DNA of 64,000 nucleotides from Citrifermentans bemidjiense Bem (GTDB lineage Bacteria; Desulfobacterota; Desulfuromonadia; Geobacterales; Geobacteraceae): the NCBI RefSeq assembly GCF_000020725.1, contig NC_011146.1, positions 1,301,501 through 1,365,500 of the forward strand, written 5' to 3'. The notes beneath the pieces are model-generated. The model was not told the origin of the DNA and ran no database searches. It saw only the letters and a list, made by a program, of their open reading frames with translations. Below, piece by piece: positions 1-64,000 of this stretch (the first letter of the stretch is position 1; each line of letters opens with the position of its first letter). The position numbers and the translations under genes were made by a program.

Positions 1-1091
1 CTTCAGAGCAGACAAAGCTGTTGGTGCAGGAAGGCAACGATCTCTGCAAGATCTGTCATGCGTCGGAAACGGCATCCCACCTTTTCAAGCACAAGGCTGT
101 GACCGATGGCAAGGGTTGCCTGTCCTGCCACAAACCGCACGCTGCGGCCAAGAAGAAGCTTCTCGTCGCCGAGGGCGCCGACCTTTGCTACACCTGCCAT
201 GCGAAGACCAAGGAGGCGCTGAAAGGCAAGGACGTGCACGAGCCGTTCTCCGGCGGGGAGTGCAGCAGTTGCCACGATGCACACGGATCCAACTTCCCCG
301 GCATGATGAAGGACCGCATGGATACCGTCTGCTTCAATTGCCACAGCGACGCGGAAACCCGGTTCAAGAAGAATTACACCCACAAGCCGGTCCAGGATTC
401 CAACTGTGCTGCCTGTCACAAGCCGCACTCCTCCGATCAGAAGAAGCTCCTGAAGGGTGTGGGTGCACAGTTGTGCTCGTCATGCCACGCCGAACTCATG
501 AAGCCTATAAGCCAAGGGATCAACCACCAGCCCTTCACCGATGGGGACTGCCTTGGCTGCCATGATCCCCATGCCAGCAACATCCAGGGGATGATCACCA
601 GCAACCAAAGCGAACTGTGCGTTAACTGCCACAGCGATCTCAACAAAAACGCGAAGGATGCCAAGAGCAACCATGCGCCCTTCACCAAGGGGGACTGCAC
701 CAAGTGCCACAGCCCGCACAAGGCGAAACTCAACAAGCTGCTTCTTGCGCAGAGTCCCGACCTCTGCGTCAACTGCCATAAGGACATCAAGGAGAAGATC
801 GCCCGGCAAAGGCCGCACCCCCCCGCGCAGAAAGATTGCTCGACTTGCCACCTGCCGCATCTCTCCAAGCAGAAGTCTCTTCTGGTCGAGCCGTTGCAGA
901 CGATGTGCTCGGAATGCCATGAAGTCGAAAAGCCTGCCTTCGTCAAAGCTCATATAGGCATCAAGGCCGCCGACATGGATTGCATCAGCTGCCACAGCCC
1001 GCATGCTTCGAACGATCCCAAGTTTTTCAAGGATGTCGTGCATCCTCCGTTTGCCGGCAGAACGTGCGATGACTGCCATATAAAACAATAG
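1..1091 (+). CDS. Multiheme c-type cytochrome, 5' end outside the window
   Basis: The reading frame is open from base 3, so the start codon and signal peptide lie upstream of the window. The visible part holds 15 CXXCH heme-attachment motifs (CKICH, CLSCH, CYTCH and so on to CDDCH just before the C-terminus). They are arranged as doublets in a roughly 50-residue repeat with 'C..CH.PH' and 'LC..CH' halves, the pattern of the doubled-CXXCH family. This is a periplasmic or extracellular electron carrier; its redox partners cannot be read from sequence. The following 16-heme gene starts 19 bases after the stop and has the same repeat, so the two look like a tandem duplication in one operon. Frame and family are near certain; the full length is unknown. 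Confidence 0.95.
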   Translation, partial: SEQTKLLVQEGNDLCKICHASETASHLFKHKAVTDGKGCLSCHKPHAAAKKKLLVAEGADLCYTCHAKTKEALKGKDVHEPFSGGECSSCHDAHGSNFPGMMKDRMDTVCFNCHSDAETRFKKNYTHKPVQDSNCAACHKPHSSDQKKLLKGVGAQLCSSCHAELMKPISQGINHQPFTDGDCLGCHDPHASNIQGMITSNQSELCVNCHSDLNKNAKDAKSNHAPFTKGDCTKCHSPHKAKLNKLLLAQSPDLCVNCHKDIKEKIARQRPHPPAQKDCSTCHLPHLSKQKSLLVEPLQTMCSECHEVEKPAFVKAHIGIKAADMDCISCHSPHASNDPKFFKDVVHPPFAGRTCDDCHIKQ

Positions 1092-1110
1092 CCATTTGAG
1101 GAGCTTTACT

Positions 1111-2391
1111 ATGATAAATAGACATAAGGTATTAATCCTGTTTGGTGTTATCGGCTCTCTCATGGTCGGCCTCATCGCCAACGCTCAAGATGACAGCGCG
1201 AAATTCCGGCTTAAGCCGGGCGCCTTCGGCAAACTCTGCCAGGATTGCCATACGAATTTTGAGGAAAAGCTGAAGAAGACCTACGTGCACACCCCGGTGA
1301 AGAAAGGGGACTGTACCGGGTGCCATAACCCGCACAGCTCGAACTTCAAGAAACTCCTGTCTGCCGACAGTTCCAAGATATGCTCGTCCTGCCATAAAGG
1401 CCTGCTGTCTGCGAACGCGAAAAGCACCCATAAGGTCGTCGTTGAAGGCAACTGCATGAAGTGTCATGACCCGCATGCTTCCGCCATCAAGAACAACCTG
1501 CTCAAGGGGGGGAACGAGTTGTGCCTTGAGTGCCACAAGGCATTGAAAAACGCCATCGCGAAGGCGAAGTTCCAACACGCACCTGTGACGAAGGACTGCA
1601 CCATCTGCCATGACCCGCACATGTCGGTCAAGGAGGATTCTCTCCTGAAGGACAAAGTCAGTGCGCTGTGCAGCGGTTGTCATAAAACTGATAAGCCTAC
1701 GTTCATCAAGCGTCACATGAACTACCCCATGGCGAATACACATTGCACCTCCTGTCACGATCCTCACGGCTCTAGCGTGCAGGGGATCCTGTACAACAAC
1801 GTGCACAAACCGGTGGCAAGCAAGATGTGCAACCAGTGCCACGAAGACGCCGCTTCGCCCAACGCTTTGAAGACCAAACGCCAGGGCGGCGAACTTTGCA
1901 AGGGGTGTCACAACGACATGTACAACTCGACCTTCGGCAAGAACAAGGTCCACTCACCGCTGTTCAGCAAAAAAGGATGCCTCACTTGCCATAACCCCCA
2001 CGCTGGCAAGGAAAAGGGGTTGCTGAAGGAGTCGACGCTGATTGTTTGCGGCAAGTGCCATGCTGACACTATTCAGCGACAGAACAAGTCCATTACCAAA
2101 CATGAGCCGGTGGCTTCCGGTAACTGTACCGCCTGCCACGACCCGCATTCCTCGAACTACCCGTTGCTCGTAAAGCAGGAATCAGTCATCGAGGTATGCG
2201 CCACCTGCCACGATTGGATGAAGCACTCCACGCACCCGATCGGCGACAAGTACAAGGATCCGCGGAACAAGAACGCAACGCTTAACTGTTTGAGTTGCCA
2301 CCGTTCTCATGGGACTGAGTATAAAGGCCTGATGCCGTTCAACACGGTAAGTGAACTGTGCGTCCAGTGCCATGAAAAATTCCGGAGGTAA
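1111..2391 (+). CDS. 16-heme c-type cytochrome (doubled CXXCH repeats)
   Basis: A 426-residue secreted protein. Residues 1-26 form a signal peptide ending ANA|Q. I count 16 CXXCH motifs from CQDCH to CVQCH, in the same doublet repeat as the preceding gene. The ATG at 1111 is chosen because GAGGAG (1098-1103) sits at the right distance; a TTG at 1096 in the same frame would place that Shine-Dalgarno inside the gene. With 16 hemes in about 400 residues, most of the fold must be heme-binding loops, as in electron-conducting multiheme cytochromes. It lies between another cytochrome and an NHL propeller whose ribosome site overlaps this gene's end, so translation is probably coupled. Confidence 0.95.
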   Translation: MINRHKVLILFGVIGSLMVGLIANAQDDSAKFRLKPGAFGKLCQDCHTNFEEKLKKTYVHTPVKKGDCTGCHNPHSSNFKKLLSADSSKICSSCHKGLLSANAKSTHKVVVEGNCMKCHDPHASAIKNNLLKGGNELCLECHKALKNAIAKAKFQHAPVTKDCTICHDPHMSVKEDSLLKDKVSALCSGCHKTDKPTFIKRHMNYPMANTHCTSCHDPHGSSVQGILYNNVHKPVASKMCNQCHEDAASPNALKTKRQGGELCKGCHNDMYNSTFGKNKVHSPLFSKKGCLTCHNPHAGKEKGLLKESTLIVCGKCHADTIQRQNKSITKHEPVASGNCTACHDPHSSNYPLLVKQESVIEVCATCHDWMKHSTHPIGDKYKDPRNKNATLNCLSCHRSHGTEYKGLMPFNTVSELCVQCHEKFRR

Positions 2392-2396
2392 TTGAC

Positions 2397-3305
2397 ATGC
2401 GAGCCTTGATATACGCCAACCTTCTGCTTCTGGTCCTGCTGGTGCCGGTCCAGTCTTTTGCCGCTGGGTCACTTAAGCTCCGGTTCCTTACCACCATCAG
2501 CGCCGATGACAAGGAGGGGCTCATCAAGAGCCCCGAGGGTGTCGCCTGCAACGACCAGTCGGATGTCGTGGTCGCCGATACAGGCAACGGACGGCTTCTG
2601 CGTTACACCTTTCAGGACAGGGCCCTCAAGGGGGGGCAGGAGATTAAACTCTCCCAGGTGCAGTTTCCAGTTAAAGTGCAGTTCGGCGCAAAGAACGACA
2701 TCTTTGTCCTTGACGGCAAGCAACAGAAGGTTGCACACCTCAACCCTGATGGCAGCTTCGCCGGTTTCGTTACCCCCTATGGCGTGACTAACCCGGATAA
2801 GTACGTCATCAAGAGCTTCAAGGTGGACGGCGCTAACAATATCTACCTTCTTGACATAGGCGGCGAGCGCGTGCTGCATGTGGCCATGGACGGTAAACTT
2901 CTTGGACAGATACCGTTCCCTGCCGGATTTGGTTTTATCACCGACCTTGCCGTGACTCCAGGCGCTGATGTGATTTTGCTCGATTCCGTAGGCTCCAGAC
3001 TGTACGTGGCGAAAAAGGACGCGACGCAGTTCACGCCGCTCACTAAGGACCTGCGTGCGTACATGAATTTCGCCAGCTACTTGACCACCGCGAGCCGGGG
3101 GGGGGAACTGTACCTGCTGGATCAGGATGGCGGCGCAGTCGTGACCATAGGCCCAGATGGCAGCTTTCAGGGACGCCAGTTGGGTTTGGGCTGGAAAGCC
3201 GGCCAGTTGTACTACCCTACCCAGGTTTGCTTTGACAAAAGCGGTAATGTCTTTATCGCAGATCGTGGGAATTCCCGGGTGCAGATCTTCGAAAGCTTCA
3301 AATAG
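2397..3305 (+). CDS. Secreted NHL-repeat beta-propeller protein
   Basis: A 302-residue protein with an N-terminal signal peptide (cleavage near AQSFA|AG, about residue 22). The mature part shows about six NHL-type blades, recognisable from repeated hydrophobic 'V.VAD..N.R', 'IFVLD', 'IYLLD', 'VILLD', 'LYLLD' and 'VFIADRGNSRVQ' segments. NHL propellers are binding scaffolds, not enzymes of one type. Similar propeller genes lie beside multiheme cytochrome genes in Geobacter, for example near omcS (recalled, not checked), and a role in cytochrome assembly or export has been considered. The Shine-Dalgarno GGAGG overlaps the end of the upstream cytochrome, indicating one transcript. Confidence 0.9.
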   Translation: MRALIYANLLLLVLLVPVQSFAAGSLKLRFLTTISADDKEGLIKSPEGVACNDQSDVVVADTGNGRLLRYTFQDRALKGGQEIKLSQVQFPVKVQFGAKNDIFVLDGKQQKVAHLNPDGSFAGFVTPYGVTNPDKYVIKSFKVDGANNIYLLDIGGERVLHVAMDGKLLGQIPFPAGFGFITDLAVTPGADVILLDSVGSRLYVAKKDATQFTPLTKDLRAYMNFASYLTTASRGGELYLLDQDGGAVVTIGPDGSFQGRQLGLGWKAGQLYYPTQVCFDKSGNVFIADRGNSRVQIFESFK

Positions 3306-3381
3306 CGCCTTGGAAGACCGTCACCTCCATACCAACGGGTGACCTGCCACCCGGTTTCTTGCATGGCTGAGGAAAACGACG

Positions 3382-4200
3382 ATGAAGAAATCTCTGCCCG
3401 GTTTTGTTCTGTTGGCATCTTCTCTAATCTGTTCCCTTGCAATTGCAGCCAGCAATTTGGATATGGCCGAAAAAGCGCTAAACGACGGAGACTATGAAAA
3501 GGCCTTGCAACTCTACCGGGCGGATGGCGGGGCGCAGGCCCTCAATAACATTGGCATTATGTACTATAGAGGAGATGGTGTTCGTCAGGACAAAGCCGAG
3601 GCGGTGCACTGGCTATTGAAGGCGGCCGCTCTCGGTAATGAGGATGCTCAGGTGAGCCTCGGGCAGATGTATAGAACCGGCGACGGCGTGGAGGAGAATC
3701 CCGCTGAGGCCGTAAAGTGGTACCGCAAAGCAGGTGCGCAAGGCAACCAGGAGGCGCAGGCCGAGCTTGAGCGTTTGTACGCCCTCAAAGAAGACGTAGA
3801 GACCAAATGGTACCGTCGTGACGCCGAGCGCGGAATGGTGCGAGCCCAGGTGAATCTGGGCCTGATCTATTACTTTGGTCGTGATCTCGGGGCGGATAAG
3901 CGCGAAGCAGCCCTCTGGTTTAGCAAGGCTGCCGTGCAGGGCGATGCTCAGGCACAATACTACTACGGCCTGATGCTTTCTGAAGGTGACGGCATCGATC
4001 CGGACGCGGTAGAGGGCGCCAGGCTCTTGCTGTCAGCGGCCAAGGCTGGGCACGCCGATGCGCAGTATCAGATTTCAAAGTGCTACCTGCATGGTAAAGG
4101 CGTCGCTCGCAACGCTGACGAGGCTGTGGCATGGCTTCGCAAGGCCGCCTCGCAAGGTAACCATAACGCCGCATCTGAACTTCAGTTGCTCGGGAAGTAG
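3382..4200 (+). CDS. Secreted Sel1-repeat protein
   Basis: A 272-residue protein. Residues 1-22 are a signal peptide ending AIA|AS. The rest is built of Sel1-like (TPR-related) repeats, with recurring 'LG.MY..GDGV..N..EAVKWYRKAA.QGN..AQ' blocks; I count about six. Such solenoids bind other proteins, and with a signal peptide this one would act in the periplasm. It follows the NHL gene by 76 bases on the same strand and probably shares its transcript. Its role in the cytochrome island is inferred only from position. A smaller protein of the same repeat type is encoded at 4641. Confidence 0.9.
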   Translation: MKKSLPGFVLLASSLICSLAIAASNLDMAEKALNDGDYEKALQLYRADGGAQALNNIGIMYYRGDGVRQDKAEAVHWLLKAAALGNEDAQVSLGQMYRTGDGVEENPAEAVKWYRKAGAQGNQEAQAELERLYALKEDVETKWYRRDAERGMVRAQVNLGLIYYFGRDLGADKREAALWFSKAAVQGDAQAQYYYGLMLSEGDGIDPDAVEGARLLLSAAKAGHADAQYQISKCYLHGKGVARNADEAVAWLRKAASQGNHNAASELQLLGK

Positions 4201-4271
4201 GTGAAGGTCCGCACATAAGTCATCGCAAAATGTGAAAAAATTCTGGAACATAGTAGGTCAGGAGGTAGAGT

Positions 4272-4586
4272 GTGAAAAGATTAGTTGTGGGAATTCTGGT
4301 GTTGGTTTCCCTGGCCACCGTCATATCGTGCAGCAAACCCGAAAGCAGGCTTATTGGCAAATGGGTCGGCAAAAGCGGCAGCTTTCAGTTCAACGAAAAC
4401 AAGACCGGGGTCATGAATCCCCCCGCTGGTGTGAATCTTCCTCACGACATTCGGTTTAGCTGGGCGCTACGTGGTGATGATTCCATCCAGTTGAGCATTC
4501 AGCCCCCTGTAGCAAAAAACGTGCTCGCCAGATTCGAAGGCAAGAAAGTTCTCGTCATCGAGGACGACAAGTTCGTAAAGGAGTAG
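4272..4586 (+). CDS. Small putative lipoprotein, unknown function
   Basis: A 104-residue protein starting at GTG, with GGAGGT at 4261-4266 as a well-placed ribosome site. The N-terminus is a lipoprotein signal with the cysteine at residue 20 (VIS|C). The mature part has 'IGKWVGKSGSFQFNENKTG' followed by beta-strand-like segments, resembling small beta-barrel or lipocalin-like lipoproteins that begin 'L.G.W'. No catalytic motif is visible. It lies between two Sel1-repeat genes on the same strand. Confidence 0.8.
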   Translation: MKRLVVGILVLVSLATVISCSKPESRLIGKWVGKSGSFQFNENKTGVMNPPAGVNLPHDIRFSWALRGDDSIQLSIQPPVAKNVLARFEGKKVLVIEDDKFVKE

Positions 4587-4640
4587 GCATAACTTTTATG
4601 GACGAAGTAAAGGTATCACCAAGGCGCCAAGGAGAACTTG

Positions 4641-5066
4641 ATGAAAAGAAGAATCTTTAAAAAGTGCATTCTCTCCACTGCTGTTATTGCCGGCGTTTGC
4701 TTTCTAACGTTGCCGGTGCGAGCCGACTACGGCAAAGGGCGTGAACTGTACCTCATGAAGGACTATCAGAACGCCATGAAACAATTCATGTTCGACGAGG
4801 ACCCGGGCTCGCTTTATATGGTCGCTTATATGTATGAGCACGGAGAAGGTGTCACGGAAGATGGTGCGAAAGCTAGTGAATGGTATATGAAAGCGGCCGA
4901 AAAGGGGTCTGTCAAGGCCATGTATCGGCTGGGTGTGATGTATGCCAATGGTTACGGGGTGGACAAGGACGAGAACGAGGCGATAAAGTGGTTCAAAAAA
5001 GCCTCTTTCAAGGGTTTTGCCCCTGCCAAAGACGCCTTGAAAAGGCTCACGAAGGGAACTGACTAG
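4641..5066 (+). CDS. Secreted Sel1-repeat protein (short)
   Basis: A 141-residue protein starting at the ATG preceded by AAGGAG (4629-4634); an in-frame TTG one codon earlier is less likely. Residues 1-30 are a signal peptide ending VRA|DY. About three Sel1 repeats follow ('MVAYMYEHGEGVTED..KASEWYMKAAEKG', 'YRLGVMYANGYGVDKDENEAIKWFKKAS'). It resembles the C-terminal half of the larger Sel1 protein at 3382, so the two may be paralogues. It is the last plus-strand gene of the first island and is followed by a strong hairpin terminator. Confidence 0.88.
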   Translation: MKRRIFKKCILSTAVIAGVCFLTLPVRADYGKGRELYLMKDYQNAMKQFMFDEDPGSLYMVAYMYEHGEGVTEDGAKASEWYMKAAEKGSVKAMYRLGVMYANGYGVDKDENEAIKWFKKASFKGFAPAKDALKRLTKGTD

Positions 5067-5101
5067 AGGGTTTTAGCTGCGGTGAACATCGATGAGATAA
5101 G

Positions 5102-5142
5102 AAAAGCCTCCCAAAGATATCGCCTTTGAGGAGGCTTTTTTG
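5102..5142 (+). terminator. Rho-independent terminator, probably bidirectional
   Basis: AAAAGCCTCC (5102-5111) pairs with GGAGGCTTTT (5130-5139). CAAAG/CTTTG continues the stem inward with one bulged base, and the outer flanks give a T-run on both strands. It separates the convergent Sel1 gene and the minus-strand gene at 5162. Confidence 0.85.
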
Positions 5143-5161
5143 TCGCTAAAACCTGCCGCAA

Positions 5162-5617
5162 TTATATCTTTTCAAACTGGAGCACGGTCATTTCAGGATG
5201 ATTCGGGACATAAAGGAACGACACCTTTGTCTGCTTTCCGTTCCAAACGTAGGTGGACATATGCGAACCCTGCTTGCCTGCCTTCCCTTTGCCGTACTGC
5301 TGGATGAACTTTTGCTTTAGTTTCTCCACGCCTGTCTTGGATACGTATTTACCTTCAAATGTGACAGCGACGCTCACCATCAAGCCGTCCTTGAAGACAA
5401 ACATGCGAGACGCTATGGTTTCATCCGGTTTCTCCTGGGTGTACACCATCTGCTTGTCGTACTCAGTCATTTTACCCTTGGGGTATGCTTCCACGATTTT
5501 GTGAAACATGGTGCCCCATCTGATGTCCTCATACCCGTTGGGAATGGTAGCGGCATGGCAGTTGATGGACAATAAAAGCAGTGTGATAGCCAGTAAAGCG
5601 GTGGTAAATCTCGTCAT
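5162..5617 (-). CDS. Secreted protein of unknown function
   Basis: A 151-residue protein with a clear signal peptide (residues 1-22, CHA|AT). AGAGGA lies 10 bases before the ATG on the minus strand. The mature part begins 'IPNGYEDIRWGT' and has a 'GYEDIRWGTMFHKIVEAYP' motif reminiscent of small periplasmic proteins that open with 'l.d.rWGds...v...y'. There are no cysteines in the mature chain and no catalytic signature. It is encoded apart from the cytochrome operons, convergent with the Sel1 gene. Confidence 0.8.
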   Translation of the reverse strand: MTRFTTALLAITLLLLSINCHAATIPNGYEDIRWGTMFHKIVEAYPKGKMTEYDKQMVYTQEKPDETIASRMFVFKDGLMVSVAVTFEGKYVSKTGVEKLKQKFIQQYGKGKAGKQGSHMSTYVWNGKQTKVSFLYVPNHPEMTVLQFEKI

Positions 5618-5739
5618 TGGAATTGGTTCCTCTAGTAATTGGAATAGGCATAACCCCGGCTATTTATAACACTCTCGATCAGATTTTAACAGCTTTTACT
5701 ACCACAGACGCCTTAAACAGCCTTGCCCCCCGCTGGTCA

Positions 5740-7050
5740 TCAGTCTTTGGCGTGGCACTTATTGCAAAGACTTCTTTGATAAACGGCGAAATCAGATGCT
5801 CTTCTGCCATACATCGCCATCTTCACTTCGGCAGAGGTACGTCCCTGCGCTATGGCTGCAGGGGCACCGTTATCCGTGCCTGGATACTTTCCATCGTATA
5901 CGATAAAGGTCGTATTGGGGTTCCACCTCATGCTGCTGTCCCAACCGGCGGCATGGGCACGGTGGCAGGAGAGGCACATGACGTTGGCGTCCATCGTAGC
6001 ACCGCTTCTGTTGGAGCCGTTGCTGTTGGCCGTCGCCTTGAGCACAGCGTAGTCGTCTGTTCCCATTTCAAAAGGCACCAGAGAGCTGTAGGCGGTCCCG
6101 GCGGAGCCATTCAGGTTGCCTGAGGAGAGATAGGCATTGTAGTTGTAGGTGATCTCTGCGCTCAGTTTGCCCTGTTTCCCTGAGGGATGCTGGGTGGCTC
6201 TGCCGCTGCCGGCATCGTGGATCGAGCCATGGCAGTTGCTGCACCATTCGGATACCCCGCTTCCATAGGCGACCCGTGTGTCCGTCGAGGATTCCTCCCT
6301 GTTATAGGCCGATGGCGCCACCGCAGTCGGCGGGTCGGCGGTGAACTCGACGCCGGGCGTGGCTCTATACCCCTTGCCTGCCAGCATCCTGTAGACGCTG
6401 ACGGCGCTGAATGCGTCTGGCTCCGGGCTGTTGTTGTAGGAGCCTGAAGCGATGATGGGCTTGCCGGCATTGCTGATCGTTCCGTCTACGGACCTGCGGT
6501 AGTTGCCGTGCGGGTCGTGGCAGCTGATACAGGATAACGAGTTGGCAGGGAAGTTACCCCCCGGCGCTGTCGAAAGTTTGGTGTCCGCCGAATAACCGTA
6601 ATCTGCAGCTACTATGTTGTGACCGTGGCGCTCTCCCTGGCTGGCTTCTTTATCCCGGCCTTCACCGGACCATCGATAGTTTTTTTTCAACCAGCCGAAG
6701 TCACCGCCGGGGGTGAGTTCTCTTGGAGCGACCCCTTCGACTAACTCGATACCGCTAGTAGCGACTTGATAGGGTTCGTGTTGAACCCCTTCGGGGGACT
6801 GGTGGCACCGGAGGCACGTAGAACTTGAGTCGCTGCCTAACAGGTTACCGCGTCGGGGTACTCCGCTCTCGACGGCGCCAGTTGAATGGCACTCATTGCA
6901 CTCTCCGGTGCCGCCGTTATGAAATGGCTTGGTGTTGCCGCTCAAATATGCTGCATGGGAATTGTTGACCCAGAGAAAGATGCTTGCGGTCATCACTAGA
7001 TGGATTGCAAACATTTTGGCTGACTTGTGCGTAAGGCAGGTCGTGAGCAT
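5740..7050 (-). CDS. Secreted 6-heme c-type cytochrome
   Basis: A 436-residue protein. Residues 1-33 form a signal peptide (SHA|AY). Six CXXCH motifs are present: CNECH, CLRCH, CISCH, CSNCH, CLSCH and, near the C-terminus, CNKCH. Motif density is low, about one per 70 residues, with long segments between hemes that could form a non-heme fold, unlike the packed cytochromes at 1-2391. GGGAGGA precedes the ATG at the usual distance. It is monocistronic on the minus strand and follows no obvious partner. Cytochrome assignment is certain; partner and localisation are unknown. Confidence 0.93.
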   Translation of the reverse strand: MLTTCLTHKSAKMFAIHLVMTASIFLWVNNSHAAYLSGNTKPFHNGGTGECNECHSTGAVESGVPRRGNLLGSDSSSTCLRCHQSPEGVQHEPYQVATSGIELVEGVAPRELTPGGDFGWLKKNYRWSGEGRDKEASQGERHGHNIVAADYGYSADTKLSTAPGGNFPANSLSCISCHDPHGNYRRSVDGTISNAGKPIIASGSYNNSPEPDAFSAVSVYRMLAGKGYRATPGVEFTADPPTAVAPSAYNREESSTDTRVAYGSGVSEWCSNCHGSIHDAGSGRATQHPSGKQGKLSAEITYNYNAYLSSGNLNGSAGTAYSSLVPFEMGTDDYAVLKATANSNGSNRSGATMDANVMCLSCHRAHAAGWDSSMRWNPNTTFIVYDGKYPGTDNGAPAAIAQGRTSAEVKMAMYGRRASDFAVYQRSLCNKCHAKD

Positions 7051-7418
7051 GATGGTTTTCCTCCCTCATTTTGGCTTTCACTGGCTACCTGTACAAATTG
7101 TACGCCAGATCGTTCTTAATAGGGGGAAACCTGTATCTAATTGAATTCTAAGTGAAATACGCATTGGTCGTAACAACTATGAAAAAGGTTATCGATTTGC
7201 AGCTGTTCTGCAAACACGCAAGCTCTGATCATGTCTTGGCGCTCGTGGAGTAAACTCCCGAAATCATTATCGGTTTACGAGGGGGGTGGCGCGGTGCAGG
7301 TTTTGAACAGTGCAGGGGCGCCGGGGCAGCAGGCCATTTACTGCCCCGGCTGAAGAGGTGCCTTTTCAGAGAAGGCAGGGGGACGGCTGTCTCTGAAAAG
7401 GCATATTGGGGGGAAGGG
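7051..7418. other. Intergenic region with two inverted repeats
   Basis: No gene is visible. There are two perfect inverted repeats. CCGGGGCAG (7321-7329) pairs with CTGCCCCGG (7341-7349). TGCCTTTTCAGAGA (7359-7372) pairs with TCTCTGAAAAGGCA (7390-7403). The second, 14 bp per arm, lies just after the stop of the minus-strand OmpA-family gene and may end its transcript, although no long T-run follows. Confidence 0.6.
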
Positions 7419-8771
7419 TCACTTTAAAATGATGACGAGGGCCCGGCGGTTTTTTTTGCGACCGACCTCTGTCGTGTTATCTGCGATCGGTTCGGAACTG
7501 CCCATGGTGCGGATTTCGAACCGATCGGCAGAAAGATTGTACATCTTCATCAGGTACTGCTTTGTTCGCACTGCGCGTTTCTCTGAAAGCGCGAGGTTGT
7601 GGTCATCGCTGCCGGTGATATCGGCGTGTCCGTGGATCTGTGCAATGATCTGTGGGTTACGCTTCATGAACAGGCCGATTTTTCGCCCCACATCGATGAA
7701 GCTCGGCCTGATTTTGTAGCTGTTGCAGTCGAACTCGAAGGTGGCTTTGAGTAACGGGGCGGCAACTGGCACGGAAGGTGTTGACGCTGGTTTTTTTTCA
7801 GCTTCCAGTTCTATTTGTTTTGCCTGGTCTGTTGCTTCGGTGCTGTCGTTCTCTCGTGGCGCCGGTGCCGTTTTTGCAATTTCTGCAGCCACGGGGGGAG
7901 GCTGCACGCTTGATGCAGAGGAGGCAATGCCGGGCGTGACGATCACTGGAACGGCAAGGCTCTGCGGCGTCGTTGCAACAGTTGCAGCCACGGGGGGAGG
8001 CTGCACGCTTGATGCAGAGGAGGCAATGCCGGGCGTGGCGATCACTGGAACGGCAAGACTCTGCGGCGTCGTTGCAACAGTTGCAGGCGCGGGGGATGCG
8101 GGAACTGGCTTAGGGGTTTCCCTATGCGTTATAACAGGCTGGTCTTTAGCCGTTTGTGTCGAAAGGCTAGTTGATGCCTCGGTGGCCGCCGGATTCGTCA
8201 TAGGTGTCGCTGCGGCAATCTGTGGGCGCGCCCTGTGGCGGGGCTGCTTCTTTTCTCCGCCGAAGACGAAACTTACCCCCGCAGTTAATTCGAAACTGTT
8301 TCCCTGGCTGCTTGCGGCGACATCCCGGAAATCAAACCTGAAGGCAACATCCTTTTTTATGAAGTACTTGGCTCCGAGACCGAAGTTTACTAAAGGGCTC
8401 GATGACCCTTTGTCAGCAATGAGTCCGCCAGCACCGAACGTCAAGAATGGGGTTAAATTGGGGCGTTCGAGAAAAGGATAAATAGTCTGTAAGGTGACTA
8501 GGTATAGGGCTGTGCTGCCTGACGATTTTGCGTCGGCACCAACCATGCTGATGTCTCCCTCAATCCCAAAAGTGTCTGTCAGCTGTTTGTCAATCTTAAC
8601 CCCTGCCATTAAACCAGGCTTGAGGGAACTGAAGCTGCCTGGACTGAAGATACCTACTACAGGGGTTGTAGTGAAACTGTCGTATTTGTCTGCCGCTAGG
8701 CATTGCGTGTGTAGAATCAGCAGCAAAGCAATCAGTGCCGGTGGAATGAACACGCGCGTTATAGCATTCAT
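7419..8771 (-). CDS. OmpA-family outer-membrane protein
   Basis: A 450-residue protein in three parts. A signal peptide (to about residue 26) precedes a roughly 160-residue beta-barrel of OmpA type ('PGLMAGVKI', 'TPFLTFGAGGL', 'FELTAGVSFVFGG'). A Pro/Ala/Thr-rich linker follows at about 180-330. The C-terminal OmpA domain binds peptidoglycan ('IHGHADITGSDDHNLALSEKRA', 'GRKKNRRALVI'). It would tether the outer membrane to the wall. The linker contains two nearly identical 33-residue units, a 99-bp direct repeat in the DNA. AAAGGA precedes the start. Barrel and OmpA domain are well supported; the ligand and porin function are not known. Confidence 0.92.
   Translation of the reverse strand: MNAITRVFIPPALIALLLILHTQCLAADKYDSFTTTPVVGIFSPGSFSSLKPGLMAGVKIDKQLTDTFGIEGDISMVGADAKSSGSTALYLVTLQTIYPFLERPNLTPFLTFGAGGLIADKGSSSPLVNFGLGAKYFIKKDVAFRFDFRDVAASSQGNSFELTAGVSFVFGGEKKQPRHRARPQIAAATPMTNPAATEASTSLSTQTAKDQPVITHRETPKPVPASPAPATVATTPQSLAVPVIATPGIASSASSVQPPPVAATVATTPQSLAVPVIVTPGIASSASSVQPPPVAAEIAKTAPAPRENDSTEATDQAKQIELEAEKKPASTPSVPVAAPLLKATFEFDCNSYKIRPSFIDVGRKIGLFMKRNPQIIAQIHGHADITGSDDHNLALSEKRAVRTKQYLMKMYNLSADRFEIRTMGSSEPIADNTTEVGRKKNRRALVIILK
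7885..8082 (-). repeat. 99-bp tandem duplication within the OmpA linker
   Basis: Two adjacent 99-bp units, 7885-7983 and 7984-8082, differ at only two positions that I can see. They encode two copies of a Pro/Ala/Ser/Val-rich 33-residue segment. Being a multiple of three, copy-number change keeps the frame and would only lengthen or shorten the periplasmic linker. Confidence 0.92.
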
Positions 8772-9220
8772 TATTGCAATCCTTTTCGTGGCATTGTATT
8801 GGGCTCACAGTGGAAACGCCGCATCACGCATCCCGCGCTGCTTTGTTGTAATGCCTAATGACCTCAAGTGCGTGGAATATACTTTATTTATCAGCAAGAG
8901 TCAAAAGCTGTGTGAAGCTAATCTTATCCTCTTCTATAGCATGAGCCTCCAAATAGTTTGGGGCGGCGCTAACCGCTGAGAGGCAGATCTTTGGAAATGG
9001 TAGGGTTCACTCCAGCATTCACACCATTTTATTAGGCAGTGCACCCCTCTCGAGCCTGCGGTTGTGAAAATACAGCTTCGAGGGATGATTCTGTCACGGA
9101 GGATGTTTTTCTTCGCGCACACATATCTGCTTGTTTCCGTGTGGCCAGTAGTGGTACTTTGTTTAGCGATTAAACGAACATGCCGGGTATTTGGCACCAC
9201 TTCAAAAGCGAGGAGTTGTG
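8772..9220. other. Intergenic region between divergent genes
   Basis: About 450 bases between the divergent OmpA-family gene and the lipoprotein gene at 9221. It should hold both promoters. I could not identify a convincing -35/-10 or -24/-12 pair, an RNA gene or a repeat. Confidence 0.5.
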
Positions 9221-9952
9221 ATGAAAAAAATGATAAGCATGTTGACCGCAGTCCTAGTAACTTCTGCTCCTGGGTTTGGGGCCTGCTCCGATGCTCCCCC
9301 GAGCATGGGGGGCGTCATGGCGGTGAACTCTGGGGTGACTGGCAAGGTTGTGGAGACAACGACTGCAGGGGATTATACCTATATCAACCTAGAGAAAGAC
9401 GGTAAAAAGGCATGGGTAGCTTGTCCTCCCATGGCCAACGTGAAGTTGGGGCAGCAACTTGGGTTTACGGGATGCACTCCCATGATGGACTTTGAAAGCA
9501 AGGCTTTGAAACGGACTTTTGATCTGATCATGTTCTGCGGTGCTCCCCTGTCTGATTCGCAGACGGATTTACTCAGCAAAAAGTCGACCGGTAGCAGCGG
9601 GCAGGTGCCGGAATCGAAAGAACAGATCGTTGTCGAAGCGGCTAAAGGTGCTGACGCACACACTATCGCCGACATTTATGACAAAATCGACCAACTTGAC
9701 AAACAGACGGTCTCAGTTTCTGGGAAGGTGATTAAAGTCACTCCCCGGATTATGGGTCGGAACTGGCTTCACATACAGGACGGCTCCGGTTCTGCAATGC
9801 AGAAAAACAACGATCTGGTGGTTACCACGAATGCCCTTCCAAACGTTGGGGACGTGGTGACCATATCTGGGACCATAGCCAAGGACAAAGATTTCGGGTC
9901 TGGATATAAATACAGGGCCATTCTGGAACTTGGAAGCGTGAAACCCAAATAG
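9221..9952 (+). CDS. Putative lipoprotein with a GKV/YTY repeat domain and an OB-like C-terminus
   Basis: A 243-residue protein. The ATG at 9221 has GAGGAG seven bases upstream, so the longer in-frame start at 9191 is rejected. The N-terminus is a signal sequence with cysteine at residue 22 (GFGA|C), a plausible lipobox. Residues about 38-105 carry 'GKVVETTTAGDYTYINLEKDG', '.W.A.P', 'G..MM.F.SK.L.RTF', the same domain found three times in the gene at 14329. Residues about 155-240 have 'VSVSGKVIKVTP', 'WLHIQDGSG', 'GDVVTISGTI', which looks like an OB-fold nucleic-acid-type barrel but is presumably extracytoplasmic here. Function is unknown. Confidence 0.8.
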   Translation: MKKMISMLTAVLVTSAPGFGACSDAPPSMGGVMAVNSGVTGKVVETTTAGDYTYINLEKDGKKAWVACPPMANVKLGQQLGFTGCTPMMDFESKALKRTFDLIMFCGAPLSDSQTDLLSKKSTGSSGQVPESKEQIVVEAAKGADAHTIADIYDKIDQLDKQTVSVSGKVIKVTPRIMGRNWLHIQDGSGSAMQKNNDLVVTTNALPNVGDVVTISGTIAKDKDFGSGYKYRAILELGSVKPK

Positions 9953-9960
9953 GAAGGGAC

Positions 9961-10096
9961 GTTCAGGTTATCTAGATGACCTGAACGGTGAAAGGAAATG
10001 GCACCCCTGGATTGCTGAAGTTGCCAATCTCCAGGCGTACTGCGAAGTTCGAAAATAAATCTCAACCGGCGTCTTCTTGTGAAAGAGGCGCCGGTT
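9961..10096. terminator. Two hairpins between convergent genes
   Basis: GTTCAGGT (9961-9968) pairs with ACCTGAAC (9979-9986) immediately after the stop of the plus-strand lipoprotein. AACCGGCG (10064-10071) pairs with CGCCGGTT (10089-10096), with inner TCTT/AAGA pairing, before the end of the minus-strand phosphomannomutase gene. Neither has a strong T-run. Confidence 0.55.
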
Positions 10097-10129
10097 TCAT
10101 TTCACCCCACACGCATGGGTAGGGTGTGA

Positions 10130-11473
10130 TTACACCTCGTCGACCAGCGCGAGGAGTTCCCCCGTCTTCTCGTTCATAAGCGCCTCATCGCCCCGCGACT
10201 CGACGTTAAGCCGCAGCACCGGTTCGGTGTTGGAGCAGCGCAGGTTGAACCGCCATTGTGGGAACTCCATACTCATGCCGTCGGTGTCGTCGATGCTCAA
10301 GGCGCTCTCCCGGTAGGTCTTGCCGATTCGCTCGATGGCGGCCAACGGGTCGGCGAGCTTTCTGTTGATCTCGCCGCTGGCCGGGTAAAGGCGCATCCTC
10401 TCCTCGACAAGTTCCGCCAGCGTCTTCCCGGTTTTTCCCATGATGTTCAGGACCAGAAGCCAGGGGACCATTCCGCTGTCGCAGTAAGCGAAGTCGCGGA
10501 AATAGTGGTGGGCGCTCATCTCGCCGCCGTAGACCGCATCCTCGGCCCTCATCCGCTCTTTGATGAAGGCGTGTCCCGTCTTGCTCATCACCGGCACGCC
10601 CCCCGCCGCCGTCACCACGTCGACCGTGTTCCAGGTGAGCCTCGGGTCGTGTATGATCCGGGCGCCGGGGTGTTTCTGAAGCATGGCGGCTGCCAGAAGC
10701 CCAACGATGTAGTACCCCTCGATGAAGTTTCCCTTGGCGTCGAAAAGGAAGCAGCGGTCGAAATCGCCGTCCCAGGCAAGCCCCAGGTCGGCTCCATGCG
10801 CCAGTACCGCCTCGGCCGTTGCGGAGCGGTTCTCAAGCAACAGCGGGTTCGGAATGCCGTTGGGGAAGGTGCCGTCGGGCTCGTGGTGGACCTTGACGAA
10901 GCTGAAGGGGAGGCGGGATTCAAGGCGGTCGATGGTTCTCCCCGCGCAGCCGTTGCCGGCGTTGACCACGATCTTGAACGGCTTCAGCGTGCCCGGGTCG
11001 AGATAACCCAAGAGATGCGAGACATAGCTCTCCTCGATGTCGAGCGGATGCACGCTACCCTTCGCCGAAACCTCCTCGAACCGGTTTTGCTCGGCCAGGT
11101 CGCGGATGGCGTTCAGGCCGCTGTCGCCGCTGATGGGGCGGGAGCCTTCGCGCACGAGTTTCATGCCGTTGTAGTCCATGGGGTTGTGGCTCGCGGTCAC
11201 CATGATGCCGCCGTCCATCTTCTCGCTGAAGGTGGCGAAATAGACCTGCTCGGTGCCGCAGATGCCGATGTCGTACACCTCCACCCCGCTGTCGGTAAGC
11301 CCGTTGGCGAGCGCGGTGCAGAGCGAGGCGCTGGAGAGGCGCACGTCGCGCCCGACGATGACCTTCTTGGGTGCGAGGAAAGAGGCATAGGCCCGGCCGA
11401 TGCGGTAGGCGAGGTCCTCGTTCAGTTCATCAGGGACTCTCCCCCTGATGTCGTAGGCTTTGAAGCAGTGCAT
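10130..11473 (-). CDS. manB: Phosphomannomutase/phosphoglucomutase
   Basis: Interconverts mannose-6-phosphate and mannose-1-phosphate in the cytoplasm, supplying GDP-mannose synthesis. The active-site serine loop TASHNP is at residues 93-98, the metal loop DGDFDRC lies mid-protein, and the phosphate-binding R-x-S-N-T-E-P is near the C-terminus ('[13 protein letters not shown]'). The start chosen gives [11 protein letters not shown], matching the usual beginning of CpsG/ManB proteins; an ATG 10 codons upstream (11503) is also possible. Length is about 447 residues, normal for the family. It lies downstream of fcl and gmd on the same strand but is separated from them by two copies of an intergenic repeat. 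Mutase identity is firm; sugar preference is inferred from the neighbours. Confidence 0.93.
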
Positions 11474-11505
11474 GTTGCTCACCGGAAAATTCTCCCCATA
11501 CATTT

Positions 11506-11650
11506 AAGGGGGACAGGCTACTTTTTGATCTGAAAAACCAGCCTGTCCCCTTTTATTGTTGCTGATAGTCATTTCAAGCGCTTACGCGCTTATTAGGGAA
11601 AAGGGGACAGGCTAGTTTTCGATTTGAAAAAGTAGCCTGTCCCCTTTTAT
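11506..11650. repeat. Two copies of an intergenic palindromic repeat
   Basis: Copy A has GGGGACAGGCT (11509-11519) facing AGCCTGTCCCC (11540-11550). Copy B has the same arms at 11603-11613 and 11634-11644. Both are followed by TTTTATTG. Spacers of about 20 bases are A/T-rich and similar. The arrangement resembles mobile palindromic (REP-like) elements; no transposase is present here. In RNA each would form an 11-bp hairpin followed by T's, so the copies may also work as terminators between fcl and manB. Confidence 0.85.
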
Positions 11651-11653
11651 TGT

Positions 11654-12628
11654 TTATTTCCGGATGTTGCCCTGGTTCTCCAGGAACCACTGGTAAGACT
11701 TGGCGATGCCGTCTTTCAGGGTCACCTTCGCTTCCCATCCCAGCGCCTTCATCCGGGATACCTCTTGCAGCTTCCTCGGGGTGCCGTCAGGCTTGTTGGT
11801 GTCGAAGGCAAGCCGCCCCTCGAAGCCGACTACCTCGCGCACAGTTTCCGCCAGCTCCCGTATGGTGACGTCGACGCCGGTGCCGAGGTTGACGAAACAG
11901 GGCTTCGGGTAGGCGGTGAGTTCTTCGGTTATGGTGCTGTCCGGCAGATTCATGAGGTGGAGGCAGGCGTCCGCCATGTCGTCCACGTACAGGAATTCGC
12001 GGCGCGGGGTGCCGGTGCCCCAGACCACTACCTCCGGCAGCCGCTGCTCCCTTGATTCGTGGAACTTGCGGATCAGCGCGGGGAGCACGTGGGAGTTGGT
12101 CAGGTCGAAGTTGTCCCCGGGACCGTACAGGTTGGTCGGCATCACGGCGATGAACTTGGTGCCGTACTGGCGGTTGTAGGCCTCGCACATCTTGAGGCCG
12201 GCGATCTTGGCGATGGCGTAGGGCTCGTTGGTCGGCTCAAGCGGCCCGGTCAGAAGGTGCTCCTCTCGCATAGGCTGCGGCGCGTGCTTTGGGTAGATGC
12301 AGGAGGAGCCGAGGAAGAGCAGACGCTTCACACCGTTTAAGTGAGCCTGGTGGATCACGTTGTTCTGGATTACCAGGTTTTGGTAGATGAAGTCGGCAGG
12401 GTAGGTGTTGTTGGCGTGTATCCCTCCCACCTTGGCCGCGGCCAGTACGACATACTCCGGTTTTTCGCTTTCGAAGAAGGCCTTGACCCCGATATGGTCG
12501 GTGAGGTCGAGCCGCTCTTTCTCCGGGGTGAGGAGATTGCGATAACCGGCGGATTTGAGGCTGCGTGTCAGCGCGGAACCGACAAGCCCTTTGGAGCCTG
12601 CGACAAAAATCTTGGCGTTGGTATTCAT
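11654..12628 (-). CDS. fcl: GDP-L-fucose synthase
   Basis: An NADPH-dependent 3,5-epimerase/4-reductase that makes GDP-L-fucose from GDP-4-keto-6-deoxymannose. The NAD(P)-binding '[12 protein letters not shown]' lies near the N-terminus, followed by '[12 protein letters not shown]', the catalytic 'SSCIYP' and 'YAIAK' (Tyr-x-x-x-Lys), all typical of short-chain dehydrogenases of this family. The start is set at the ATG giving [12 protein letters not shown], 324 residues, the usual length; the frame is open further upstream but that part overlaps the gmd end and looks non-coding. The ribosome site is weak (GAGGA about 14 bases upstream). It follows gmd by 23 bases, so the two form one operon. 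Confidence 0.95.
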
Positions 12629-12651
12629 GTTTGAACTAACGGTCCTCGCTG

Positions 12652-13791
12652 CTACTCGTGGTAGTTGTAGGTGCTGAAGCCGTGATGTTTGCAGAGCTCG
12701 TCGCGACGCGCTTCCTCCAGATCCGAGTGCACCATTTCGGCCACCAGTTCCTCGAACGTGGTCTTCGGAACCCACCCCAGTTTCTGCCGTGCCTTGCTCG
12801 GGTCTCCCAAAAGGGTCTCCACTTCGGTCGGCCTGAAGTAGCGAGGATCCACTTTCACGATGGCCTGTCCCACTTGCAGGTGGCCGGCGGCGCCCCCCTC
12901 GGTCTTGGTGCCGTGGCTATCTATGGACGCGACGATGCCGGTCTCGTTGACGCCTTCGCCTTCCCAGCGCATGCAGATGCCGACCCCCTTGGCCGCTTCT
13001 TCGACCATCTGCCGGACGGAAAACTGCTTCCCCGTGGCGATGACGAAATCATCCGGCTCATCCTGCTGCAGCATGAGCCATTGCATCTCGACGTAATCGC
13101 GGGCGTGCCCCCAGTCGCGCAGGGCGCTCAGGTTGCCGAGGTAGAGGCAGCTCTGCAGGCCAAGGGAGATGCGGGCTATGGCGCGGGTGATCTTCCTGGT
13201 GACGAAGGTCTCTCCCCTGATCGGGGACTCGTGGTTGAAGAGGATTCCGTTGCAGGCGTACATGCCGAAGGCTTCGCGGTAGTTGACCGTGATCCAGTAG
13301 GCGTAAAGCTTCGCAACCGCGTAGGGGGAACGGGGGTAGAAGGGGGTTTTTTCCGATTGAGGCACTTCCTGCACCAGCCCGTAAAGCTCGCTGGTGGAGG
13401 CCTGGTAGAACCTGGTCTTTTTCTCCAGCCCGAGGATGCGGATCGCTTCCAGTATCCGCAGCGTCCCGAGCCCGTCGGCGTTTGCCGTGTACTCGGGGGT
13501 CTCGAAGGAAACGGCGACGTGCGACATGGCGGCCAGGTTGTAGATCTCGTCCGGCTGCACCTGCTGAATGATCCTGATCAGGTTGGTGGAGTCGGTCAGG
13601 TCGCCGTAGTGGAGGATGAAGTCGCGGTTCTCGATGTGCGGATCCTGGTACAGGTGGTCGATCCGGTCCGTATTGAAGAGCGAGGCGCGGCGCTTGATGC
13701 CGTGCACGACGTATCCCTTTTTGAGCAGGAATTCGGCGAGGTATGCACCGTCTTGTCCAGTGACGCCTGTGATAAGAGCTACTTTTGCCAT
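12652..13791 (-). CDS. gmd: GDP-mannose 4,6-dehydratase
   Basis: Converts GDP-D-mannose to GDP-4-keto-6-deoxy-D-mannose, the first step toward GDP-L-fucose and related deoxysugars. The N-terminal Rossmann motif is '[15 protein letters not shown]', followed by '[18 protein letters not shown]', 'STSELYG' and catalytic 'YAVAK'. '[17 protein letters not shown]' and '[17 protein letters not shown]' are also hallmark segments. Length 379 fits the family. GAGGAG is well placed before the ATG. First gene of a gmd-fcl unit with manB downstream; the product probably goes into a surface polysaccharide, whose glycosyltransferases are not in this window. Confidence 0.97.
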
Positions 13792-14228
13792 GTAACAATC
13801 TCCTCTTTTGTTCCATCGAAGATCGTGAAGCCGTTCTCGGCCGCACGGCCATGCTTAAACCGCTGCGGGAGATGCCTCAGTCGAAGCCGATCCGGTTCCG
13901 CCCCCCTGTTTGGGGGACCAAAGGGACCGACAAGGGGGCAGCCGAAACCGCGGCAGGGGGGGGTAGCGTCCGGGAAAACCCTTGTGAAGAAGTGCTGGAT
14001 GGGCCGGCGGCAGGGTGGGGCCCTGTGCCGAAGGCGACAGATATTAGTAGTTTAATATGAGGTAAAAAGCAACCAAAAAAGGAGCAGAGTAGCAGGGTTT
14101 ACGCGGGATTACGCCGCTTTGCGGGGAGCGGCGGCATGCAAGGCAATGTAAGCGGAGCTTCGGTATGGCGATATGCAAGGAGGCAGCAGTTGCACGGCAG
14201 AGGGTTCCCAAACTGGAGCTTGGAAGCC
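13792..14228. other. Intergenic region, repeat-derived sequence
   Basis: About 440 bases upstream of gmd with no supported gene. The segment near 14205-14232 (GGTTCCCAAACTGGAGCTTGG) is a degenerate member of the 'GTTCCCAAG' palindrome family seen intact at 60878-60987. The gmd promoter should lie in the left part; I could not place it. Confidence 0.5.
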
Positions 14229-14270
14229 AGGGGAAAAAAGAAGGCCTCGATGGTTTCGCCACGAGGCCTT
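14229..14270 (-). terminator. Rho-independent terminator of the triple-repeat lipoprotein gene
   Basis: Read on the minus strand, AAGGCCTCG (14270-14262) pairs with CGAGGCCTT (14249-14241), and CTTTTTTCCCC follows. It lies 60 bases after the stop of the gene at 14329. Confidence 0.85.
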
Positions 14271-14328
14271 CATGTTTAAGCAGTTCTATATGTCGGTGAA
14301 AATGCTGGGGGGATGCAACCGGTTTACC

Positions 14329-15327
14329 TTATTTGGCGACAGGGCCACCAGAGAAGATGATCTTGTCGAAGGTGCGATTGAGACTCTTGCTGGCGAAGTT
14401 CGCCATCACGTTCCCCGGAAGGACGGCTATTTCATCGCCGACGTTGGCTTTCATGCTAGGGACTGCCACCCAGGTCTTGTTGCCATCATGTTCCAGGCAG
14501 ACATAGGTATACCCTCCGCCGTTGATGGTCTCCACCACCTTGCCGCTGATATTGGCTGCGGGAGCGGGTGCTGCCGGCGCAGCTGCATCGACCGACGGAT
14601 GCCCGGACGGGAGCGCCGCAGCAGCGTCGAGTTTTGGGTGCCCGGAGGGAAGTCCGTTCTCCGTGGCGGGTGCCGCGGGCGCGGCCCCTTCTTTCCTGGA
14701 GGTGATCGTGATGCCGCCGGCAAAATAGATGGAATTGAAGGTCCGGTTCAGCGTCTTGCTGGTGAAGCTACCCATGGGGGTGCCGGGGGCAAGCTCAACC
14801 TCGTCACCGACGACCACGTCGGCTTTGGGCACCGCTGCCCAGGCCGCCTTGCTATCCTTCTCGATCCTGATGTAGGTGTAGTTCCCGGCAGGCATGGTCT
14901 CGATGACCTTGCCGATCATGACCACCTCTTCCAGTGGCTCCGCTGCAGCGGGCGCCGCCGGTGCGGCCGGAGCAGTCGGGGCTATGGCGCCTGCCGAGAA
15001 GGTGATCTTTTCAAAGGTGCGGTTCAAGGTTTTGCTGCTGAAGTTGGCCATCTGGGCGCCGGGGAGCAGTTGCACCTCCTGGCCGACCGATACTTTCATT
15101 ACGGGAGCCGCCACCCAGGTCTTCTGGCCGTCCTTTTCGAGGTTCATGTAGGTGTACCCGCCGGAGTCGACGGTTTCCAAGACTTTTCCGGAAAGTACAG
15201 CCGGAGCCGCCGCCGTGACGGGAGCCGTTGCCTGCTTGGCAGCCTGCCCCGTAGTGGTGCAACCTGCAAAGGCGACTGCCATTAAGGTCAGCGCTGTGCA
15301 AGAACCGAACATCTGCATTTTTTTCAT
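14329..15327 (-). CDS. Lipoprotein with three tandem GKV/YTY domains
   Basis: A 332-residue protein starting at the ATG preceded by AAGGAG; an upstream in-frame ATG at 15360 is rejected on that ground. The lipobox is AFAG|C at about residue 22. The mature chain consists of three copies of a roughly 67-residue domain: 'GKVLETVDSGGYTYMNLEKDG', '.TWVA.P', 'VG.E..L.PG..M.NF.SK.LNRTF..I.F.GG'. Ala/Pro-rich linkers join them, the second with 'LPSGHP' twice. The same domain occurs once in the gene at 9221. The conserved aromatic and beta-strand pattern suggests a small beta-barrel binding unit, ligand unknown. It has its own terminator, so it is probably monocistronic. Confidence 0.85.
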   Translation of the reverse strand: MKKMQMFGSCTALTLMAVAFAGCTTTGQAAKQATAPVTAAAPAVLSGKVLETVDSGGYTYMNLEKDGQKTWVAAPVMKVSVGQEVQLLPGAQMANFSSKTLNRTFEKITFSAGAIAPTAPAAPAAPAAAEPLEEVVMIGKVIETMPAGNYTYIRIEKDSKAAWAAVPKADVVVGDEVELAPGTPMGSFTSKTLNRTFNSIYFAGGITITSRKEGAAPAAPATENGLPSGHPKLDAAAALPSGHPSVDAAAPAAPAPAANISGKVVETINGGGYTYVCLEHDGNKTWVAVPSMKANVGDEIAVLPGNVMANFASKSLNRTFDKIIFSGGPVAK

Positions 15328-15401
15328 CCCAAAACTCCTTGCTAGTCTGTTCCGGTTCACGCCGGATCGTCGGTTGATGCCTCGGTTGCGTTAAATGCCT
15401 G

Positions 15402-15482
15402 CTAGTTGATCAAGGTGATGATGACGACCGCCCTGCGGTTTCTCTGCCTTCCCGCTTCTGTAAGCTCTACGTTGCGCAGGGC
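15402..15482 (-). pseudogene. Remnant of an OmpA-family C-terminus
   Basis: On the minus strand, codons ending at the TAG at 15404-15402 read LRNVELTEAGRQRNRRAVVI and then a few residues to the stop. This matches the end of the OmpA domain in the gene at 7419 ('EVGRKKNRRALVI'). A stop codon lies two codons upstream of the matching segment and no barrel or start is found, so only the last 26 or so codons survive. It lies just upstream of the triple-repeat lipoprotein gene. Calling it a remnant is inference from this short match. Confidence 0.55.
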
Positions 15483-15936
15483 CTACAGTTAGGACGGCTA
15501 TGACGCGACAGAAGATAGGAGGCAACTCGTTACTCCTTATTTTTTTTTGATGAGTCGCACCTTATACCAACTGTGTGGCTACTTCAACCAGAAAACCTCT
15601 AATCCATGTCTTAAGTTAGCTCTCTGAGTCAGGTTTCGCCGCTCAATTGGTTGCCGCTGAATCAGTCCGACTGTCTTCAACGATATCTGTTGCATCCCCT
15701 CTGCTTGGCAAAATAGCTTTTCTTTGTTTTTAGCTGTGTTCGGTGCTTCTGCGGCAACGGTCAGCCAATGGGGGCGTCGCCTGTGGCTTCGACGGACGCT
15801 GCAGTGGTTACGGCGGGTAAGACCTTGATATGATCGCGCCAACCGCCCCACGATATGGCCAAAGAAGGGTGGACGAGGTGAAGGTTGCCGTAAGGGGACG
15901 GTCCCGGGCGCCGGCGCGGGACGGAATGGTAGGAAG
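15483..15936. other. Intergenic region, no gene recognised
   Basis: About 450 bases. A minus-strand frame at 15579-15851 has no ribosome site and an Arg/His-rich translation typical of chance frames in this genome. No RNA gene or repeat was recognised. Confidence 0.45.
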
Positions 15937-16296
15937 TTAGACGTATTTCTCCACCAGTTCCTCGATGATCTCGCCGATGGTGGTTCTACGGTACGCCGAG
16001 GCTATCTTGAGTTTCAGGTGCAGGTCTTGCCTGATGTTGGCGGTGAGGCGCACATCCCCCTCGGGGACGAGGCCAGAGACCGCCTTCACCGGCACCTTTG
16101 CCTGCGCTCCCTTGCGGGATGCCCTTTTTTCTGGTCTCTCGCGGCGGGCGGCAGCGGGGCTGTCAGCCTGCTTTGCTGCGGGGCGGGGGCGTGGGCGGGG
16201 TTCGGGCTGCGGCGGGGGCGCCGGGGCTGCAAGCGGCTTTTCGGGCAGGAGTTCTCCCGATTCGAACAATCCCATCTGGTTTTCAGTATCCGACAT
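15937..16296 (-). CDS. Ribbon-helix-helix-type small protein with Pro/Ala/Arg-rich N-terminus
   Basis: A 119-residue protein with GAGGGGG before the ATG. Residues 1-75 are low complexity, rich in Pro, Ala, Arg and Lys. Residues about 78-119 ('DVRLTANIRQDLHLKLKIASAYRRTTIGEIIEELVEKYV') fit a ribbon-helix-helix DNA-binding fold: one beta strand followed by two helices, as in ParG/CopG-like regulators. No parA-like ATPase is adjacent. It could be a DNA-binding regulator or a segregation accessory; the partner is unknown. Confidence 0.75.
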   Translation of the reverse strand: MSDTENQMGLFESGELLPEKPLAAPAPPPQPEPRPRPRPAAKQADSPAAARRERPEKRASRKGAQAKVPVKAVSGLVPEGDVRLTANIRQDLHLKLKIASAYRRTTIGEIIEELVEKYV

Positions 16297-16369
16297 GCTG
16301 CCCCCTCAACTGTTTTGATCGCCGCGCACTAGACCAACTCAAGCTTGGTCCGGGCAACCGTTTTCAGGC

Positions 16370-16399
16370 TTTACAAAGGAATCGTTAATGATGTATCTT
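16370..16399 (+). promoter_or_regulatory. Sigma-70-type promoter of tRNA-Arg
   Basis: TTTACA (16370-16375) and TATCTT (16394-16399) are separated by 18 bases and end 9 bases before the tRNA. Spacing and position fit a housekeeping promoter. Confidence 0.5.
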
Positions 16400-16408
16400 T
16401 CGGCGCGT

Positions 16409-16485
16409 GCGTCCGTAGCTCAGCTGGATAGAGCAGCAGGCTTCGAACCTGCGGGTCGGGAGTTCGAACCTCTCCGGGCGTGCCA
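16409..16485 (+). tRNA. tRNA-Arg, anticodon TCG
   Basis: A 77-base cloverleaf with encoded CCA. The acceptor stem is GCGTCCG/CGGGCGT (with G-T pairs), the D-arm contains GCTCAGCTGGATAGAGC, the anticodon stem-loop is GCAGG-CTTCGAA-CCTGC with TCG at positions 34-36, and the T-arm contains GTTCGAAC. It reads CGA and, by wobble, other CGN codons. Confidence 0.96.
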
Positions 16486-16486
16486 G

Positions 16487-16675
16487 TTACTTCCTCTTCC
16501 GCTCGGCCTTTCTTCCTTCGTGCCAGATGCTGCCGCTCATGATGTACAGGGCTCCCTTGGAGCCGCTGTAGCCGATGCGCCAGCACCTGTTCTCCACCGT
16601 AGCGAATTGTTCCACGGGGTACCTGGGATCCGTCGTGGCGACCCATTTCCCCTTTTTCCTCCATATGAGTTCCAT
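16487..16675 (-). CDS. Small hypothetical protein next to tRNA-Arg
   Basis: A 62-residue frame beginning MELIWRKKGKWV and ending one base after the tRNA on the opposite strand. The translation is Trp/Lys/Arg-rich with balanced composition ('DPRYPVEQFATVENRCWRIGY'), unlike the Arg/Pro chance frames around it. No strong ribosome site is seen and the frame is open 36 codons further upstream, so start and even reality are uncertain. No family recognised. Confidence 0.4.
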   Translation of the reverse strand: MELIWRKKGKWVATTDPRYPVEQFATVENRCWRIGYSGSKGALYIMSGSIWHEGRKAERKRK

Positions 16676-17049
16676 CTGCAGCTGCCGTTGGCTTCTATGC
16701 GCATTAACGCGGCGGGTCCGGAGCTGACATGGAGTATGTCGTACCCGGCGAGCCCGCTGGCGTGGCAGAGAAAACTGTATCAAGAGGGATTTCGCCGAAA
16801 TATTGCTGTCATCCGTTTATTGGGGATGGGTCGGCGCTTGGGTGCCAATCCGGCAGACAATAACCCGATTCGCGTGGTATTGGCAAAGACAAAATGCCTT
16901 CTGTGGCAGTGGCCCACGCCGTTGCTGATTGACAGTTGTGAGTGCGTCTTTAGAATTGTCCAATTGTGGCAGCGGCAGTGCGGAGAAGTGCCTGAAGCAG
17001 CACTGGTAGCATCACTGGCAGTATCACCAAATTAGCTAGGGAGTGTAAG

Positions 17050-17226
17050 ATGAATCCTGACCTTGCGAAATTGACTCCGGGGCAAAAGCTTATGAAGCAG
17101 GCGATACACGAGATAGACGATTACTTCGGAGAGGGGGTGGCTTTTAAGAACATCGAGTTTCTTGGTGGATACATGCAGACACTGGCCATTTTGGAACTCA
17201 AGGAAACCCTGAGGAACAAGCTCTAA
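17050..17226 (+). CDS. Small protein of 58 residues, unknown function
   Basis: The ATG at 17050 is preceded by TAGGGAG (17036-17042). The translation runs MNPDLAKLTPGQKLMKQAIH and continues to ELKETLRNKL before TAA at 17224-17226. It looks like a compact, mostly helical cytoplasmic protein with ordinary amino-acid composition, no signal peptide and no membrane segment. It stands alone between the tRNA region and the convergent histidine kinase. Ribosome site and composition support a real gene; function is unknown. Confidence 0.6.
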   Translation: MNPDLAKLTPGQKLMKQAIHEIDDYFGEGVAFKNIEFLGGYMQTLAILELKETLRNKL

Positions 17227-17270
17227 AGCTAAAGGCGAGCCCGGCGGGCGCAGGTAATTAGCTGCTTCTT

Positions 17271-18833
17271 CTAGGGCGCCGGGTTTAGTCCCTTCGGGAG
17301 CGAGAACCGGAAGGTTGCTCCGCCATCGACCGCGCCCTCAGCCCATACCCTGCCGCCGTGTCGTAGTACGATCCGCTGCACGATAGCCAGCCCGACCCCG
17401 GTTCCCTCGAACTCCTCATTGGCATGCAGACGCTGGAAAAGGCCGAAAAGCTTGCTCGCATAAGCCTCGTCGAACCCGACCCCGTTGTCCCTTACAAAAA
17501 TCTCCGTTTCCTGCTCCTGGTCGATGGCGCCAATGGCGATTTTTGCTTCTTCCCGCGACCGGGTGAACTTGACCGCGTTGCCGATGAGGTTGATGAGAAC
17601 CTGGCGCAGCATTGCTGCATCCCCAAGCACGATGGGGAGCGGGGCTATGTCCCATTGGATCTCCCTCTCTTTGCTATCGCTTTCCAGGTCGTTCACTATC
17701 TCTCTCACCAGCAGTCCCAGGTCTACCCACCCCTTCATCATTTCGCTGCGCCCCATGCGCGAGAAGGCCAGCAGGTCGTCGATCAGCAACCCCATCTTGT
17801 TGGCCGCCTCGCTGATTACCTCCAGATAGTGGCGGCTCTTCTCGTCCAGAACGTTCCCGGCCTTGGCGTTCAACAGGTCCACGAACCCGATGATGTGGCG
17901 CAGCGGGGCCCGCAGGTCGTGGGAAACCGAGTAGCTGAACGATTCCAGCTCCTTGTTGCTTGCCCCCAACTGCTCGAGCTGGTTTCTCAGGGCAAGGTTC
18001 AGCTCCAGTATCTTCGCCTCACCTTGCCTTTGGCTGGTTATGTCGCGGATCACGGCGAAGACCCAGGTCCCGTCCGGCGTCTCGATGGGGTTTAGCATGA
18101 TGTCTACCGGGATCTCGTGACCGTCCTTGTGGCGGCCGTACAGTTCGAGGCCGATCCCCATCTTGCGGGCGCGCGGGTCGGCGAAATAGTTGCGCCGGTG
18201 TTGGCGATGGTGCTTGTGATAACGCTCCGGGACCAAGAGCTCGATGCGCTGCCCCAGCATCTCCTCACGCATGTAGCCGAAGGTGATCTCCGCCTGCTGG
18301 TTCGTCCTGCGAATGACACCGTTGTCGTCGACCACTACGATGCCGTCCGGAGCCGTTTCGAAGAGCCGCTCCAGCATGTTGCGGCTTTTCACCAGCGCCT
18401 CGTCAGAAGCGCGTTTCTCCGTGTTGTCGTGTGCTATCAGCGCAAACCCGGCGAGGTTTTCTCCCTGATCGTAGAGCGCGGTGAGCGTGATTGCGGCCCA
18501 GAAGCGGCTACCGTCTTTTTTCAGTCGCCACCCCTGCAGGTCCAGGCTCCCCAGCGAGCGTGCAATGGCGAGCTCCCTTTCCGGCGCCCCCGAACGCAGT
18601 TCCTCCTTGGGGTGGAGCAGCGAGAAATGCTTCCCGATCACCTCGCTGCCCCGATACTTGGTAATCTGCTCGGCCCCGGCGTTCCACGAGGAGATGTTTC
18701 CCTGCGGATCCAAAAGCGCCACTGCGTACTCCTTCACCTGCTCCACCAGCAGCCGAAAGGGTAGGTCCCCCTGCAGTTGCCCGGGCTCCTGCTTGCGCGC
18801 GCCTGAATCGGTAGTGAGATCTTTATCGGTCAT
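17271..18833 (-). CDS. Cytoplasmic PAS-PAS sensor histidine kinase
   Basis: A 520-residue kinase without membrane segments. A PAS domain spans roughly residues 25-145 and a second roughly 150-270; each is followed by a linker of PAC type. The HisKA domain carries the phosphoacceptor in 'SVSHDLRAPLRHI' (about residue 300), and the HATPase domain has N ('LINLIGNAVKF'), G1 ('DNGVGFD') and G2 ('GTGVGLAIV') boxes. The H-box with 'DLRAPLRHI' is of the phytochrome-like/HWE-distinct class common in soil bacteria. No response regulator is adjacent, so the output is unknown; the signal is probably sensed in the cytoplasm through PAS. The upstream lipoprotein gene ends 19 bases before it, so co-transcription is likely. 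Confidence 0.92.
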   Translation of the reverse strand: MTDKDLTTDSGARKQEPGQLQGDLPFRLLVEQVKEYAVALLDPQGNISSWNAGAEQITKYRGSEVIGKHFSLLHPKEELRSGAPERELAIARSLGSLDLQGWRLKKDGSRFWAAITLTALYDQGENLAGFALIAHDNTEKRASDEALVKSRNMLERLFETAPDGIVVVDDNGVIRRTNQQAEITFGYMREEMLGQRIELLVPERYHKHHRQHRRNYFADPRARKMGIGLELYGRHKDGHEIPVDIMLNPIETPDGTWVFAVIRDITSQRQGEAKILELNLALRNQLEQLGASNKELESFSYSVSHDLRAPLRHIIGFVDLLNAKAGNVLDEKSRHYLEVISEAANKMGLLIDDLLAFSRMGRSEMMKGWVDLGLLVREIVNDLESDSKEREIQWDIAPLPIVLGDAAMLRQVLINLIGNAVKFTRSREEAKIAIGAIDQEQETEIFVRDNGVGFDEAYASKLFGLFQRLHANEEFEGTGVGLAIVQRIVLRHGGRVWAEGAVDGGATFRFSLPKGLNPAP

Positions 18834-18852
18834 GGTTTTTCCCCGTTCCGCG

Positions 18853-19314
18853 TCAACGTGGAGCTACTACTACCCGCTCGAAGCTCTGCATCCATGGCGT
18901 CTCGTCGCGCTGCAATCCGTCTCCGCCGTCGCTGCCCCGGTACTTGTAGGTGAAGCGGAGCCTGTCGCCCGCCTTGACTGCCATCGGCAGCCGTATCGAG
19001 AAAGGCGCGCTCTCGTCCAGCTTGAGATCCGACGGGATGATGAAACTCACCTCGCGCCGCACCGGCTTTCCCTGGGGGGCAAGCAGTGCCACCCAGATTT
19101 CCAGGTCTCGCATCACGAAGTAGCGCACGTTTCGCACCACGCCGTCTATTACCGTCTGGTCGCCCTCGACCCGGGTCTCCCATCCCATCACCAGGTCGAA
19201 CTGCTGATAATGCTCCGGCAGTGCGTTCATCCGCTGGCGGTAATCGGTAGAAGTCGTGGCGCAACCTCCCAGCAGTGCTCCCAATAATAAAATTAAACCG
19301 ATCGTTGTTCTCAT
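18853..19314 (-). CDS. Putative lipoprotein, unknown function
   Basis: A 153-residue protein with a strong lipobox (LLGG|C, cysteine 18) and AAGGAGG upstream of the ATG. The mature part has alternating strands ('TVIDGVVRNVRYFVMRDLEIWVALL', 'RLRFTYKYRGSDGG') typical of an immunoglobulin-like or FxLYD-type beta-sandwich. No catalytic motif. It precedes the PAS kinase in what is probably a two-gene unit; whether it feeds a signal to that kinase is speculation. Confidence 0.82.
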   Translation of the reverse strand: MRTTIGLILLLGALLGGCATTSTDYRQRMNALPEHYQQFDLVMGWETRVEGDQTVIDGVVRNVRYFVMRDLEIWVALLAPQGKPVRREVSFIIPSDLKLDESAPFSIRLPMAVKAGDRLRFTYKYRGSDGGDGLQRDETPWMQSFERVVVAPR

Positions 19315-19366
19315 TTGAATGCCCCTCCTTTTGGCGAATCTAATTGTACGCGAGGAGCAGGAATTG

Positions 19367-19402
19367 ACAAAAAAAAAGCTCCCCCGGCCAAGGCCAGGGG
19401 AG
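19367..19402 (-). terminator. Rho-independent terminator of the LTXXQ gene
   Basis: On the minus strand CTCCCCTGGCC pairs with GGCCGGGGGAG and is followed by a run of nine T's (plus-strand A's at 19369-19377). It lies between the LTXXQ gene and the downstream lipoprotein. Confidence 0.9.
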
Positions 19403-19425
19403 GGGACAGGTGAGGGAACCGATTG

Positions 19426-19962
19426 CTAAAAACCCTCTCCTTCCATACCGCCGTTCTCCAGGGAGACAGGTCCCTTCGGAGCCAGTCCCCTTCGCTCTCT
19501 GCGCTTTTCCTGGAGCGCTTTCAGTTCGGCGGCCTGCGCCGGGGTGAGCAGCGCCAGGAACTGCTTCGCCGCCCGCGCCCTGCTCACCGCCAGGTCCGCC
19601 TGCAATGCCGCCACCTTTGCCGCCTGCTCCCTGATGGCCGCTTCTTCGGCGCTTCCCGAACGTACCAGGTCCTGCATCCGGCTCCGCTCCGCCCTAAGGC
19701 TCTCCATCAGCGGCTTATGCTCGGCGGGGTTGCTCTCGAACAGCGATTTCGCCTGGGCCTGCTGCTGGTCGGTCAGTTTCAGCTCACGCGCCATCTTCTT
19801 GAAAAAGTCGCCGCCCCGGTGCCCCTTTCTGTGCTTTTGATGCTGGCCGGCTCCGGGGGACGGGTCCGCCCCGGTGTACTCTGCGAACGCGGTCTGGCCG
19901 CCAAAGGTGGCGGCTGCGGTGATGCAGGCAAGTAGGGCCAATTTTCTCAGATCTCTTTTCAT
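19426..19962 (-). CDS. Periplasmic LTXXQ (Spy/CpxP-like) protein
   Basis: A 178-residue protein with a signal peptide ending AFA|EY and AAAGGAG before the ATG. After a His/Lys/Gly-rich stretch ('HQKHRKGHRGGDFF') it carries the two family signatures, LTDQQ and LTPAQ, on predicted long helices. Proteins of this group are periplasmic chaperones or metal/envelope-stress sensors such as Spy, CpxP and CnrX. The His-rich segment could bind metal. No Cpx-type or metal-resistance partner is adjacent, so the specific role is open. Confidence 0.88.
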   Translation of the reverse strand: MKRDLRKLALLACITAAATFGGQTAFAEYTGADPSPGAGQHQKHRKGHRGGDFFKKMARELKLTDQQQAQAKSLFESNPAEHKPLMESLRAERSRMQDLVRSGSAEEAAIREQAAKVAALQADLAVSRARAAKQFLALLTPAQAAELKALQEKRRERRGLAPKGPVSLENGGMEGEGF

Positions 19963-20183
19963 GATGAGGCTCCTTTGGATGTGTTCTTCGGTGCGCTAGG
20001 CACGATATGGTATGAAAGGTAGCCGGCAATTGTGGAGGCAAAGTGGAAGAAGTGTGGAAATGCTATCTGGCTTTCGCTGTGAGAGTGGTCTTTTCTTTTT
20101 TTGCGGGAGCTGAACTTGATATCGGAGAAATCCATTGATAGAATGTGCTAACGCTTGCAACAATGATCTCTTAGGGGGGTGCC

Positions 20184-20387
20184 ATGAAAGTCCCGGTTGT
20201 GTTTGCAGATGAAAGACGCGGCTTGGTAAAGGCAGAAGATCTTCAGGAACTGATCGAGCAGGCTGCCATTGTCTCTTTCCTTCGCAGCGACGGCGAATGC
20301 GTTCAGATCGCTACCGATGCTGTGAGAGGGATGGGGGGGAAGAAGTACCGCGGTCCAGAGCGCAGAGGCAACGTCCTTTTCTGCTGA
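20184..20387 (+). CDS. Small conserved-looking protein ending in a GPERR motif
   Basis: A 67-residue protein with AGGGGGG 7 bases before the ATG. The sequence has a beta-rich start ('MKVPVVFADERRGLVKAEDLQELI'), a middle 'SFLRSDGECVQI' and 'GGKKYRGPERR' near the C-terminus. I recall short uncharacterised Geobacter proteins with this layout, but did not search. It has no signal peptide or membrane segment. It stands alone. Confidence 0.72.
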   Translation: MKVPVVFADERRGLVKAEDLQELIEQAAIVSFLRSDGECVQIATDAVRGMGGKKYRGPERRGNVLFC

Positions 20388-20794
20388 TCGCGCAGTTTTC
20401 AGCAAAAGCCACCGGCGCTGACCGAAGGCTGACCCTCATTGGGCCGGCCTTCGGCGTTTCAGGGTGCCGCCCCCCACCTGATTTACCCCGCTGTTGCCCC
20501 TCCCTTTTTATCTCTCCCCTTTTCGGTGTTATACGAATCACGACAAATTTACAGATCTGCAAAACAGAAAGCCTTCCTTTCGCATATCTGCGAATGCCCT
20601 CCTTATGAGCATTAGCAGTGATCAACGTGCTGATATTACGGCCGCATTGTCTGAAAGCCGGAGCAGTTTCAGCGGTACCGCTTTTTGCTGTTATGCGAAA
20701 AAGGGGATAGATGGTTCCTCCCCCCGGCTTTCATCTGTCAGCGTAAGTTGCTGTTTTTGCGTCTTTTGGTAGGATATACGAAACTTTAAAACGT
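20388..20794. other. Intergenic region, no gene recognised
   Basis: About 400 bases before the sigma-54 promoter of the MFS gene. Overlapping short frames on both strands show no ribosome sites. It could contain upstream activator sites for sigma-54 transcription, but I found no convincing palindrome. Confidence 0.4.
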
Positions 20795-20810
20795 TGGTAT
20801 GCAAGTTGCT
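20795..20810 (+). promoter_or_regulatory. Sigma-54 (-24/-12) promoter of the MFS transporter gene
   Basis: TGGTATGCAAGTTGCT keeps the invariant GG and GC with the exact 10-base spacing and a perfect TTGCT -12 element. Transcription would start near 20821, 37 bases before the ATG. Confidence 0.72.
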
Positions 20811-20857
20811 AACGTGAACGGTAAGAGTGGTCAATTCCAACATGGAGGTATAAAGGC

Positions 20858-22163
20858 ATGTCCAAAACAACATCTAACAAGGGGTGGCAGGTAGTCATGG
20901 CCGGAACCGGAATCAACCTGGCGCTCGGGGTGCTGTATGCCTGGAGTATCTTCAAGGGTGCCATCAAGGCGTCCATCGAAAAAGGCGGCCCCGATGCGTT
21001 CCAGTGGAGCCTGAGTTCCATCAACGACCCGTATGCTCTTTGCTGTCTCGCTTTTGCTTTTTCCATGATCCTTGCCGGCAAATGCCAGGACAAGATCGGC
21101 CCGGCTAAGACCGCGTTGATCGGCGGCATCCTGGTCGGCGCCGGCTTCAGCCTCATGGGCTACTCCAACAGCTACGCAGCCTGGGTCACCGGCTTCGGCG
21201 TCCTGGCCGGCTCCGGCTTCGGTTTCGGCTACTCCGCCGCCACCCCTCCGGCGCTCAAGTGGTTCTCGTCCAAGAAAACCGGCCTCATCGCCGGCATCGT
21301 GGTCGCTGGCTTCGGGCTCGCGCCGGTGTACATCGCGCCGCTCTCCAGCTACCTCTTGGGCGCTTACGGCATCCAGCAGTCCATGTACATCCTCGCCGCC
21401 GGCTTCGCCGTCATCGTCTGCGGCCTCTCCTTCGCCTTGGCCAACCCCCCCCAAAGGGTTCGTTCCCGCCGAGCCGGTGATGAAGGGCGAAGAAGGCAAG
21501 CCCACTCCCGCCAAGAAGGCAGTGCACGACGCGACCGTGTCCGAGATGCTCCGCTCCCCCAAGTTCTACATGCTGTGGACCACCTTCTTCATCGGTGCAG
21601 GCGCAGGACTTATGGTGATCGGCTCCGTGGCAGGTCTCGCCAAGAAGAGCATGGGCCCCATGGCCTTCGTCGCCGTAGCCATCATGGCGATCGGCAACGC
21701 CTCCGGCCGCGTGGTTGCCGGCGTGCTTTCCGACAAGATCGGCCGCCGCGCCACCCTGACCATCATGCTCAGCTTCCAGGCGGTGCTGATGTTCGCGGCC
21801 GTCCCCGTCGTTGGCTCCGGTTCCGCGATGCTGCTGGTGCTCCTGGCCTCCCTGATCGGCTTCAACTACGGCTCAAACCTGACCCTCTTCCCCTCCTTCG
21901 CCAAGGACTACTGGGGGTTCAAAAACTACGGCCTCAACTACGGCGTGCTGTTCAGCGCCTGGGGCGTAGGCGGCCTCGTTATGGGGCGCGTCTCCGAGAT
22001 GATGAACGCGCAGCCGGGCGGCCTGAACAAATCCTTCATCCTCGCGGGTTCCTGCCTTGCCTTGGGCACCATCGTCACCTTCTTTCTGCGTGAGAAGAAA
22101 GCGGTCGCTGTCGAGGCTACCGAGGTGGTCGGAGAGAAGGTCGCGGTCAAGGTTTCCGCCTAG
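20858..22163 (+). pseudogene. OFA-type MFS transporter, interrupted by a one-base frameshift
   Basis: The gene encodes a 12-helix major facilitator of the oxalate/formate antiporter (OFA) type, probably moving a small carboxylate. The first half ('GTGINLALGVLYAWSIF', 'GFGFGYSAATPPALKWF', 'GLAPVYIAPLSSYLLGAYG') is in one frame. The second half ('MLRSPKFYMLWTTFFIGAGAGLM', 'GRVVAGVLSDKIGRRATL', 'NYGSNLTLFPSFAKDYWG') is in the next. The switch falls at a run of eight C's at 21445-21452: with seven, the reading would be ANPPKGFVPAEPVMKG and the protein 434 residues. As given, translation leaves frame after 'ANPP'. It sits alone behind a sigma-54 promoter and GGAGG, with its own terminator. Confidence 0.85.
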
Positions 22164-22194
22164 TTTGGCTTTGGTAACAGGATGATAAAAAGCG

Positions 22195-22226
22195 GGGCCA
22201 TGCATTTTGTGCATGGCCCTTTTTTT
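22195..22226 (+). terminator. Rho-independent terminator of the MFS gene
   Basis: GGGCCATGCA (22195-22204), loop TTTTG, TGCATGGCCC (22210-22219), then seven T's. Confidence 0.95.
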
Positions 22227-22288
22227 AACTGATGCTATTATGGCGCACCTGCTGGGTTCACTTTTTTAATTAGTCGAGAGGATCTTCA

Positions 22289-23440
22289 ATGGATACTTCT
22301 TACGTCACCATCATGCTGGTGGTCTTTCTCGTGCTGACCGGTCTCGCCATAGACATCGGCTACATGTATGTAAGCGATGAGGATCTGCAGCATTCCGCGG
22401 AAATGGCAGCCCTGACCGGAGCCGAATCGCTGAAGCAGCGGCTGCTCTTCCAGGCGCAGCAGTCCCCGGAAAAGCTGGCGCAGGTCTCCGCGGACCCTCT
22501 GCAGTCGGCGGCACGCAGCACCGCCGTGGACAACGCGACCGGAAAACACAGCGCCTCTGCACTCGTCGCCCTCATGAACGATAACGGCAACGCCCTCTCC
22601 GAAAACAACGACATAACGGTCGGCTTCTGGAACATGAGCAGCCGCAGTTACACCCCCGGGGGGACCCCGGTGAACGCGATGCAGGTGCGGGCGCGGCGAA
22701 CGGCGGAAAGCAGCTCCGTAGGGCTTGGCAGCCTCGGCACCTTCGTCGCCAAGATAAGCGGTACCGCCTCCTTCGGCTCCACGCCGGTTGCGGTGGCGGC
22801 CCTGGTTCCCGGCACCCGCTCCAACATCGCCATCTGCGCCGCCGCCTGCGAGCCCTCCTGCAGCTATCCCGACGTCTGCAATATCGCTGAACGAAAGATG
22901 AGCCACGCGCCATGGGATCCGCGCAGGGAAAATTCCAGCGCCAACCGCTACCTATACACCTCGCTTTTGCACCCGGTCACCATCACCAACACCATGTCCG
23001 ACTTGGTCTGCCAGGAGATGCCGGTGCAGGAAGTCTGCGGCCTCCCCATCTTCACCGCCGCCATGAAGACCGACGCCATCCTGCGCGACCTGAAGGCGAT
23101 GATGTACGACCCGAACGTGGACAGCTCCAACAAGGAGTACGACAACAACGGGAAACTCGCGGGATGGTGGGTGGTGGTCCCCGCCACCGACTGCGCCGGC
23201 TTCCAGGCGGGCGAGACCTTCGAGCAGCACACGGTGGTGAAGTATTCGCTAGTCCGCATCAGCAGGATCTGCGCCGGCGGGGAACCCGGCTGCGGCAAGA
23301 CCTCGGCCCGCGCCGACCAGCCGTCAGCCGCCTGCGTCCCCGGCGGGGAAGGGCTTTATATCGACCGCATCTCCTGCGTCGGCTGCGGCAACGCCTCGAA
23401 GAGGCAATTCTTCGGGCTGCGCCCGGTCCTGGTCAACTAG
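22289..23440 (+). CDS. TadG-like (Flp pilus-type) secreted protein
   Basis: A 383-residue protein with one N-terminal hydrophobic segment ('VTIMLVVFLVLTGLAIDIGYMYV') directly followed by 'DEDLQHSAEMAALTGAESL', the layout of the TadE/TadG N-terminal domain, where helix and 'A.D.AALAGA' motif follow. The C-terminal half is rich in cysteine pairs ('CAAACEPSC', 'CVGCGN'), suggesting disulfides outside the cytoplasm. The ribosome site GAGAGGA is well placed. No other tad or flp gene is in the window. A DUF309 gene starts 9 bases after the stop. Confidence 0.75.
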   Translation: MDTSYVTIMLVVFLVLTGLAIDIGYMYVSDEDLQHSAEMAALTGAESLKQRLLFQAQQSPEKLAQVSADPLQSAARSTAVDNATGKHSASALVALMNDNGNALSENNDITVGFWNMSSRSYTPGGTPVNAMQVRARRTAESSSVGLGSLGTFVAKISGTASFGSTPVAVAALVPGTRSNIAICAAACEPSCSYPDVCNIAERKMSHAPWDPRRENSSANRYLYTSLLHPVTITNTMSDLVCQEMPVQEVCGLPIFTAAMKTDAILRDLKAMMYDPNVDSSNKEYDNNGKLAGWWVVVPATDCAGFQAGETFEQHTVVKYSLVRISRICAGGEPGCGKTSARADQPSAACVPGGEGLYIDRISCVGCGNASKRQFFGLRPVLVN

Positions 23441-23449
23441 CGGCACGCC

Positions 23450-23833
23450 ATGGCATGCCGCAACGAACAGCCACCAAGCGAACTGGTCAAGGCGGTAGAG
23501 GAATTCAATCGCGAGGAGTGGTTCGAGTGCCACGAGACACTGGAAGAGCTCTGGGTGGGGGAGAAGGGGGAGCTGAGGGATTTCTACCAGGGGGTGCTGC
23601 AGATAGCCGTCGCGCTGCATCACTGGCATAACGGCAACTTCAAGGGCGCCCTCATCCTGCTGCAAAAAGGCGGCGACTGCCTGCGGCGCGTGTCGGCTGT
23701 CTGCCTGCAGGTGGACGTGGCGCGGCTAAGGGGCGATGCCGCAGCGTTCCTCGAAAAGCTTTCCGCAGCGGGCGAGGAGCGCATGGCCGAGGTGGAGCCA
23801 AACCTGGCGCCTAAGCTGCATCTGTTTTCTTGA
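23450..23833 (+). CDS. DUF309 family protein
   Basis: A 127-residue cytoplasmic protein with the family signature 'EFNREEWFECHETLEELW' and 'FYQGVLQIAVALHHWHNGNFKGAL.LL..G'. The conserved H-E-T-L-E-x-x-W and H-x-x-x-G residues suggest a metal-binding or helical bundle; biochemical function is unknown. It follows the TadG-like gene closely and ends at a strong terminator, so the two are probably co-transcribed. Confidence 0.9.
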   Translation: MACRNEQPPSELVKAVEEFNREEWFECHETLEELWVGEKGELRDFYQGVLQIAVALHHWHNGNFKGALILLQKGGDCLRRVSAVCLQVDVARLRGDAAAFLEKLSAAGEERMAEVEPNLAPKLHLFS

Positions 23834-23840
23834 AACAAAA

Positions 23841-23882
23841 ACAGCCGCCTTCCGGTCAACCCGGGGGGCGGCTGTTCTTTTT
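23841..23882 (+). terminator. Rho-independent terminator
   Basis: ACAGCCGCC (23841-23849) pairs with GGCGGCTGT (23867-23875), followed by TCTTTTT. Ends the TadG-like/DUF309 transcript. Confidence 0.9.
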
Positions 23883-23901
23883 GCGAGGTTAAACGGCGCC
23901 T

Positions 23902-24594
23902 CTACTTGAGGATGGTGACCTTGCCGTCGTCCAGGTCGTACTTGGCCGAGACGATCTTGATCTTTCCTTCCTTCACCAGGTGCGCGACGATTTTGGACTT
24001 CTTGGTCAGGTCAGCAGCCACATCCTTGGCGTTTTGTTCAGCGGCGCACTCGATGATTTCCTCTTTGGATTTCCCCTTGCACTTAGCCTTGGCCTTCTTG
24101 GCTGCGGGCTCGATGGCCTTCACGATGGCCTCGATATTCCCTTCAGCCTTACCTTTGGCCCCAACGGTTGCGGTCACTGCGCCGCAACGCTCATGCCCCA
24201 GCACCATGACCAGCGGGGATTTCAGGTGTTCCGCCGCGTACTCGACGCTTCCCAGCACCAGCGGGTCCGCCACGTTGCCGGCCACGCGGATCACGAAGAC
24301 CTCGCCCAGAGCCTGGTCGAAGACGATTTCGGGCGGAACGCGGGAGTCGGAGCAGGAGAGGATGATGGCGTACGGCTGCTGCCCTTTGGCCAGTTTGCCG
24401 CGGGCCGTAGCGTCGCAAAGAGCCGACGCATGCATCTTGCTTTCCACATAGCGGTTGTTGCCGTCGACCAGTTTCTGCAGTGCTTCGTCGGCGCTGATCC
24501 CTGCGCCCGCGCCCGAGGCGAAAGCGATCCCTACCGTTGCTGCCAGCGCCGTTGCCAGCACTGCGATCCTGCCTGCCACCTTGCTGCTTTTCAT
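23902..24594 (-). CDS. Periplasmic beta-class carbonic anhydrase
   Basis: Reversibly hydrates CO2 to bicarbonate. The zinc ligands of the beta class are present: Cys81 and Asp83 in CSDSR, His134 and Cys137 in GHERCGAV. A signal peptide (residues 1-27, AFA|SG) puts it in the periplasm. The 'CKGKSKEEIIECAAEQNAKDVAADL' insertion and the C-terminal 'VSAKYDLDDGKV' are typical for the family. Length 230. GGAGGAG precedes the start. Monocistronic. Confidence 0.95.
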   Translation of the reverse strand: MKSSKVAGRIAVLATALAATVGIAFASGAGAGISADEALQKLVDGNNRYVESKMHASALCDATARGKLAKGQQPYAIILSCSDSRVPPEIVFDQALGEVFVIRVAGNVADPLVLGSVEYAAEHLKSPLVMVLGHERCGAVTATVGAKGKAEGNIEAIVKAIEPAAKKAKAKCKGKSKEEIIECAAEQNAKDVAADLTKKSKIVAHLVKEGKIKIVSAKYDLDDGKVTILK

Positions 24595-24852
24595 GGTTGC
24601 TCCTCCTTTTGATGGAAATCTGGAATACCCGGAACTCTCTTCGGGTGAACGACACTTTCGCGCGACCTAAAAAAGCGAATTAATTTACATGAAAAAGATA
24701 ATTATTCCAAATTAATTTTTTTATTACCTTTGCTGTACTTTGCGGGAGGGGCTTCAGCGGAAGGGGACGAGGGCGTTGCCGTGTTGACAACCGGTGACGG
24801 TTCGGGCACATTAGGCGGGACGAAAATCCGAAGGAAAAGAGGTTCTTCAAAG

Positions 24853-25011
24853 ATGTTCTGGCTGCAATTGGCAGGTGTGGCGGCGCTCGTCACCGTAGGT
24901 ATATTCGGTATCGCATTTCTTGAAGAGAAGCTGGTGAGCGGTCCGCGTCGCCGGCAACTCCAGGAGAAGGCCCGCGAAAAAATAAACGCCGGCACCCGTC
25001 GCGAAGAATAA
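24853..25011 (+). CDS. Small single-pass membrane protein, unknown
   Basis: A 52-residue frame: one hydrophobic helix ('MFWLQLAGVAALVTVGIFGI') then a charged tail ending TRREE. AGAGG lies 10 bases before the ATG. The frame is open upstream to 24730, but that part has no ribosome site. The pattern suits a small inner-membrane protein. No family recognised. Confidence 0.45.
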   Translation: MFWLQLAGVAALVTVGIFGIAFLEEKLVSGPRRRQLQEKAREKINAGTRREE

Positions 25012-25358
25012 GGTCCATAGCTTCTCCCCATCTCATAACCCGCGCGGCGTCGGTCTTTGGCACGCAATACCTTTCGCCAATCACCGCGCCGCCATGGCTT
25101 CACTACTCCCGCTACATTAATCCGCCGTCCCCCCCCCGACTTTTCCACTATCCTCACTTCGTTTCTTCATACGCTGGCAGGCGAGTTACCTGCGACTTAC
25201 CTGTCCTCAAAGAGGCGTCAACCGCACTGCTGCAACAAGTAGTGCTGCACAAACAATAGGCTAGTCTGCCTCTTTTTTCATTGGAATGGTAACAGGGATC
25301 ACGCAAGCGCCGCGTGTAGTTCTCATGAAATTGATAACTTAACGAGGTTTTGCCGGTG
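25012..25358. other. Intergenic region upstream of the ANTAR-type leader
   Basis: About 350 bases. No gene seen. Upstream activator sites for the following sigma-54 promoter may lie here. A weak hairpin AGGC/GCCT followed by CTTTTTT is present near 25259-25278. Confidence 0.45.
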
Positions 25359-25374
25359 TGGCATGGCTTCTGCT
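25359..25374 (+). promoter_or_regulatory. Sigma-54 (-24/-12) promoter
   Basis: TGGCATGGCTTCTGCT has GG and GC separated by exactly 10 bases and matches the consensus TGGCACG-N4-TTGCW at most positions. Predicted start is near 25385, at the beginning of the leader described next. Confidence 0.75.
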
Positions 25375-25384
25375 ATCTCTGGGC

Positions 25385-25467
25385 AGGACGCGAAGCACAA
25401 CGAAGTGCAGCGGACGATTAGACAGGCAATGGCGCCTTTCCACATTGGTGGGAGGCGCCTTTTTTTA
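25385..25467 (+). promoter_or_regulatory. Candidate ANTAR-type antitermination leader with terminator
   Basis: Two short stems with six-base loops are followed by an overlapping terminator. P1 is GCAC-AACGAA-GTGC (25395-25408). P2 is AGGC-AATGGC-GCCT (25424-25437). Both loops have A at position 1 and G at position 4, the signature bound by ANTAR-domain antiterminators. The terminator stem uses GGCGCCT (25431-25437), part of P2, paired with AGGCGCC (25453-25459), with inner CCAC/GTGG, followed by a T-run to 25467. P2 and the terminator are mutually exclusive. Known from ANTAR biology: the regulator stabilises P1-P2 and prevents termination. The downstream gene is the outer-membrane protein at 25558. 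No ANTAR protein is encoded in this window. Confidence 0.75.
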
Positions 25468-25557
25468 TTCATCGAAAGGGGGAGGATCAGCCGCGGCGGC
25501 TGACAGGCTCATACGGTTAAGGTAGTACCAAATCCAAAATTACAAAGGAGTAAGTAG

Positions 25558-26316
25558 ATGAAAAAAACCATGAAGACCCTTATTATGGCAACGGCGCTGA
25601 CCATGGCAACCACCGGAATCGCAATGGCGACCCCTTCCACCCAGATCTGGATCCCGTCGACGGACGTCCAGGGGTACAAGAGCCTGCACCTTGGCATCGA
25701 CAACTACACCCGCACCTCCAACAACTCCGCCGTGAGCCACGTCTACGACCTTGGCCTCACCGCTGGCGTTCTCCCCTTCGAGAAGCTGCAGGGCGAGGTC
25801 GGTATCGACTACATCACCAACGGCAACAACGGTTACGACAGCCAGCCGCTCTACTTCAACGCCAAGCTCGGCACCCCCGAGGGCTCCCTCTTCGAAGGCT
25901 CGCCTGCGCTCGCCCTCGGCGGTTACGGCTTCGGCACCAACCGGGACAAGGGGAGCGCCTTCCGTACCGATCAGGACGTGATTTACGGCCTGGCAGCGAA
26001 GACCTTGCCCGTTGTCGGGCGCCTTTCCGCCGGCTACTACGTCGGCAACGATAAACTGCTGCTCGACGTCAACGGCAACAAAGAAAACGACGGCGTGCTC
26101 CTCTCCTGGGACCGCACCATGAGCGAGATCTCCGACAAGCTATGGGTTGCAGTCGACTACCAGGGTGGCAAGAACGCCCTCGGCGCACTGAGCTTCGGCG
26201 CTTCCTGGGCCTTCGCGAAAAACGTTTCCGTCATCTTCGGCTACGACATCTACAACGAGAAGAAGCTGGCAGGCGAGAACACCTTCACCACCCAGCTCGA
26301 CATCAACTTCCCGTAG
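25558..26316 (+). CDS. Putative outer-membrane beta-barrel protein
   Basis: A 252-residue protein with a signal peptide (residues 1-23, AMA|TP) and AAGGAG before the ATG. The mature chain is made of alternating amphipathic strands ('SLHLGIDNYTR', 'VYDLGLTAGVLPFEKLQGEVGIDY', 'LALGGYGFGT', 'GRLSAGYYVG', 'LSFGASWAFAKNVSVIFGYDIYN') and ends in '...LDINFP', an aromatic near the C-terminus as in outer-membrane barrels. No porin family is recognised for certain. Expression appears controlled by the sigma-54 promoter and ANTAR-type leader upstream, which points to nitrogen-status control by analogy with Geobacter nitrogen-fixation regulation. Confidence 0.85.
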   Translation: MKKTMKTLIMATALTMATTGIAMATPSTQIWIPSTDVQGYKSLHLGIDNYTRTSNNSAVSHVYDLGLTAGVLPFEKLQGEVGIDYITNGNNGYDSQPLYFNAKLGTPEGSLFEGSPALALGGYGFGTNRDKGSAFRTDQDVIYGLAAKTLPVVGRLSAGYYVGNDKLLLDVNGNKENDGVLLSWDRTMSEISDKLWVAVDYQGGKNALGALSFGASWAFAKNVSVIFGYDIYNEKKLAGENTFTTQLDINFP

Positions 26317-26424
26317 CACTGTCAGCTCTCGGACGATTCAAAGCATGAAGCAAAGAGGAGAGGGGAGACGGTACTGTCTCAGGGAAAGAAGGATTCAGTC
26401 TCTAAACTTTTTTCGACAAAAAGG

Positions 26425-26454
26425 TTGACTGTCATTGGAAGCCTGTGGTACAAG
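26425..26454 (+). promoter_or_regulatory. Sigma-70-type promoter of tRNA-fMet
   Basis: TTGACT (26425-26430) and TACAAG (26449-26454) with an 18-base spacer, ending 14 bases before the tRNA. Confidence 0.55.
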
Positions 26455-26468
26455 TAGGGACTCAATGA

Positions 26469-26545
<77 letters not shown>

Positions 26546-26554
26546 AATAAACAA

Positions 26555-26590
26555 AAGGCACCCGGTTCCGACCAGGTGCCTTTTTTCTTT
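26555..26590 (+). terminator. Rho-independent terminator after tRNA-fMet
   Basis: GGCACC (26557-26562) pairs with GGTGCC (26575-26580), with inner GG/CC pairing, followed by TTTTTTCTTTT. Confidence 0.9.
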
Positions 26591-26603
26591 TGTTCCCGCT
26601 AAG

Positions 26604-27120
26604 TCAGGCGCGGCCCCGTCCCCGAACTTGCTCGGAGGCTCGGTCACCCACCTCTTTTACGTCGCTGCACGCCTCCATCACCTCGAGAAGCTCGGTAACC
26701 TCCTCCAGCAGTTCAACGGCCGGTTCAGACTGGCACGGAAGTTCCAAGGCGGTAACCGTCGAGCGTAAGCTGGTGGCCACTGCCAGACCATCATCAGGTG
26801 GCTTTAGCCCGATGATTGGGCTGGGGAGCCTGCAATGTGTCCGTTCCCTTTGGTGGGGGGGGTAAACACAACTCCTGGAGCACCAGACAGCGTTACCAAT
26901 TCGTTACCTATGAGACGCTGTTACACGTAATAGATCTTGCGTAATGACTGAGTTTGATTGGAAATCTGTGTGTCAGTATACGGCTAAACAGCTGTTTATG
27001 AGAGTGGTATATTTTTTGCTGTACGCCTGCAACTGTTTCGAGGATGACAAAAGAAGAGGCTGTGCGTGACTGCGATGGCCAAATGAGAGTCGGTAAATAG
27101 GTAGCTGAGTTCTTGAGGGG
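26604..27120. other. Region without a firm gene, possible degraded minus-strand frame
   Basis: On the minus strand, from about 26850 down to a TGA at 26606-26604, one frame reads a protein-like 'GLAVATSLRSTVTALELP' and 'EPAVELLEEVTELLEVMEA'. It lacks a convincing start or ribosome site. It may be the tail of a broken gene. The rest, 26860-27120, is more A/T-rich with no recognised feature and should contain the promoter of the second cytochrome island. Confidence 0.35.
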
Positions 27121-27127
27121 GGATGGC

Positions 27128-27463
27128 ATGGAATTACATAAACAACAAATTATGAGAACCTTATTAAAAAAAATCACAGCCGTTGCTTTGACTGCTTCTG
27201 CTGCACTTTTACTGCTCGGTTCAATAGCCTTGGTTGCGCCACTAGACGTTTCGGCTGCAGAAAAACAATATCTGCCCAGTGCTCCGGCTAATCCAACAAT
27301 ACATCAGGTCTACTATGACACCACTGTCAAACGTGAGTACATATACAATGGGCAGGAATGGGTCCCGCATGATGCTTCTATCAATGGCTACATTTTGAAG
27401 AAGTATAAGAAGCCCAATACGCCTCAAAATAATCCGACGGCAGCTGGCAATTCACTTCAATAA
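27128..27463 (+). CDS. Secreted protein of unknown function at the head of the cytochrome island
   Basis: A 111-residue protein with GGGGGGA before the ATG at 27128. Residues 1-43 form a long signal peptide ending VSA|AE. The mature part has 'VYYDTTVKREYIYNGQEWVPHDA' and a Lys/Pro/Asn-rich end. It has no cysteine, so it binds no heme c. It lies 17 bases before the first cytochrome of the island and is almost certainly co-transcribed. The composition of the leader region is lower in GC than the following genes. Confidence 0.8.
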   Translation: MELHKQQIMRTLLKKITAVALTASAALLLLGSIALVAPLDVSAAEKQYLPSAPANPTIHQVYYDTTVKREYIYNGQEWVPHDASINGYILKKYKKPNTPQNNPTAAGNSLQ

Positions 27464-27480
27464 TTGGCAGGGAGTGTTAC

Positions 27481-28173
27481 ATGAAAGGACTATTTACTAT
27501 ATCGCTCTGTTCAGCGGCCCTGTTCCTGGCTGGGCTTATCTCTGTGGGCCACGCAGCGAACTATTGCCTTGACGCGAATAACAACGACCTGTGCCCTAAT
27601 AGCATTCATACGAAGCACCAGGCGTTCATGGATGACTGCAAGGGGTGTCATGACCTTAGCAGCTCGTTTGTGGCGTCGAATTCATTCTTCAAGGATAGTT
27701 CCAAGCGAGCCTTTCAGCCCGGCGGTCCCGCCCCGATTTTCGTCCCGTCCGGTGCGTGGAGCTCGCCTCAGACAACTAACCCGGCGACTTGCTCAAACAT
27801 AGCGTGTCACAACATCCCGCCCGGTACTTTCACCTACTACATATATGACTATGGCATTGATGCGTCAGTGCCTGTGACAGTCAGCTACGGCGGCATGAGC
27901 AATGCGACTGCCAAATGGCAGGACGACCCTGCCACCAACTGCAACAGTTGCCACGGCAACCCCCCCCTGGGGAACGTGTGGCATAACGGCTCTCATGGCA
28001 ACGGTATACCGGGGGGGAATAATTGTGAGACATGTCACCCCGATGCGAAATCAAATGTGGCACCTGACGGGAAGACTATAGTCTCCAATTACATCACCGC
28101 GCCAAGTCAACACCAGAATGGAACTGTGAACGTAGTTGCGAACTTTAACTCCAACTGTTTCGGCTGTCACTGA
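27481..28173 (+). CDS. Small multiheme cytochrome with 4 CXXCH and 1 CX4CH
   Basis: A 230-residue protein with a signal peptide (to about residue 25, GHA|AN) and GGGAG before the ATG. Motifs in order: CKGCH, CSNIACH (CX4CH), CNSCH, CETCH, and CFGCH as the last five residues. CX4CH pairs followed by CXXCH are the recognised Geobacter 'CxxxxCH...CXXCH' domain type; whether CX4CH carries heme in every case is not settled. First cytochrome of a six-gene series on this strand. Confidence 0.92.
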   Translation: MKGLFTISLCSAALFLAGLISVGHAANYCLDANNNDLCPNSIHTKHQAFMDDCKGCHDLSSSFVASNSFFKDSSKRAFQPGGPAPIFVPSGAWSSPQTTNPATCSNIACHNIPPGTFTYYIYDYGIDASVPVTVSYGGMSNATAKWQDDPATNCNSCHGNPPLGNVWHNGSHGNGIPGGNNCETCHPDAKSNVAPDGKTIVSNYITAPSQHQNGTVNVVANFNSNCFGCH

Positions 28174-28212
28174 TACGGATTTGCACTACTAACTGGATAA
28201 CCGGTGATCCCT

Positions 28213-31200
28213 ATGACGAAAAGACTGATACTTATAGCACTGTTCATTAGTATGCTGGGCATTATAAGCACCAATGCCGGCGCAGTTGATGCTCCTCATA
28301 CCAGCGTCTGCATAACGTGTCATAACTCGGCGGCGCCTGCGGACAGCAACCTGTTCAATGGTACCTGCCTGAGGTGTCACAGCGCGACCGGCTCCTCTGT
28401 TTACAAGTTCAGCGATGCCGACCAGGGCAACACCTCGCACCGGTGGGGGGGGAGTGTCGTCAATCCCGGCGCCGGTGCCCAGTCGCCATCTGTAGGGGCT
28501 ATGGTTCAGGTGCAGGGCTACACCGGGTCCCAGCTCTCCTGTGCGAACTGTCATAACCCGCATCTGGATACCAACAAGAGGTTCCAGCGTATCGCCAATG
28601 GCGCTGACCAGATGTGTGTCGATTGCCACCGGTCGCGTGCTGCAACAACCGCTGCAGCAGGAACCCACCCTGTTTTCGTCGGATATAGCGCCGCAGTGAA
28701 AGCTTCCCCTGCGAAGTTTGTCGGCATGACCCCGGTAAACGCGAATCCCGCCAATCCGACCTCTGACCTCGGAAGCCGGTTCAGCGCCGACGGCAAAATT
28801 CTTTGTTCGACCTGTCACAGGGTGCACTCCGCGGATTCGCGCAGCTCTAACTACGTGAACGGCTTCAAGAACCTCAGTTCCGGCGACGGCAATATCCTGC
28901 GCACCAACCCGCGCGGAGCAACAGTCGCCCCCGGAGCCCCAGATTCCATAAACATCTGTACTAACTGTCATGCTGGCAAGATGAGTCACAACGGGAAGGG
29001 ACAGGACATCCAGTGCATCGACTGCCACGGCGCCCACGTTGAGTACGATCCCAGGGACCCGACTGCTGCGCAGGGCCGCAACATCAAACTTATCCGCCGC
29101 TATATGCCGGGGAGCAGCAGCCAGGTATTCTTCCGCTACACCGGCAGCCGCATGGAGTACAAGAACGGTTCCGGTACCGGTGTCTGTGAGGGTTGCCACA
29201 CCCCGCCTGCTTCCATTCCGGAACACGCAAGCACCGATCCCAAGGTCTGCAACAAGTGCCATGCCCACAACAGCACCAAAGGTTCCTTTACGGCGTCCTG
29301 CGATAGCTGTCATGGGTATCCGCCGACGGTTACCCAGTGGTTCGATCCCGGAAAACCACACAGCAGCAACAATGACTGCAGTCTGTGCCACAACACCAGT
29401 CCCTCGGTGCACATGAACGGCATCCTTGATCTACGCTGCGACGGTTGCCACGGTTTCCCGCCCAACTATCCCAACGGCAGCACCAAGGCGAACAGCCACG
29501 GCAGCCATAATTTCAGCTGTGACAAATGCCACTTCGGGACGACCACGACCGGAACCACCATTACCAACACGGCCAACCACGAGAACGGCGTCTATGACGT
29601 CACCGCCGGGCCGGGCGCATCCTTCACCTATCAGTACCTCTCTACCGGCGGGACCTGCTCCAACATCAACTGCCACAGCGGTAACGGTATCCTCACCAAT
29701 CCGGCGCCGGTCAGTTGGGGGACCTCGCTAGGCTGCATCGGGTGCCACGGCGATTCCTCCACCCTCGCTTCCGGGTCGCATGCCAAGCACCTTCAAAAAG
29801 GAGCAGGCTGCGCCGATTGTCACTCCGCCACGGCAAAAACCAATACCACGCTGGTGGCAAACGGGGCGCACATGGACAGTGCCGTGGAAGTGAACGGCTC
29901 AAGGCTTGCCGGGATGAGCAGCAACAAGACCTGCACCAGCGCCTGCCACCTCGCAGCCACTCCGCAGTGGGGCGTAGCCAGCACCGGCGCCTGCGGTACC
30001 TGCCACGGCACCGTGCCGTCTCCGGGAAGCGCCCTGATAGCCAGCGGCGCCCACTTTGCCCACTTCTCAAGTTCGGCCACCTCCTACGGGCCGATGCTGA
30101 CGCAGACCTCCGTGACGAGTTGCCAGGCCTGCCATAGCAACAGCGGGGACCCCAGTCCGGCCCACGTGAATGGCGTCGTCGATTTTAATATCGGTCTCGG
30201 CTACTTGAGCGCTGGAACCGGCACCTGCACCCCCTGCCATCAGCAGCGGGTAAGCTGGACCTCCGGCGCGGTGACATGCGAGAGCTGCCATACAGGCACC
30301 CTCTCGGTGATCAACGGCGTCGCCGCCCAGGACAAGGGGCTCGCCGCCACCCGCGGCCACGGCGCAGCAGGGAAGGGATGTCTCTCCTGCCACGATAGGA
30401 ACCAGCGCCACATCGGTGGCGCCGGCAGGCTAATAGCTCCGCTCACCGTCAGCTTCAACGCTGAGTGCAGCTATTGCCACAACAATGCTGCGGTGGTGCA
30501 GGCAAACCACCTCAACATGGCCAGCCACGTGACCACTAAGGGCGGAGATGCCGCCATGGCGTGTACCACCTGCCACGATCCGCACGGCACCAGCAACCTC
30601 TCCCAGATCAGGACAGTGATCAACGGCAAGAGCATCACCTACACTGAAGCCGGCGCCGGTCTGGTCAACCTGACCACCAACATGGGACTTTGCCAGGTGT
30701 GCCACACCAAAACCGCGCACTACCAGGCAGGGGTTCCGGAAACCGGGGGGCACCCCACCACAGGCTGCCTCTCCTGCCACAGGCATGATTCCGCTAGGGC
30801 CGCCTTCATGCCGCTTGGTACCTGCGATGCCTGCCACGGCTATCCGCCGGCGCCCAAGCGCACCGCCAGCGCCGTGATCTTTGGCAGGATGAACAACTGG
30901 TCCAGCGCTCGCTTCGAGGACTACTCCGGCGGCGGCGGGGCTCACTTGGTGGCAGCGCACGTCTCGCCGTTCGCCAAGGCCTCGGAAGGGTGGGCCAACT
31001 GTGCTGTGTGCCACAACGCGGGTGTAACCGGCTCCGCACCGTACCACAAGATGGCCACTCCGGTTAAAGACTACATCGAAAACGTAACGGTCATGGTGGA
31101 CAACAGCTTGCGCTTCGCCAACAGCTTCACCGTCTACACCGGCGCGCGCCTCACCAGCGTCCCCGGTGCGAACGTCACCGGCAGCTGCTTCAACATCGCC

Positions 31201-31242
31201 TGCCACATGAGCCCGTCGGTCAGGTGGAGCAGCGAAAGATAA
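28213..31242 (+). CDS. Giant multiheme cytochrome, 26 CXXCH plus 3 variant motifs
   Basis: About 1009 residues. The ATG at 28213 gives the signal peptide MTKRLILIALFISMLGIIS..NAGA; a GTG at 28204 in the same frame is an alternative. I count 26 CXXCH motifs, two CX4CH (CSNINCH, CFNIACH) and one CX3CH (CTSACH). Recurrent 'CHGYPP' and 'C..CH.PHG' segments show internal modules. The last 150 residues are nearly repeated in the next gene ('NWSSARFEDYSGGGGAH', 'ASEGWANC'). A protein of this heme load could span or extend from the outer membrane as an electron conduit. Exact localisation is unknown. Confidence 0.94.
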   Translation: MTKRLILIALFISMLGIISTNAGAVDAPHTSVCITCHNSAAPADSNLFNGTCLRCHSATGSSVYKFSDADQGNTSHRWGGSVVNPGAGAQSPSVGAMVQVQGYTGSQLSCANCHNPHLDTNKRFQRIANGADQMCVDCHRSRAATTAAAGTHPVFVGYSAAVKASPAKFVGMTPVNANPANPTSDLGSRFSADGKILCSTCHRVHSADSRSSNYVNGFKNLSSGDGNILRTNPRGATVAPGAPDSINICTNCHAGKMSHNGKGQDIQCIDCHGAHVEYDPRDPTAAQGRNIKLIRRYMPGSSSQVFFRYTGSRMEYKNGSGTGVCEGCHTPPASIPEHASTDPKVCNKCHAHNSTKGSFTASCDSCHGYPPTVTQWFDPGKPHSSNNDCSLCHNTSPSVHMNGILDLRCDGCHGFPPNYPNGSTKANSHGSHNFSCDKCHFGTTTTGTTITNTANHENGVYDVTAGPGASFTYQYLSTGGTCSNINCHSGNGILTNPAPVSWGTSLGCIGCHGDSSTLASGSHAKHLQKGAGCADCHSATAKTNTTLVANGAHMDSAVEVNGSRLAGMSSNKTCTSACHLAATPQWGVASTGACGTCHGTVPSPGSALIASGAHFAHFSSSATSYGPMLTQTSVTSCQACHSNSGDPSPAHVNGVVDFNIGLGYLSAGTGTCTPCHQQRVSWTSGAVTCESCHTGTLSVINGVAAQDKGLAATRGHGAAGKGCLSCHDRNQRHIGGAGRLIAPLTVSFNAECSYCHNNAAVVQANHLNMASHVTTKGGDAAMACTTCHDPHGTSNLSQIRTVINGKSITYTEAGAGLVNLTTNMGLCQVCHTKTAHYQAGVPETGGHPTTGCLSCHRHDSARAAFMPLGTCDACHGYPPAPKRTASAVIFGRMNNWSSARFEDYSGGGGAHLVAAHVSPFAKASEGWANCAVCHNAGVTGSAPYHKMATPVKDYIENVTVMVDNSLRFANSFTVYTGARLTSVPGANVTGSCFNIACHMSPSVRWSSER

Positions 31243-31322
31243 TCAAGTTTCTGGATCAAATACCGATTCAGCTTGAACAATAAAAAGGGCAACAAAGGAA
31301 AGTATCTAAATTGGAGGGAAAG

Positions 31323-34199
31323 ATGTTACCTAAGTACGGAGGACGATGTTTGTTCGGGTTGGCACTTCTGGTGCTGACACTGATGACGCTTGGTGCCGGA
31401 CAGGCACAAGCTGCTTCGCAGTACAGCTATGACTGTACCTTCTGTCACCAAATGCCGCCGCTGGATTCCGCCAACGCGAAGAAGGACCCCAACACGGGCG
31501 CCATTCCCGGCAACCACCAGGGTCACGCTTCGGCAGCGGTCAATTCCTGCGCCAAGTGCCACGGCGACGTGAGCGGCTACGCCATGGGCCACAGGAACAA
31601 GACCATCGAGCTTGCCGACGGCATCGGCTACTCGCGGAAGATCGCAGCCGGGTTCGTGAACCAGACCTCGGTACCGCCGACCCCGATGGGTTCCTGCTCC
31701 ACCGCGGCCTGCCACAGTAACGGCAAGGGCACCCTTAAGGCCACCCCGGCCTGGGGCGCTGCACCGTTCCAGGCTCCCGGCGACTGCTCCCAGTGCCACG
31801 ACGTAGCTCCGGCTACCGGCAACCACCCGACACTCAATAGCAAGCACGCCTCCTACTTCGGCACCGGTACCGGCTCCTGCGTTAAGTGCCATACCGACCA
31901 CAGCGCTCAGGCAAAGCCCTTCAGCCACGCAACCTCCGCCGGCCGTGCCATCGAAGTGGTGCTCCCCGACGGCGGCTCCTTCGCCGGCAACCAGTGCGCC
32001 AACCTCTACTGCCACAGCAACGGCCAGGGTAGCTTCACCCCGCCGACCTGGGGCGCTTCTCTTAGCTGCGCCGGCTGCCACGGCGACGCGACCAGCAACA
32101 CCCTCTCCGGCAAGCACGCCAAACACGTGAACAACGCCGGCTTCCTCGGCACCAACTACGGCTGCGTGGAGTGCCACTCCGCCACCGTGACCGACAACAA
32201 CACTATCGGCAACTTCAACAACCACGTCAACAAGAACAAAGACGTCGCGGGCGCCCACGTAGGGACCCCGGTTGCCGGGACCTGCTCCACCTCCTACTGC
32301 CACACCGACGGCAAGGGAGTCCAGAAGACGGTTACCTGGACCCAGACCCAGGCGCTGGACTGCAAAAGCTGCCACGGCTCCGACACGGCGCCTGGTGCTG
32401 TCGCCTCCATCGCCGGCGAGCCTAACTACAAGAACGACGGTATGGACCAGCCGCGCGCCAACAGCCACGCAAACCACGTATTCAGCGCTGCCAGCTGCCA
32501 GAACTGCCACGTCAACACCACCACCGACGGCCTGACCATCAAGGCCGGCGCTCCGCACACCGACGGCACCCGCAACGTAGCAGCCGGCAACGGCAAGAGC
32601 TTCACCATCGCAGGGAACAGCTGCTCCGCAGTATCCTGCCACGACGGCGGCGGCAAGATCGCAGGCGTCGGCGCTGCCAAATGGGGCCAGTCGCTTGGCT
32701 GCAACGGCTGCCACGGCGACGCCGCAACCCTTACCACCAACGCCCACGCGGCTCACGTTTCCACCAAGGGCTATGCCTGCGACACCTGCCACGCGCAGAC
32801 CGTCACCGGCAGCACCACCTTTGCCGACAAGACCCTGCACGGCGACGCCATCGTCGAGGTTGCCGGCGTCAAGGTAACCAGCTTCGCCACCGACACCAAG
32901 AACTGCGCCACTTCCTGCCACCTTTCCGGCACCCCGAAGTGGAACGACAAGAACTCCGGCGCTTGCGGTACCTGCCATAAAGCGCTTTCCACCACCGCGA
33001 ACGGCCTGGTGAGCAGCAACGCCCACTCCGCCCACTTCACCGCAACCTACGGCCCGGGCTTCGACGGCGCCGCTGCCACCTCCTGCTCCGGCTGCCATAC
33101 CCCGAACACCGCGGCCAGCCACGCAGACGGCACGCTTAACCTCGCCATCGGCTACAACAAGATCGGCACCTGCTCCTCCTGCCACAAGCAGTCGACCAAC
33201 TGGACCACCGGGCGCGTTTCCTGCGAAAGCTGCCACAGCACCGCAGGGGGCCAGCTCTCCGTCATCGGCGCCCTCACCGCTCCGGACAAGACCCTGGCAG
33301 CGACCGCGGGCCACGGCAAGACCGGAATCAACCAGTCCTGCTCCGCTTGCCACGACGCCAACTCCGCACACATCAACGGCATAGCCGGCGACCAGAAGCG
33401 TCTCTTGGGCGCCTTGACCGGCGCGGACAACCAGGAATGTAACTACTGCCACACCGACGCAGGCAAGGTGGCCGGCGCCGCTCTGAACGTGAAGGTGCAC
33501 CGTCCCACCGGCGCACTCGGCGCCAAGTGCTCCGACTGCCACAACGCGCACGGTACCGCAAACAGCATGATGATTAACGGCACGATCAACGGGACCGCGG
33601 TGAGCTTCACCACCGTCAACACCTTCGCCAACGGAGCACGCACCGGCGTCTGCCAGGTCTGCCACACCACGACCCAGTACTTCACCAAGGCCGGGCAGCC
33701 GGAGGCAACCCACGTGGATTCCACCACGAACTGCCTCGAGTGCCACCAGCACAACCCGGCAACCGGCCTCGCCTTCGTTCCCAACGGCGGATGCGACGCC
33801 TGCCATGGCTACCCGCCGGCTCCGAGAAAAACCATCTCCGCAGTCACCTTCGGTGTCCAGGGCAACTGGTCTTCCGCCCGCTTCGAAGACTACTCCGGCG
33901 GCGGCGGCGCCCACGCGGTTGCAGCTCACATCAAGAAAGACGCCAAGCCTTCCGAGGGTTGGGCAAACTGCCTCCCCTGCCACAACGGCGGCAACGATGC
34001 TCACTCAAGGGCGCTGCCGATCAGGAACCACGTGGACAACGTCACCGTCAAGATCGATCCGCAGTACCGCTTCAGCGACGATCCGTTCCTGGGCTACACT
34101 TCCGCCCAGCTGGTCAACGGCGGGGTCAACAAGTCCGGCAGCTGCTTCAACGTGAGCTGCCACTTCAAGAAGACCAAGCCGTGGAGTATCGAAAGGTAG
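31323..34199 (+). CDS. Giant multiheme cytochrome, 21 CXXCH plus 6 variant motifs
   Basis: A 958-residue secreted protein. The ATG at 31323 follows GGAGGGA; an in-frame TTG at 31311 is rejected because it precedes that site. Signal peptide ends AQA|AS. Motifs: 21 CXXCH, five CX4CH (CSTAACH, CANLYCH, CSTSYCH, CSAVSCH, CFNVSCH) and one CX3CH (CATSCH). The N-terminus ('QYSYDCTFCHQMPPLDS', 'GNHQGHA', 'SCAKCHG') matches the start of the 1454-residue protein, while the C-terminus matches the preceding gene, so it is a link between two related architectures. Third base GC is very high, which creates long chance frames on the opposite strand. Confidence 0.94.
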   Translation: MLPKYGGRCLFGLALLVLTLMTLGAGQAQAASQYSYDCTFCHQMPPLDSANAKKDPNTGAIPGNHQGHASAAVNSCAKCHGDVSGYAMGHRNKTIELADGIGYSRKIAAGFVNQTSVPPTPMGSCSTAACHSNGKGTLKATPAWGAAPFQAPGDCSQCHDVAPATGNHPTLNSKHASYFGTGTGSCVKCHTDHSAQAKPFSHATSAGRAIEVVLPDGGSFAGNQCANLYCHSNGQGSFTPPTWGASLSCAGCHGDATSNTLSGKHAKHVNNAGFLGTNYGCVECHSATVTDNNTIGNFNNHVNKNKDVAGAHVGTPVAGTCSTSYCHTDGKGVQKTVTWTQTQALDCKSCHGSDTAPGAVASIAGEPNYKNDGMDQPRANSHANHVFSAASCQNCHVNTTTDGLTIKAGAPHTDGTRNVAAGNGKSFTIAGNSCSAVSCHDGGGKIAGVGAAKWGQSLGCNGCHGDAATLTTNAHAAHVSTKGYACDTCHAQTVTGSTTFADKTLHGDAIVEVAGVKVTSFATDTKNCATSCHLSGTPKWNDKNSGACGTCHKALSTTANGLVSSNAHSAHFTATYGPGFDGAAATSCSGCHTPNTAASHADGTLNLAIGYNKIGTCSSCHKQSTNWTTGRVSCESCHSTAGGQLSVIGALTAPDKTLAATAGHGKTGINQSCSACHDANSAHINGIAGDQKRLLGALTGADNQECNYCHTDAGKVAGAALNVKVHRPTGALGAKCSDCHNAHGTANSMMINGTINGTAVSFTTVNTFANGARTGVCQVCHTTTQYFTKAGQPEATHVDSTTNCLECHQHNPATGLAFVPNGGCDACHGYPPAPRKTISAVTFGVQGNWSSARFEDYSGGGGAHAVAAHIKKDAKPSEGWANCLPCHNGGNDAHSRALPIRNHVDNVTVKIDPQYRFSDDPFLGYTSAQLVNGGVNKSGSCFNVSCHFKKTKPWSIER

Positions 34200-34506
34200 T
34201 AGATAGGCAACAATAGTATTAATTTGCTGTTAATGTTCAGTAAATACGTAGTAAATATGTCTGAATCATAGTACTAACGTAGTACCTAGGAAACTAGGTA
34301 CTACGTTAGTACAGCATAAATATTGCGTCGGTGCTGCGTATGTAGTAAACGAGCGAGACATCAGCAGAAAAAAATTAAAACTTTGTAGGGATTAACTTTA
34401 CTTAATACTGTAAAGTACGTTACAAGCTTCCGGCGGGGGAATTTCTCCTCAGCCGGATAACAAGCTGGTTCAGGTATAGATCAGAGGGTTAGAGAAGGAG
34501 CTTAAA
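34200..34506. other. A/T-rich intergenic region with strong inverted repeats
   Basis: A 300-base, markedly A/T-rich interval inside the GC-rich cytochrome series. It holds the 19-bp palindrome listed next, CTTTAC/GTAAAG (34396-34401 and 34410-34415), and TCCGGC/GCCGGA (34429-34434 and 34452-34457) in the likely leader of the next gene. It may contain a separate promoter for the 1454-residue cytochrome. Confidence 0.6.
34271..34312. repeat. Perfect 19-bp inverted repeat with GAAA loop
   Basis: GTACTAACGTAGTACCTAG (34271-34289), GAAA, then its exact reverse complement at 34294-34312. In RNA this gives a 19-bp stem capped by a GNRA-type tetraloop. No T-run follows, so it is not a standard terminator; it could stabilise the upstream mRNA end, serve as a processing site, or bind a protein as DNA. 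Confidence 0.95.
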
Positions 34507-37500
34507 ATGAAGAGCTACCGCAGACCTGGATATGGCAATCTCCGAACGATCCTTACTTTGGTGCTGTTCGGCGTTGTGATGTTCACTGCATCGCTGGCGC
34601 TGGCCGCGCCCCAGTACGACCTTAAGTGCGACGATTGCCATACCATGCCTCCGCTCGACTCTCTGACGGGGCAGCGTGAGCCGGATGCCGGTTCGATTCG
34701 CGGCAATCACCAGACCCATGCCGGAAGCACGGCTGACAGCTGCGCCAAGTGTCACGGGCCGCAGGTGACCAGCACCGGGCATCGCGACGGGGTCATTCAG
34801 GTGCGGCAGGATCTGAACGGCCGCGCCGGAGCGAGCTACAGCAGGGGGTTCTTCAACCAGACCTCCGTCCCCCCGGCAAACCTTGGGACCTGCTCCAACG
34901 TCAACTGCCATTTCGAGACGGTGACCCCCGAATGGGGCACGCCGGCTCTGGGTGAGCCTTTCGGCACCTCCTGCGCGACTTGCCACAAGGCCGTTCCCGA
35001 CAGTTACGCACATACTAAACACCTGGCGTTGTACGGCAGCGACCTTACCGTCTGCGCCAAGTGCCATATCGACCACACCCAGGAAGCGAAGCCGTTCCAG
35101 CACGCCACCAGCGCAGGGCGGAACATAGCCGTGACCGTCGGCTCCTATGCCGGGTCCAACTTCGCTTACCTCCCCAGCCAGTCCGCCACCAGGGTTGTGG
35201 GGAGCTGCTCCAACCTTTACTGCCACAGCTCAGGGCAAAGCGCCACCGGCGGACCGCTTGGCGCCGGCGACTACAGCGCCCCGCGCTGGAGCGACCCGGC
35301 TACCGGCGCCTGCAACACCTGCCACAAGACCTCTGCGCTTGCCTCCGGTAGCCACAGCAGCCACTTGGCCTCCAACGGCGACTGCGGCAAGTGCCATGTC
35401 AACGCAACTGCGACAAGCTACACGGCGCCGACCCACGTGGACGGCAGCATCGACGTGGGCCTGGGCGGGTACGACAAGGCAGGCGCCCCGGGCAACGGCT
35501 ACGGCAGCTGCTCCAACGCAACCTGCCACCAGAGCCCCTACGGCACGCAGGCCACACCGTCCCCGCAGTGGGGCCAGAGTGCCGGCTGCAGCGCCTGCCA
35601 CAACAACGCCGGCGCCTTCGCCGCCAACGGCGCGCCCGACACCGGTAGCCACGGCAAGCACATGGCGCTTGTGGGCTCGGCCTGCAACCAGTGCCATGAC
35701 GGCGCGGTCAAAAACACAAGCGGCGGGCTCAGCCACGCCAACGGCACTGTCGAAGTAGCCAACGACTACATAGGCTCTCCGGTGCAAAAGCACGCGCCGG
35801 GAACCTATACCGGGAGCTGCTCCTCCGCCTCCTGCCACGCCGACCCCTACGGCCCGCTGCCGATTCAGTCGCCGGTGTGGGGGCAAAATTCCGGCTGCGC
35901 GGCCTGCCACCGCGGCGCCGGCGCCTTCACCGCCACAGGCGCGCCGGCAACCGGCAGCCACGACAAGCACATGGCCCTCCCCGGGACCGGCTGCGGCGTA
36001 TGCCACTCCGGCGCGGTCAGCGGCGTCTCCGGCGGCCTGACCCACGCCAATACCAAGGTGGACGTCAGCAACTACTCGCTCTCCCCGGTTGACAAACACC
36101 CGATCGGGACCTACGGCGGCACCTGCTCCAACTCCTGCCATGCCGACGGCAACGGAAAGCAGTCCCAGACCCCGGTCTGGGGCGGGAACATGCCGGCAAA
36201 CTGCAGCGGTTGCCACGGCGGCGCGGCAGGCCTCGATACCGTCGCCATCTCGACCGGCAAGCACCGCTCCCACATGAACAACTACACGACCATGGGGCGT
36301 GACAACAACCTCATGTGCGCCGAGTGCCACGCGAAGACGGTTTCGCTTGCCAGCAACACCGTGATCACCGGCACCAGCCACTCCAACAGCTTCAAAGACT
36401 ACTCCGGCGTCAAGGCGGGGGGGAGCGCCAACTACGATACCTCTAGCGGCATCTGCTCCAACGTCTACTGCCACAGCTCCGGCCAGGCCACCCCGGTCTT
36501 TGCCAGCATGACCGGCTCCAAGAACTGGCGCGGCGACGCCAAGCTCTCCTGCAACGGCTGCCACGGCAAGACCGCCAACGCAACCTGGGTCAGCGCTGCA
36601 GGTGCTCCTAACTACGCCAACAAGTACGACGGCACGCTGAAGACCGCCAACAGCCACGAAAAACACACGGCGAACATGACCGACTCGACCGGTTGCGCCA
36701 ACTGCCACAGCTCGACCGTCGACAGCGGCGTCGCCGGCAAGATGCGCGACTACTCTTCCAATCACTTGAACCGCGTCCGCGACGTCGACTTCAAGGTGGG
36801 CGGAACCTACACCGAGGCGAACAAGAGCTGCGCCACCTACTGCCACAGCAACGTCCAGGGGGCCAGCGGCACCGGCCAGCCCACCGTCTTCGGAAATCCC
36901 GTCTGGGGCGCCAACGGCACCCTTACCTGCGGCAGCTGCCATAGCAACATGGCGACCCTGCAGGAAACCGCGCAAGACCTGACCCTGGGTAGCCACAAGC
37001 GCCACACCGTGGACAGCGCCTACAGCTGCTCCGTCTGCCACGGCGCCGGCAACTCCGCAAGCACCACCGGCCCCTCGCACGCCAACGGTACCATCAACCT
37101 CTCATTCACCGACAAGGGGACCGGCACCACCTACTCCCAGGCCCTGGATAACACCCCGGGCAACGGGTACGGCACCTGCTCCACCAGCGCCTGCCATGGC
37201 CGCGCAACCCGCAACTGGGGGGTCTCCACCACGCTTCCCACCTGCGAGAAGTGCCACGGCTCGGCGAACACCGCCCAGACCAGCGCGACCTTCAAGGACA
37301 CAGCAGGTAGCCCCACAGGCCCCTACGTCGGGACCCACGTCTCGCACCTTGCGGGCACCCACAACTACTCCAACCCGATCACCTGCGACCAGTGCCACAA
37401 GGTCCCGGGGACGGTCGATGCGCAAGGGCACATGGACGGCGTCCCCGCCGCTCTCACTTGGGGCACGCTCGCCACCCATCCGAGCTACGCCGGCGGCGTG

Positions 37501-38871
37501 GCAGGCGCAGCCATGGTACCCGGGTACGATCAGGCAACGCGCACCTGCAACAACACCTACTGCCACGCGGGTGTCAGGAAGACCTCCGACGGCACAGCCC
37601 AGGGGACCGGCGCCAGCCCGGGCTGGAACGACCCGGCTTACCTCGGCGGCACCGGCTGCAACAAGTGCCACATGAATCCGCCGGCGTACCCGCACTCGGC
37701 GAGCACGAACTGCTCCGCCTGCCATAACCACGTGGCGCAGTCCAACGTCGCCTTCACTGACAAGAGCAAGCATATGGACGGCATCGTAGAAGTGACCGTC
37801 GACGACTGCCTCGGCTGCCACTCTTCGACCAACCTCTGCGCACCGGGCGACCCGACCTGCGTCAATAAGGAGCTGGTCGGGGCGCACAAGTTCCACACCG
37901 ACGCCGAACTGTTCCTGGCGGGCAAGAAGCTCTCCGCCGGCGACTTCATCGACACCTCGTGGATCTACGGGATCGTGTACAAGGACGGCTTCCCGAAATA
38001 CGGCTGCGGCTTCTGCCATCCGATGGATTCCGGTACCCACAAGAACTCCACCGTCGAACTCGACCTCGACCCGAGCCACAGCCTGGCCGGCACCGTCAAG
38101 ACCAAGAACAAGGCGGGCGGCCCGTGGGTGATGAGCTACACCATGGGAAGCAGCGTGGTCTGCAACAACGTCTACTGCCACTCCAACGGCTATGTCTCAG
38201 AGACAACGCAGCAGTACCAGTTCCAGACCACTCCGGACTGGTACGCGGTGGACCCGTGGGGAAGCGTAGACAAGTGCTCGCAGTGCCACGGCAACTCGCC
38301 TAACTCCGGCGGCAAGGAAGGTTCGGCGGCTCACGCTCGCCACGTAGTCGGCAACCACTACAACGACATCTTCGACGGCTACAGCGCCAGGATCGCCGTT
38401 GCAGGCGCGCCGGGCTCAGGCGCCGCCCACGGCGACCCGGCCACCTCGACGACCTTCAACTGCAACCTGTGCCACAACGCGACCGTCGCGGTCTCCTTCA
38501 ACGACAAAGGTAGCGTCTGCTCAAGCTGCCACGTGACCGCCGGCTCCGCTCCGCTCAAAGGGAACCTGCAGGTCCTGGCCACCAGCCAGACCCACATCAA
38601 CGGCGACGTCGACGTGGTATTCATGAGTCCGTTCAATGTGAAGTCCAAGGCGCAGCTCAGGATGGGCGTCGAGGCAGTCCAGTCGGTGTACACCTCCTGG
38701 ACCCGCGTGAACGGTTACAAGACCGCCACTTCCTACGACCAGGCCCGGACCACTCCGAGCTACGTCGGCGGTACCTGCTCCACCGTCGCCTGCCACAACG
38801 GCACGCAAATGGAGTGGCGCACCAAGGGGCCGCTGGCCTGTGCAGCCTGCCACATCGGGCTGCCGCAATAG
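34507..38871 (+). CDS. Giant multiheme cytochrome, 26 CXXCH plus 11 variant motifs
   Basis: A 1454-residue protein with signal peptide ending ALA|AP and AGAAGGAG before the ATG. I count 26 CXXCH, nine CX4CH (for example CSNVNCH, CSNLYCH, CNNTYCH, CSTVACH) and two CX3CH (CSNSCH, CATYCH), 37 candidate heme sites. The pattern repeats with a 100-130-residue period: CX4CH, a Trp-containing 'P.W' segment, CXXCH, then 'GSH..H' and another CXXCH. The central part contains two near-identical modules around 'GCSACHNNAGAF' and 'GCAACHRGAGAF', each followed by 'SH.KHMAL'. It is preceded by the A/T-rich region, so it may start its own transcript. Confidence 0.94.
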   Translation: MKSYRRPGYGNLRTILTLVLFGVVMFTASLALAAPQYDLKCDDCHTMPPLDSLTGQREPDAGSIRGNHQTHAGSTADSCAKCHGPQVTSTGHRDGVIQVRQDLNGRAGASYSRGFFNQTSVPPANLGTCSNVNCHFETVTPEWGTPALGEPFGTSCATCHKAVPDSYAHTKHLALYGSDLTVCAKCHIDHTQEAKPFQHATSAGRNIAVTVGSYAGSNFAYLPSQSATRVVGSCSNLYCHSSGQSATGGPLGAGDYSAPRWSDPATGACNTCHKTSALASGSHSSHLASNGDCGKCHVNATATSYTAPTHVDGSIDVGLGGYDKAGAPGNGYGSCSNATCHQSPYGTQATPSPQWGQSAGCSACHNNAGAFAANGAPDTGSHGKHMALVGSACNQCHDGAVKNTSGGLSHANGTVEVANDYIGSPVQKHAPGTYTGSCSSASCHADPYGPLPIQSPVWGQNSGCAACHRGAGAFTATGAPATGSHDKHMALPGTGCGVCHSGAVSGVSGGLTHANTKVDVSNYSLSPVDKHPIGTYGGTCSNSCHADGNGKQSQTPVWGGNMPANCSGCHGGAAGLDTVAISTGKHRSHMNNYTTMGRDNNLMCAECHAKTVSLASNTVITGTSHSNSFKDYSGVKAGGSANYDTSSGICSNVYCHSSGQATPVFASMTGSKNWRGDAKLSCNGCHGKTANATWVSAAGAPNYANKYDGTLKTANSHEKHTANMTDSTGCANCHSSTVDSGVAGKMRDYSSNHLNRVRDVDFKVGGTYTEANKSCATYCHSNVQGASGTGQPTVFGNPVWGANGTLTCGSCHSNMATLQETAQDLTLGSHKRHTVDSAYSCSVCHGAGNSASTTGPSHANGTINLSFTDKGTGTTYSQALDNTPGNGYGTCSTSACHGRATRNWGVSTTLPTCEKCHGSANTAQTSATFKDTAGSPTGPYVGTHVSHLAGTHNYSNPITCDQCHKVPGTVDAQGHMDGVPAALTWGTLATHPSYAGGVAGAAMVPGYDQATRTCNNTYCHAGVRKTSDGTAQGTGASPGWNDPAYLGGTGCNKCHMNPPAYPHSASTNCSACHNHVAQSNVAFTDKSKHMDGIVEVTVDDCLGCHSSTNLCAPGDPTCVNKELVGAHKFHTDAELFLAGKKLSAGDFIDTSWIYGIVYKDGFPKYGCGFCHPMDSGTHKNSTVELDLDPSHSLAGTVKTKNKAGGPWVMSYTMGSSVVCNNVYCHSNGYVSETTQQYQFQTTPDWYAVDPWGSVDKCSQCHGNSPNSGGKEGSAAHARHVVGNHYNDIFDGYSARIAVAGAPGSGAAHGDPATSTTFNCNLCHNATVAVSFNDKGSVCSSCHVTAGSAPLKGNLQVLATSQTHINGDVDVVFMSPFNVKSKAQLRMGVEAVQSVYTSWTRVNGYKTATSYDQARTTPSYVGGTCSTVACHNGTQMEWRTKGPLACAACHIGLPQ

Positions 38872-38939
38872 GGGGGCATGACCGTGTATCAAAACGAAGA
38901 CAACCATGACACATCGAGTGCAAAGGCAGGTGAATTAGC

Positions 38940-41900
38940 ATGGGAAAAGTGATCGTTAAAAATATCAAGGGCATGGGATGGGGCGCGAGAACCTGCCTGA
39001 TCGCGGTGTTTACCCTGTTGGCGGTCGTGCTCTGCTTGCAGATGCGCGACGCCAGGGACGCCCAGGCGGCGGTAGCGGTACAGACCCAGTGGGCCATCAT
39101 CGGGACCGGCAGCACCTCGACGCTGCCCGCCATGACGCTGGCCAAGGGGGCGGGGAACAACCGCTTGCTGGTGGTGAAGGTGGTGGCCGAGTACAGCACG
39201 GCCATCAGCACCTTCACCCCGACCGTCAGCTACGGCGGACAGGCCCTGACCAAGATCGTGGCGACCGACACCACGAGCCGCCAGAAGGTCTGGTTCGGGT
39301 ACCTGAACGAGGCCAAGATCGTGGCGGCCACAGGGACCACCCCGAGCATAACGGTCAGCTGGAACTCGACGCCGCAGTCCGGTGTCGGCCTTTCGGCAGC
39401 CTTCTACTCTAACGTGAACCAGGCGACGCCTACCACCGGTTCCCGTGCGGTGGCCTCGGATACCTCCGCGACGACACCGACTAGCGGCACCGTAAGCGTC
39501 ACAGCCGGCGGCACGGCCATCTACGGCTCCAACCTGAACGGCGCCTTGGTCGCGAGCGTGCCGACAGGTTACACCGAGCACTTCGACACCGCGAACAGCA
39601 CCCTTTACCAGGACGCGGTCGGCTCCAAGCCGATCACGGTAAGCGGCACGGAAAACCCGCTCCCGACCTGGACCTCCGCGCGCTACGGTTTCGCCGTGAT
39701 CGGGCTTAACCCCGCCACCACGACGCTCGGCGCCGGCGTCGCAGGGAGCTCGATCAACGTGGCACCCGGAGCGACCGCGCAGAAGCTCGATGGCTTCTCG
39801 CTGGTGACCGGTTCCGCCGGGACCACCGATTCGGTGACCGGCCTGACCGTCACCACCACCAACAACGCGGCCATCGCCAGCTTGTCGATCCAGAACGAGG
39901 CGGGCACCACCACCTACTTCACCGCGGTCAACAACCCCGGCTCCAACACCTGGAACTTCAGCGGCGGCACACCGATCCCGGTGACCAACACGGCCGCCAA
40001 CTACAAGATAGTGGCGACCTACAAGAGCCGTGCGGCCGGCGCTCCGGCGGGGCTCACCGCCACCACGGCCGTCGTGTCCGCCATCACCAGCGGCAACGTG
40101 ATGACCGGAAGCGACGCGGTCGACACCACGCTGACCCTCTCCAACGTCCACGCCGCCTCCACCTGGGGCACGAACAGCTCGACCAGTTCCAGCATCACCC
40201 TGAACTGGAGCTACGGCACGGCGGGGCAGAGCGTGGTAATCGTCCGCTATACTGCCAATACCGACACCACCAAGCCCGCGGACGGCAAAACCTATGTCGC
40301 GGGAGTCGACACCCTCGGCACCGGTACCGTCCGCTACGTCGGCAACCTCTCCACCTTCACCGACAACGTTGGCCTCCAGACCGGGACCACCTACTACTAT
40401 AAGATCTTCGAATACGACGGCTACGTTAACTACTACAACGCGAGCGACGTCTGGACAGGGCCTCTTAAGCTCCTCATCTCCGACGCCGTCGCGCCGAGCG
40501 TGAACCCGGGCTTCGCCGCCAAAACCCCGGGGAACACCCTGGCCGTTCCGATCACAGCCGGTTCCTTCGTCGGCACCGACAACGTCGGCGGAAGCGGGGT
40601 CTCCGGCTACCTGATCACCACCAACAACACCAGGCCTGCACCCAGCGATCCGGGGTGGACTGCCACGGCGCCTGCGAGCTACACCGTCGCCGCGGCAGGT
40701 ACCTACACCCTCTATCCCTGGGTCAAGGATGCCGCCGGGAACGTTTCGGATCCCTACGGCGCTCCGGTGTCGGTAGTGGTGGACATGACCGCTCCTACCG
40801 TCGCCACCTTCACCGTCAACGCCCAGACCAACAGCCGCAACATCCCCATCGGCGGGATCACCGGCACTGACGTCGGCACCAACGTCGCGGCCTACCTGAT
40901 CACCTCCACCAGCACCCAGCCCGCAGCAGGCGCTGCCGGCTGGAGCGGCACCGCGCCTGCCACCTTCCCGGTGGCAGCTGACGGGACCTACACCCTCTAC
41001 CCTTGGGTGAAGGACGCAGCGGGGAACGTCTCCGCCGTTTCCGGACTGACCCGCTCGGTGCAGGTCGATACCGTCGCCCCGAGTGGCCTTTTGGCCGTCT
41101 CCCCCGCCGACGCTTCCATCGACCAGCCGCTCAATACGACGCTGCAGTGCACCACCGCCACCGACGCAGGCGTAGGGAACGTCAGCTACTACTTCGCCAT
41201 CAACGACGGCGCCGCCTACTCGACGAACAGCGGTTGGATCGCCTCCACCTCGTGGGCGCCCGCAGGTCTTGTCGCAGGCACCACCTACACCTGGACCGTC
41301 ACGGCTCGCGACGGCGTGGGTAACTCGGCCTCCGACGCGCCCAGGACCTTCACCACGGCCGCGGCCTGCGTCCGTAACGATCCGACCGTCACCCTCTTGA
41401 CCCCGACCGGCGGCATCGCTTCCACCATCTCCGTCGATGGCGGGACCTCGGTCTACAACCTCAAAGTGGTCAACAACGACTACGGCGGGTGCGGCTCCAC
41501 CACCTTCAACCTCGGCGTGTCCGATACCGATGTCGGGGCCGTCTTCGATCCGCCGACCGTTGCGGTCCCCTCGGTCAACCTCGCCCCGGGCGCACAGACC
41601 ACCGCGACCGTGACCGTCAAGGCCACCGTGGACCACTTAAGCGGCTCCGGCAAGACCCGCGCCTTCACCGTCGCCGACCTGTACCATGCCGCGGTGACGA
41701 CCGGCGACGTGCAGACCACCCTCAACGTGGTGAGCTGCACCAAGAAGACGCCGCTTCTCATCGTGGGGCCGGATTCCGGCTATCTTAACCGCGGCGGCAG
41801 CATGACCTACACGGTATCGGTGAAGAACACCGACTCGGGTAGCGGCTGCACCCCGGTCACCTACAACCTCGCTATTCCGTCGGAGACCAACACGACGGAC

Positions 41901-43553
41901 TTCAACGCCTCGTCCTTCAGCGCTCCGAGCCTGGTCCTCAACTCCGGCCAGATCGGTTCGGTGACCCTCACCGTCAGCGCCAAGTCGACGGCGGCGAAGA
42001 ACGTGGTCAATAAAACCACCGTGGCCGCCTCGGCGGCTCTGCATACCGCGCCGGCCAACGTTGCGGTCAACTCGACCGTCAACAACCCGATGCTGCACAA
42101 CTCCGACAGCACCGGCTCCACCAAGTGGAGCGCCAACGGCGGCTGGGGTATCCCGAGCGCCCGATACGGCGAATTCGACTGCACCACCTGCCACGTGCAG
42201 GGCGGGGCGGCCACCAGGAACGTGAACAGGATCCGCGAAACGGTCACCGCTCCCGATACAGCCAAGGGGCAGCTCCCGGGCGCCGGACAAGCGATCAACT
42301 ACAGAAGGACCGCCGGTATCAACGGGACGCAGCCGGTACCGGGCTGGGATTCCGGGGCAACCCCCAGGGTCTCTTCCGGCAAGATCTGTGAGGTCTGTCA
42401 CACCTACGACGCCACCGGCGCCAACGGTACCAAGGCGCACCCGTTTGCCACCACCGCGACCTTGGGCAACCACTTCGGCACCGACGGCAGGGACTGCATC
42501 GACTGCCATAAACACGGCAAAGGCTTCAGCGTCAAGGGGCTTGGCTGCACCGGCTGCCACGGCACCGAGACCGCGACCATCACCCCGGATAACCGCTACG
42601 TGGTGGCTCCGCCCAGAAACGCCTCTGGCCTGAACGGTACCGCGGCCGGCATCGGCCAGGTGAGCAACGACCCGAAGGTCGGGGCGCACCAGACCCACCT
42701 GAAGGGGACCCTCGGTTTCAGCAACTACTCGACGATCGATTACCGCTGCCAGGCCTGCCATGGCCCGCTGCCGACCAACTTCGACCATATAAACTCGAAC
42801 TCCACCCCCGCGTTCCAGGGGCTGGCCACCAAAAACGGCGCCATGACCGCCAGCTACAGCGGCACCACGTGCAACAACACCTACTGCCACAACCCGGCAG
42901 GGGCCGGCGGAACGCTTCTGGCCGCCAACTCAGGGACCGCTGTGTTCCCCTCCTGGACCAGCGCGAGCTACGTGGCAGGCGGCGCCAAGTCGGTCGCCAA
43001 CTGCAGCGTCTGCCACAAGGTCCCGGGCGTCACCGGCTTCCAGCCTGCGGGAACCCACTCGGGGATGAACACCGACACCACCGACTGTTCCGGCTGCCAC
43101 GGCCATAACGGCGACGCAACCGGCACCGTGGCAGGGAAGAGGCACATGGACGGCATCAAGTGGGGCTCCGGCAACTGCGACAGCTGCCACGGCTACGATG
43201 TCGGCACCTGGGCTTCGTTCCCCGAGCGCTCCGGCGTGATAACCGGCAAAGGCGCCCACGAGAAGCACATCGCTTACCTCAAGACGCGCTACAACGTGGT
43301 GCTGACCCCGACCGCCGACGCCTTCGGAGTCGGTTCCTCGTGGACAGCGGTCTGCGGTGTGTGCCATAATGGCGCCGCCCACGACATGGGCGAAGCCATC
43401 CCCGGCACCGGGCGCACCATCTCCATTACGCCGGCCCGCCAGTTCGGCGGACTGCTGCCGGTCTACAACGGCATCGTCGGGACAGCGTCGGCGACCAAGC
43501 CGAAGACCTGTTCGAACGTAGATTGCCACTACAAAGAGACGCCGTCCTGGTAG
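38940..43553 (+). CDS. Ig/FnIII-like beta-sandwich protein fused to a C-terminal multiheme cytochrome
   Basis: A 1537-residue protein with a signal sequence (to about residue 44, QAA|VA) and AGGTGA before the ATG. Residues about 45-1060 have no heme motif: a beta-rich N-terminal domain, a FnIII-like segment ('ITLNWSYGTAGQSVVIVRYT', 'TTYYYKIFEYD'), two Ig-like repeats each with 'GTYTLYPWVKDAAGNVS', and further sandwich domains. Residues about 1075-1537 form the cytochrome: nine CXXCH and two CX4CH (CNNTYCH, CSNVDCH). Such sandwiches usually bind surfaces or carbohydrates, so the protein may anchor hemes at the cell surface or to a mineral or partner. It lies 68 bases after the 37-motif cytochrome. 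Confidence 0.92.
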   Translation: MGKVIVKNIKGMGWGARTCLIAVFTLLAVVLCLQMRDARDAQAAVAVQTQWAIIGTGSTSTLPAMTLAKGAGNNRLLVVKVVAEYSTAISTFTPTVSYGGQALTKIVATDTTSRQKVWFGYLNEAKIVAATGTTPSITVSWNSTPQSGVGLSAAFYSNVNQATPTTGSRAVASDTSATTPTSGTVSVTAGGTAIYGSNLNGALVASVPTGYTEHFDTANSTLYQDAVGSKPITVSGTENPLPTWTSARYGFAVIGLNPATTTLGAGVAGSSINVAPGATAQKLDGFSLVTGSAGTTDSVTGLTVTTTNNAAIASLSIQNEAGTTTYFTAVNNPGSNTWNFSGGTPIPVTNTAANYKIVATYKSRAAGAPAGLTATTAVVSAITSGNVMTGSDAVDTTLTLSNVHAASTWGTNSSTSSSITLNWSYGTAGQSVVIVRYTANTDTTKPADGKTYVAGVDTLGTGTVRYVGNLSTFTDNVGLQTGTTYYYKIFEYDGYVNYYNASDVWTGPLKLLISDAVAPSVNPGFAAKTPGNTLAVPITAGSFVGTDNVGGSGVSGYLITTNNTRPAPSDPGWTATAPASYTVAAAGTYTLYPWVKDAAGNVSDPYGAPVSVVVDMTAPTVATFTVNAQTNSRNIPIGGITGTDVGTNVAAYLITSTSTQPAAGAAGWSGTAPATFPVAADGTYTLYPWVKDAAGNVSAVSGLTRSVQVDTVAPSGLLAVSPADASIDQPLNTTLQCTTATDAGVGNVSYYFAINDGAAYSTNSGWIASTSWAPAGLVAGTTYTWTVTARDGVGNSASDAPRTFTTAAACVRNDPTVTLLTPTGGIASTISVDGGTSVYNLKVVNNDYGGCGSTTFNLGVSDTDVGAVFDPPTVAVPSVNLAPGAQTTATVTVKATVDHLSGSGKTRAFTVADLYHAAVTTGDVQTTLNVVSCTKKTPLLIVGPDSGYLNRGGSMTYTVSVKNTDSGSGCTPVTYNLAIPSETNTTDFNASSFSAPSLVLNSGQIGSVTLTVSAKSTAAKNVVNKTTVAASAALHTAPANVAVNSTVNNPMLHNSDSTGSTKWSANGGWGIPSARYGEFDCTTCHVQGGAATRNVNRIRETVTAPDTAKGQLPGAGQAINYRRTAGINGTQPVPGWDSGATPRVSSGKICEVCHTYDATGANGTKAHPFATTATLGNHFGTDGRDCIDCHKHGKGFSVKGLGCTGCHGTETATITPDNRYVVAPPRNASGLNGTAAGIGQVSNDPKVGAHQTHLKGTLGFSNYSTIDYRCQACHGPLPTNFDHINSNSTPAFQGLATKNGAMTASYSGTTCNNTYCHNPAGAGGTLLAANSGTAVFPSWTSASYVAGGAKSVANCSVCHKVPGVTGFQPAGTHSGMNTDTTDCSGCHGHNGDATGTVAGKRHMDGIKWGSGNCDSCHGYDVGTWASFPERSGVITGKGAHEKHIAYLKTRYNVVLTPTADAFGVGSSWTAVCGVCHNGAAHDMGEAIPGTGRTISITPARQFGGLLPVYNGIVGTASATKPKTCSNVDCHYKETPSW

Positions 43554-43578
43554 TTTCCAGCGGGGGGAGGCAGATAGA

Positions 43579-46034
43579 ATGTTGAGAGTTTTGAAGAGAA
43601 ACAGGGGCACGATTAAGGCTGTGGTACTTGCAGGGCTGGTAACAGCGGCTGCCGGTATCCCCGGCATGGCGCAGGCCCTTACCTGCAGTGATTGCCACGG
43701 CAACCCGCCGGTCGACAACGCAAGCCGCGTCGGTTCGACCACCGGGCAGTTCCCGGGGTCCCACGGCACCCACACCGGTACAGGCGCCGGCCAGTACGGC
43801 TACGCCTGCACCAAGTGCCACGTGAACAACACCCTGACAAACCACGCCAACGGCAATATCGACATGGCTGTGCCGATCAACGGCAACACCGGCGCCAGCT
43901 ACGGGCGGGGGACCAGCTTCGCGGTCTCCAACACGACGCCCTTCGTCGGGCAGACCTGCACGGCCACCTACTGCCACTCGAACGGGACCTCGGTCGCCAC
44001 CGGCACGGCAGCCAGCGGCGCCTCTCCGGCCTGGGGGGCAGCACTACCTGCTACAGCTGCCACGGCACCGAAGGGGGGACCACTGGAGCGCCGGGCTACG
44101 CCAACGTGAGGGCCAACCCGACCGCGGCACCGACCAGCACCGGCTGGACCACCGGGACCAACGCCCTGGTCGAGGACGGCCTGTATGCGGTCTACAACAG
44201 CACCACGCAGCAGCCCCTGGTCTTGACCACCTTCAACCTGACCGGCGCCGGGCTCACCGCCGGCGACACGGTCACCGGCATCTCGGTTTCGGTGCACGGC
44301 CTTGCCGCCTCCGGCCTCATCAACGTGGCACTCACCAAGACCGGCACCACCACCGTCGCCGGCACCGCGAAGACGGCCACGATGCCGACCACCGACGGCT
44401 GGGTGACGGTGAACACGACCCCGACCGATCTCTGGGGGACCACCTGGACCGTCGCCGACCTGCAGTCCGCCAACTTCGGCGTCATCCTGAAGGACAACGA
44501 CACCACTGCCACCAACATACAGATAGACTGCGTAAGGGTGGTGGTGTACACCGCCGCCGAGCCCAAGATGAACAGCCACGCGAAGCACGCGACCAAGACC
44601 TGCGACGTCTGCCACAGCGCGACGACCACGACGGGCACCAGCATCACCACGCCGGCAAACCACGCCACCGGGAGCTACAACCTGGCGCCGAAGACCGGAG
44701 TGACCTTCACCTACGCCTACAACGCCGGGGGGAGCACCTGCTCCACGGTCTCCTGCCACGGCAACGCCATCTGGGGCCTTTCCCAGTTCGACTGCGTCTC
44801 CTGTCATAACGTGACCCAGCCCATCACCGCCGGGCCGCTGGCGGGCACCTCGTCGCGCCGCGCCGTTTCCGCTGAATTTAAGCTGACCTGGTCGCACAAG
44901 CGTGCCGCGACCGGCGCCGTCACCAAATACGACTGTGTGGTCTGCCACATGGAAGGAAACGCGGACGGGACGCAGAGCAGCTTCCATGGCGACGGTTTAC
45001 TGCAACTGCGCGATCCGGACCTCGGGGGGACCATCAAGGGAGTTACCTTCGGCGGCGCCGATCCCGGCGGCTATACCAGTACCGCTGTCGATGCGACCCC
45101 TGCGCGCTTCAGCCGCAACCTGGCCAGCAGCACCATCGAGCCGGATACCGCTGCGATCATGATCAACCTCTGCCTCAAGTGTCACGATGCCGACGGCGCC
45201 AAGAGCACTACGGCCCAGGTTCCCGGCGGATCCGCCCTGAAGCCGTTCGCCACCACCGTGGCCAGCACCGGCACCTATTACCTGAACAACGTCGCCGCGG
45301 CCAACACCGCGGGCTCGGTGGTGGACGTCAACTCTTCCTTTGCCACCAGCAACGCCTCCTACCATCCGGTCCGCGGCAAGCAGAATAACTGGTACCTGAA
45401 GAGCACCACCCCTGCGCTCATGAAAGCCCCCTGGAACTACACCACGCGTGGTGCCACGGTGAACACCACGAGCTACGGGCTGCTGATCACCTGCTGGGAC
45501 TGCCACTCCGCCGCCGCCGCCTCCGGCAACCAGACTGCCAGCGTCACCGCGCATGGCGGCGCCGCCACCATCCGCTACGACAGTTGGGGTGCGGCCAACG
45601 GCGCCACCACGCTCAACCTGTGCACAGCGTGCCATGCCGACTCCTACAGCACCAACACCACCAACCACAGCACCGGTTCCGGCTTCGCCACCGGCGCCGA
45701 CAGCGCCATCGGATCCAACTTCAGGACCTGCTCCTACTGCCACTCCTCCGGCAACAACAGCAGGCCCTGGCGCGGAGTCGACGCCCACGGCTTCAACCTG
45801 ATGGCACAGCTGCGGACCGACACTACCACCGCGGCCAACGCCGCCAAGTGGGGGGGCACCGTCCGCGGTGGCTCCAAGCCCTACGCCTTCATCCGCACCA
45901 CGAGACTCGGTAGCTGGCGTCCGGCTACAGGTACCGGCGATACCCTCTTGGGCACGGTCGGCTGCTCGCAGTACTCCACCGGCACTGGCTGCGGCAACTC
46001 CCACGGGACCTACGGCCCGGGCGGCACCTACTAG
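43579..46034 (+). pseudogene. Multiheme cytochrome (10 CXXCH, 2 CX4CH) with a one-base frameshift
   Basis: The start ATG follows GGGGGGAGG; signal peptide ends AQA|LT. The first frame gives CSDCH, CTKCH and CTATYCH, then runs into a stop at 44109. From about 44035 the next frame continues the cytochrome (CYSCH, CDVCH, CSTVSCH, CVSCH, CVVCH, CLKCH, CWDCH, CTACH, CSYCH). The switch falls at a run of six G's (44033-44038): one more G would read 'SPAWGGSTTCYSCHG' and restore an 818-residue protein. A beta-sandwich-like insert lies between the third and fourth motifs. Last cytochrome of the island, followed by a strong terminator. Confidence 0.88.
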
Positions 46035-46057
46035 CCGACTGCAGGACCGCAATACAG

Positions 46058-46089
46058 AAAGCCCCGTCCGCAGGGACGGGGCTTTTTTT
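46058..46089 (+). terminator. Rho-independent terminator of the cytochrome operon
   Basis: AAAGCCCCGTCC (46058-46069), loop GCAG, GGACGGGGCTTT (46074-46085) and a T-run. It separates the cytochromes from the propeller/ResB/CcsA operon. Confidence 0.95.
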
Positions 46090-46199
46090 CGTAGATCTTG
46101 CCAGCCGGTTAAGTTGCTTGCCATTCTCCCGCAATTTCGGGTATTCTGGCGGCACTTCATTAAGTTGTTGGTGGTTTACTCGTTCATGGAGAACACAAC

Positions 46200-47564
46200 A
46201 TGATGCACTTCCCCGGCCTGCCTACCTGCCTTGTCTGCGCCGGGCTCCTGTTGCCGGCTCTTGCGGGATGTCAACAGCAGGAGCAAAGCCGCGCTTATCC
46301 GGCACCCACCGTAAAGGGTGCCATCGCTACCCCCGCCGTGCTGGCGACCATCCCCCCCGACGCTGTATTGACTCCCCCAGGCAGCAGCGATCCCGCCAAG
46401 ATCGTTGTGAATGAGGAGGGTAAGGGGGCTGTTTACGTTGCATATCGTAACGGAAAGTCGGTCGTGGTGCATAACGGCCGCTCCGGTCCCGAGTACGACA
46501 AAGTGGCCAACGTATCGCTCAGTCCCGACGGGCAGCACGTGGCCTACGGTGTGACCGTGCAGGAGAAACAGCGGCGCATCGTGTGGGACGGGAGGGAAGG
46601 GGATGTCTACGTCGATGTCTGGAATCCCGTCTTCAGTCCGGACAACCGTCACATAGCCTACATCGCCCAGATCGGTGAGGACTCACACATCGTTGTAGAT
46701 GGCAGCATCACCGGCGCCTACCCCTCGCTTCTCAGCGGCAACCCGGTCTTTGCCGCCGATGCCTCGCACGTCGCCTTTCACCTCACCCCTGGTGCGGGCG
46801 GCAAGGGAAGGCTCGTTGTCGCGAGCCGCGACCTCAAGCACCTGAAGAGTTGGGACTGCGTGAACCACGAGATGGTGCTGGACGCGGACAGGACGCGCGC
46901 GGCGGCGGTCGTGCCGGCCGAAGGGAAGCAGCGCGCGGTGATCGTGAGCCTGCTTAATCCCGAAGAAATCAAGGAAGGTCCCCTCTACGAAGAGGTTACC
47001 GGTCTCACCCTGAGCCCCGACGGCGCCTCGTTCGCCTACGTGGCCGTGAAAGAGGGTAGGCGATACCTGGTCCTCGACGGTAAGGAGGAGCCTCTCCCGG
47101 AGGGCGAAATGCGCCAACCCCCGGTGGTCAAGCCGGGCGGCAAAGGGGCGGGGATCATCCTGACGACGGGCAAGGGTTTCCGCCTGCACCCGGGCTTTGG
47201 CGGCGGCAAAGACGGCAGGAGCTATCAGGAGGCCGCCGGTCTCATTTACAGCAAGGACGGCAGCCAGACCGCATACCTGGCGCGCAGGGAGAAGAGCATC
47301 TTCGCCGTGGTCAACGGGAAGGAAAGCCCCGGGTACGACATGATCGTAACCCCGAAGTTCTCCCCCGACGGCAGGTTCCTGGTCTGCCGCGCCCGCAAGG
47401 ACGGCAGGCGCTTCGTTGTGGTGCTGGACCGTGACGGCAAGGTGGTCCGAGAGCACCCCCGCTACGAGATGGTGTTCGACGTTACCTTCACCCCGGACGG
47501 CAAATCGGTGGCGTATGGCATCAAGGAGGGGCGGCAGCTCGCCTGGGAGGTGGAAAAGCTATGA
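46200..47564 (+). CDS. Lipoprotein with PD40/TolB-like beta-propeller
   Basis: A 454-residue protein with lipobox ALAG|C (about residue 24); GGAGA precedes a double ATG, either of which could be used. At least seven blades are marked by 'SPDGQHVAYGV', 'SPDNRHIAYIA', 'AADASHVAFHL', 'SPDGASFAYVA', 'SKDGSQTAYLA', 'SPDGRFLVCRA' and 'TPDGKSVAYGI', the PD40 signature of TolB-like propellers. Propellers of this kind bind proteins in the periplasm. The stop overlaps the next start by ATGA, so it is translationally coupled to the gene at 47561 and through it to resB. Confidence 0.9.
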   Translation: MMHFPGLPTCLVCAGLLLPALAGCQQQEQSRAYPAPTVKGAIATPAVLATIPPDAVLTPPGSSDPAKIVVNEEGKGAVYVAYRNGKSVVVHNGRSGPEYDKVANVSLSPDGQHVAYGVTVQEKQRRIVWDGREGDVYVDVWNPVFSPDNRHIAYIAQIGEDSHIVVDGSITGAYPSLLSGNPVFAADASHVAFHLTPGAGGKGRLVVASRDLKHLKSWDCVNHEMVLDADRTRAAAVVPAEGKQRAVIVSLLNPEEIKEGPLYEEVTGLTLSPDGASFAYVAVKEGRRYLVLDGKEEPLPEGEMRQPPVVKPGGKGAGIILTTGKGFRLHPGFGGGKDGRSYQEAAGLIYSKDGSQTAYLARREKSIFAVVNGKESPGYDMIVTPKFSPDGRFLVCRARKDGRRFVVVLDRDGKVVREHPRYEMVFDVTFTPDGKSVAYGIKEGRQLAWEVEKL

Positions 47565-48718
47565 GGCGCTTGCTTTTCGCCCTGAACCTCTCCGCGCTGC
47601 TCCTCGCGCTGCTTGTCGCCCCTGCCCTCGCGGCGCCGGCCGATCAGGCCGAGCGGAAACTACAGGGCGCGCCGGTGAGCCTCAAACACGCGGAGCTGAT
47701 GGCGCTGCGCAACCAGGGTGGCTTCGTCCCCGGCCAGTGGTACCGCATCGCCGACTTCCGTACCCGCTGGCGCTCCTACATCACTGGGATCGTGCACGAG
47801 GCGCCGGTGGAACCGCTCCTGGTTCAGGCCATCACTTCGAACCGGCTCGCCATCCTGGCCTACTCCGAGCGCTACCCGAACGACGAGATCGACTACCTCA
47901 TCTACGACGGTTCGTTGCATGGGGAGATCGTCAACGGGGTCGAGATCCCCTCCAACGACCGCGGCGGCATTGTGCGCAGAAAGGACATCAACCGCGGCAT
48001 CGAATGCTGGTTCGACTTCCGCGCCTACACCGTGCGCCTGTTCGAGACCGCGCCGGGCAGCGGCGTCTACCGCGATTACGGCAAGGGGCCGGCCTACGTG
48101 GACCGGCCGCTTTTGCAGGTCGACAACTCCTCGCAGGTGGTGATCAAGAAGGCCGGCATCCCCTGGAGGGGGGAGGACGGCGCGGTTGCGGATAACATGG
48201 GGTACGGCAACCCGGAGCACTACCTTGAAGCCGCCAACAAGGTACAGATCGGGATGAACAGCTTCAACATCAAGATCTACGGCAACGAGGTGACCAGCGC
48301 CTTGTTCGGCGAGTGCACCGACGACATCGTCTGCGAGGGTAGCTGGAGAAACAGCCAGATGGTCGGCTTCAACAACACGGTCAATTTCGGCGGCACCGTG
48401 GAAACCTCCTTCTTCATGGGGGGGACCGAGGTGGCGAAGGTTTCCGGGGACGTGACCAGGTCGGTTTTCCTTCCCGGCGTGGTGCACGCCACCTTCAACG
48501 GCAGGCTGACCGAGTGCATGGTCTTCTCCGGCGTCGACAGCAAGAGCTACGACGGCGACCGGCGCGGCGAGTTCATCGGTCAGAGTGCCGAGGCGATCGG
48601 TGCGGTGGGTGACGCACCCAAAGACGGCAAGCTTTACGTACGGCAGAACGGTCGCTGGGTGGAACTGGTAACGGCAGCCCCCGCGCTGCGGCAGCAGAAT
48701 GCAAAAGGAAGGCAATGA
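47561..48718 (+). CDS. Secreted protein of unknown function in the ResB operon
   Basis: A 385-residue protein with signal peptide ending ALA|AP. The middle has 'GQWYRIADFRTRW' and a series of N/G-rich strands ('NKVQIGMNSFNIKIYGNEVTSALFGECTDD', 'NTVNFGGTVETSFFMGG') that look like a beta-helix or trimeric fibre. The end, 'DGKLYVRQNGRWVEL', resembles the closing segment of phage tail-fibre and structural proteins. It overlaps its neighbours by four bases on both sides. No enzyme motif. Its place between a propeller and ResB suggests a role in the same extracytoplasmic assembly, but function is unknown. Confidence 0.85.
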   Translation: MRRLLFALNLSALLLALLVAPALAAPADQAERKLQGAPVSLKHAELMALRNQGGFVPGQWYRIADFRTRWRSYITGIVHEAPVEPLLVQAITSNRLAILAYSERYPNDEIDYLIYDGSLHGEIVNGVEIPSNDRGGIVRRKDINRGIECWFDFRAYTVRLFETAPGSGVYRDYGKGPAYVDRPLLQVDNSSQVVIKKAGIPWRGEDGAVADNMGYGNPEHYLEAANKVQIGMNSFNIKIYGNEVTSALFGECTDDIVCEGSWRNSQMVGFNNTVNFGGTVETSFFMGGTEVAKVSGDVTRSVFLPGVVHATFNGRLTECMVFSGVDSKSYDGDRRGEFIGQSAEAIGAVGDAPKDGKLYVRQNGRWVELVTAAPALRQQNAKGRQ

Positions 48719-49860
48719 ACGAAATCAACACCCCCACCGAGTCTGAAGCCGAACTGTACCCGATACAGCCTCGGTTCCACCCGATTCACAAGATCCCGCG
48801 CCTCATATACGACTTTCTGGCATCGGCGAAGCTCGCCATGTTCCTGCTGGTTGCCATCCTCTTGTGCTGCCTGGTCGGCGTCACCGTGTTCCGCGGCCAG
48901 CGTGCCTGGGACATCATCTTCTCCACCCTTTGGTTCAACGGGCTCCTCGTGCTTTTGGTACTCAACGTCGCCTGCTGCTTCTTCGGCAGGATCTGGCATC
49001 GCAGGCTCACGCTGATCACCTTCGGCATGATCATGTTCCACCTCAGTTTCGTGGCCATGTTCTGCGGCGTCGTCTACAACAGCCTCTATTTCTTCGAAGG
49101 GACGATGCGGCTCACGGAGGGGGAGACCCTGCAAAATGGCGCCGCCGAGAGCTGGGAAGGAGCACGCTTCGGCCGCTTCTTCTCCCCTGCGGAGATACGG
49201 GGGGAGACCACCTTGATCAAGATGCACAGAGGCTACAAGGTGGGCAAGGATGACAAGAGGGCGGCTTACGAGATCGAGGTGGGCGCGCCGAAGGCGAAGA
49301 AGCGCGACATCATCTACGCCACCCGCAACCTCGACTGCGACGGCTTCAAGTATCTGACCGACCGCGAGGGATATTCCGCCCTCGTGGTGCTGGCCGACCG
49401 GCAGGGGAGAGAACTCTACGGCGCCTACCTCCCTCTGCAGAGCCTGAAGCAGGAGGATGGTTCCTATATCTACTCGACCGGCACCAGCAGCGCCAAGGGA
49501 AGCCTGCCGTTTCCGCAGGGTCAGCAAAAGCCGCTGTACAACCTGCAGGTAGGTTTCCGCCCCTTTCCCGACCAGGAGCGGCTGGGGGAGGCTTTCTTCC
49601 AGCTTTGGCCCTACAGCGCGACCGCAGGGCATCAAACGGAGAACCCCGCCGTGGTCGGCAGCGCCTATGTCGGGCGCAGCATGCCCGCAGGGGATTACGG
49701 GGTCAGCGTCAAGGAGATGCGCTATTGGGTGGGGATGAAGGTACGCCGCGACCCGGGCAAGCCGGTTATTTTGGGGAGCCTGTGGGTAGGGCTCGCCGGC
49801 ATGGTGCTGACAACCATCGGCAGGATCAGGAAGGGAAGCACCGGAGTTAAAACTGCCTGA
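48715..49860 (+). CDS. resB: Cytochrome c biogenesis protein ResB
   Basis: A 381-residue membrane protein, half of the system II heme delivery and ligation complex. Helices are visible at 'LAMFLLVAILLCCLVGVTVF', 'LLVLLVLNVACCFFG', 'LTLITFGMIMFHLSFVAMFCGVVY' and near the C-terminus ('ILGSLWVGLAGMVLTTIG'), with the large periplasmic domain between the last two, as expected. It starts inside the stop of the upstream gene and is followed after 80 bases by ccsA. In system II, ResB with CcsA moves heme across the membrane and attaches it to CXXCH. Confidence 0.92.
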   Translation: MNEINTPTESEAELYPIQPRFHPIHKIPRLIYDFLASAKLAMFLLVAILLCCLVGVTVFRGQRAWDIIFSTLWFNGLLVLLVLNVACCFFGRIWHRRLTLITFGMIMFHLSFVAMFCGVVYNSLYFFEGTMRLTEGETLQNGAAESWEGARFGRFFSPAEIRGETTLIKMHRGYKVGKDDKRAAYEIEVGAPKAKKRDIIYATRNLDCDGFKYLTDREGYSALVVLADRQGRELYGAYLPLQSLKQEDGSYIYSTGTSSAKGSLPFPQGQQKPLYNLQVGFRPFPDQERLGEAFFQLWPYSATAGHQTENPAVVGSAYVGRSMPAGDYGVSVKEMRYWVGMKVRRDPGKPVILGSLWVGLAGMVLTTIGRIRKGSTGVKTA

Positions 49861-49940
49861 TTCAGTCACGATGTCTGAAAAACTGTCTCAATTGCTGTTA
49901 TGCTAGTTCGAGCTATGAATAAAAGGTTGGAGGGACTGAC

Positions 49941-50768
49941 ATGAAACCTGAATTAATCTGTTTTTGGCTCGCTGTAGCTCTGTATGGGGTAAGTGCATTC
50001 AGTTACATTTTCGGCCTGATCGGAAAGTTCGACAAGCTCTTCCTGGTCGGGTTGCTGAGCGCCCTGGCCGGGTTCGTCCCGCACACCGCGAGCATCGGTC
50101 TGCGCTGGACGGCAAGCGGGGTCGAACCCTTCATCACCATCTCCGAGTCGATCACCTTCGGTGTCTTCATGGCGGTGCTGCTCTTTTTGATTTTTCAGCT
50201 GACCGTGAAGAAGGTGGCGCCGCTCGGGGTCCTGGTGATGCCGATCTCCTTCGTGCTCATGGGCTGGGCGGGCACTCTGATGAAGGAGGTTGCGACGTCG
50301 CTCAACCCGGCGCTGCAAAGCGCCTGGCTCTGGGTGCACATCGTCGGCGCCACCTCCGGCTTCGCCTCGGTACTGATCGCCGCTGGGCTCGGGCTCATCT
50401 ACCTGCTGAAGCAGAAGAACTCGGGCGGCATCTATGATCGGCTCCCCGAACTGGGGGTGCTGGATACCCAGAGCTACCGCTTCGTGGCCGGCGGGTTCAT
50501 CATGTACGGCCTCATGATCATCTCCGGGGCCTACTGGTCCAACACGGTGAAGGGGAACTACTGGGCCTGGGACCCGGTCGAGGTCTGGTCCCTGATCTCC
50601 TGGCTCATCTACGGCATCTACCTGCACCTGAGAGTCACCTTCGGCTGGCGCGGTTCCAGGCTCGCCTGGTATTCACTGGCGGCACTGGTAGTGATGATCG
50701 TGAGCTACTGGGGCATCCCCTTTTCCATGGAAACCTTCCACTCCGGTTTCCGGATCGACCACACGTAA
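49941..50768 (+). CDS. ccsA: Cytochrome c assembly protein CcsA/ResC
   Basis: A 275-residue protein with about eight membrane helices. The heme-handling tryptophan-rich motif is present as 'NYWAWDPVEVWSLISWL' near residue 210, with conserved histidines in the flanking helices ('WVHIVGATSGF', 'YLHLRVTFGWRG'). With ResB it forms the system II cytochrome c synthetase. GGAGGG precedes the ATG. Placed after the giant cytochromes and resB, it probably helps meet their heme demand. Whether it recognises CX4CH motifs cannot be judged from sequence. Confidence 0.94.
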   Translation: MKPELICFWLAVALYGVSAFSYIFGLIGKFDKLFLVGLLSALAGFVPHTASIGLRWTASGVEPFITISESITFGVFMAVLLFLIFQLTVKKVAPLGVLVMPISFVLMGWAGTLMKEVATSLNPALQSAWLWVHIVGATSGFASVLIAAGLGLIYLLKQKNSGGIYDRLPELGVLDTQSYRFVAGGFIMYGLMIISGAYWSNTVKGNYWAWDPVEVWSLISWLIYGIYLHLRVTFGWRGSRLAWYSLAALVVMIVSYWGIPFSMETFHSGFRIDHT

Positions 50769-50788
50769 CCGCAGGAGAGACGTAACAG

Positions 50789-51301
50789 ATGCGAAAGATT
50801 GCAATGACGTTGTTGCTGCTGGCCGCCGTGCTCCAGGGCGCGGCGCTGGCGGCCCTCGCCCCGAACGGCGCGAAAAGCGCGACCCCTGGCGTCCACGGCC
50901 CGATGGGCGCCCCCCCTCCGGGGAGGACCCTCGGCATGATCGAGGTGATCAAGGGCGCGTCCCTTCCCGGGTACACCAAAACGAAGATCGGCGAGTCCTT
51001 CGACAGGTACAGCCACTTCAAGAGCAAGAACTGGCGCGAGACCCGCGGCACCGCCGGTACCTATTACGTCGACTTCGTCGGCTCGGCGCCTCCACGCCTG
51101 CTCGACCTGAAGTCGCGCTGGGCAGGTATTTCCGCCAGCGGCATCGAGGTGAAGTTCGTGGTCTATCCCAACGGCGAGTACGGCGTGGTGATGGTCTCCC
51201 GCACCGTGGTGAAGACCGACGGCAGGACCGACCGGTACCCGCTGCCGGACGTGAAAAGCGTGCTCGATGCCATTTACAGCAACAGGAAAATCGACCTGTG
51301 A
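50789..51301 (+). CDS. Secreted protein of unknown function after ccsA
   Basis: A 170-residue protein with signal peptide (residues 1-21, ALA|AL) and AGGAGAG before the ATG, 20 bases after ccsA. The mature part has 'FDRYSHFKSKNWRETRGTAGTYYVDFVG' and 'VKFVVYPNGEYGVVMVSRTV', strand-rich and without cysteine. Probably the last gene of the propeller/resB/ccsA operon. No family recognised with confidence. Confidence 0.82.
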   Translation: MRKIAMTLLLLAAVLQGAALAALAPNGAKSATPGVHGPMGAPPPGRTLGMIEVIKGASLPGYTKTKIGESFDRYSHFKSKNWRETRGTAGTYYVDFVGSAPPRLLDLKSRWAGISASGIEVKFVVYPNGEYGVVMVSRTVVKTDGRTDRYPLPDVKSVLDAIYSNRKIDL

Positions 51302-51335
51302 CCCGGCGGGGAACGCGCACTAAGGTAGCCGATAC

Positions 51336-52670
51336 ATGAAACTTTGCATCATCTTCCCCCCGCTCCCCTTCGGCTGGACCCCGGTGGCCCCCCCGATTCT
51401 CGAGTACCTGGCCGCTCTGACCAAGAAGGCGGATCCCACCATCGAGATCCAGTTGATCAGCGGGAGCGCGACGCCGGACGCCTTCGAGAAGCTCGACTGC
51501 GACCTGGCGGCGATCAGCATCCTGACTCCTACCGCCGTTCCCGGCTACCGCATCGCGGACTCCCTGAGAGCGCGCGGCATCAAGGTGGTCTTCGGGGGGA
51601 TGCACGCCTCCGCCATGCCCGAGGAGGCGAAGGAGCACGGCGACGCGGTGGTGATCGGGGAGGGGGAAAGCTGCTGGCCGCAGGTGCTCAAGGACTTCCG
51701 CGCCGGGACCCTGCAGCCCTTCTACCGCGGCGAACAGGTCGAGCTCTCCGACCTGCCGACCCCGCTTTACGGCTCCCTCGGGGGAGGGCACCAGTTCCGC
51801 ATCGTGAACACCTCGCGCGGCTGCCCCTTCAACTGCACCTTCTGCTCGGTGAAGCCGTTCTTCGGAGGGAAGATCCGCTTCCGCCCGATCGAGCACGTGG
51901 TGCGCGACGTGGCGGCCATACCCGAGAAGATGTACATAAACGGCGACGAGAACATCTGGTGGCCCGGCACGGAAAACATGCAGCGCGCCATAGACCTCTT
52001 CACCGCGCTCAGGGGAACCGGGAAAAAATGGATGGGGTTCGGCAGCCTCGGTCCCGTTTTGGCCCCCCTGGGGTCGAAGATGCTGAACGCAGCGCGGGAC
52101 TGCGGCATGCTCACCGTCTGGGTGGGGTGGGACGCCATGACCGACGAGGGGCTCAAGGCCTACGCGGCCAACGGCAAGATCGGTGTGGACCGGGAGCGGG
52201 CGGTGCGCACGCTCAGGGACCACGGCATCGACGTGTCGCTGTTCTACATGCTTGGCAGCAGGGACGATTCGCTAGACGACTTCAAACGCTCCGTCGAACT
52301 CGCGGACCGGCTCGGGGTCTCCATGCACCCTTCGCTGGTGGTTCCCTACCCGGGGACCGAACTCGCCCGTCAGTACGAGCCGCACATCTTCAAGGAACTG
52401 GGGTGGGAGTACTACAACGGCTCCTACGCCGTTTTCGAGCACCCGGACCCGGCCATGACCCCTGAGGCCCGCGAGGAGCAGTTCTACGAAAGCTCGCTTG
52501 AGCTGTTGAGCCTGCCGCGCGTCCTGCGCCACATGTTCAAGGTGCCGCTGCGCGGCTTCCCCTACGCCCACATGCTCTCCCTCATGAACCAGCTTCCGGT
52601 CAGAAAGGGGATGAAGATCGCGTTCGAAAAGTGGAAGGCCAGCAAGGGTGAGGTGAATTTGAAGAGGTAG
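51336..52670 (+). CDS. B12-binding radical SAM protein
   Basis: A 444-residue enzyme. The N-terminal 130 residues resemble a cobalamin-binding domain ('FPPLPFGWTPVAPPILEYLAALTKK', 'VVFGGMHASAMPEEAKEHGD', 'GEGE'). The radical SAM cluster motif is CPFNCTFC (C-x3-C-x2-C) at about residue 165, followed by the barrel. Related enzymes methylate unreactive carbons or rearrange lipids and cofactors; the substrate here is unknown. It starts 34 bases after the ResB/CcsA operon's last gene, so it may be co-transcribed. A second enzyme of the class lies at 54589. Confidence 0.9.
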   Translation: MKLCIIFPPLPFGWTPVAPPILEYLAALTKKADPTIEIQLISGSATPDAFEKLDCDLAAISILTPTAVPGYRIADSLRARGIKVVFGGMHASAMPEEAKEHGDAVVIGEGESCWPQVLKDFRAGTLQPFYRGEQVELSDLPTPLYGSLGGGHQFRIVNTSRGCPFNCTFCSVKPFFGGKIRFRPIEHVVRDVAAIPEKMYINGDENIWWPGTENMQRAIDLFTALRGTGKKWMGFGSLGPVLAPLGSKMLNAARDCGMLTVWVGWDAMTDEGLKAYAANGKIGVDRERAVRTLRDHGIDVSLFYMLGSRDDSLDDFKRSVELADRLGVSMHPSLVVPYPGTELARQYEPHIFKELGWEYYNGSYAVFEHPDPAMTPEAREEQFYESSLELLSLPRVLRHMFKVPLRGFPYAHMLSLMNQLPVRKGMKIAFEKWKASKGEVNLKR

Positions 52671-52689
52671 GACGGCAGGGCCAGGGCCA

Positions 52690-52764
52690 GGGGCTGGGGG
52701 CTAGGGGCTAGGGGCTAGGGGCTAGTTTACCCCCTCCCGCCCTCCCCCCTCCGGTGGGAGGGGG
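52690..52764. repeat. Heptamer tandem repeat and G/C hairpin
   Basis: Five successive 7-base units of GGGGCTA (the first GGGGCTG) occupy 52690-52724. CCCCCTCC (52745-52752) and GGAGGGGG (52757-52764) form a hairpin next to it. They lie between convergent genes and have no T-run. Confidence 0.85.
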
Positions 52765-52790
52765 AAGGATGCAGGAGGGAGACTCGTTGG

Positions 52791-54272
52791 CTACTGCGGC
52801 TTCTTCGCCGGGGCCGGCTTCTCTGATTTAAGCCCCGCCGGGTGGTCCATGAGCTTCTGCTTTTCCGCTTCGGCTAAGAACCAGTCGAGCGGGCGTTCGG
52901 TCTGATCCTTGAAAGTCCCGAGAGCAAGATCCCTCTGCTCCGCCGCTTCTTTATCCGCCTGCGAGACGAGGATCTCGTCGACCACCTGCGGACAGGAGGC
53001 GACCGAACCGGGCCTCGCCTCGATCTCCTCGCGGGGGCTCGGAGCAACCTTCGGGTCCTTGGCGAGCCGCATTTTCAGGTCGATGGAGAAGTTGGTGTAG
53101 GTCTCCAGCATGCGGAAGATGGCGGAGTCCCCCATCGGCCCCATGGTCCTCTCCTCGTCGGGGAGCGGCGACACCTTCCCGTTCTCGATCTTCGCGCGTC
53201 CCACCATCTCGCAGCTTTTGCCGTTGTCGGTGGTGTAGCCCAGGTTGTCGGTGATGACGGCCAAAACGGTGGGGACGTTGGCCAGGTCCCAGTGGGCCAA
53301 TAGCCCCACCTCGCCATCGGGAAGCGGCGAGAGGTCGTCGATGTTCATGGCCAGGACGCGGGACCAGGGCGGTACCGGGCGGGCCAGCTTTTTTTCGGGG
53401 AGCCCCTTCACGTGGCGCCTCAAGGCGTCGTCGAAGAGGTTGGTGGCGGTCTCGGCCTCGCCCAACACGTTCACGCAGTGGGTGCGCGGGACGTCCAGGA
53501 TCTCCTGCACCATGTCGTAGTAATCGTCGCGGGTGACCACGCCGAAACGGCCGCGATAGCCGCCGCCGTCGCAGACGCGGCTGCCGGCGGGAAGCTTGAA
53601 GCTGATCTTTCTGCGGCGGCAGGCCTGGAAGAAGTAGACGTAGGCGGCCGTGGCGCCGATGAGGGCGACGGGAACCCCGCTTGCCTCCGACTCGCGCAGC
53701 GCCTTCAGAAGGTTCTTGATGTCGATCCCGCTCTTGCCCAGAAGGAACATGCTGTCCGGGGTGCCGAAGGCCTTGCGGGTCTGGTCCATGCCGATGGCCA
53801 TCCCCATGGAAGGGGCCATCTCGGGGCTGGGGGCTAGGATCAGGATGCGGCAGCGCTTCCCTTCCTCGAAGTCGGGGAAGAGGTAGGAGTTGGTCATCAT
53901 CTTGTTGGCGCCGAAGACGAGCTTCTTGCCGTCCTCGTCGCGGAAGATGCGGCCGCGCTGGGTCAGGCTGGTGGTACCCCCGGTGAGGCAGGCCATGACC
54001 GACTGCTCCAGCGGGAAGGAAGCGACCAGGTGGGTCTTGAAGACGTCGTTGTACACCATGGGGACGTCCTGCCAACGGGTGATGTCCCCCGGGCGGACCT
54101 TCTTCACGTCGCAGAACTCGCGGAATATGGCGTTGGTTTCGTACTGCAGGGTGAAGAGCTTCATGCAGTAGTCGTTGAACCTCTCATCGGAGAGATCGGC
54201 ATCGACGCCAGCTTCGATGATGGCGAGGATCTCTTCGGTCAGAGTGTGACTGACGCTTCCTGATGCTGACAT
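52791..54272 (-). CDS. LuxE-like acyl-protein synthetase
   Basis: A 493-residue protein of the ANL (adenylate-forming) superfamily, LuxE branch. Visible are the substrate loop 'CLTGGTTSLTQRG', the 'YVYFFQACRRRKISFKLPAGSRVCDGGGYRG' segment and 'VNVLGEAETAT', which correspond to the LuxE core. LuxE itself activates fatty acid for aldehyde synthesis; homologues often activate unknown acids in biosynthetic loci. The C-terminus (about residue 410 on) is a charged extension ending PAKKPQ. AAGGAG precedes the ATG. It is divergent from a B12 radical SAM gene. No luxCD-type reductase or transferase is nearby. Confidence 0.85.
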   Translation of the reverse strand: MSASGSVSHTLTEEILAIIEAGVDADLSDERFNDYCMKLFTLQYETNAIFREFCDVKKVRPGDITRWQDVPMVYNDVFKTHLVASFPLEQSVMACLTGGTTSLTQRGRIFRDEDGKKLVFGANKMMTNSYLFPDFEEGKRCRILILAPSPEMAPSMGMAIGMDQTRKAFGTPDSMFLLGKSGIDIKNLLKALRESEASGVPVALIGATAAYVYFFQACRRRKISFKLPAGSRVCDGGGYRGRFGVVTRDDYYDMVQEILDVPRTHCVNVLGEAETATNLFDDALRRHVKGLPEKKLARPVPPWSRVLAMNIDDLSPLPDGEVGLLAHWDLANVPTVLAVITDNLGYTTDNGKSCEMVGRAKIENGKVSPLPDEERTMGPMGDSAIFRMLETYTNFSIDLKMRLAKDPKVAPSPREEIEARPGSVASCPQVVDEILVSQADKEAAEQRDLALGTFKDQTERPLDWFLAEAEKQKLMDHPAGLKSEKPAPAKKPQ

Positions 54273-54588
54273 GGCAAACTCCTTTTAACGGCTGGCTATT
54301 AAAACACGTTAGCGGTCATAGTACTTACAGGTTTTGTGCCAGTCAAGATTATAATAAAACGACGCAAGTATTAAGTTTGGCTTAGTTCAGACACATCAAA
54401 AGTAACTATTTGGTTACGTTTTTAAAAAAACGGGCTAAGAATGACAAATCTGTAGTACAGTGGCCGGGCCACTGGGCTGCGACAAGGCTGTATCTTTTCA
54501 TTTCGATGGCCTCTGTTGCATAGAAAGCCAAACTTACTCAGAAATCGACTTCACTAACTACAGTTCTAATACCTGGAAGGGGTTGGAT
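54273..54588. promoter_or_regulatory. Divergent promoter region with a 17-base palindrome
   Basis: About 315 A/T-rich bases between luxE-like and the radical SAM gene. CAGTGGCC (54458-54465), G, GGCCACTG (54467-54474) is a perfect palindrome that could be an operator for the plus-strand gene. No clear -35/-10 or -24/-12 was identified. Confidence 0.5.
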
Positions 54589-56109
54589 ATGACTATAAAA
54601 AGGGTCGCACTGATAACGCCGCCGTATCATTCCGGCGTCGTGGAGTCAGCGGGGACCTGGCTCAATGTGGGGTTCGTATACGTTGCCGGGTCGCTGCGCG
54701 CAGCCGGCTACGAGGTGGACTACTACGACGCGATGAGCCTTTGGCACAAGTGGCCGGAGATAGAGGCGCGCATCAGGGCCTTCAACCCGGACGTTGTGGC
54801 CACCACCTCGTTCACCGCCTCCATAGGGCACGCGCTGGAGCTGACGGCGCTGGCCAAGGAGATCAACCCGGACGTGGTCACGGTGCACGGGAACGTGCAC
54901 GCCACCTTCTGCTACGACGAGATGCTCAAGGCCGATCACGACACGGTCGACTTCATCGTCCGGGGCGAGGGTGAAGTGACCCTGGTTAAGCTTTTGGACT
55001 GCCTGAACCAAGGGGGCGACCCCGCCTCCGTCCCCGGACTTTCCTTCTGGCGCGACGGCGCCGTGGTCACGACGCCGAAGGCGGCGTCCATCCAGGACCT
55101 CGACGCGCTCCCCATGGCGTGGGACCTGGTGGAATGGCCCATCTACACCTACCGCGCCAAGAACAACGCCCGCCTGGCGATCGTCTCCTCGTCGCGCGGC
55201 TGCATGGAGAAATGCTCCTTCTGCTCGCAGCAGCTCTTCTGGGAACGCTCCTGGCGCGCCCGAAGCGCCGAGAACTTCGTGGCCGAACTGGAGCTTCTGC
55301 GCGACAGCTACGGCGTCGAGGTGGCGATGCTCTCCGACGAGATCCCGACCTTCGACCGCGAGCGCTGGGTGCGCATCCTGGACCTGATGATCGAAAGGAA
55401 GGTCGGGGTGAAGCTTTTGATGGAAACCCGGGTGGACGACATCCTGCGCGACGCGGACATCATGGACAAGTACCGCGAGGCAGGGGTCGAGCACATCTAC
55501 GTCGGGGTGGAAGCGGGGGACCAGGCGACGCTGGACCTCTTCAACAAGAACACCAAGGTGGAGCAGTCCAAAGCCGCCATCGACATCATCAACAACGCCG
55601 ACATCGTCTCCGAGACCTCGTTCGTCCTGGGTATGCCGGACGACACGCCGGAGAGCATCGCGGCGACCATCGAGCTCGCCAAGCATTACAACCCGGACAT
55701 GGCGTTTTTCCTCGCCATCGCCCCCTGGCCCTACGCCGAGCTCTACCCCGAGCTGGAGCCGTACGTGGCGACCAAGGACTACCGCAAGTACAACCTGGTG
55801 GAGCCGGTGATAAAGCCGAAGGCGATGACGGTGGAGGAGCTGGAAAGGGAGCTGGGCCGCGCGAGCCAGAAGTTCTACATGCACAAGTTCCAGAAGCTGC
55901 ACGACCTCTCCCCCTGGAAGCAGACCTTCATGGTCGCGGTTTTGGACATCCTCATCAACAACTCGTACCTGGCGGTGCAGATGAGGTCGATGATGAAGGA
56001 AGGAAAGCAGATGCCGCCCGAGGTGCAGGCGCTTTTGAAAAGCATCAAGACGGTGCGCGGCAATGCCGGTGCCAGCGACCACCCGCACACCTTCGCGCCG
56101 ATTCCGTAA
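54589..56109 (+). CDS. B12-binding radical SAM protein (BchE-like)
   Basis: A 506-residue enzyme. The start at 54589 follows GGAAGGGG; the frame is open to 54460 but that part looks non-coding. The N-terminal cobalamin-binding domain has 'GVVESAGTWLNVGFVYVAGSLRAAGYEVDYYDA'. The radical SAM motif is CMEKCSFC (C-x3-C-x2-C) near residue 205, and 'GVEHIYVGVEAGD' and 'SFVLGMPDDTPES' are standard barrel segments. Closest recalled group: anaerobic Mg-protoporphyrin ester cyclase BchE and relatives, which act on many substrates. Geobacter makes no chlorophyll, so the substrate is unknown. A small membrane protein gene follows after 25 bases. Confidence 0.88.
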   Translation: MTIKRVALITPPYHSGVVESAGTWLNVGFVYVAGSLRAAGYEVDYYDAMSLWHKWPEIEARIRAFNPDVVATTSFTASIGHALELTALAKEINPDVVTVHGNVHATFCYDEMLKADHDTVDFIVRGEGEVTLVKLLDCLNQGGDPASVPGLSFWRDGAVVTTPKAASIQDLDALPMAWDLVEWPIYTYRAKNNARLAIVSSSRGCMEKCSFCSQQLFWERSWRARSAENFVAELELLRDSYGVEVAMLSDEIPTFDRERWVRILDLMIERKVGVKLLMETRVDDILRDADIMDKYREAGVEHIYVGVEAGDQATLDLFNKNTKVEQSKAAIDIINNADIVSETSFVLGMPDDTPESIAATIELAKHYNPDMAFFLAIAPWPYAELYPELEPYVATKDYRKYNLVEPVIKPKAMTVEELERELGRASQKFYMHKFQKLHDLSPWKQTFMVAVLDILINNSYLAVQMRSMMKEGKQMPPEVQALLKSIKTVRGNAGASDHPHTFAPIP

Positions 56110-56134
56110 GGGCTGGACAAGATTTTGGAGCAAC

Positions 56135-56488
56135 ATGGATTCGATCAAGAAGGCAGCCATCGTGCTGAACGGCTTCATCCACGATTTCGCCACGGGCTAC
56201 TGGCTCTCGGCGTTGATAGCGATCTACCTGCTGCACGGTTTCCGGGGAGGTATCCCCGAGGTGACCGTGATCCTCTCCGGTATCGAGCGGTTCTTCTTCT
56301 GGAACACGGTGGGGGCTGCCGCCGCCATCTTCGCCACCGGCGGGATGCGCAGCTTCACCTACGTCAACAATTTTTACGGCCCCGAGGCTGAGCGGACGCG
56401 GCGCAGGATGCTGGTGATAAAACACGTCCTGCTGCTGCTGGTGGTCGGCGCCGGTAGCTACTGGGGCTACTGCACTGCATGGCGGTAA
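56135..56488 (+). CDS. Small integral membrane protein paired with the radical SAM gene
   Basis: A 117-residue protein. TTGGAG lies before the ATG at 56135. Three predicted helices ('FATGYWLSALIAIYLLHGF', 'RFFFWNTVGAAAAIFATGG', 'VLLLLVVGAGSYWGYCTAW'). Histidines sit at helix edges ('FIHDFATGYW', 'YLLHGF', 'IKHVLLL'), an arrangement that could bind heme b or metal. Co-transcribed with the upstream radical SAM enzyme. No family recognised with confidence. Confidence 0.82.
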   Translation: MDSIKKAAIVLNGFIHDFATGYWLSALIAIYLLHGFRGGIPEVTVILSGIERFFFWNTVGAAAAIFATGGMRSFTYVNNFYGPEAERTRRRMLVIKHVLLLLVVGAGSYWGYCTAWR

Positions 56489-56661
56489 CGGCGACGAACT
56501 CGCTCTCTTCTATAGACATCCTCCCAAATACTTGCTTCCATTTTTTTTCAAGACGTATTAAGAACTACAGAATCGAGGTTAAATGCCGATAACTCCTGGT
56601 GAGGTGTTGCACGCCGCACTGCCGAATTTTCCGACCATCCCCGCTAAGGAGTTCCGACCTG

Positions 56662-58773
56662 ATGGGCGTATCAATCAGAGCCAAGTTCAAGATAGGTGTT
56701 TTCATCGTTTGCCTGCTGGTCCTCACGCTGGGAGCGGTTTCTCTGGTCACCCAGAGCCGCCTCAACCACCAACTGCAATTCCTCACTCAGGAAGCCACTA
56801 AACTTCATCTTGTCTCCACTCTTGAACTAGCAGCCTATAAGTCCGTCATGCCGGGCAATGACTATATCATCACCGGCAGCTCTACCTATAAGAACAGCTT
56901 CGAAGAGCAGGACAAGAGGGTCAAAGCGATTTTCGCCCAGATCGACGCCTTCCCGCTGTTTGAACCCGCAGAACGCGCGGTCATTGCGCAGGTTCACGAG
57001 CTGTACGATAAAACGCGCGAAACGACGCTGAACATCATGGCGCTGCCGTACGGCGACCCGCGCCTGCCGAAGATGATGGAGGAGATGGACTACCAGTACG
57101 CCGAGCCGCTTCTCGCCCAGTTGACGGCGCTGGGTGACCAGATAACCGCGTCCTACAAGAAGAACCAGGCGGAGGCGGCCGGCCTGAAGCGGCTTTCGCA
57201 GAACGTGCTGGTGGCGGTTGTGGTCGCGGTCTCCCTGTTGCTGGCCGTGGGGGGGCGGGTTCTTTTCAACAGCATCATGCGGCCGCTGCGCTCGGTGGGG
57301 GACATGCTGAACGACATCGCCTCGGGGCGCGGCGATCTGACCAAGCGCCTGCCGGTGCAAGCCGACGACGAGGTAGGAAGGTTCTGCCTTGCCTTCAACC
57401 GCTTCGCCGAAAACCTCCAGGGGACCATCACCGACATCTCGGTGGTATCGGGACAACTCGCCGCCACGGCGGGTACGCTTGAGGGGGCGTCGCAACAGAT
57501 CCGGAACACCGCGGAGCATCAGGCTGAAGCCGTGGAAGAAACGGTGACCGCCAACGAGAAGCTCGACGCGGCCATCCGCAGCATCACCTGTGATACCGAG
57601 GAGGTGGTGGCCTCGATGGTCAATATCTCTTCTTCCGCAGGTGAGATCTCGGCGACCATGCAGGACATCTCCGGCAAAACGCATCACCTGGACGCGAAGG
57701 CGGATCAGACCACTGAGGCGATGCTGAAAAACCTCACTTCTTTCCAGGCTGTCGCGGACAACGTGGCGTCGGTCACCCGCAGGGCGGAAGAGGTCGCCGC
57801 TTCCGCGCTGCAAGTAAGCGCCGTCGCCAAGGAGATCAACGGGAGGTCGGAGGACCAGGCGGAACTGGCGCGGGCGGTCAAGGAGGAGGCGGTGGTGGTG
57901 GGGCTTGCCGCCATCTGCAAGACCAAAGACGGGATGGGGCGGATACGCACCGAGGTCAGCGCCACCATCAAGGCGATGGACGAGCTGGTGCCGGTCTCCG
58001 AGGAAGTAGGGCGCGTGGTGAAGATCATCAACGACATCAGCGATCGCACCAAGCTCCTCGCGCTCAATGCCAGCATCCTCGCGGCACAAGCGGGCGAGCA
58101 CGGCCGGGGCTTCGCCGTCGTGGCCGAAGAGGTCAGGCTGTTGGCTCAGCAGGTTACCGGTTCCACCAACGACATCGCGGACATGGTGCAGGCCATTCAG
58201 CGCCTCACCAGCTCGGCGGTCACCGCTACACGCCGCAGCGCGGCCGAGGTCGATGCCGGCGTGGTTGACTCTCAAGCGGCGGAGACGGCGCTCAGGGGGA
58301 TCATTCTGCGCACGGAACAGTCGCTCGACAACGCACTGGTCATCGCCCGCTCCGCCAAGGAGCAGACCACCGGGATCGGCATGGTATCCGACGCGATGCA
58401 GCACGTAAGCACCATGGCCAACGAGATCAACCAGAACACGGAGCAGCAGCGCGAGATCTCCGAGGGGATCATCACGGCCACCGGCGAAATGCGCGACCTG
58501 ATCAGATCGATGAAAGAGATGGTCTCGGTGCAGGCAGAAGAGTCGGACAAGATCTCGCAGTCGATCATGGAGACGCTGGTAAGCCTGAAAACGGTGGCAG
58601 GCGCCACGTCCGAGCAGGAGAGCGCATCCGACCGGATCATCGAGATCATCGAAGAGGTAAGACGCCAGGCGATCGCCAACATGACCGTGGCGAAAAGCCT
58701 CGACGAAAGGGTCTCGGAATTGAACGACCACTCCCACAGCCTGAGCGAGAAGGTAAGCGTCTTTACCGTCTGA
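56662..58773 (+). CDS. Methyl-accepting chemotaxis protein
   Basis: A 703-residue receptor starting at the ATG preceded by AAGGAG. Transmembrane helix 1 is '[19 protein letters not shown]'; a periplasmic helical sensor domain of about 160 residues follows; helix 2 is '[17 protein letters not shown]'. A HAMP domain ('[27 protein letters not shown]') and a long cytoplasmic signalling coiled coil come next. The kinase-contact tip reads '[32 protein letters not shown]', slightly divergent from the usual 'NLLALNAAIEAARAGE'. The ligand is unknown. Monocistronic, with a hairpin after the stop. Confidence 0.94.
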
Positions 58774-58806
58774 CCCGGCAGGCGGCAGGCTCGACTATCG
58801 ATTGTC

Positions 58807-58829
58807 AGGGGGCGTTTCGGCCCCCCTTT
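58807..58829 (+). terminator. Hairpin terminator of the chemoreceptor gene
   Basis: GGGGGC (58808-58813), loop GTTTCG, GCCCCC then CTTT, 34 bases after the stop. The T-run is short. Confidence 0.65.
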
Positions 58830-58849
58830 GTAGTTCTTCAGGGAATTCG

Positions 58850-59157
58850 AGGAAACCTTGGGTCCCCTCTCCCCCTGCGGGGGAGGGACAGGGTGGGGGG
58901 GAAGGTGCCACCGGCTAAGCACAGTTCGGCTTCACCCACCCCCCAACCCCCTCCCGTCAAGGGAGGGGGCGTCTAGGTTCCCCCGTTCCGTCCTATTCCC
59001 TTTGTCGTCCTTCTCCCCGACTGTCGGCCAGGCTTTTCGTCGCTCCTCCTTGGCAACGGCCCGTGCTCTGTAACTACGCCGCAAACTTCCTTGAAATACC
59101 TCCCGTTTCTGCAAGACTCTCTGGATTGTAAAAAACTAATCCAAGGGAGGATGTGAC
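58850..59157. other. Intergenic region with C/G-rich repeats and the hcp promoter area
   Basis: CCCCCTCCCGTCAAGGGAGGGGG near 58948-58970 is a palindromic repeat also found near 60848-60869 in reverse. Just upstream of hcp, TGGATT and AATCCA (59122-59127 and 59138-59143) form an inverted repeat with a 10-base A-rich spacer, a possible operator. No gene is seen. Confidence 0.55.
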
Positions 59158-60816
59158 ATGGCACAACAGGCGATGTTCTGCAGACAGTGTGAACAGGCGG
59201 CCCGCGGCGTGGGTTGCGACGTGATGGGTAACTGCGGCAAGGACCCGCAGGTATCGGCCCTGCTCGACCTGATGATCCACGGGCTTAAGGGGACGGCGGT
59301 CTACGCGCACCTTGCGCGCGAGTTGGGGGAGAAGGACCAGGAAGTGGACCGCTTCATGCTGGACGGGCTTTTCACCAGGGTCACCAACGTCAACTTCGAC
59401 CCCGACGACATCGCGAGGCGGCTGCAGAAATGCTTCCAGATGAAGGAAAGGGCGAAGTCGCTATACCAGGACGCCCACCAGCGGAAAAAGGGGGGACTCG
59501 CCCCCGAGATCACCGACGGCCCCGCCACCTGGACCCCGGCGGGGGACACCCAGGCGCTCATCGACCAGGGGCGCCAGTACGGCGTCCTCACCTGGCACCA
59601 GGACCCGAACATCCTCTCCACCATCGAGATCCTGATCTACGGCCTCATGGGGATGGGAGCGTTCGCCTGGCACGCGACCGAGATGGGGAAGGAGGACGAG
59701 AAGATCTACGCCTTCATCCACCGCTCGCTTGCGGCCACCACCAACCCGCAGGCGACGCTGCAGGATTTCGTAGCGCTGTCGCTTGAGTGCGGCGAGATGA
59801 ACCTGCGCACCATGGAGCTTTTGTACCAGGGACACGAGGAGCGCCTGCAGGCCCCGGAGCCGATGCCGGTGAACCTCGGCACCCGCGGCGGCAAGGGAAT
59901 CGTGGTCTCCGGCCACGACCTCCCGATGCTTGAGGAACTCCTGAAACAAAGCGAAGGGAAGGGGATCTTCGTCTACACCCACGGCGAGATGCTTCCCGCC
60001 AACGGCTACCCCGGCCTCCGTAAGTACTCCCATTTCGCCGGCCACTTCGGCACCGCCTGGCAGAACCAGGCGCGCGAGCTTTCCGGCTTCAACGGCGCCA
60101 TCATCTTCAACACCAACTGCATCCAAAAGCCGGAGGCAAGCTACACCGACCGCCTCTACACCTGGGGCGAGGTGGCCTGGCCGGGCGTTCCGCACGTCGA
60201 GGGGTGGGACTTCACCCCGGTGATCGACAAGGCGCTCTCGCTTCCCGACCTGCCGGAGAACCCGGGGCAGGAGATCCTGGTCGGCTTCGGACACGAGGCG
60301 GTCTTCAAGGTGGCCGGCCCCGTCATCGACGCGGTCAAAAACGGCGCCATCCGCCGCTTCTTCCTGATCGGCGGCTGCGACGGCGCCAAAAGCGGCCGCA
60401 ACTACTTCACCGAGCTCGCCGAGAAGGTCCCCAAGGACTGCGTCATCCTCACCCTTGCCTGCGGCAAGAACCGCTTCAACCGGCTTCAGTTCGGCGACAT
60501 CGGGGGGATCCCGCGGCTCCTCGACGTGGGGCAATGCAACGACGCCTACTCCGCCATCAGGATCGCGGTGGCCCTGGCGGACGCCTTCCAGTGCCAGGTG
60601 AACGACCTGCCGCTCTCCATGATTCTCTCCTGGTACGAGCAAAAGGCGCACGTCATCCTGCTCACCCTCTTGCACCTGGGGATCAAGGGGATCCGCTTAG
60701 GCCCCTCGCTTCCCGCCTACGTCTCGCCGGCCGTGCTCGACTTCCTGGTGCAGAACTACGACCTGGGTCCGATCACCACAGCTGAACAGGACCTGCAGCA
60801 CGCGCTGGGGGCTTAG
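59158..60816 (+). CDS. hcp: Hybrid cluster protein (hydroxylamine reductase)
   Basis: A 552-residue cytoplasmic protein with GGAGG before the ATG. The N-terminal cysteines 'CRQCEQAARGVGCDVMGNCG' bind the [4Fe-4S] cluster. Hybrid-cluster ligands appear in 'THGEMLPANGYPGL', 'NTNCIQKP', 'LIGGCDGAKSGRNY', 'LACGKNRFN' and 'LDVGQCNDAYSAI'. The enzyme reduces hydroxylamine in vitro and is linked to defence against nitric oxide; it can act as an NO reductase and S-nitrosylase in enteric bacteria. It stands alone without the hcr reductase. Control may involve the inverted repeat just upstream. Confidence 0.97.
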   Translation: MAQQAMFCRQCEQAARGVGCDVMGNCGKDPQVSALLDLMIHGLKGTAVYAHLARELGEKDQEVDRFMLDGLFTRVTNVNFDPDDIARRLQKCFQMKERAKSLYQDAHQRKKGGLAPEITDGPATWTPAGDTQALIDQGRQYGVLTWHQDPNILSTIEILIYGLMGMGAFAWHATEMGKEDEKIYAFIHRSLAATTNPQATLQDFVALSLECGEMNLRTMELLYQGHEERLQAPEPMPVNLGTRGGKGIVVSGHDLPMLEELLKQSEGKGIFVYTHGEMLPANGYPGLRKYSHFAGHFGTAWQNQARELSGFNGAIIFNTNCIQKPEASYTDRLYTWGEVAWPGVPHVEGWDFTPVIDKALSLPDLPENPGQEILVGFGHEAVFKVAGPVIDAVKNGAIRRFFLIGGCDGAKSGRNYFTELAEKVPKDCVILTLACGKNRFNRLQFGDIGGIPRLLDVGQCNDAYSAIRIAVALADAFQCQVNDLPLSMILSWYEQKAHVILLTLLHLGIKGIRLGPSLPAYVSPAVLDFLVQNYDLGPITTAEQDLQHALGA

Positions 60817-61005
60817 GGCAAATTGGGTTCCCGAGGTGGACCTTCCCCCCCTCCCTTGACGGGAGGGGGATGCCCCTGGTTCCCAAGCTCCAGCTTGGGA
60901 ACCCAAGGCAAGCCAAGCTCCAGCCTGGAATACGGAGGAAGCTGGAGCTTCCTCGGCATTGCGTTCCCAAGGTGGACCTTGGGAACGAGAACAACGAGAT
61001 CAAAG
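60817..61005. repeat. Cluster of GTTCCCAAG palindromic repeats
   Basis: GGTTCCCAAGCT-CC-AGCTTGGGAACC occupies 60878-60903 and CGTTCCCAAGGT-GG-ACCTTGGGAACG occupies 60962-60987; both are perfect. A degenerate related segment lies at about 60905-60950, and related pieces at 60826-60842 and 14205-14232. They fold in RNA into strong hairpins. Translating them gives spurious 'SLGT' or 'WEPG' peptides. Confidence 0.85.
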
Positions 61006-61039
61006 AAAAGGGTTAGCCTCCGCGGGCTAACCCTTTTTT
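61006..61039 (+). terminator. Rho-independent terminator downstream of hcp
   Basis: AAAGGGTTAGCC (61007-61018) pairs with GGCTAACCCTTT (61024-61035), then a T-run. Confidence 0.92.
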
Positions 61040-61194
61040 GTCTCTTCCCGCGGCCCCAAACCCTTCCTCATTTCTTTACGAAATCTTTATCCCTCGGGCC
61101 AACATATTTACGCAAAATTTACATCCTATCCTCTACCCTGACACTAGGAGAAGTCCGTGCAACAGCAGGCATGTTCTATATCAAGGTGAGCGTT

Positions 61195-61395
61195 ATGAGA
61201 GTCTTTTATTTCAGCCCCGAGAGCGGTGTCTATCAAGGCGAAGGTTTTCTGGATGAGCGGGACCTGGAAAGGGTTGAAGCCCTCACTCCGATAGCTCCTC
61301 CACGTTACGCCAAGGGGGAGGTCCCTGTCTTCAATGCGACGACACAGAGTTGGATGCTGCTCAAAGTCCCCCAGAAACCGCACCTGTCACAGTAA
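61195..61395 (+). CDS. Small hypothetical protein
   Basis: A 66-residue protein beginning MRVFYFSPESGVYQGEGFLD. AAGGTGAG lies 6 bases before the ATG at 61195; an ATG at 61171 in frame is less well placed. The 'FSPESGVYQGEGFLDE' start and 'PRYAKGEVPVFNATTQSWML' end resemble short proteins found near phage tail-fibre genes, but no phage gene is present. It precedes the KdpD-like kinase by 123 bases. Confidence 0.65.
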   Translation: MRVFYFSPESGVYQGEGFLDERDLERVEALTPIAPPRYAKGEVPVFNATTQSWMLLKVPQKPHLSQ

Positions 61396-61518
61396 GGCGC
61401 GTCCCCCCATTCACATACCGCGATTCATTGTCAGCTCCTTTGACTGGAAATCCAGCCGCAAAGCTGATACGCTCTTCAGGATCTTCCAGTATCACTCTTC
61501 AGATGAAAAGGGGAAGTT

Positions 61519-62589
61519 GTGGTCGCGATACGGGGATACCTGATCAGCCTGCTGCTCGTCGCCGGCGCCACGGCCATTTGCGAACTGGTCCGGCCGCACC
61601 TGATCCCCACCAACATGGTGATGGTGTACCTCTTGGCTGTCGTGGCGGCCGCCGCCAAGCTCGGCCGGCGGCCCGCCATAGCGACGGCCTTTTTCAGCGT
61701 CCTCGCCTTCGACTTCTTCTTTGTTCCCCCCCGGCTCACCTTCAGCGTCGCGGAGAAGGAGTACCTGGTCACCTTCCTCGGCTTCTTCGTGGTAGGGGTG
61801 ATGATAAGCTCGCTGGTCGCGAAGGTCAGGGAGCAGTCCCTGGAACGCGAGCGGCTCTCGCACGAGGCGGAAAAGGCGAGGATCCTGCAAGCCCGGGAGA
61901 ACCTGGAACGGGCGCTCTTGAATTCCATCTCGCACGACCTCAGGACGCCGCTCGTTTCCATCAAGGGGGCGCTCTCGGCCTTGAAGGAACAGGGGGGGCG
62001 CCTCTCCCCTGAGGCGCGCCGGGATCTGCTGGAGACGGCAAACGAAGAGGCGGAGCGGCTGAACCGTTTCGTCGGAAACCTCCTCGACCTGAGCCGCCTG
62101 GAGGCGGGGGCCCTCCGCCCGAGGATCGAGCCGTGCGACCTGCAGGAACTCATCGGCTGCGCCATCTCGGCCATGGAGAGCCGGCTTGGGGACCGCAACG
62201 TATCGGTGCAGCTGCCGCAGGGGCTCACCCTGGTTCCCTTGGACCTGGTGCTGATGACCCAGGTACTGGTGAACCTTTTGGACAACGCCAATAAGTACGC
62301 CCCCGCGCAAGGGAGCATCGAGGTGGAGGCGCGCGTCGCCGGCGCCTGGCTCTCCTTGACCGTCGCCGATCGGGGCCCGGGGGCGCCTGAAGCGGAACTC
62401 TCCCATATTTTCGACAAATTCCACCGGGTGCAGGTCCCCGAAAAAACCGGTGGAACCGGCCTCGGGCTTTCCATCTGCAAGGGAATCGTGGAGGCGCACG
62501 GGGGAAGGATCGCGGCCAGGAACCGCCCGCAGGGGGGGCTCGCGGTCGAGATCCTTTTGCCGTTGCAGCAAGGAGCAGAGGAGCCATGA
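61519..62589 (+). CDS. KdpD-like sensor histidine kinase lacking the N-terminal KdpD domains
   Basis: A 356-residue kinase starting at GTG with AAGGGGAA upstream. Residues 1-100 contain the four-helix DUF4118 membrane domain of KdpD ('FFSVLAFDFFFVPPRLTFSVAEKEYLVTFLGFFVVG'). HisKA has the phosphoacceptor in 'SISHDLRTPLVSIKG'; HATPase boxes are 'NLLDNANKYAP', 'DRGPGAP' and 'GTGLGLSICKGI'. The universal-stress and KdpD N-terminal domains of full KdpD (about 400 residues) are absent, as is a GAF. It overlaps the response regulator gene by four bases. Likely senses potassium or envelope state and controls kup. Confidence 0.92.
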   Translation: MVAIRGYLISLLLVAGATAICELVRPHLIPTNMVMVYLLAVVAAAAKLGRRPAIATAFFSVLAFDFFFVPPRLTFSVAEKEYLVTFLGFFVVGVMISSLVAKVREQSLERERLSHEAEKARILQARENLERALLNSISHDLRTPLVSIKGALSALKEQGGRLSPEARRDLLETANEEAERLNRFVGNLLDLSRLEAGALRPRIEPCDLQELIGCAISAMESRLGDRNVSVQLPQGLTLVPLDLVLMTQVLVNLLDNANKYAPAQGSIEVEARVAGAWLSLTVADRGPGAPEAELSHIFDKFHRVQVPEKTGGTGLGLSICKGIVEAHGGRIAARNRPQGGLAVEILLPLQQGAEEP

Positions 62590-63293
62590 AAGAGAGCCAA
62601 GAGGCGACCGGGCAGCGCATACTCGTCATCGACGACGAGGCGGCCATTCGCCGCTTCCTGCATTCCGCGCTGTCCTCGGATGAATTCATCCTCCACGAGG
62701 CCGATTCCGGGCACGGCGGGCTATCAGCCGCCGCGGCCTTGAGGCCCGACCTGATCCTATTGGACCTGGGGCTTCCCGACCTGGAGGGTATCGAGGTGAT
62801 CCGCCGTATCCGCGAGTGGTCCCAGGTCCCCATCATCGTCCTCTCGGTGCGCGAGCGTGAGGACGACAAGGTGGCGGCTCTCGACGCCGGGGCCGACGAC
62901 TACCTCACCAAGCCCTTCGGGGTGGGGGAACTGCTGGCCCGCATGAGGGCCTCCCTGCGCCGTTCCGCGGTGCAGCTCTCCGAGCCGGTCTTCTCAAGCG
63001 GCGACCTTACGGTGGACCTGAACCTGCGCCGGGTGACGGTGGAGGGAGCCGAGGTCCAGTTGACGCCCACCGAGTACGACCTCTTGCGCCTGCTCATCAC
63101 CCACGCGGACAAGGTCATAACCCACAGCCAGATCCTGAAGCAGATCTGGGGGGTGGCGTACCAGGATCAGCCCCAGGTGCTCAGGGTTACCATCAGCAAC
63201 CTGAGGAAGAAGGTCGAGCGGGACCCCTCGCGCCCCAGGCACATCACCACCGAACCCGGGGTCGGGTATCGGTTCAAGCAGGTGCAACCATGA
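62586..63293 (+). CDS. KdpE-like OmpR-family response regulator
   Basis: A 235-residue regulator. The receiver domain has the acidic pocket 'VIDDEAA', the phosphoacceptor Asp in 'LILLDLGLPD', the switch Ser in 'IIVLSVRE' and the Lys in 'YLTKPFG'. A winged-helix OmpR/PhoB DNA-binding domain follows ('LTPTEYDLLRLLITHADKVITHSQIL', 'LRKKVERDPSRPRHI'). It overlaps both neighbours by four bases. Partner of the adjacent KdpD-like kinase; by analogy with KdpE it would control potassium uptake genes, here probably kup. Confidence 0.94.
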   Translation: MKESQEATGQRILVIDDEAAIRRFLHSALSSDEFILHEADSGHGGLSAAAALRPDLILLDLGLPDLEGIEVIRRIREWSQVPIIVLSVREREDDKVAALDAGADDYLTKPFGVGELLARMRASLRRSAVQLSEPVFSSGDLTVDLNLRRVTVEGAEVQLTPTEYDLLRLLITHADKVITHSQILKQIWGVAYQDQPQVLRVTISNLRKKVERDPSRPRHITTEPGVGYRFKQVQP

Positions 63294-64000
63294 ATAACGA
63301 AGCGCCCCAATCCTACTGGAGCGGCATCGTCAAGGCGATGGGGCTCGTCTTCGGGGACATCGGCACCAGCCCGATCTACACCCTCACCGTCATCTTCGCC
63401 CTCACCCCCGCAACGCCCGGGAACGTCTTCGGGATCCTTTCGCTCGTCTTTTGGACCATGACCCTCCTGGTCAGCGCCGAGTACGCCTGGCTCGCCATGA
63501 GCCTCAGCCGCAAGGGGGAGGGGGGGACCATCGTTCTCAAGGAGATCCTGGTCCGGATGCTGAAGCCGGGGCGGCAGCTCGCCTTCGTGGTTTTCCTCTC
63601 TTACCTGGGAGCCTGCCTGCTGTTGGGCGACGGGGTGATCACCCCGGCCATCTCCATCCTCTCCGCGGTGGAAGGGCTCGAGCTGATACCCGGCCTGGAG
63701 CATACCGGCCAGGGTGAGCTGATCCTGATCGCCGCGGTGATCGCGGTGGGGCTTTTCCTGGCGCAGTCGAAGGGGACCGACAAGGTAGCGGGGGCCTTCG
63801 GCCCCATCATGGTGGTATGGTTCGGGGCGCTTGCCTTTTCCGGCCTCGCCTCCATCAGCTCCATGCCCTCCATCTTGAGCGCCATCAACCCTTACTACGC
63901 GCTGGATTTCATGCTGCATCACGGCCTGGGAGGGTTCTTCGTGCTCTCCGAGGTGATACTCTGCGCCACCGGCGGCGAGGCGCTCTACGCCGACATGGGG
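63290..64000 (+). CDS. kup: Kup potassium uptake protein, 3' end outside the window
   Basis: The first 237 residues of a KUP/HAK/KT-type potassium transporter are visible; the full family length is about 620. The start 'VKAMGLVFGDIGTSPIYTL' is the hallmark of the family, followed by helices containing 'EGGTIVLKEIL', 'LGDGVITPAISILSAVEGL' and 'GTDKVAGAFGPIMVVWFG'. It starts inside the stop of the KdpE-like gene (ATGA), so transporter and two-component system form one translationally coupled operon. This suggests potassium-responsive control of a Kup carrier and not of the KdpFABC pump. Confidence 0.95.
   Translation, partial: MNNEAPQSYWSGIVKAMGLVFGDIGTSPIYTLTVIFALTPATPGNVFGILSLVFWTMTLLVSAEYAWLAMSLSRKGEGGTIVLKEILVRMLKPGRQLAFVVFLSYLGACLLLGDGVITPAISILSAVEGLELIPGLEHTGQGELILIAAVIAVGLFLAQSKGTDKVAGAFGPIMVVWFGALAFSGLASISSMPSILSAINPYYALDFMLHHGLGGFFVLSEVILCATGGEALYADMG

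Follow-up and report, generated by a model that had tools for sequence, protein, structure and literature searches.

The promoter and leader of an outer-membrane protein gene

The window analysed in this study is a stretch of 64,000 nucleotides from the genome of Citrifermentans bemidjiense Bem, which consists of a single contig of 4,615,150 bases; its close relatives are named Citrifermentans and Geomonas. On the + strand of the window, an outer-membrane protein gene is preceded by a sigma-54-type promoter element and a putative ANTAR-target leader, with the following features:

25359..25374, + strand: sigma-54-type -24/-12 promoter element TGGCATGGCTTCTGCT, read directly and conserved in the genus
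25385, + strand: expected transcription start, inferred from the spacing rule of sigma-54 promoters, which places the start about 12 nt after the -12 GC
25395..25408, + strand: hairpin P1, loop AACGAA with A at position 1 (A1) and G at position 4 (G4), from sequence, folding, conservation and paired changes
25424..25437, + strand: hairpin P2, putative antiterminator, loop AAUGGC with A1 and G4, from sequence, folding and conservation
25431..25466, + strand: intrinsic terminator, stem 25431-25459 and U-tract 25460-25466, from sequence and folding, kept in 15 alignment rows
25474..25502, + strand: conserved GAAAGGGGGAGG followed by a hairpin CAGCCG..CGGCUG, from the genus-locus alignment
25558..26316, + strand: outer-membrane protein gene, 252 aa, with a signal-peptide-like N-terminus and a predicted 12-stranded barrel

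The promoter element has GG at -24 and GC at -12 with the fixed spacing of sigma-54 promoters. P1 consists of GCAC (25395-25398), the loop AACGAA (25399-25404), and GUGC (25405-25408), and P2 consists of AGGC (25424-25427), the loop AAUGGC (25428-25433), and GCCU (25434-25437); each stem has 4 bp, and a linker of 15 nt separates the hairpins. Because the 5' arm of the terminator begins inside the P2 loop, P2 and the terminator are mutually exclusive. Direct reading of the sequence confirmed the original prediction, which had described a -24/-12 element, two A1/G4 hairpins, and a terminator reusing P2 at these positions. The leader thus has the layout of ANTAR-target RNAs, with two hairpins of at least 3 bp, six-base loops, A1 and G4 in both loops, and a terminator overlapping P2, and its linker falls within the range of 2-25 nt given for such RNAs in the accessible part of PMC8164766.

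Folding of the whole leader yielded P1 and the terminator at -32.8 kcal/mol (z -3.60), and none of 200 shuffles was as low. When the leader was cut at 25442, P1 and P2 folded instead (z -2.11; 3 of 200 shuffles as low). These two predicted folds are as expected of an antiterminator/terminator pair.

We considered whether the site might be a chance resemblance, in which a promoter-like site and a terminator stand beside hairpins that are merely ANTAR-like. Two-hairpin motifs alone are not rare, with three on the + strand and one on the - strand of the window compared with a mean of 1.30 per strand in shuffled windows. Nevertheless, hairpins with an overlapping terminator did not arise in any of 150 one-strand dinucleotide shuffles of the window, and the combination of both with a -24/-12 element occurred at a single site in the window, the leader at 25359-25466. 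The leader is also conserved within and beyond the genus, and a chance origin is hardly credible. General-purpose searches contributed little: an Rfam scan of the window at gathering level found only two tRNAs and left the leader unmatched, two sRNA families reached E 0.37 and 0.45 over it, well short of their gathering scores, and a generic scanner for sigma-70 promoters and terminators, which is blind to sigma-54 sites, found nothing beyond chance (one terminator-like site compared with 0.7 in shuffles).

Further elements flank the leader. GAAAGGGGGAGG and its small hairpin lie between the terminator and the ribosome-binding site and are conserved across the genus loci; a similar element, GAAAGGGGG, follows many leaders in other genera and the glnK-amtB leader of the same genome. 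A c-di-GMP-type riboswitch was considered for the GAAAGGGGGAGG element and dropped in view of the lack of an Rfam match. Upstream of the promoter, TGCACAAACAATAGGC followed by a tiny AGGC-GCCT hairpin and a T-run (window 25246-25278) recurs at many genus loci, and candidate readings of this element are an activator site or the end of an upstream transcript. Farther downstream, past the barrel gene and a tRNA, three adjacent ORFs (230, 1012, and 962 aa; window 27481-34199) contain many CXXCH haem motifs.

Conservation of the leader, other genes that carry it and the ANTAR protein

The barrel gene was present in all 19 genomes of the genus, and the full leader, comprising the -24/-12 element, both hairpins, and the terminator, was found at 17 of the 21 closest genus loci (L002-L022, own included). 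Fifteen of these leaders were read in an alignment, and the other two (L018 and L019) lie 264 and 259 nt upstream of the gene; P1 of L005 and L013 was read from the genus alignment, the automatic choice there being a different hairpin. Among the remaining loci, L017 and L020 retained the -24/-12 element with a decayed leader, and neither promoter nor leader was seen at L021 and L022, which are paralogues elsewhere. No leader was apparent by eye at the more distant paralogues L023-L026 and L028-L030. The -24/-12 consensus TGGCAYRnCTYCTGCT occurred at 17 of the 21 genus loci, and a similar form precedes many relatives in other genera. In all 15 genus leaders of alignment A1, the terminator is present and remains incompatible with P2.

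A covariance model, R1, was built from 12 leaders, ten of the barrel gene, one of glnK, and one of nifH; the three leaders of the C. bemidjiense genome all belong to this training set, and their R1 scores prove nothing alone. Within the genus, the R1 search returned 30 loci, namely 17 barrel-gene leaders, 10 nifH leaders, two glnK-amtB leaders, and one leader of an amino acid permease gene. When R1 was applied to 91 loci from other searches, leaders were ranked directly 5' of the barrel gene in other genera, and at L088 and L093 the ranked leader preceded glnK of a glnK-amtB-barrel set. Across the order, 30 genomes had an R1 match 500 nt or less before the barrel gene; 17 of them belong to the genus (10 of these leaders being training sequences), 10 to other genera of the family, and three to family f3. 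The covariance search and the alignment of relatives suggested with the original prediction both bore it out, with 13 matching genomes outside the genus and the loop A1/G4 positions conserved.

The R1 match preceded the gene in 27 of the 38 own-family genomes that have it, and the other 11 showed no upstream match at this sensitivity. Genome-wide R1 searches scored at most 150 or 41 candidates per genome, which makes absences weak. The comparison of R1 matches with genes used 33 R1 rows and 66 gene rows, chosen where contigs could match, with nearly all gene rows of family f4 compared by eye only; matches away from gene-bearing loci were considered up to an E of about 0.02. In family f4, no convincing R1 match was found, although the gene stands beside glnK-amtB there.

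In 49 aligned R1 matches (alignment A4), pairing held in 100% of the P1 cells and 93% of the P2 cells. Two P1 pairs were changed on both sides, and both-side changes amounted to 20 cells compared with 3.7 in shuffles (none of 500 as high), in rows that are related to one another; the number of pairs with such changes (three) was no higher than in shuffles (205 of 500). The six-nt P1 loop was readable in 45 rows and unreadable in four, with A1 in 44 of the 45 and G4 in all 45, and among the 49 P2 loops A1 held in 47 and G4 in 49, in rows chosen by a model that favours these letters. Positions 2, 3, 5, and 6 of the P1 loop varied while A1 and G4 held. The exceptions recorded were G at P1 position 1 in L054, L155, L163, and L133 and G at P2 position 1 in L088 and L093.

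In the C. bemidjiense genome, the same promoter-leader anatomy occurs before nifH (L037:7130) and before glnK-amtB (L032:1196). In the glnK-amtB leader (L032:1196-1330), promoter and hairpins are preserved but no U-tract follows the terminator stem, and the terminator may therefore be weak. A homocitrate-synthase-like gene (L037:5763-5860) follows a -24/-12 element and one A..G.. hairpin, with no visible second hairpin or terminator, and was not counted as a leader bearer. The permease locus mentioned above, found in one genus genome (L054:1470-3054), combines a sigma-54-type element with an ANTAR-like leader.

The terminated RNA, of about 80 nt, might itself be the product that matters, acting as a regulatory small RNA or as a sponge for the ANTAR protein, with control of the barrel gene being secondary. 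Other bacteria have RNAs that act as sponges for ANTAR proteins, and R1 scored this leader highest in 17 of 19 genus genomes, with the reservation that the same leader made up most of the training set. The examined leaders, however, precede nitrogen-related genes, and in other genera the leader stands at a barrel gene that heads or joins a glnK-amtB set; we regard the sponge explanation as improbable.

The genome encodes one ANTAR protein (C1:3773063-3773221; gene L001:1099-1680), the partner that an ANTAR-target RNA calls for, and 46 of 48 family genomes encode one or two. ANTAR genes lie shortly upstream of a barrel/glnK/amtB set in several loci. A -24/-12-like element (score at least 16) was located near the gene start at 31 of 35 scanned ANTAR loci, own included. 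The receiver of the protein appears degenerate: Glu replaces the phospho-acceptor Asp in six proteins, comprising all five examined from the genus and one from genus g5, and the same six have RD, HD, or GD in place of the acidic pair DD. The C. bemidjiense protein has RD and keeps the Lys, and it had no match to Pfam Response_reg at E 0.001. Most other aligned ANTAR proteins of the family retain the canonical DD, D, and K. The original prediction had pointed to the ANTAR protein GnfR of Geobacter sulfurreducens; since the examined genus proteins have Glu in place of the receiver Asp, the GnfK/GnfR phosphorelay is not simply transferable.

The degenerate receiver also invites an explanation in which control lies at initiation only, the ANTAR protein being permanently active and the terminator being passed whenever sigma-54 starts a transcript. 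Both the Asp-to-Glu change in the six proteins and the -24/-12-like element before the ANTAR gene would fit it. Against it, the terminator and its exclusion by P2 have been kept in 15 genus leaders, an arrangement that would serve no purpose if no input varied, unless the varying input is the level of the ANTAR protein itself. We judge control at initiation alone to be rather unlikely, and regulated antitermination remains our preferred reading. This reading, already proposed in the original prediction, gains from the conserved motif, the constancy of A1 and G4, the shared leader before nifH and glnK-amtB, and the encoded ANTAR protein, all of which point to a sigma-54 promoter with a putative ANTAR leader.

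The barrel protein and its gene neighbourhood

The predicted structure of the 252-aa protein is a 12-strand barrel (pLDDT 86.2, pTM 0.79). The nearest structures by VIA-align were FapF (18.1), KdgM (17.7), the COG4313 channel (17.0), the oligogalacturonate porin (16.6), autotransporter barrels (about 16), and NanC (15.8). The 12-stranded or channel fold is shared with KdgM, NanC, FapF, and the COG4313 channel, whereas identity to them is only 8-10%. Sequence searches gave no match among PDB sequences at E 1, in Pfam at E 0.1, in NCBIfam at E 1, or in PHROGs at the threshold used, and for one relative of 45, a weak DUF7840 match came up at E 0.0063. TorF/Gcw_chp, a putative porin that neighbours glnK-amtB in proteobacteria, was considered as an identity for the protein and set aside on the absence of a profile match (Pfam E 0.1, NCBIfam E 1). 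Among the best 80 of 191 relatives were proteins of Desulfuromonadales and records labelled Nitrospirae, Elusimicrobia, and Bacteroidales; no relative was found in viral contigs and phage records. The gene is missing from all eight genomes of family genus g13. Acidic residues such as D48, E80, D84, and D200 are invariant in alignment A5, and by simple strand alternation they would face the presumed lumen, where they would suit a cation.

The gene neighbourhood links this family to ammonium transport genes. Outside the genus, 67 loci were kept from the best 80 of 191 relatives, and on the same strand within 3.5 kb of the barrel gene, Amt was encoded at 54 of them, P-II at 41, and either at 56. 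At the 45 loci with at least 3.5 kb on both flanks, Amt was found at 42 and Amt together with P-II at 31 under the same rule. Neither was found at 11 of the 67, of which eight do not have full flanks and three (L089, L116, and L132) do. A hand-picked sample from the order, 20 loci from family f4 and 20 from families f1-f3, showed Amt or P-II within 4 kb in 33 of 40 and neither in seven (one of these, L245, has both farther away). Pfam confirmed the neighbour labels in the samples taken (Amt 6/6, P-II 2/2). The neighbour search was limited to queries for P-II, Amt, ANTAR, NifH, KdpD, and the barrel.

The barrel gene stood beside glnK-amtB at 17 of 20 sampled loci of family f4. Because this family has the gene set with no convincing R1 match, the linkage seems older than the leader. 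In the genus of C. bemidjiense, Amt was absent within 3.5 kb at all 13 loci, and P-II was present at two of 13, both of which are paralogues. L245 carries the barrel, Amt, and glnK genes on one strand within about 8 kb with an R1 match before each, a layout that suggests how a split set could remain under one control. Barrel-gene paralogues in two genus genomes (L071:979-6452, L069:3440-9007, L112) adjoin P-II-like genes near kdpD, hinting at a second use near potassium transport.

The original prediction had assigned the protein to the nitrogen-limitation regulon and guessed that it may admit a nitrogen compound, and the gene order with Amt and P-II in several phyla lends that guess independent support. 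For its other suggestion, entry of a metal, no support came up in searches that had other targets. An alternative keeps control by the ANTAR protein but makes the barrel a non-specific porin for small solutes, or one for a different nitrogen compound such as amines, amino acids, or urea. General porins already let ammonium through, an amino acid permease gene is among the genes with an ANTAR leader in the genus, and the nearest folds include sugar-acid porins, a secretion channel, and autotransporter barrels, although a fold does not reveal a substrate. The neighbours in several phyla are nevertheless Amt and P-II, as judged with a short list of queries that could miss another recurring partner. 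A porin of this broader kind is a serious possibility, which we place somewhat short of probable.

A proposed nitrogen-limitation control unit and its relation to known systems

Taken together, these findings suggest that the region is probably a nitrogen-limitation control unit, in which leader antitermination governs an outer-membrane channel that works with Amt and P-II, most likely for ammonium. Nitrogen shortage would lead to sigma-54 initiation at the barrel gene, nifH, glnK-amtB, and the ANTAR gene, and the promoter would fire only with an active enhancer-binding protein. The transcript would then reach a terminator that acts by default. The single ANTAR protein would bind both A..G.. 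hairpins, hold P2, and block the terminator, and polymerase would read into the barrel gene. The 12-stranded channel would work with inner-membrane Amt and the P-II regulator, and it would most likely pass ammonium, or a small amine, across the outer membrane when this is scarce. In other genera the barrel gene mostly stands in one set with glnK and amtB, and in the genus of C. bemidjiense it lies on its own but carries the leader. Since a -24/-12-like element also precedes the ANTAR gene, the design is likely feed-forward, with one signal that would both make the antiterminator and start its targets.

A stronger version of this proposal is possible, and we offer it tentatively. The barrel may be an outer-membrane channel specialised for ammonium, the outer component that the Amt/P-II system of diderms in several phyla has lacked, and its expression in Citrifermentans and Geomonas may be set by a feed-forward gate, an ANTAR antiterminator supplied by sigma-54 that has dispensed with receiver phosphorylation. 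Accounts of ammonium uptake usually deal with the inner membrane alone. The barrel family is tied to Amt and P-II by gene order and, in the family of C. bemidjiense, also by the putative RNA switch of nitrogenase, and an outer-membrane door for scarce ammonium thereby becomes a directly testable question. An antiterminator with a degenerate receiver also seems to have been kept in use, which allows the signal it senses to be asked about.

Among the closest known systems is GnfK/GnfR, in which sigma-54 promoters and an ANTAR protein act on nitrogen genes in related bacteria. That arrangement resembles the one proposed here, whereas the acidic pair and phospho-acceptor Asp of its receiver are replaced by RD and Glu in the C. 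bemidjiense protein. The gene names GnfK and GnfR are used in the accessible part of PMC7962754. ANTAR-target leaders are described for eut of Enterococcus, nasF, and amiE, and putative ones for three nitrogenase-related transcription units of Pelobacter carbinolicus, in the accessible text of Ramesh et al. 2012 (PMC3369931). The leader described here resembles those of eut, nasF, and amiE in its two hairpins, its six-base A1/G4 loops, its terminator overlapping P2, and the ANTAR protein encoded in the genome; it differs in that it stands between a sigma-54-type promoter and a gene for an outer-membrane barrel, and in that binding is putative. The nitrogen theme of ANTAR leaders is already known from the accessible portions of PMC3369931 and PMC8164766, and those of PMC12316311 contain broad predictions of sigma-54 promoters before ANTAR-type genes. 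In a transcriptome of N2-fixing Geomonas, nifHDK and amtB were up, and the accessible part of the report (PMC10746287) does not mention the barrel gene.

For the protein itself, the original prediction stated that no role had been described, and none was found in the literature searched; the linkage of a porin with P-II and Amt is nonetheless already in print. Among openly licensed papers, the only pertinent one on a porin tied to amtB or glnK was PMC8115048, whose accessible text describes a PII-Amt-OmpL set in Flavobacteriales and viruses, with a predicted barrel porin of unknown substrate beside glnK and amtB, and states that the set occurs only in Flavobacteriales. We liken the present family to this set by gene context. 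The family differs from it in its wider occurrence, which includes Desulfuromonadales and records labelled Nitrospirae, Elusimicrobia, and Bacteroidales, in its varying gene order, and in that no relative was found in the viral contigs and phage records. Adjacency, which characterizes the PII-Amt-OmpL set, is absent from the C. bemidjiense genome, where glnK-amtB lies about 420 kb from the barrel gene. As far as the openly licensed literature searched shows, the ANTAR leader on a barrel gene, the wide linkage of the barrel family with Amt and P-II, and the degenerate receiver of the ANTAR protein are new.
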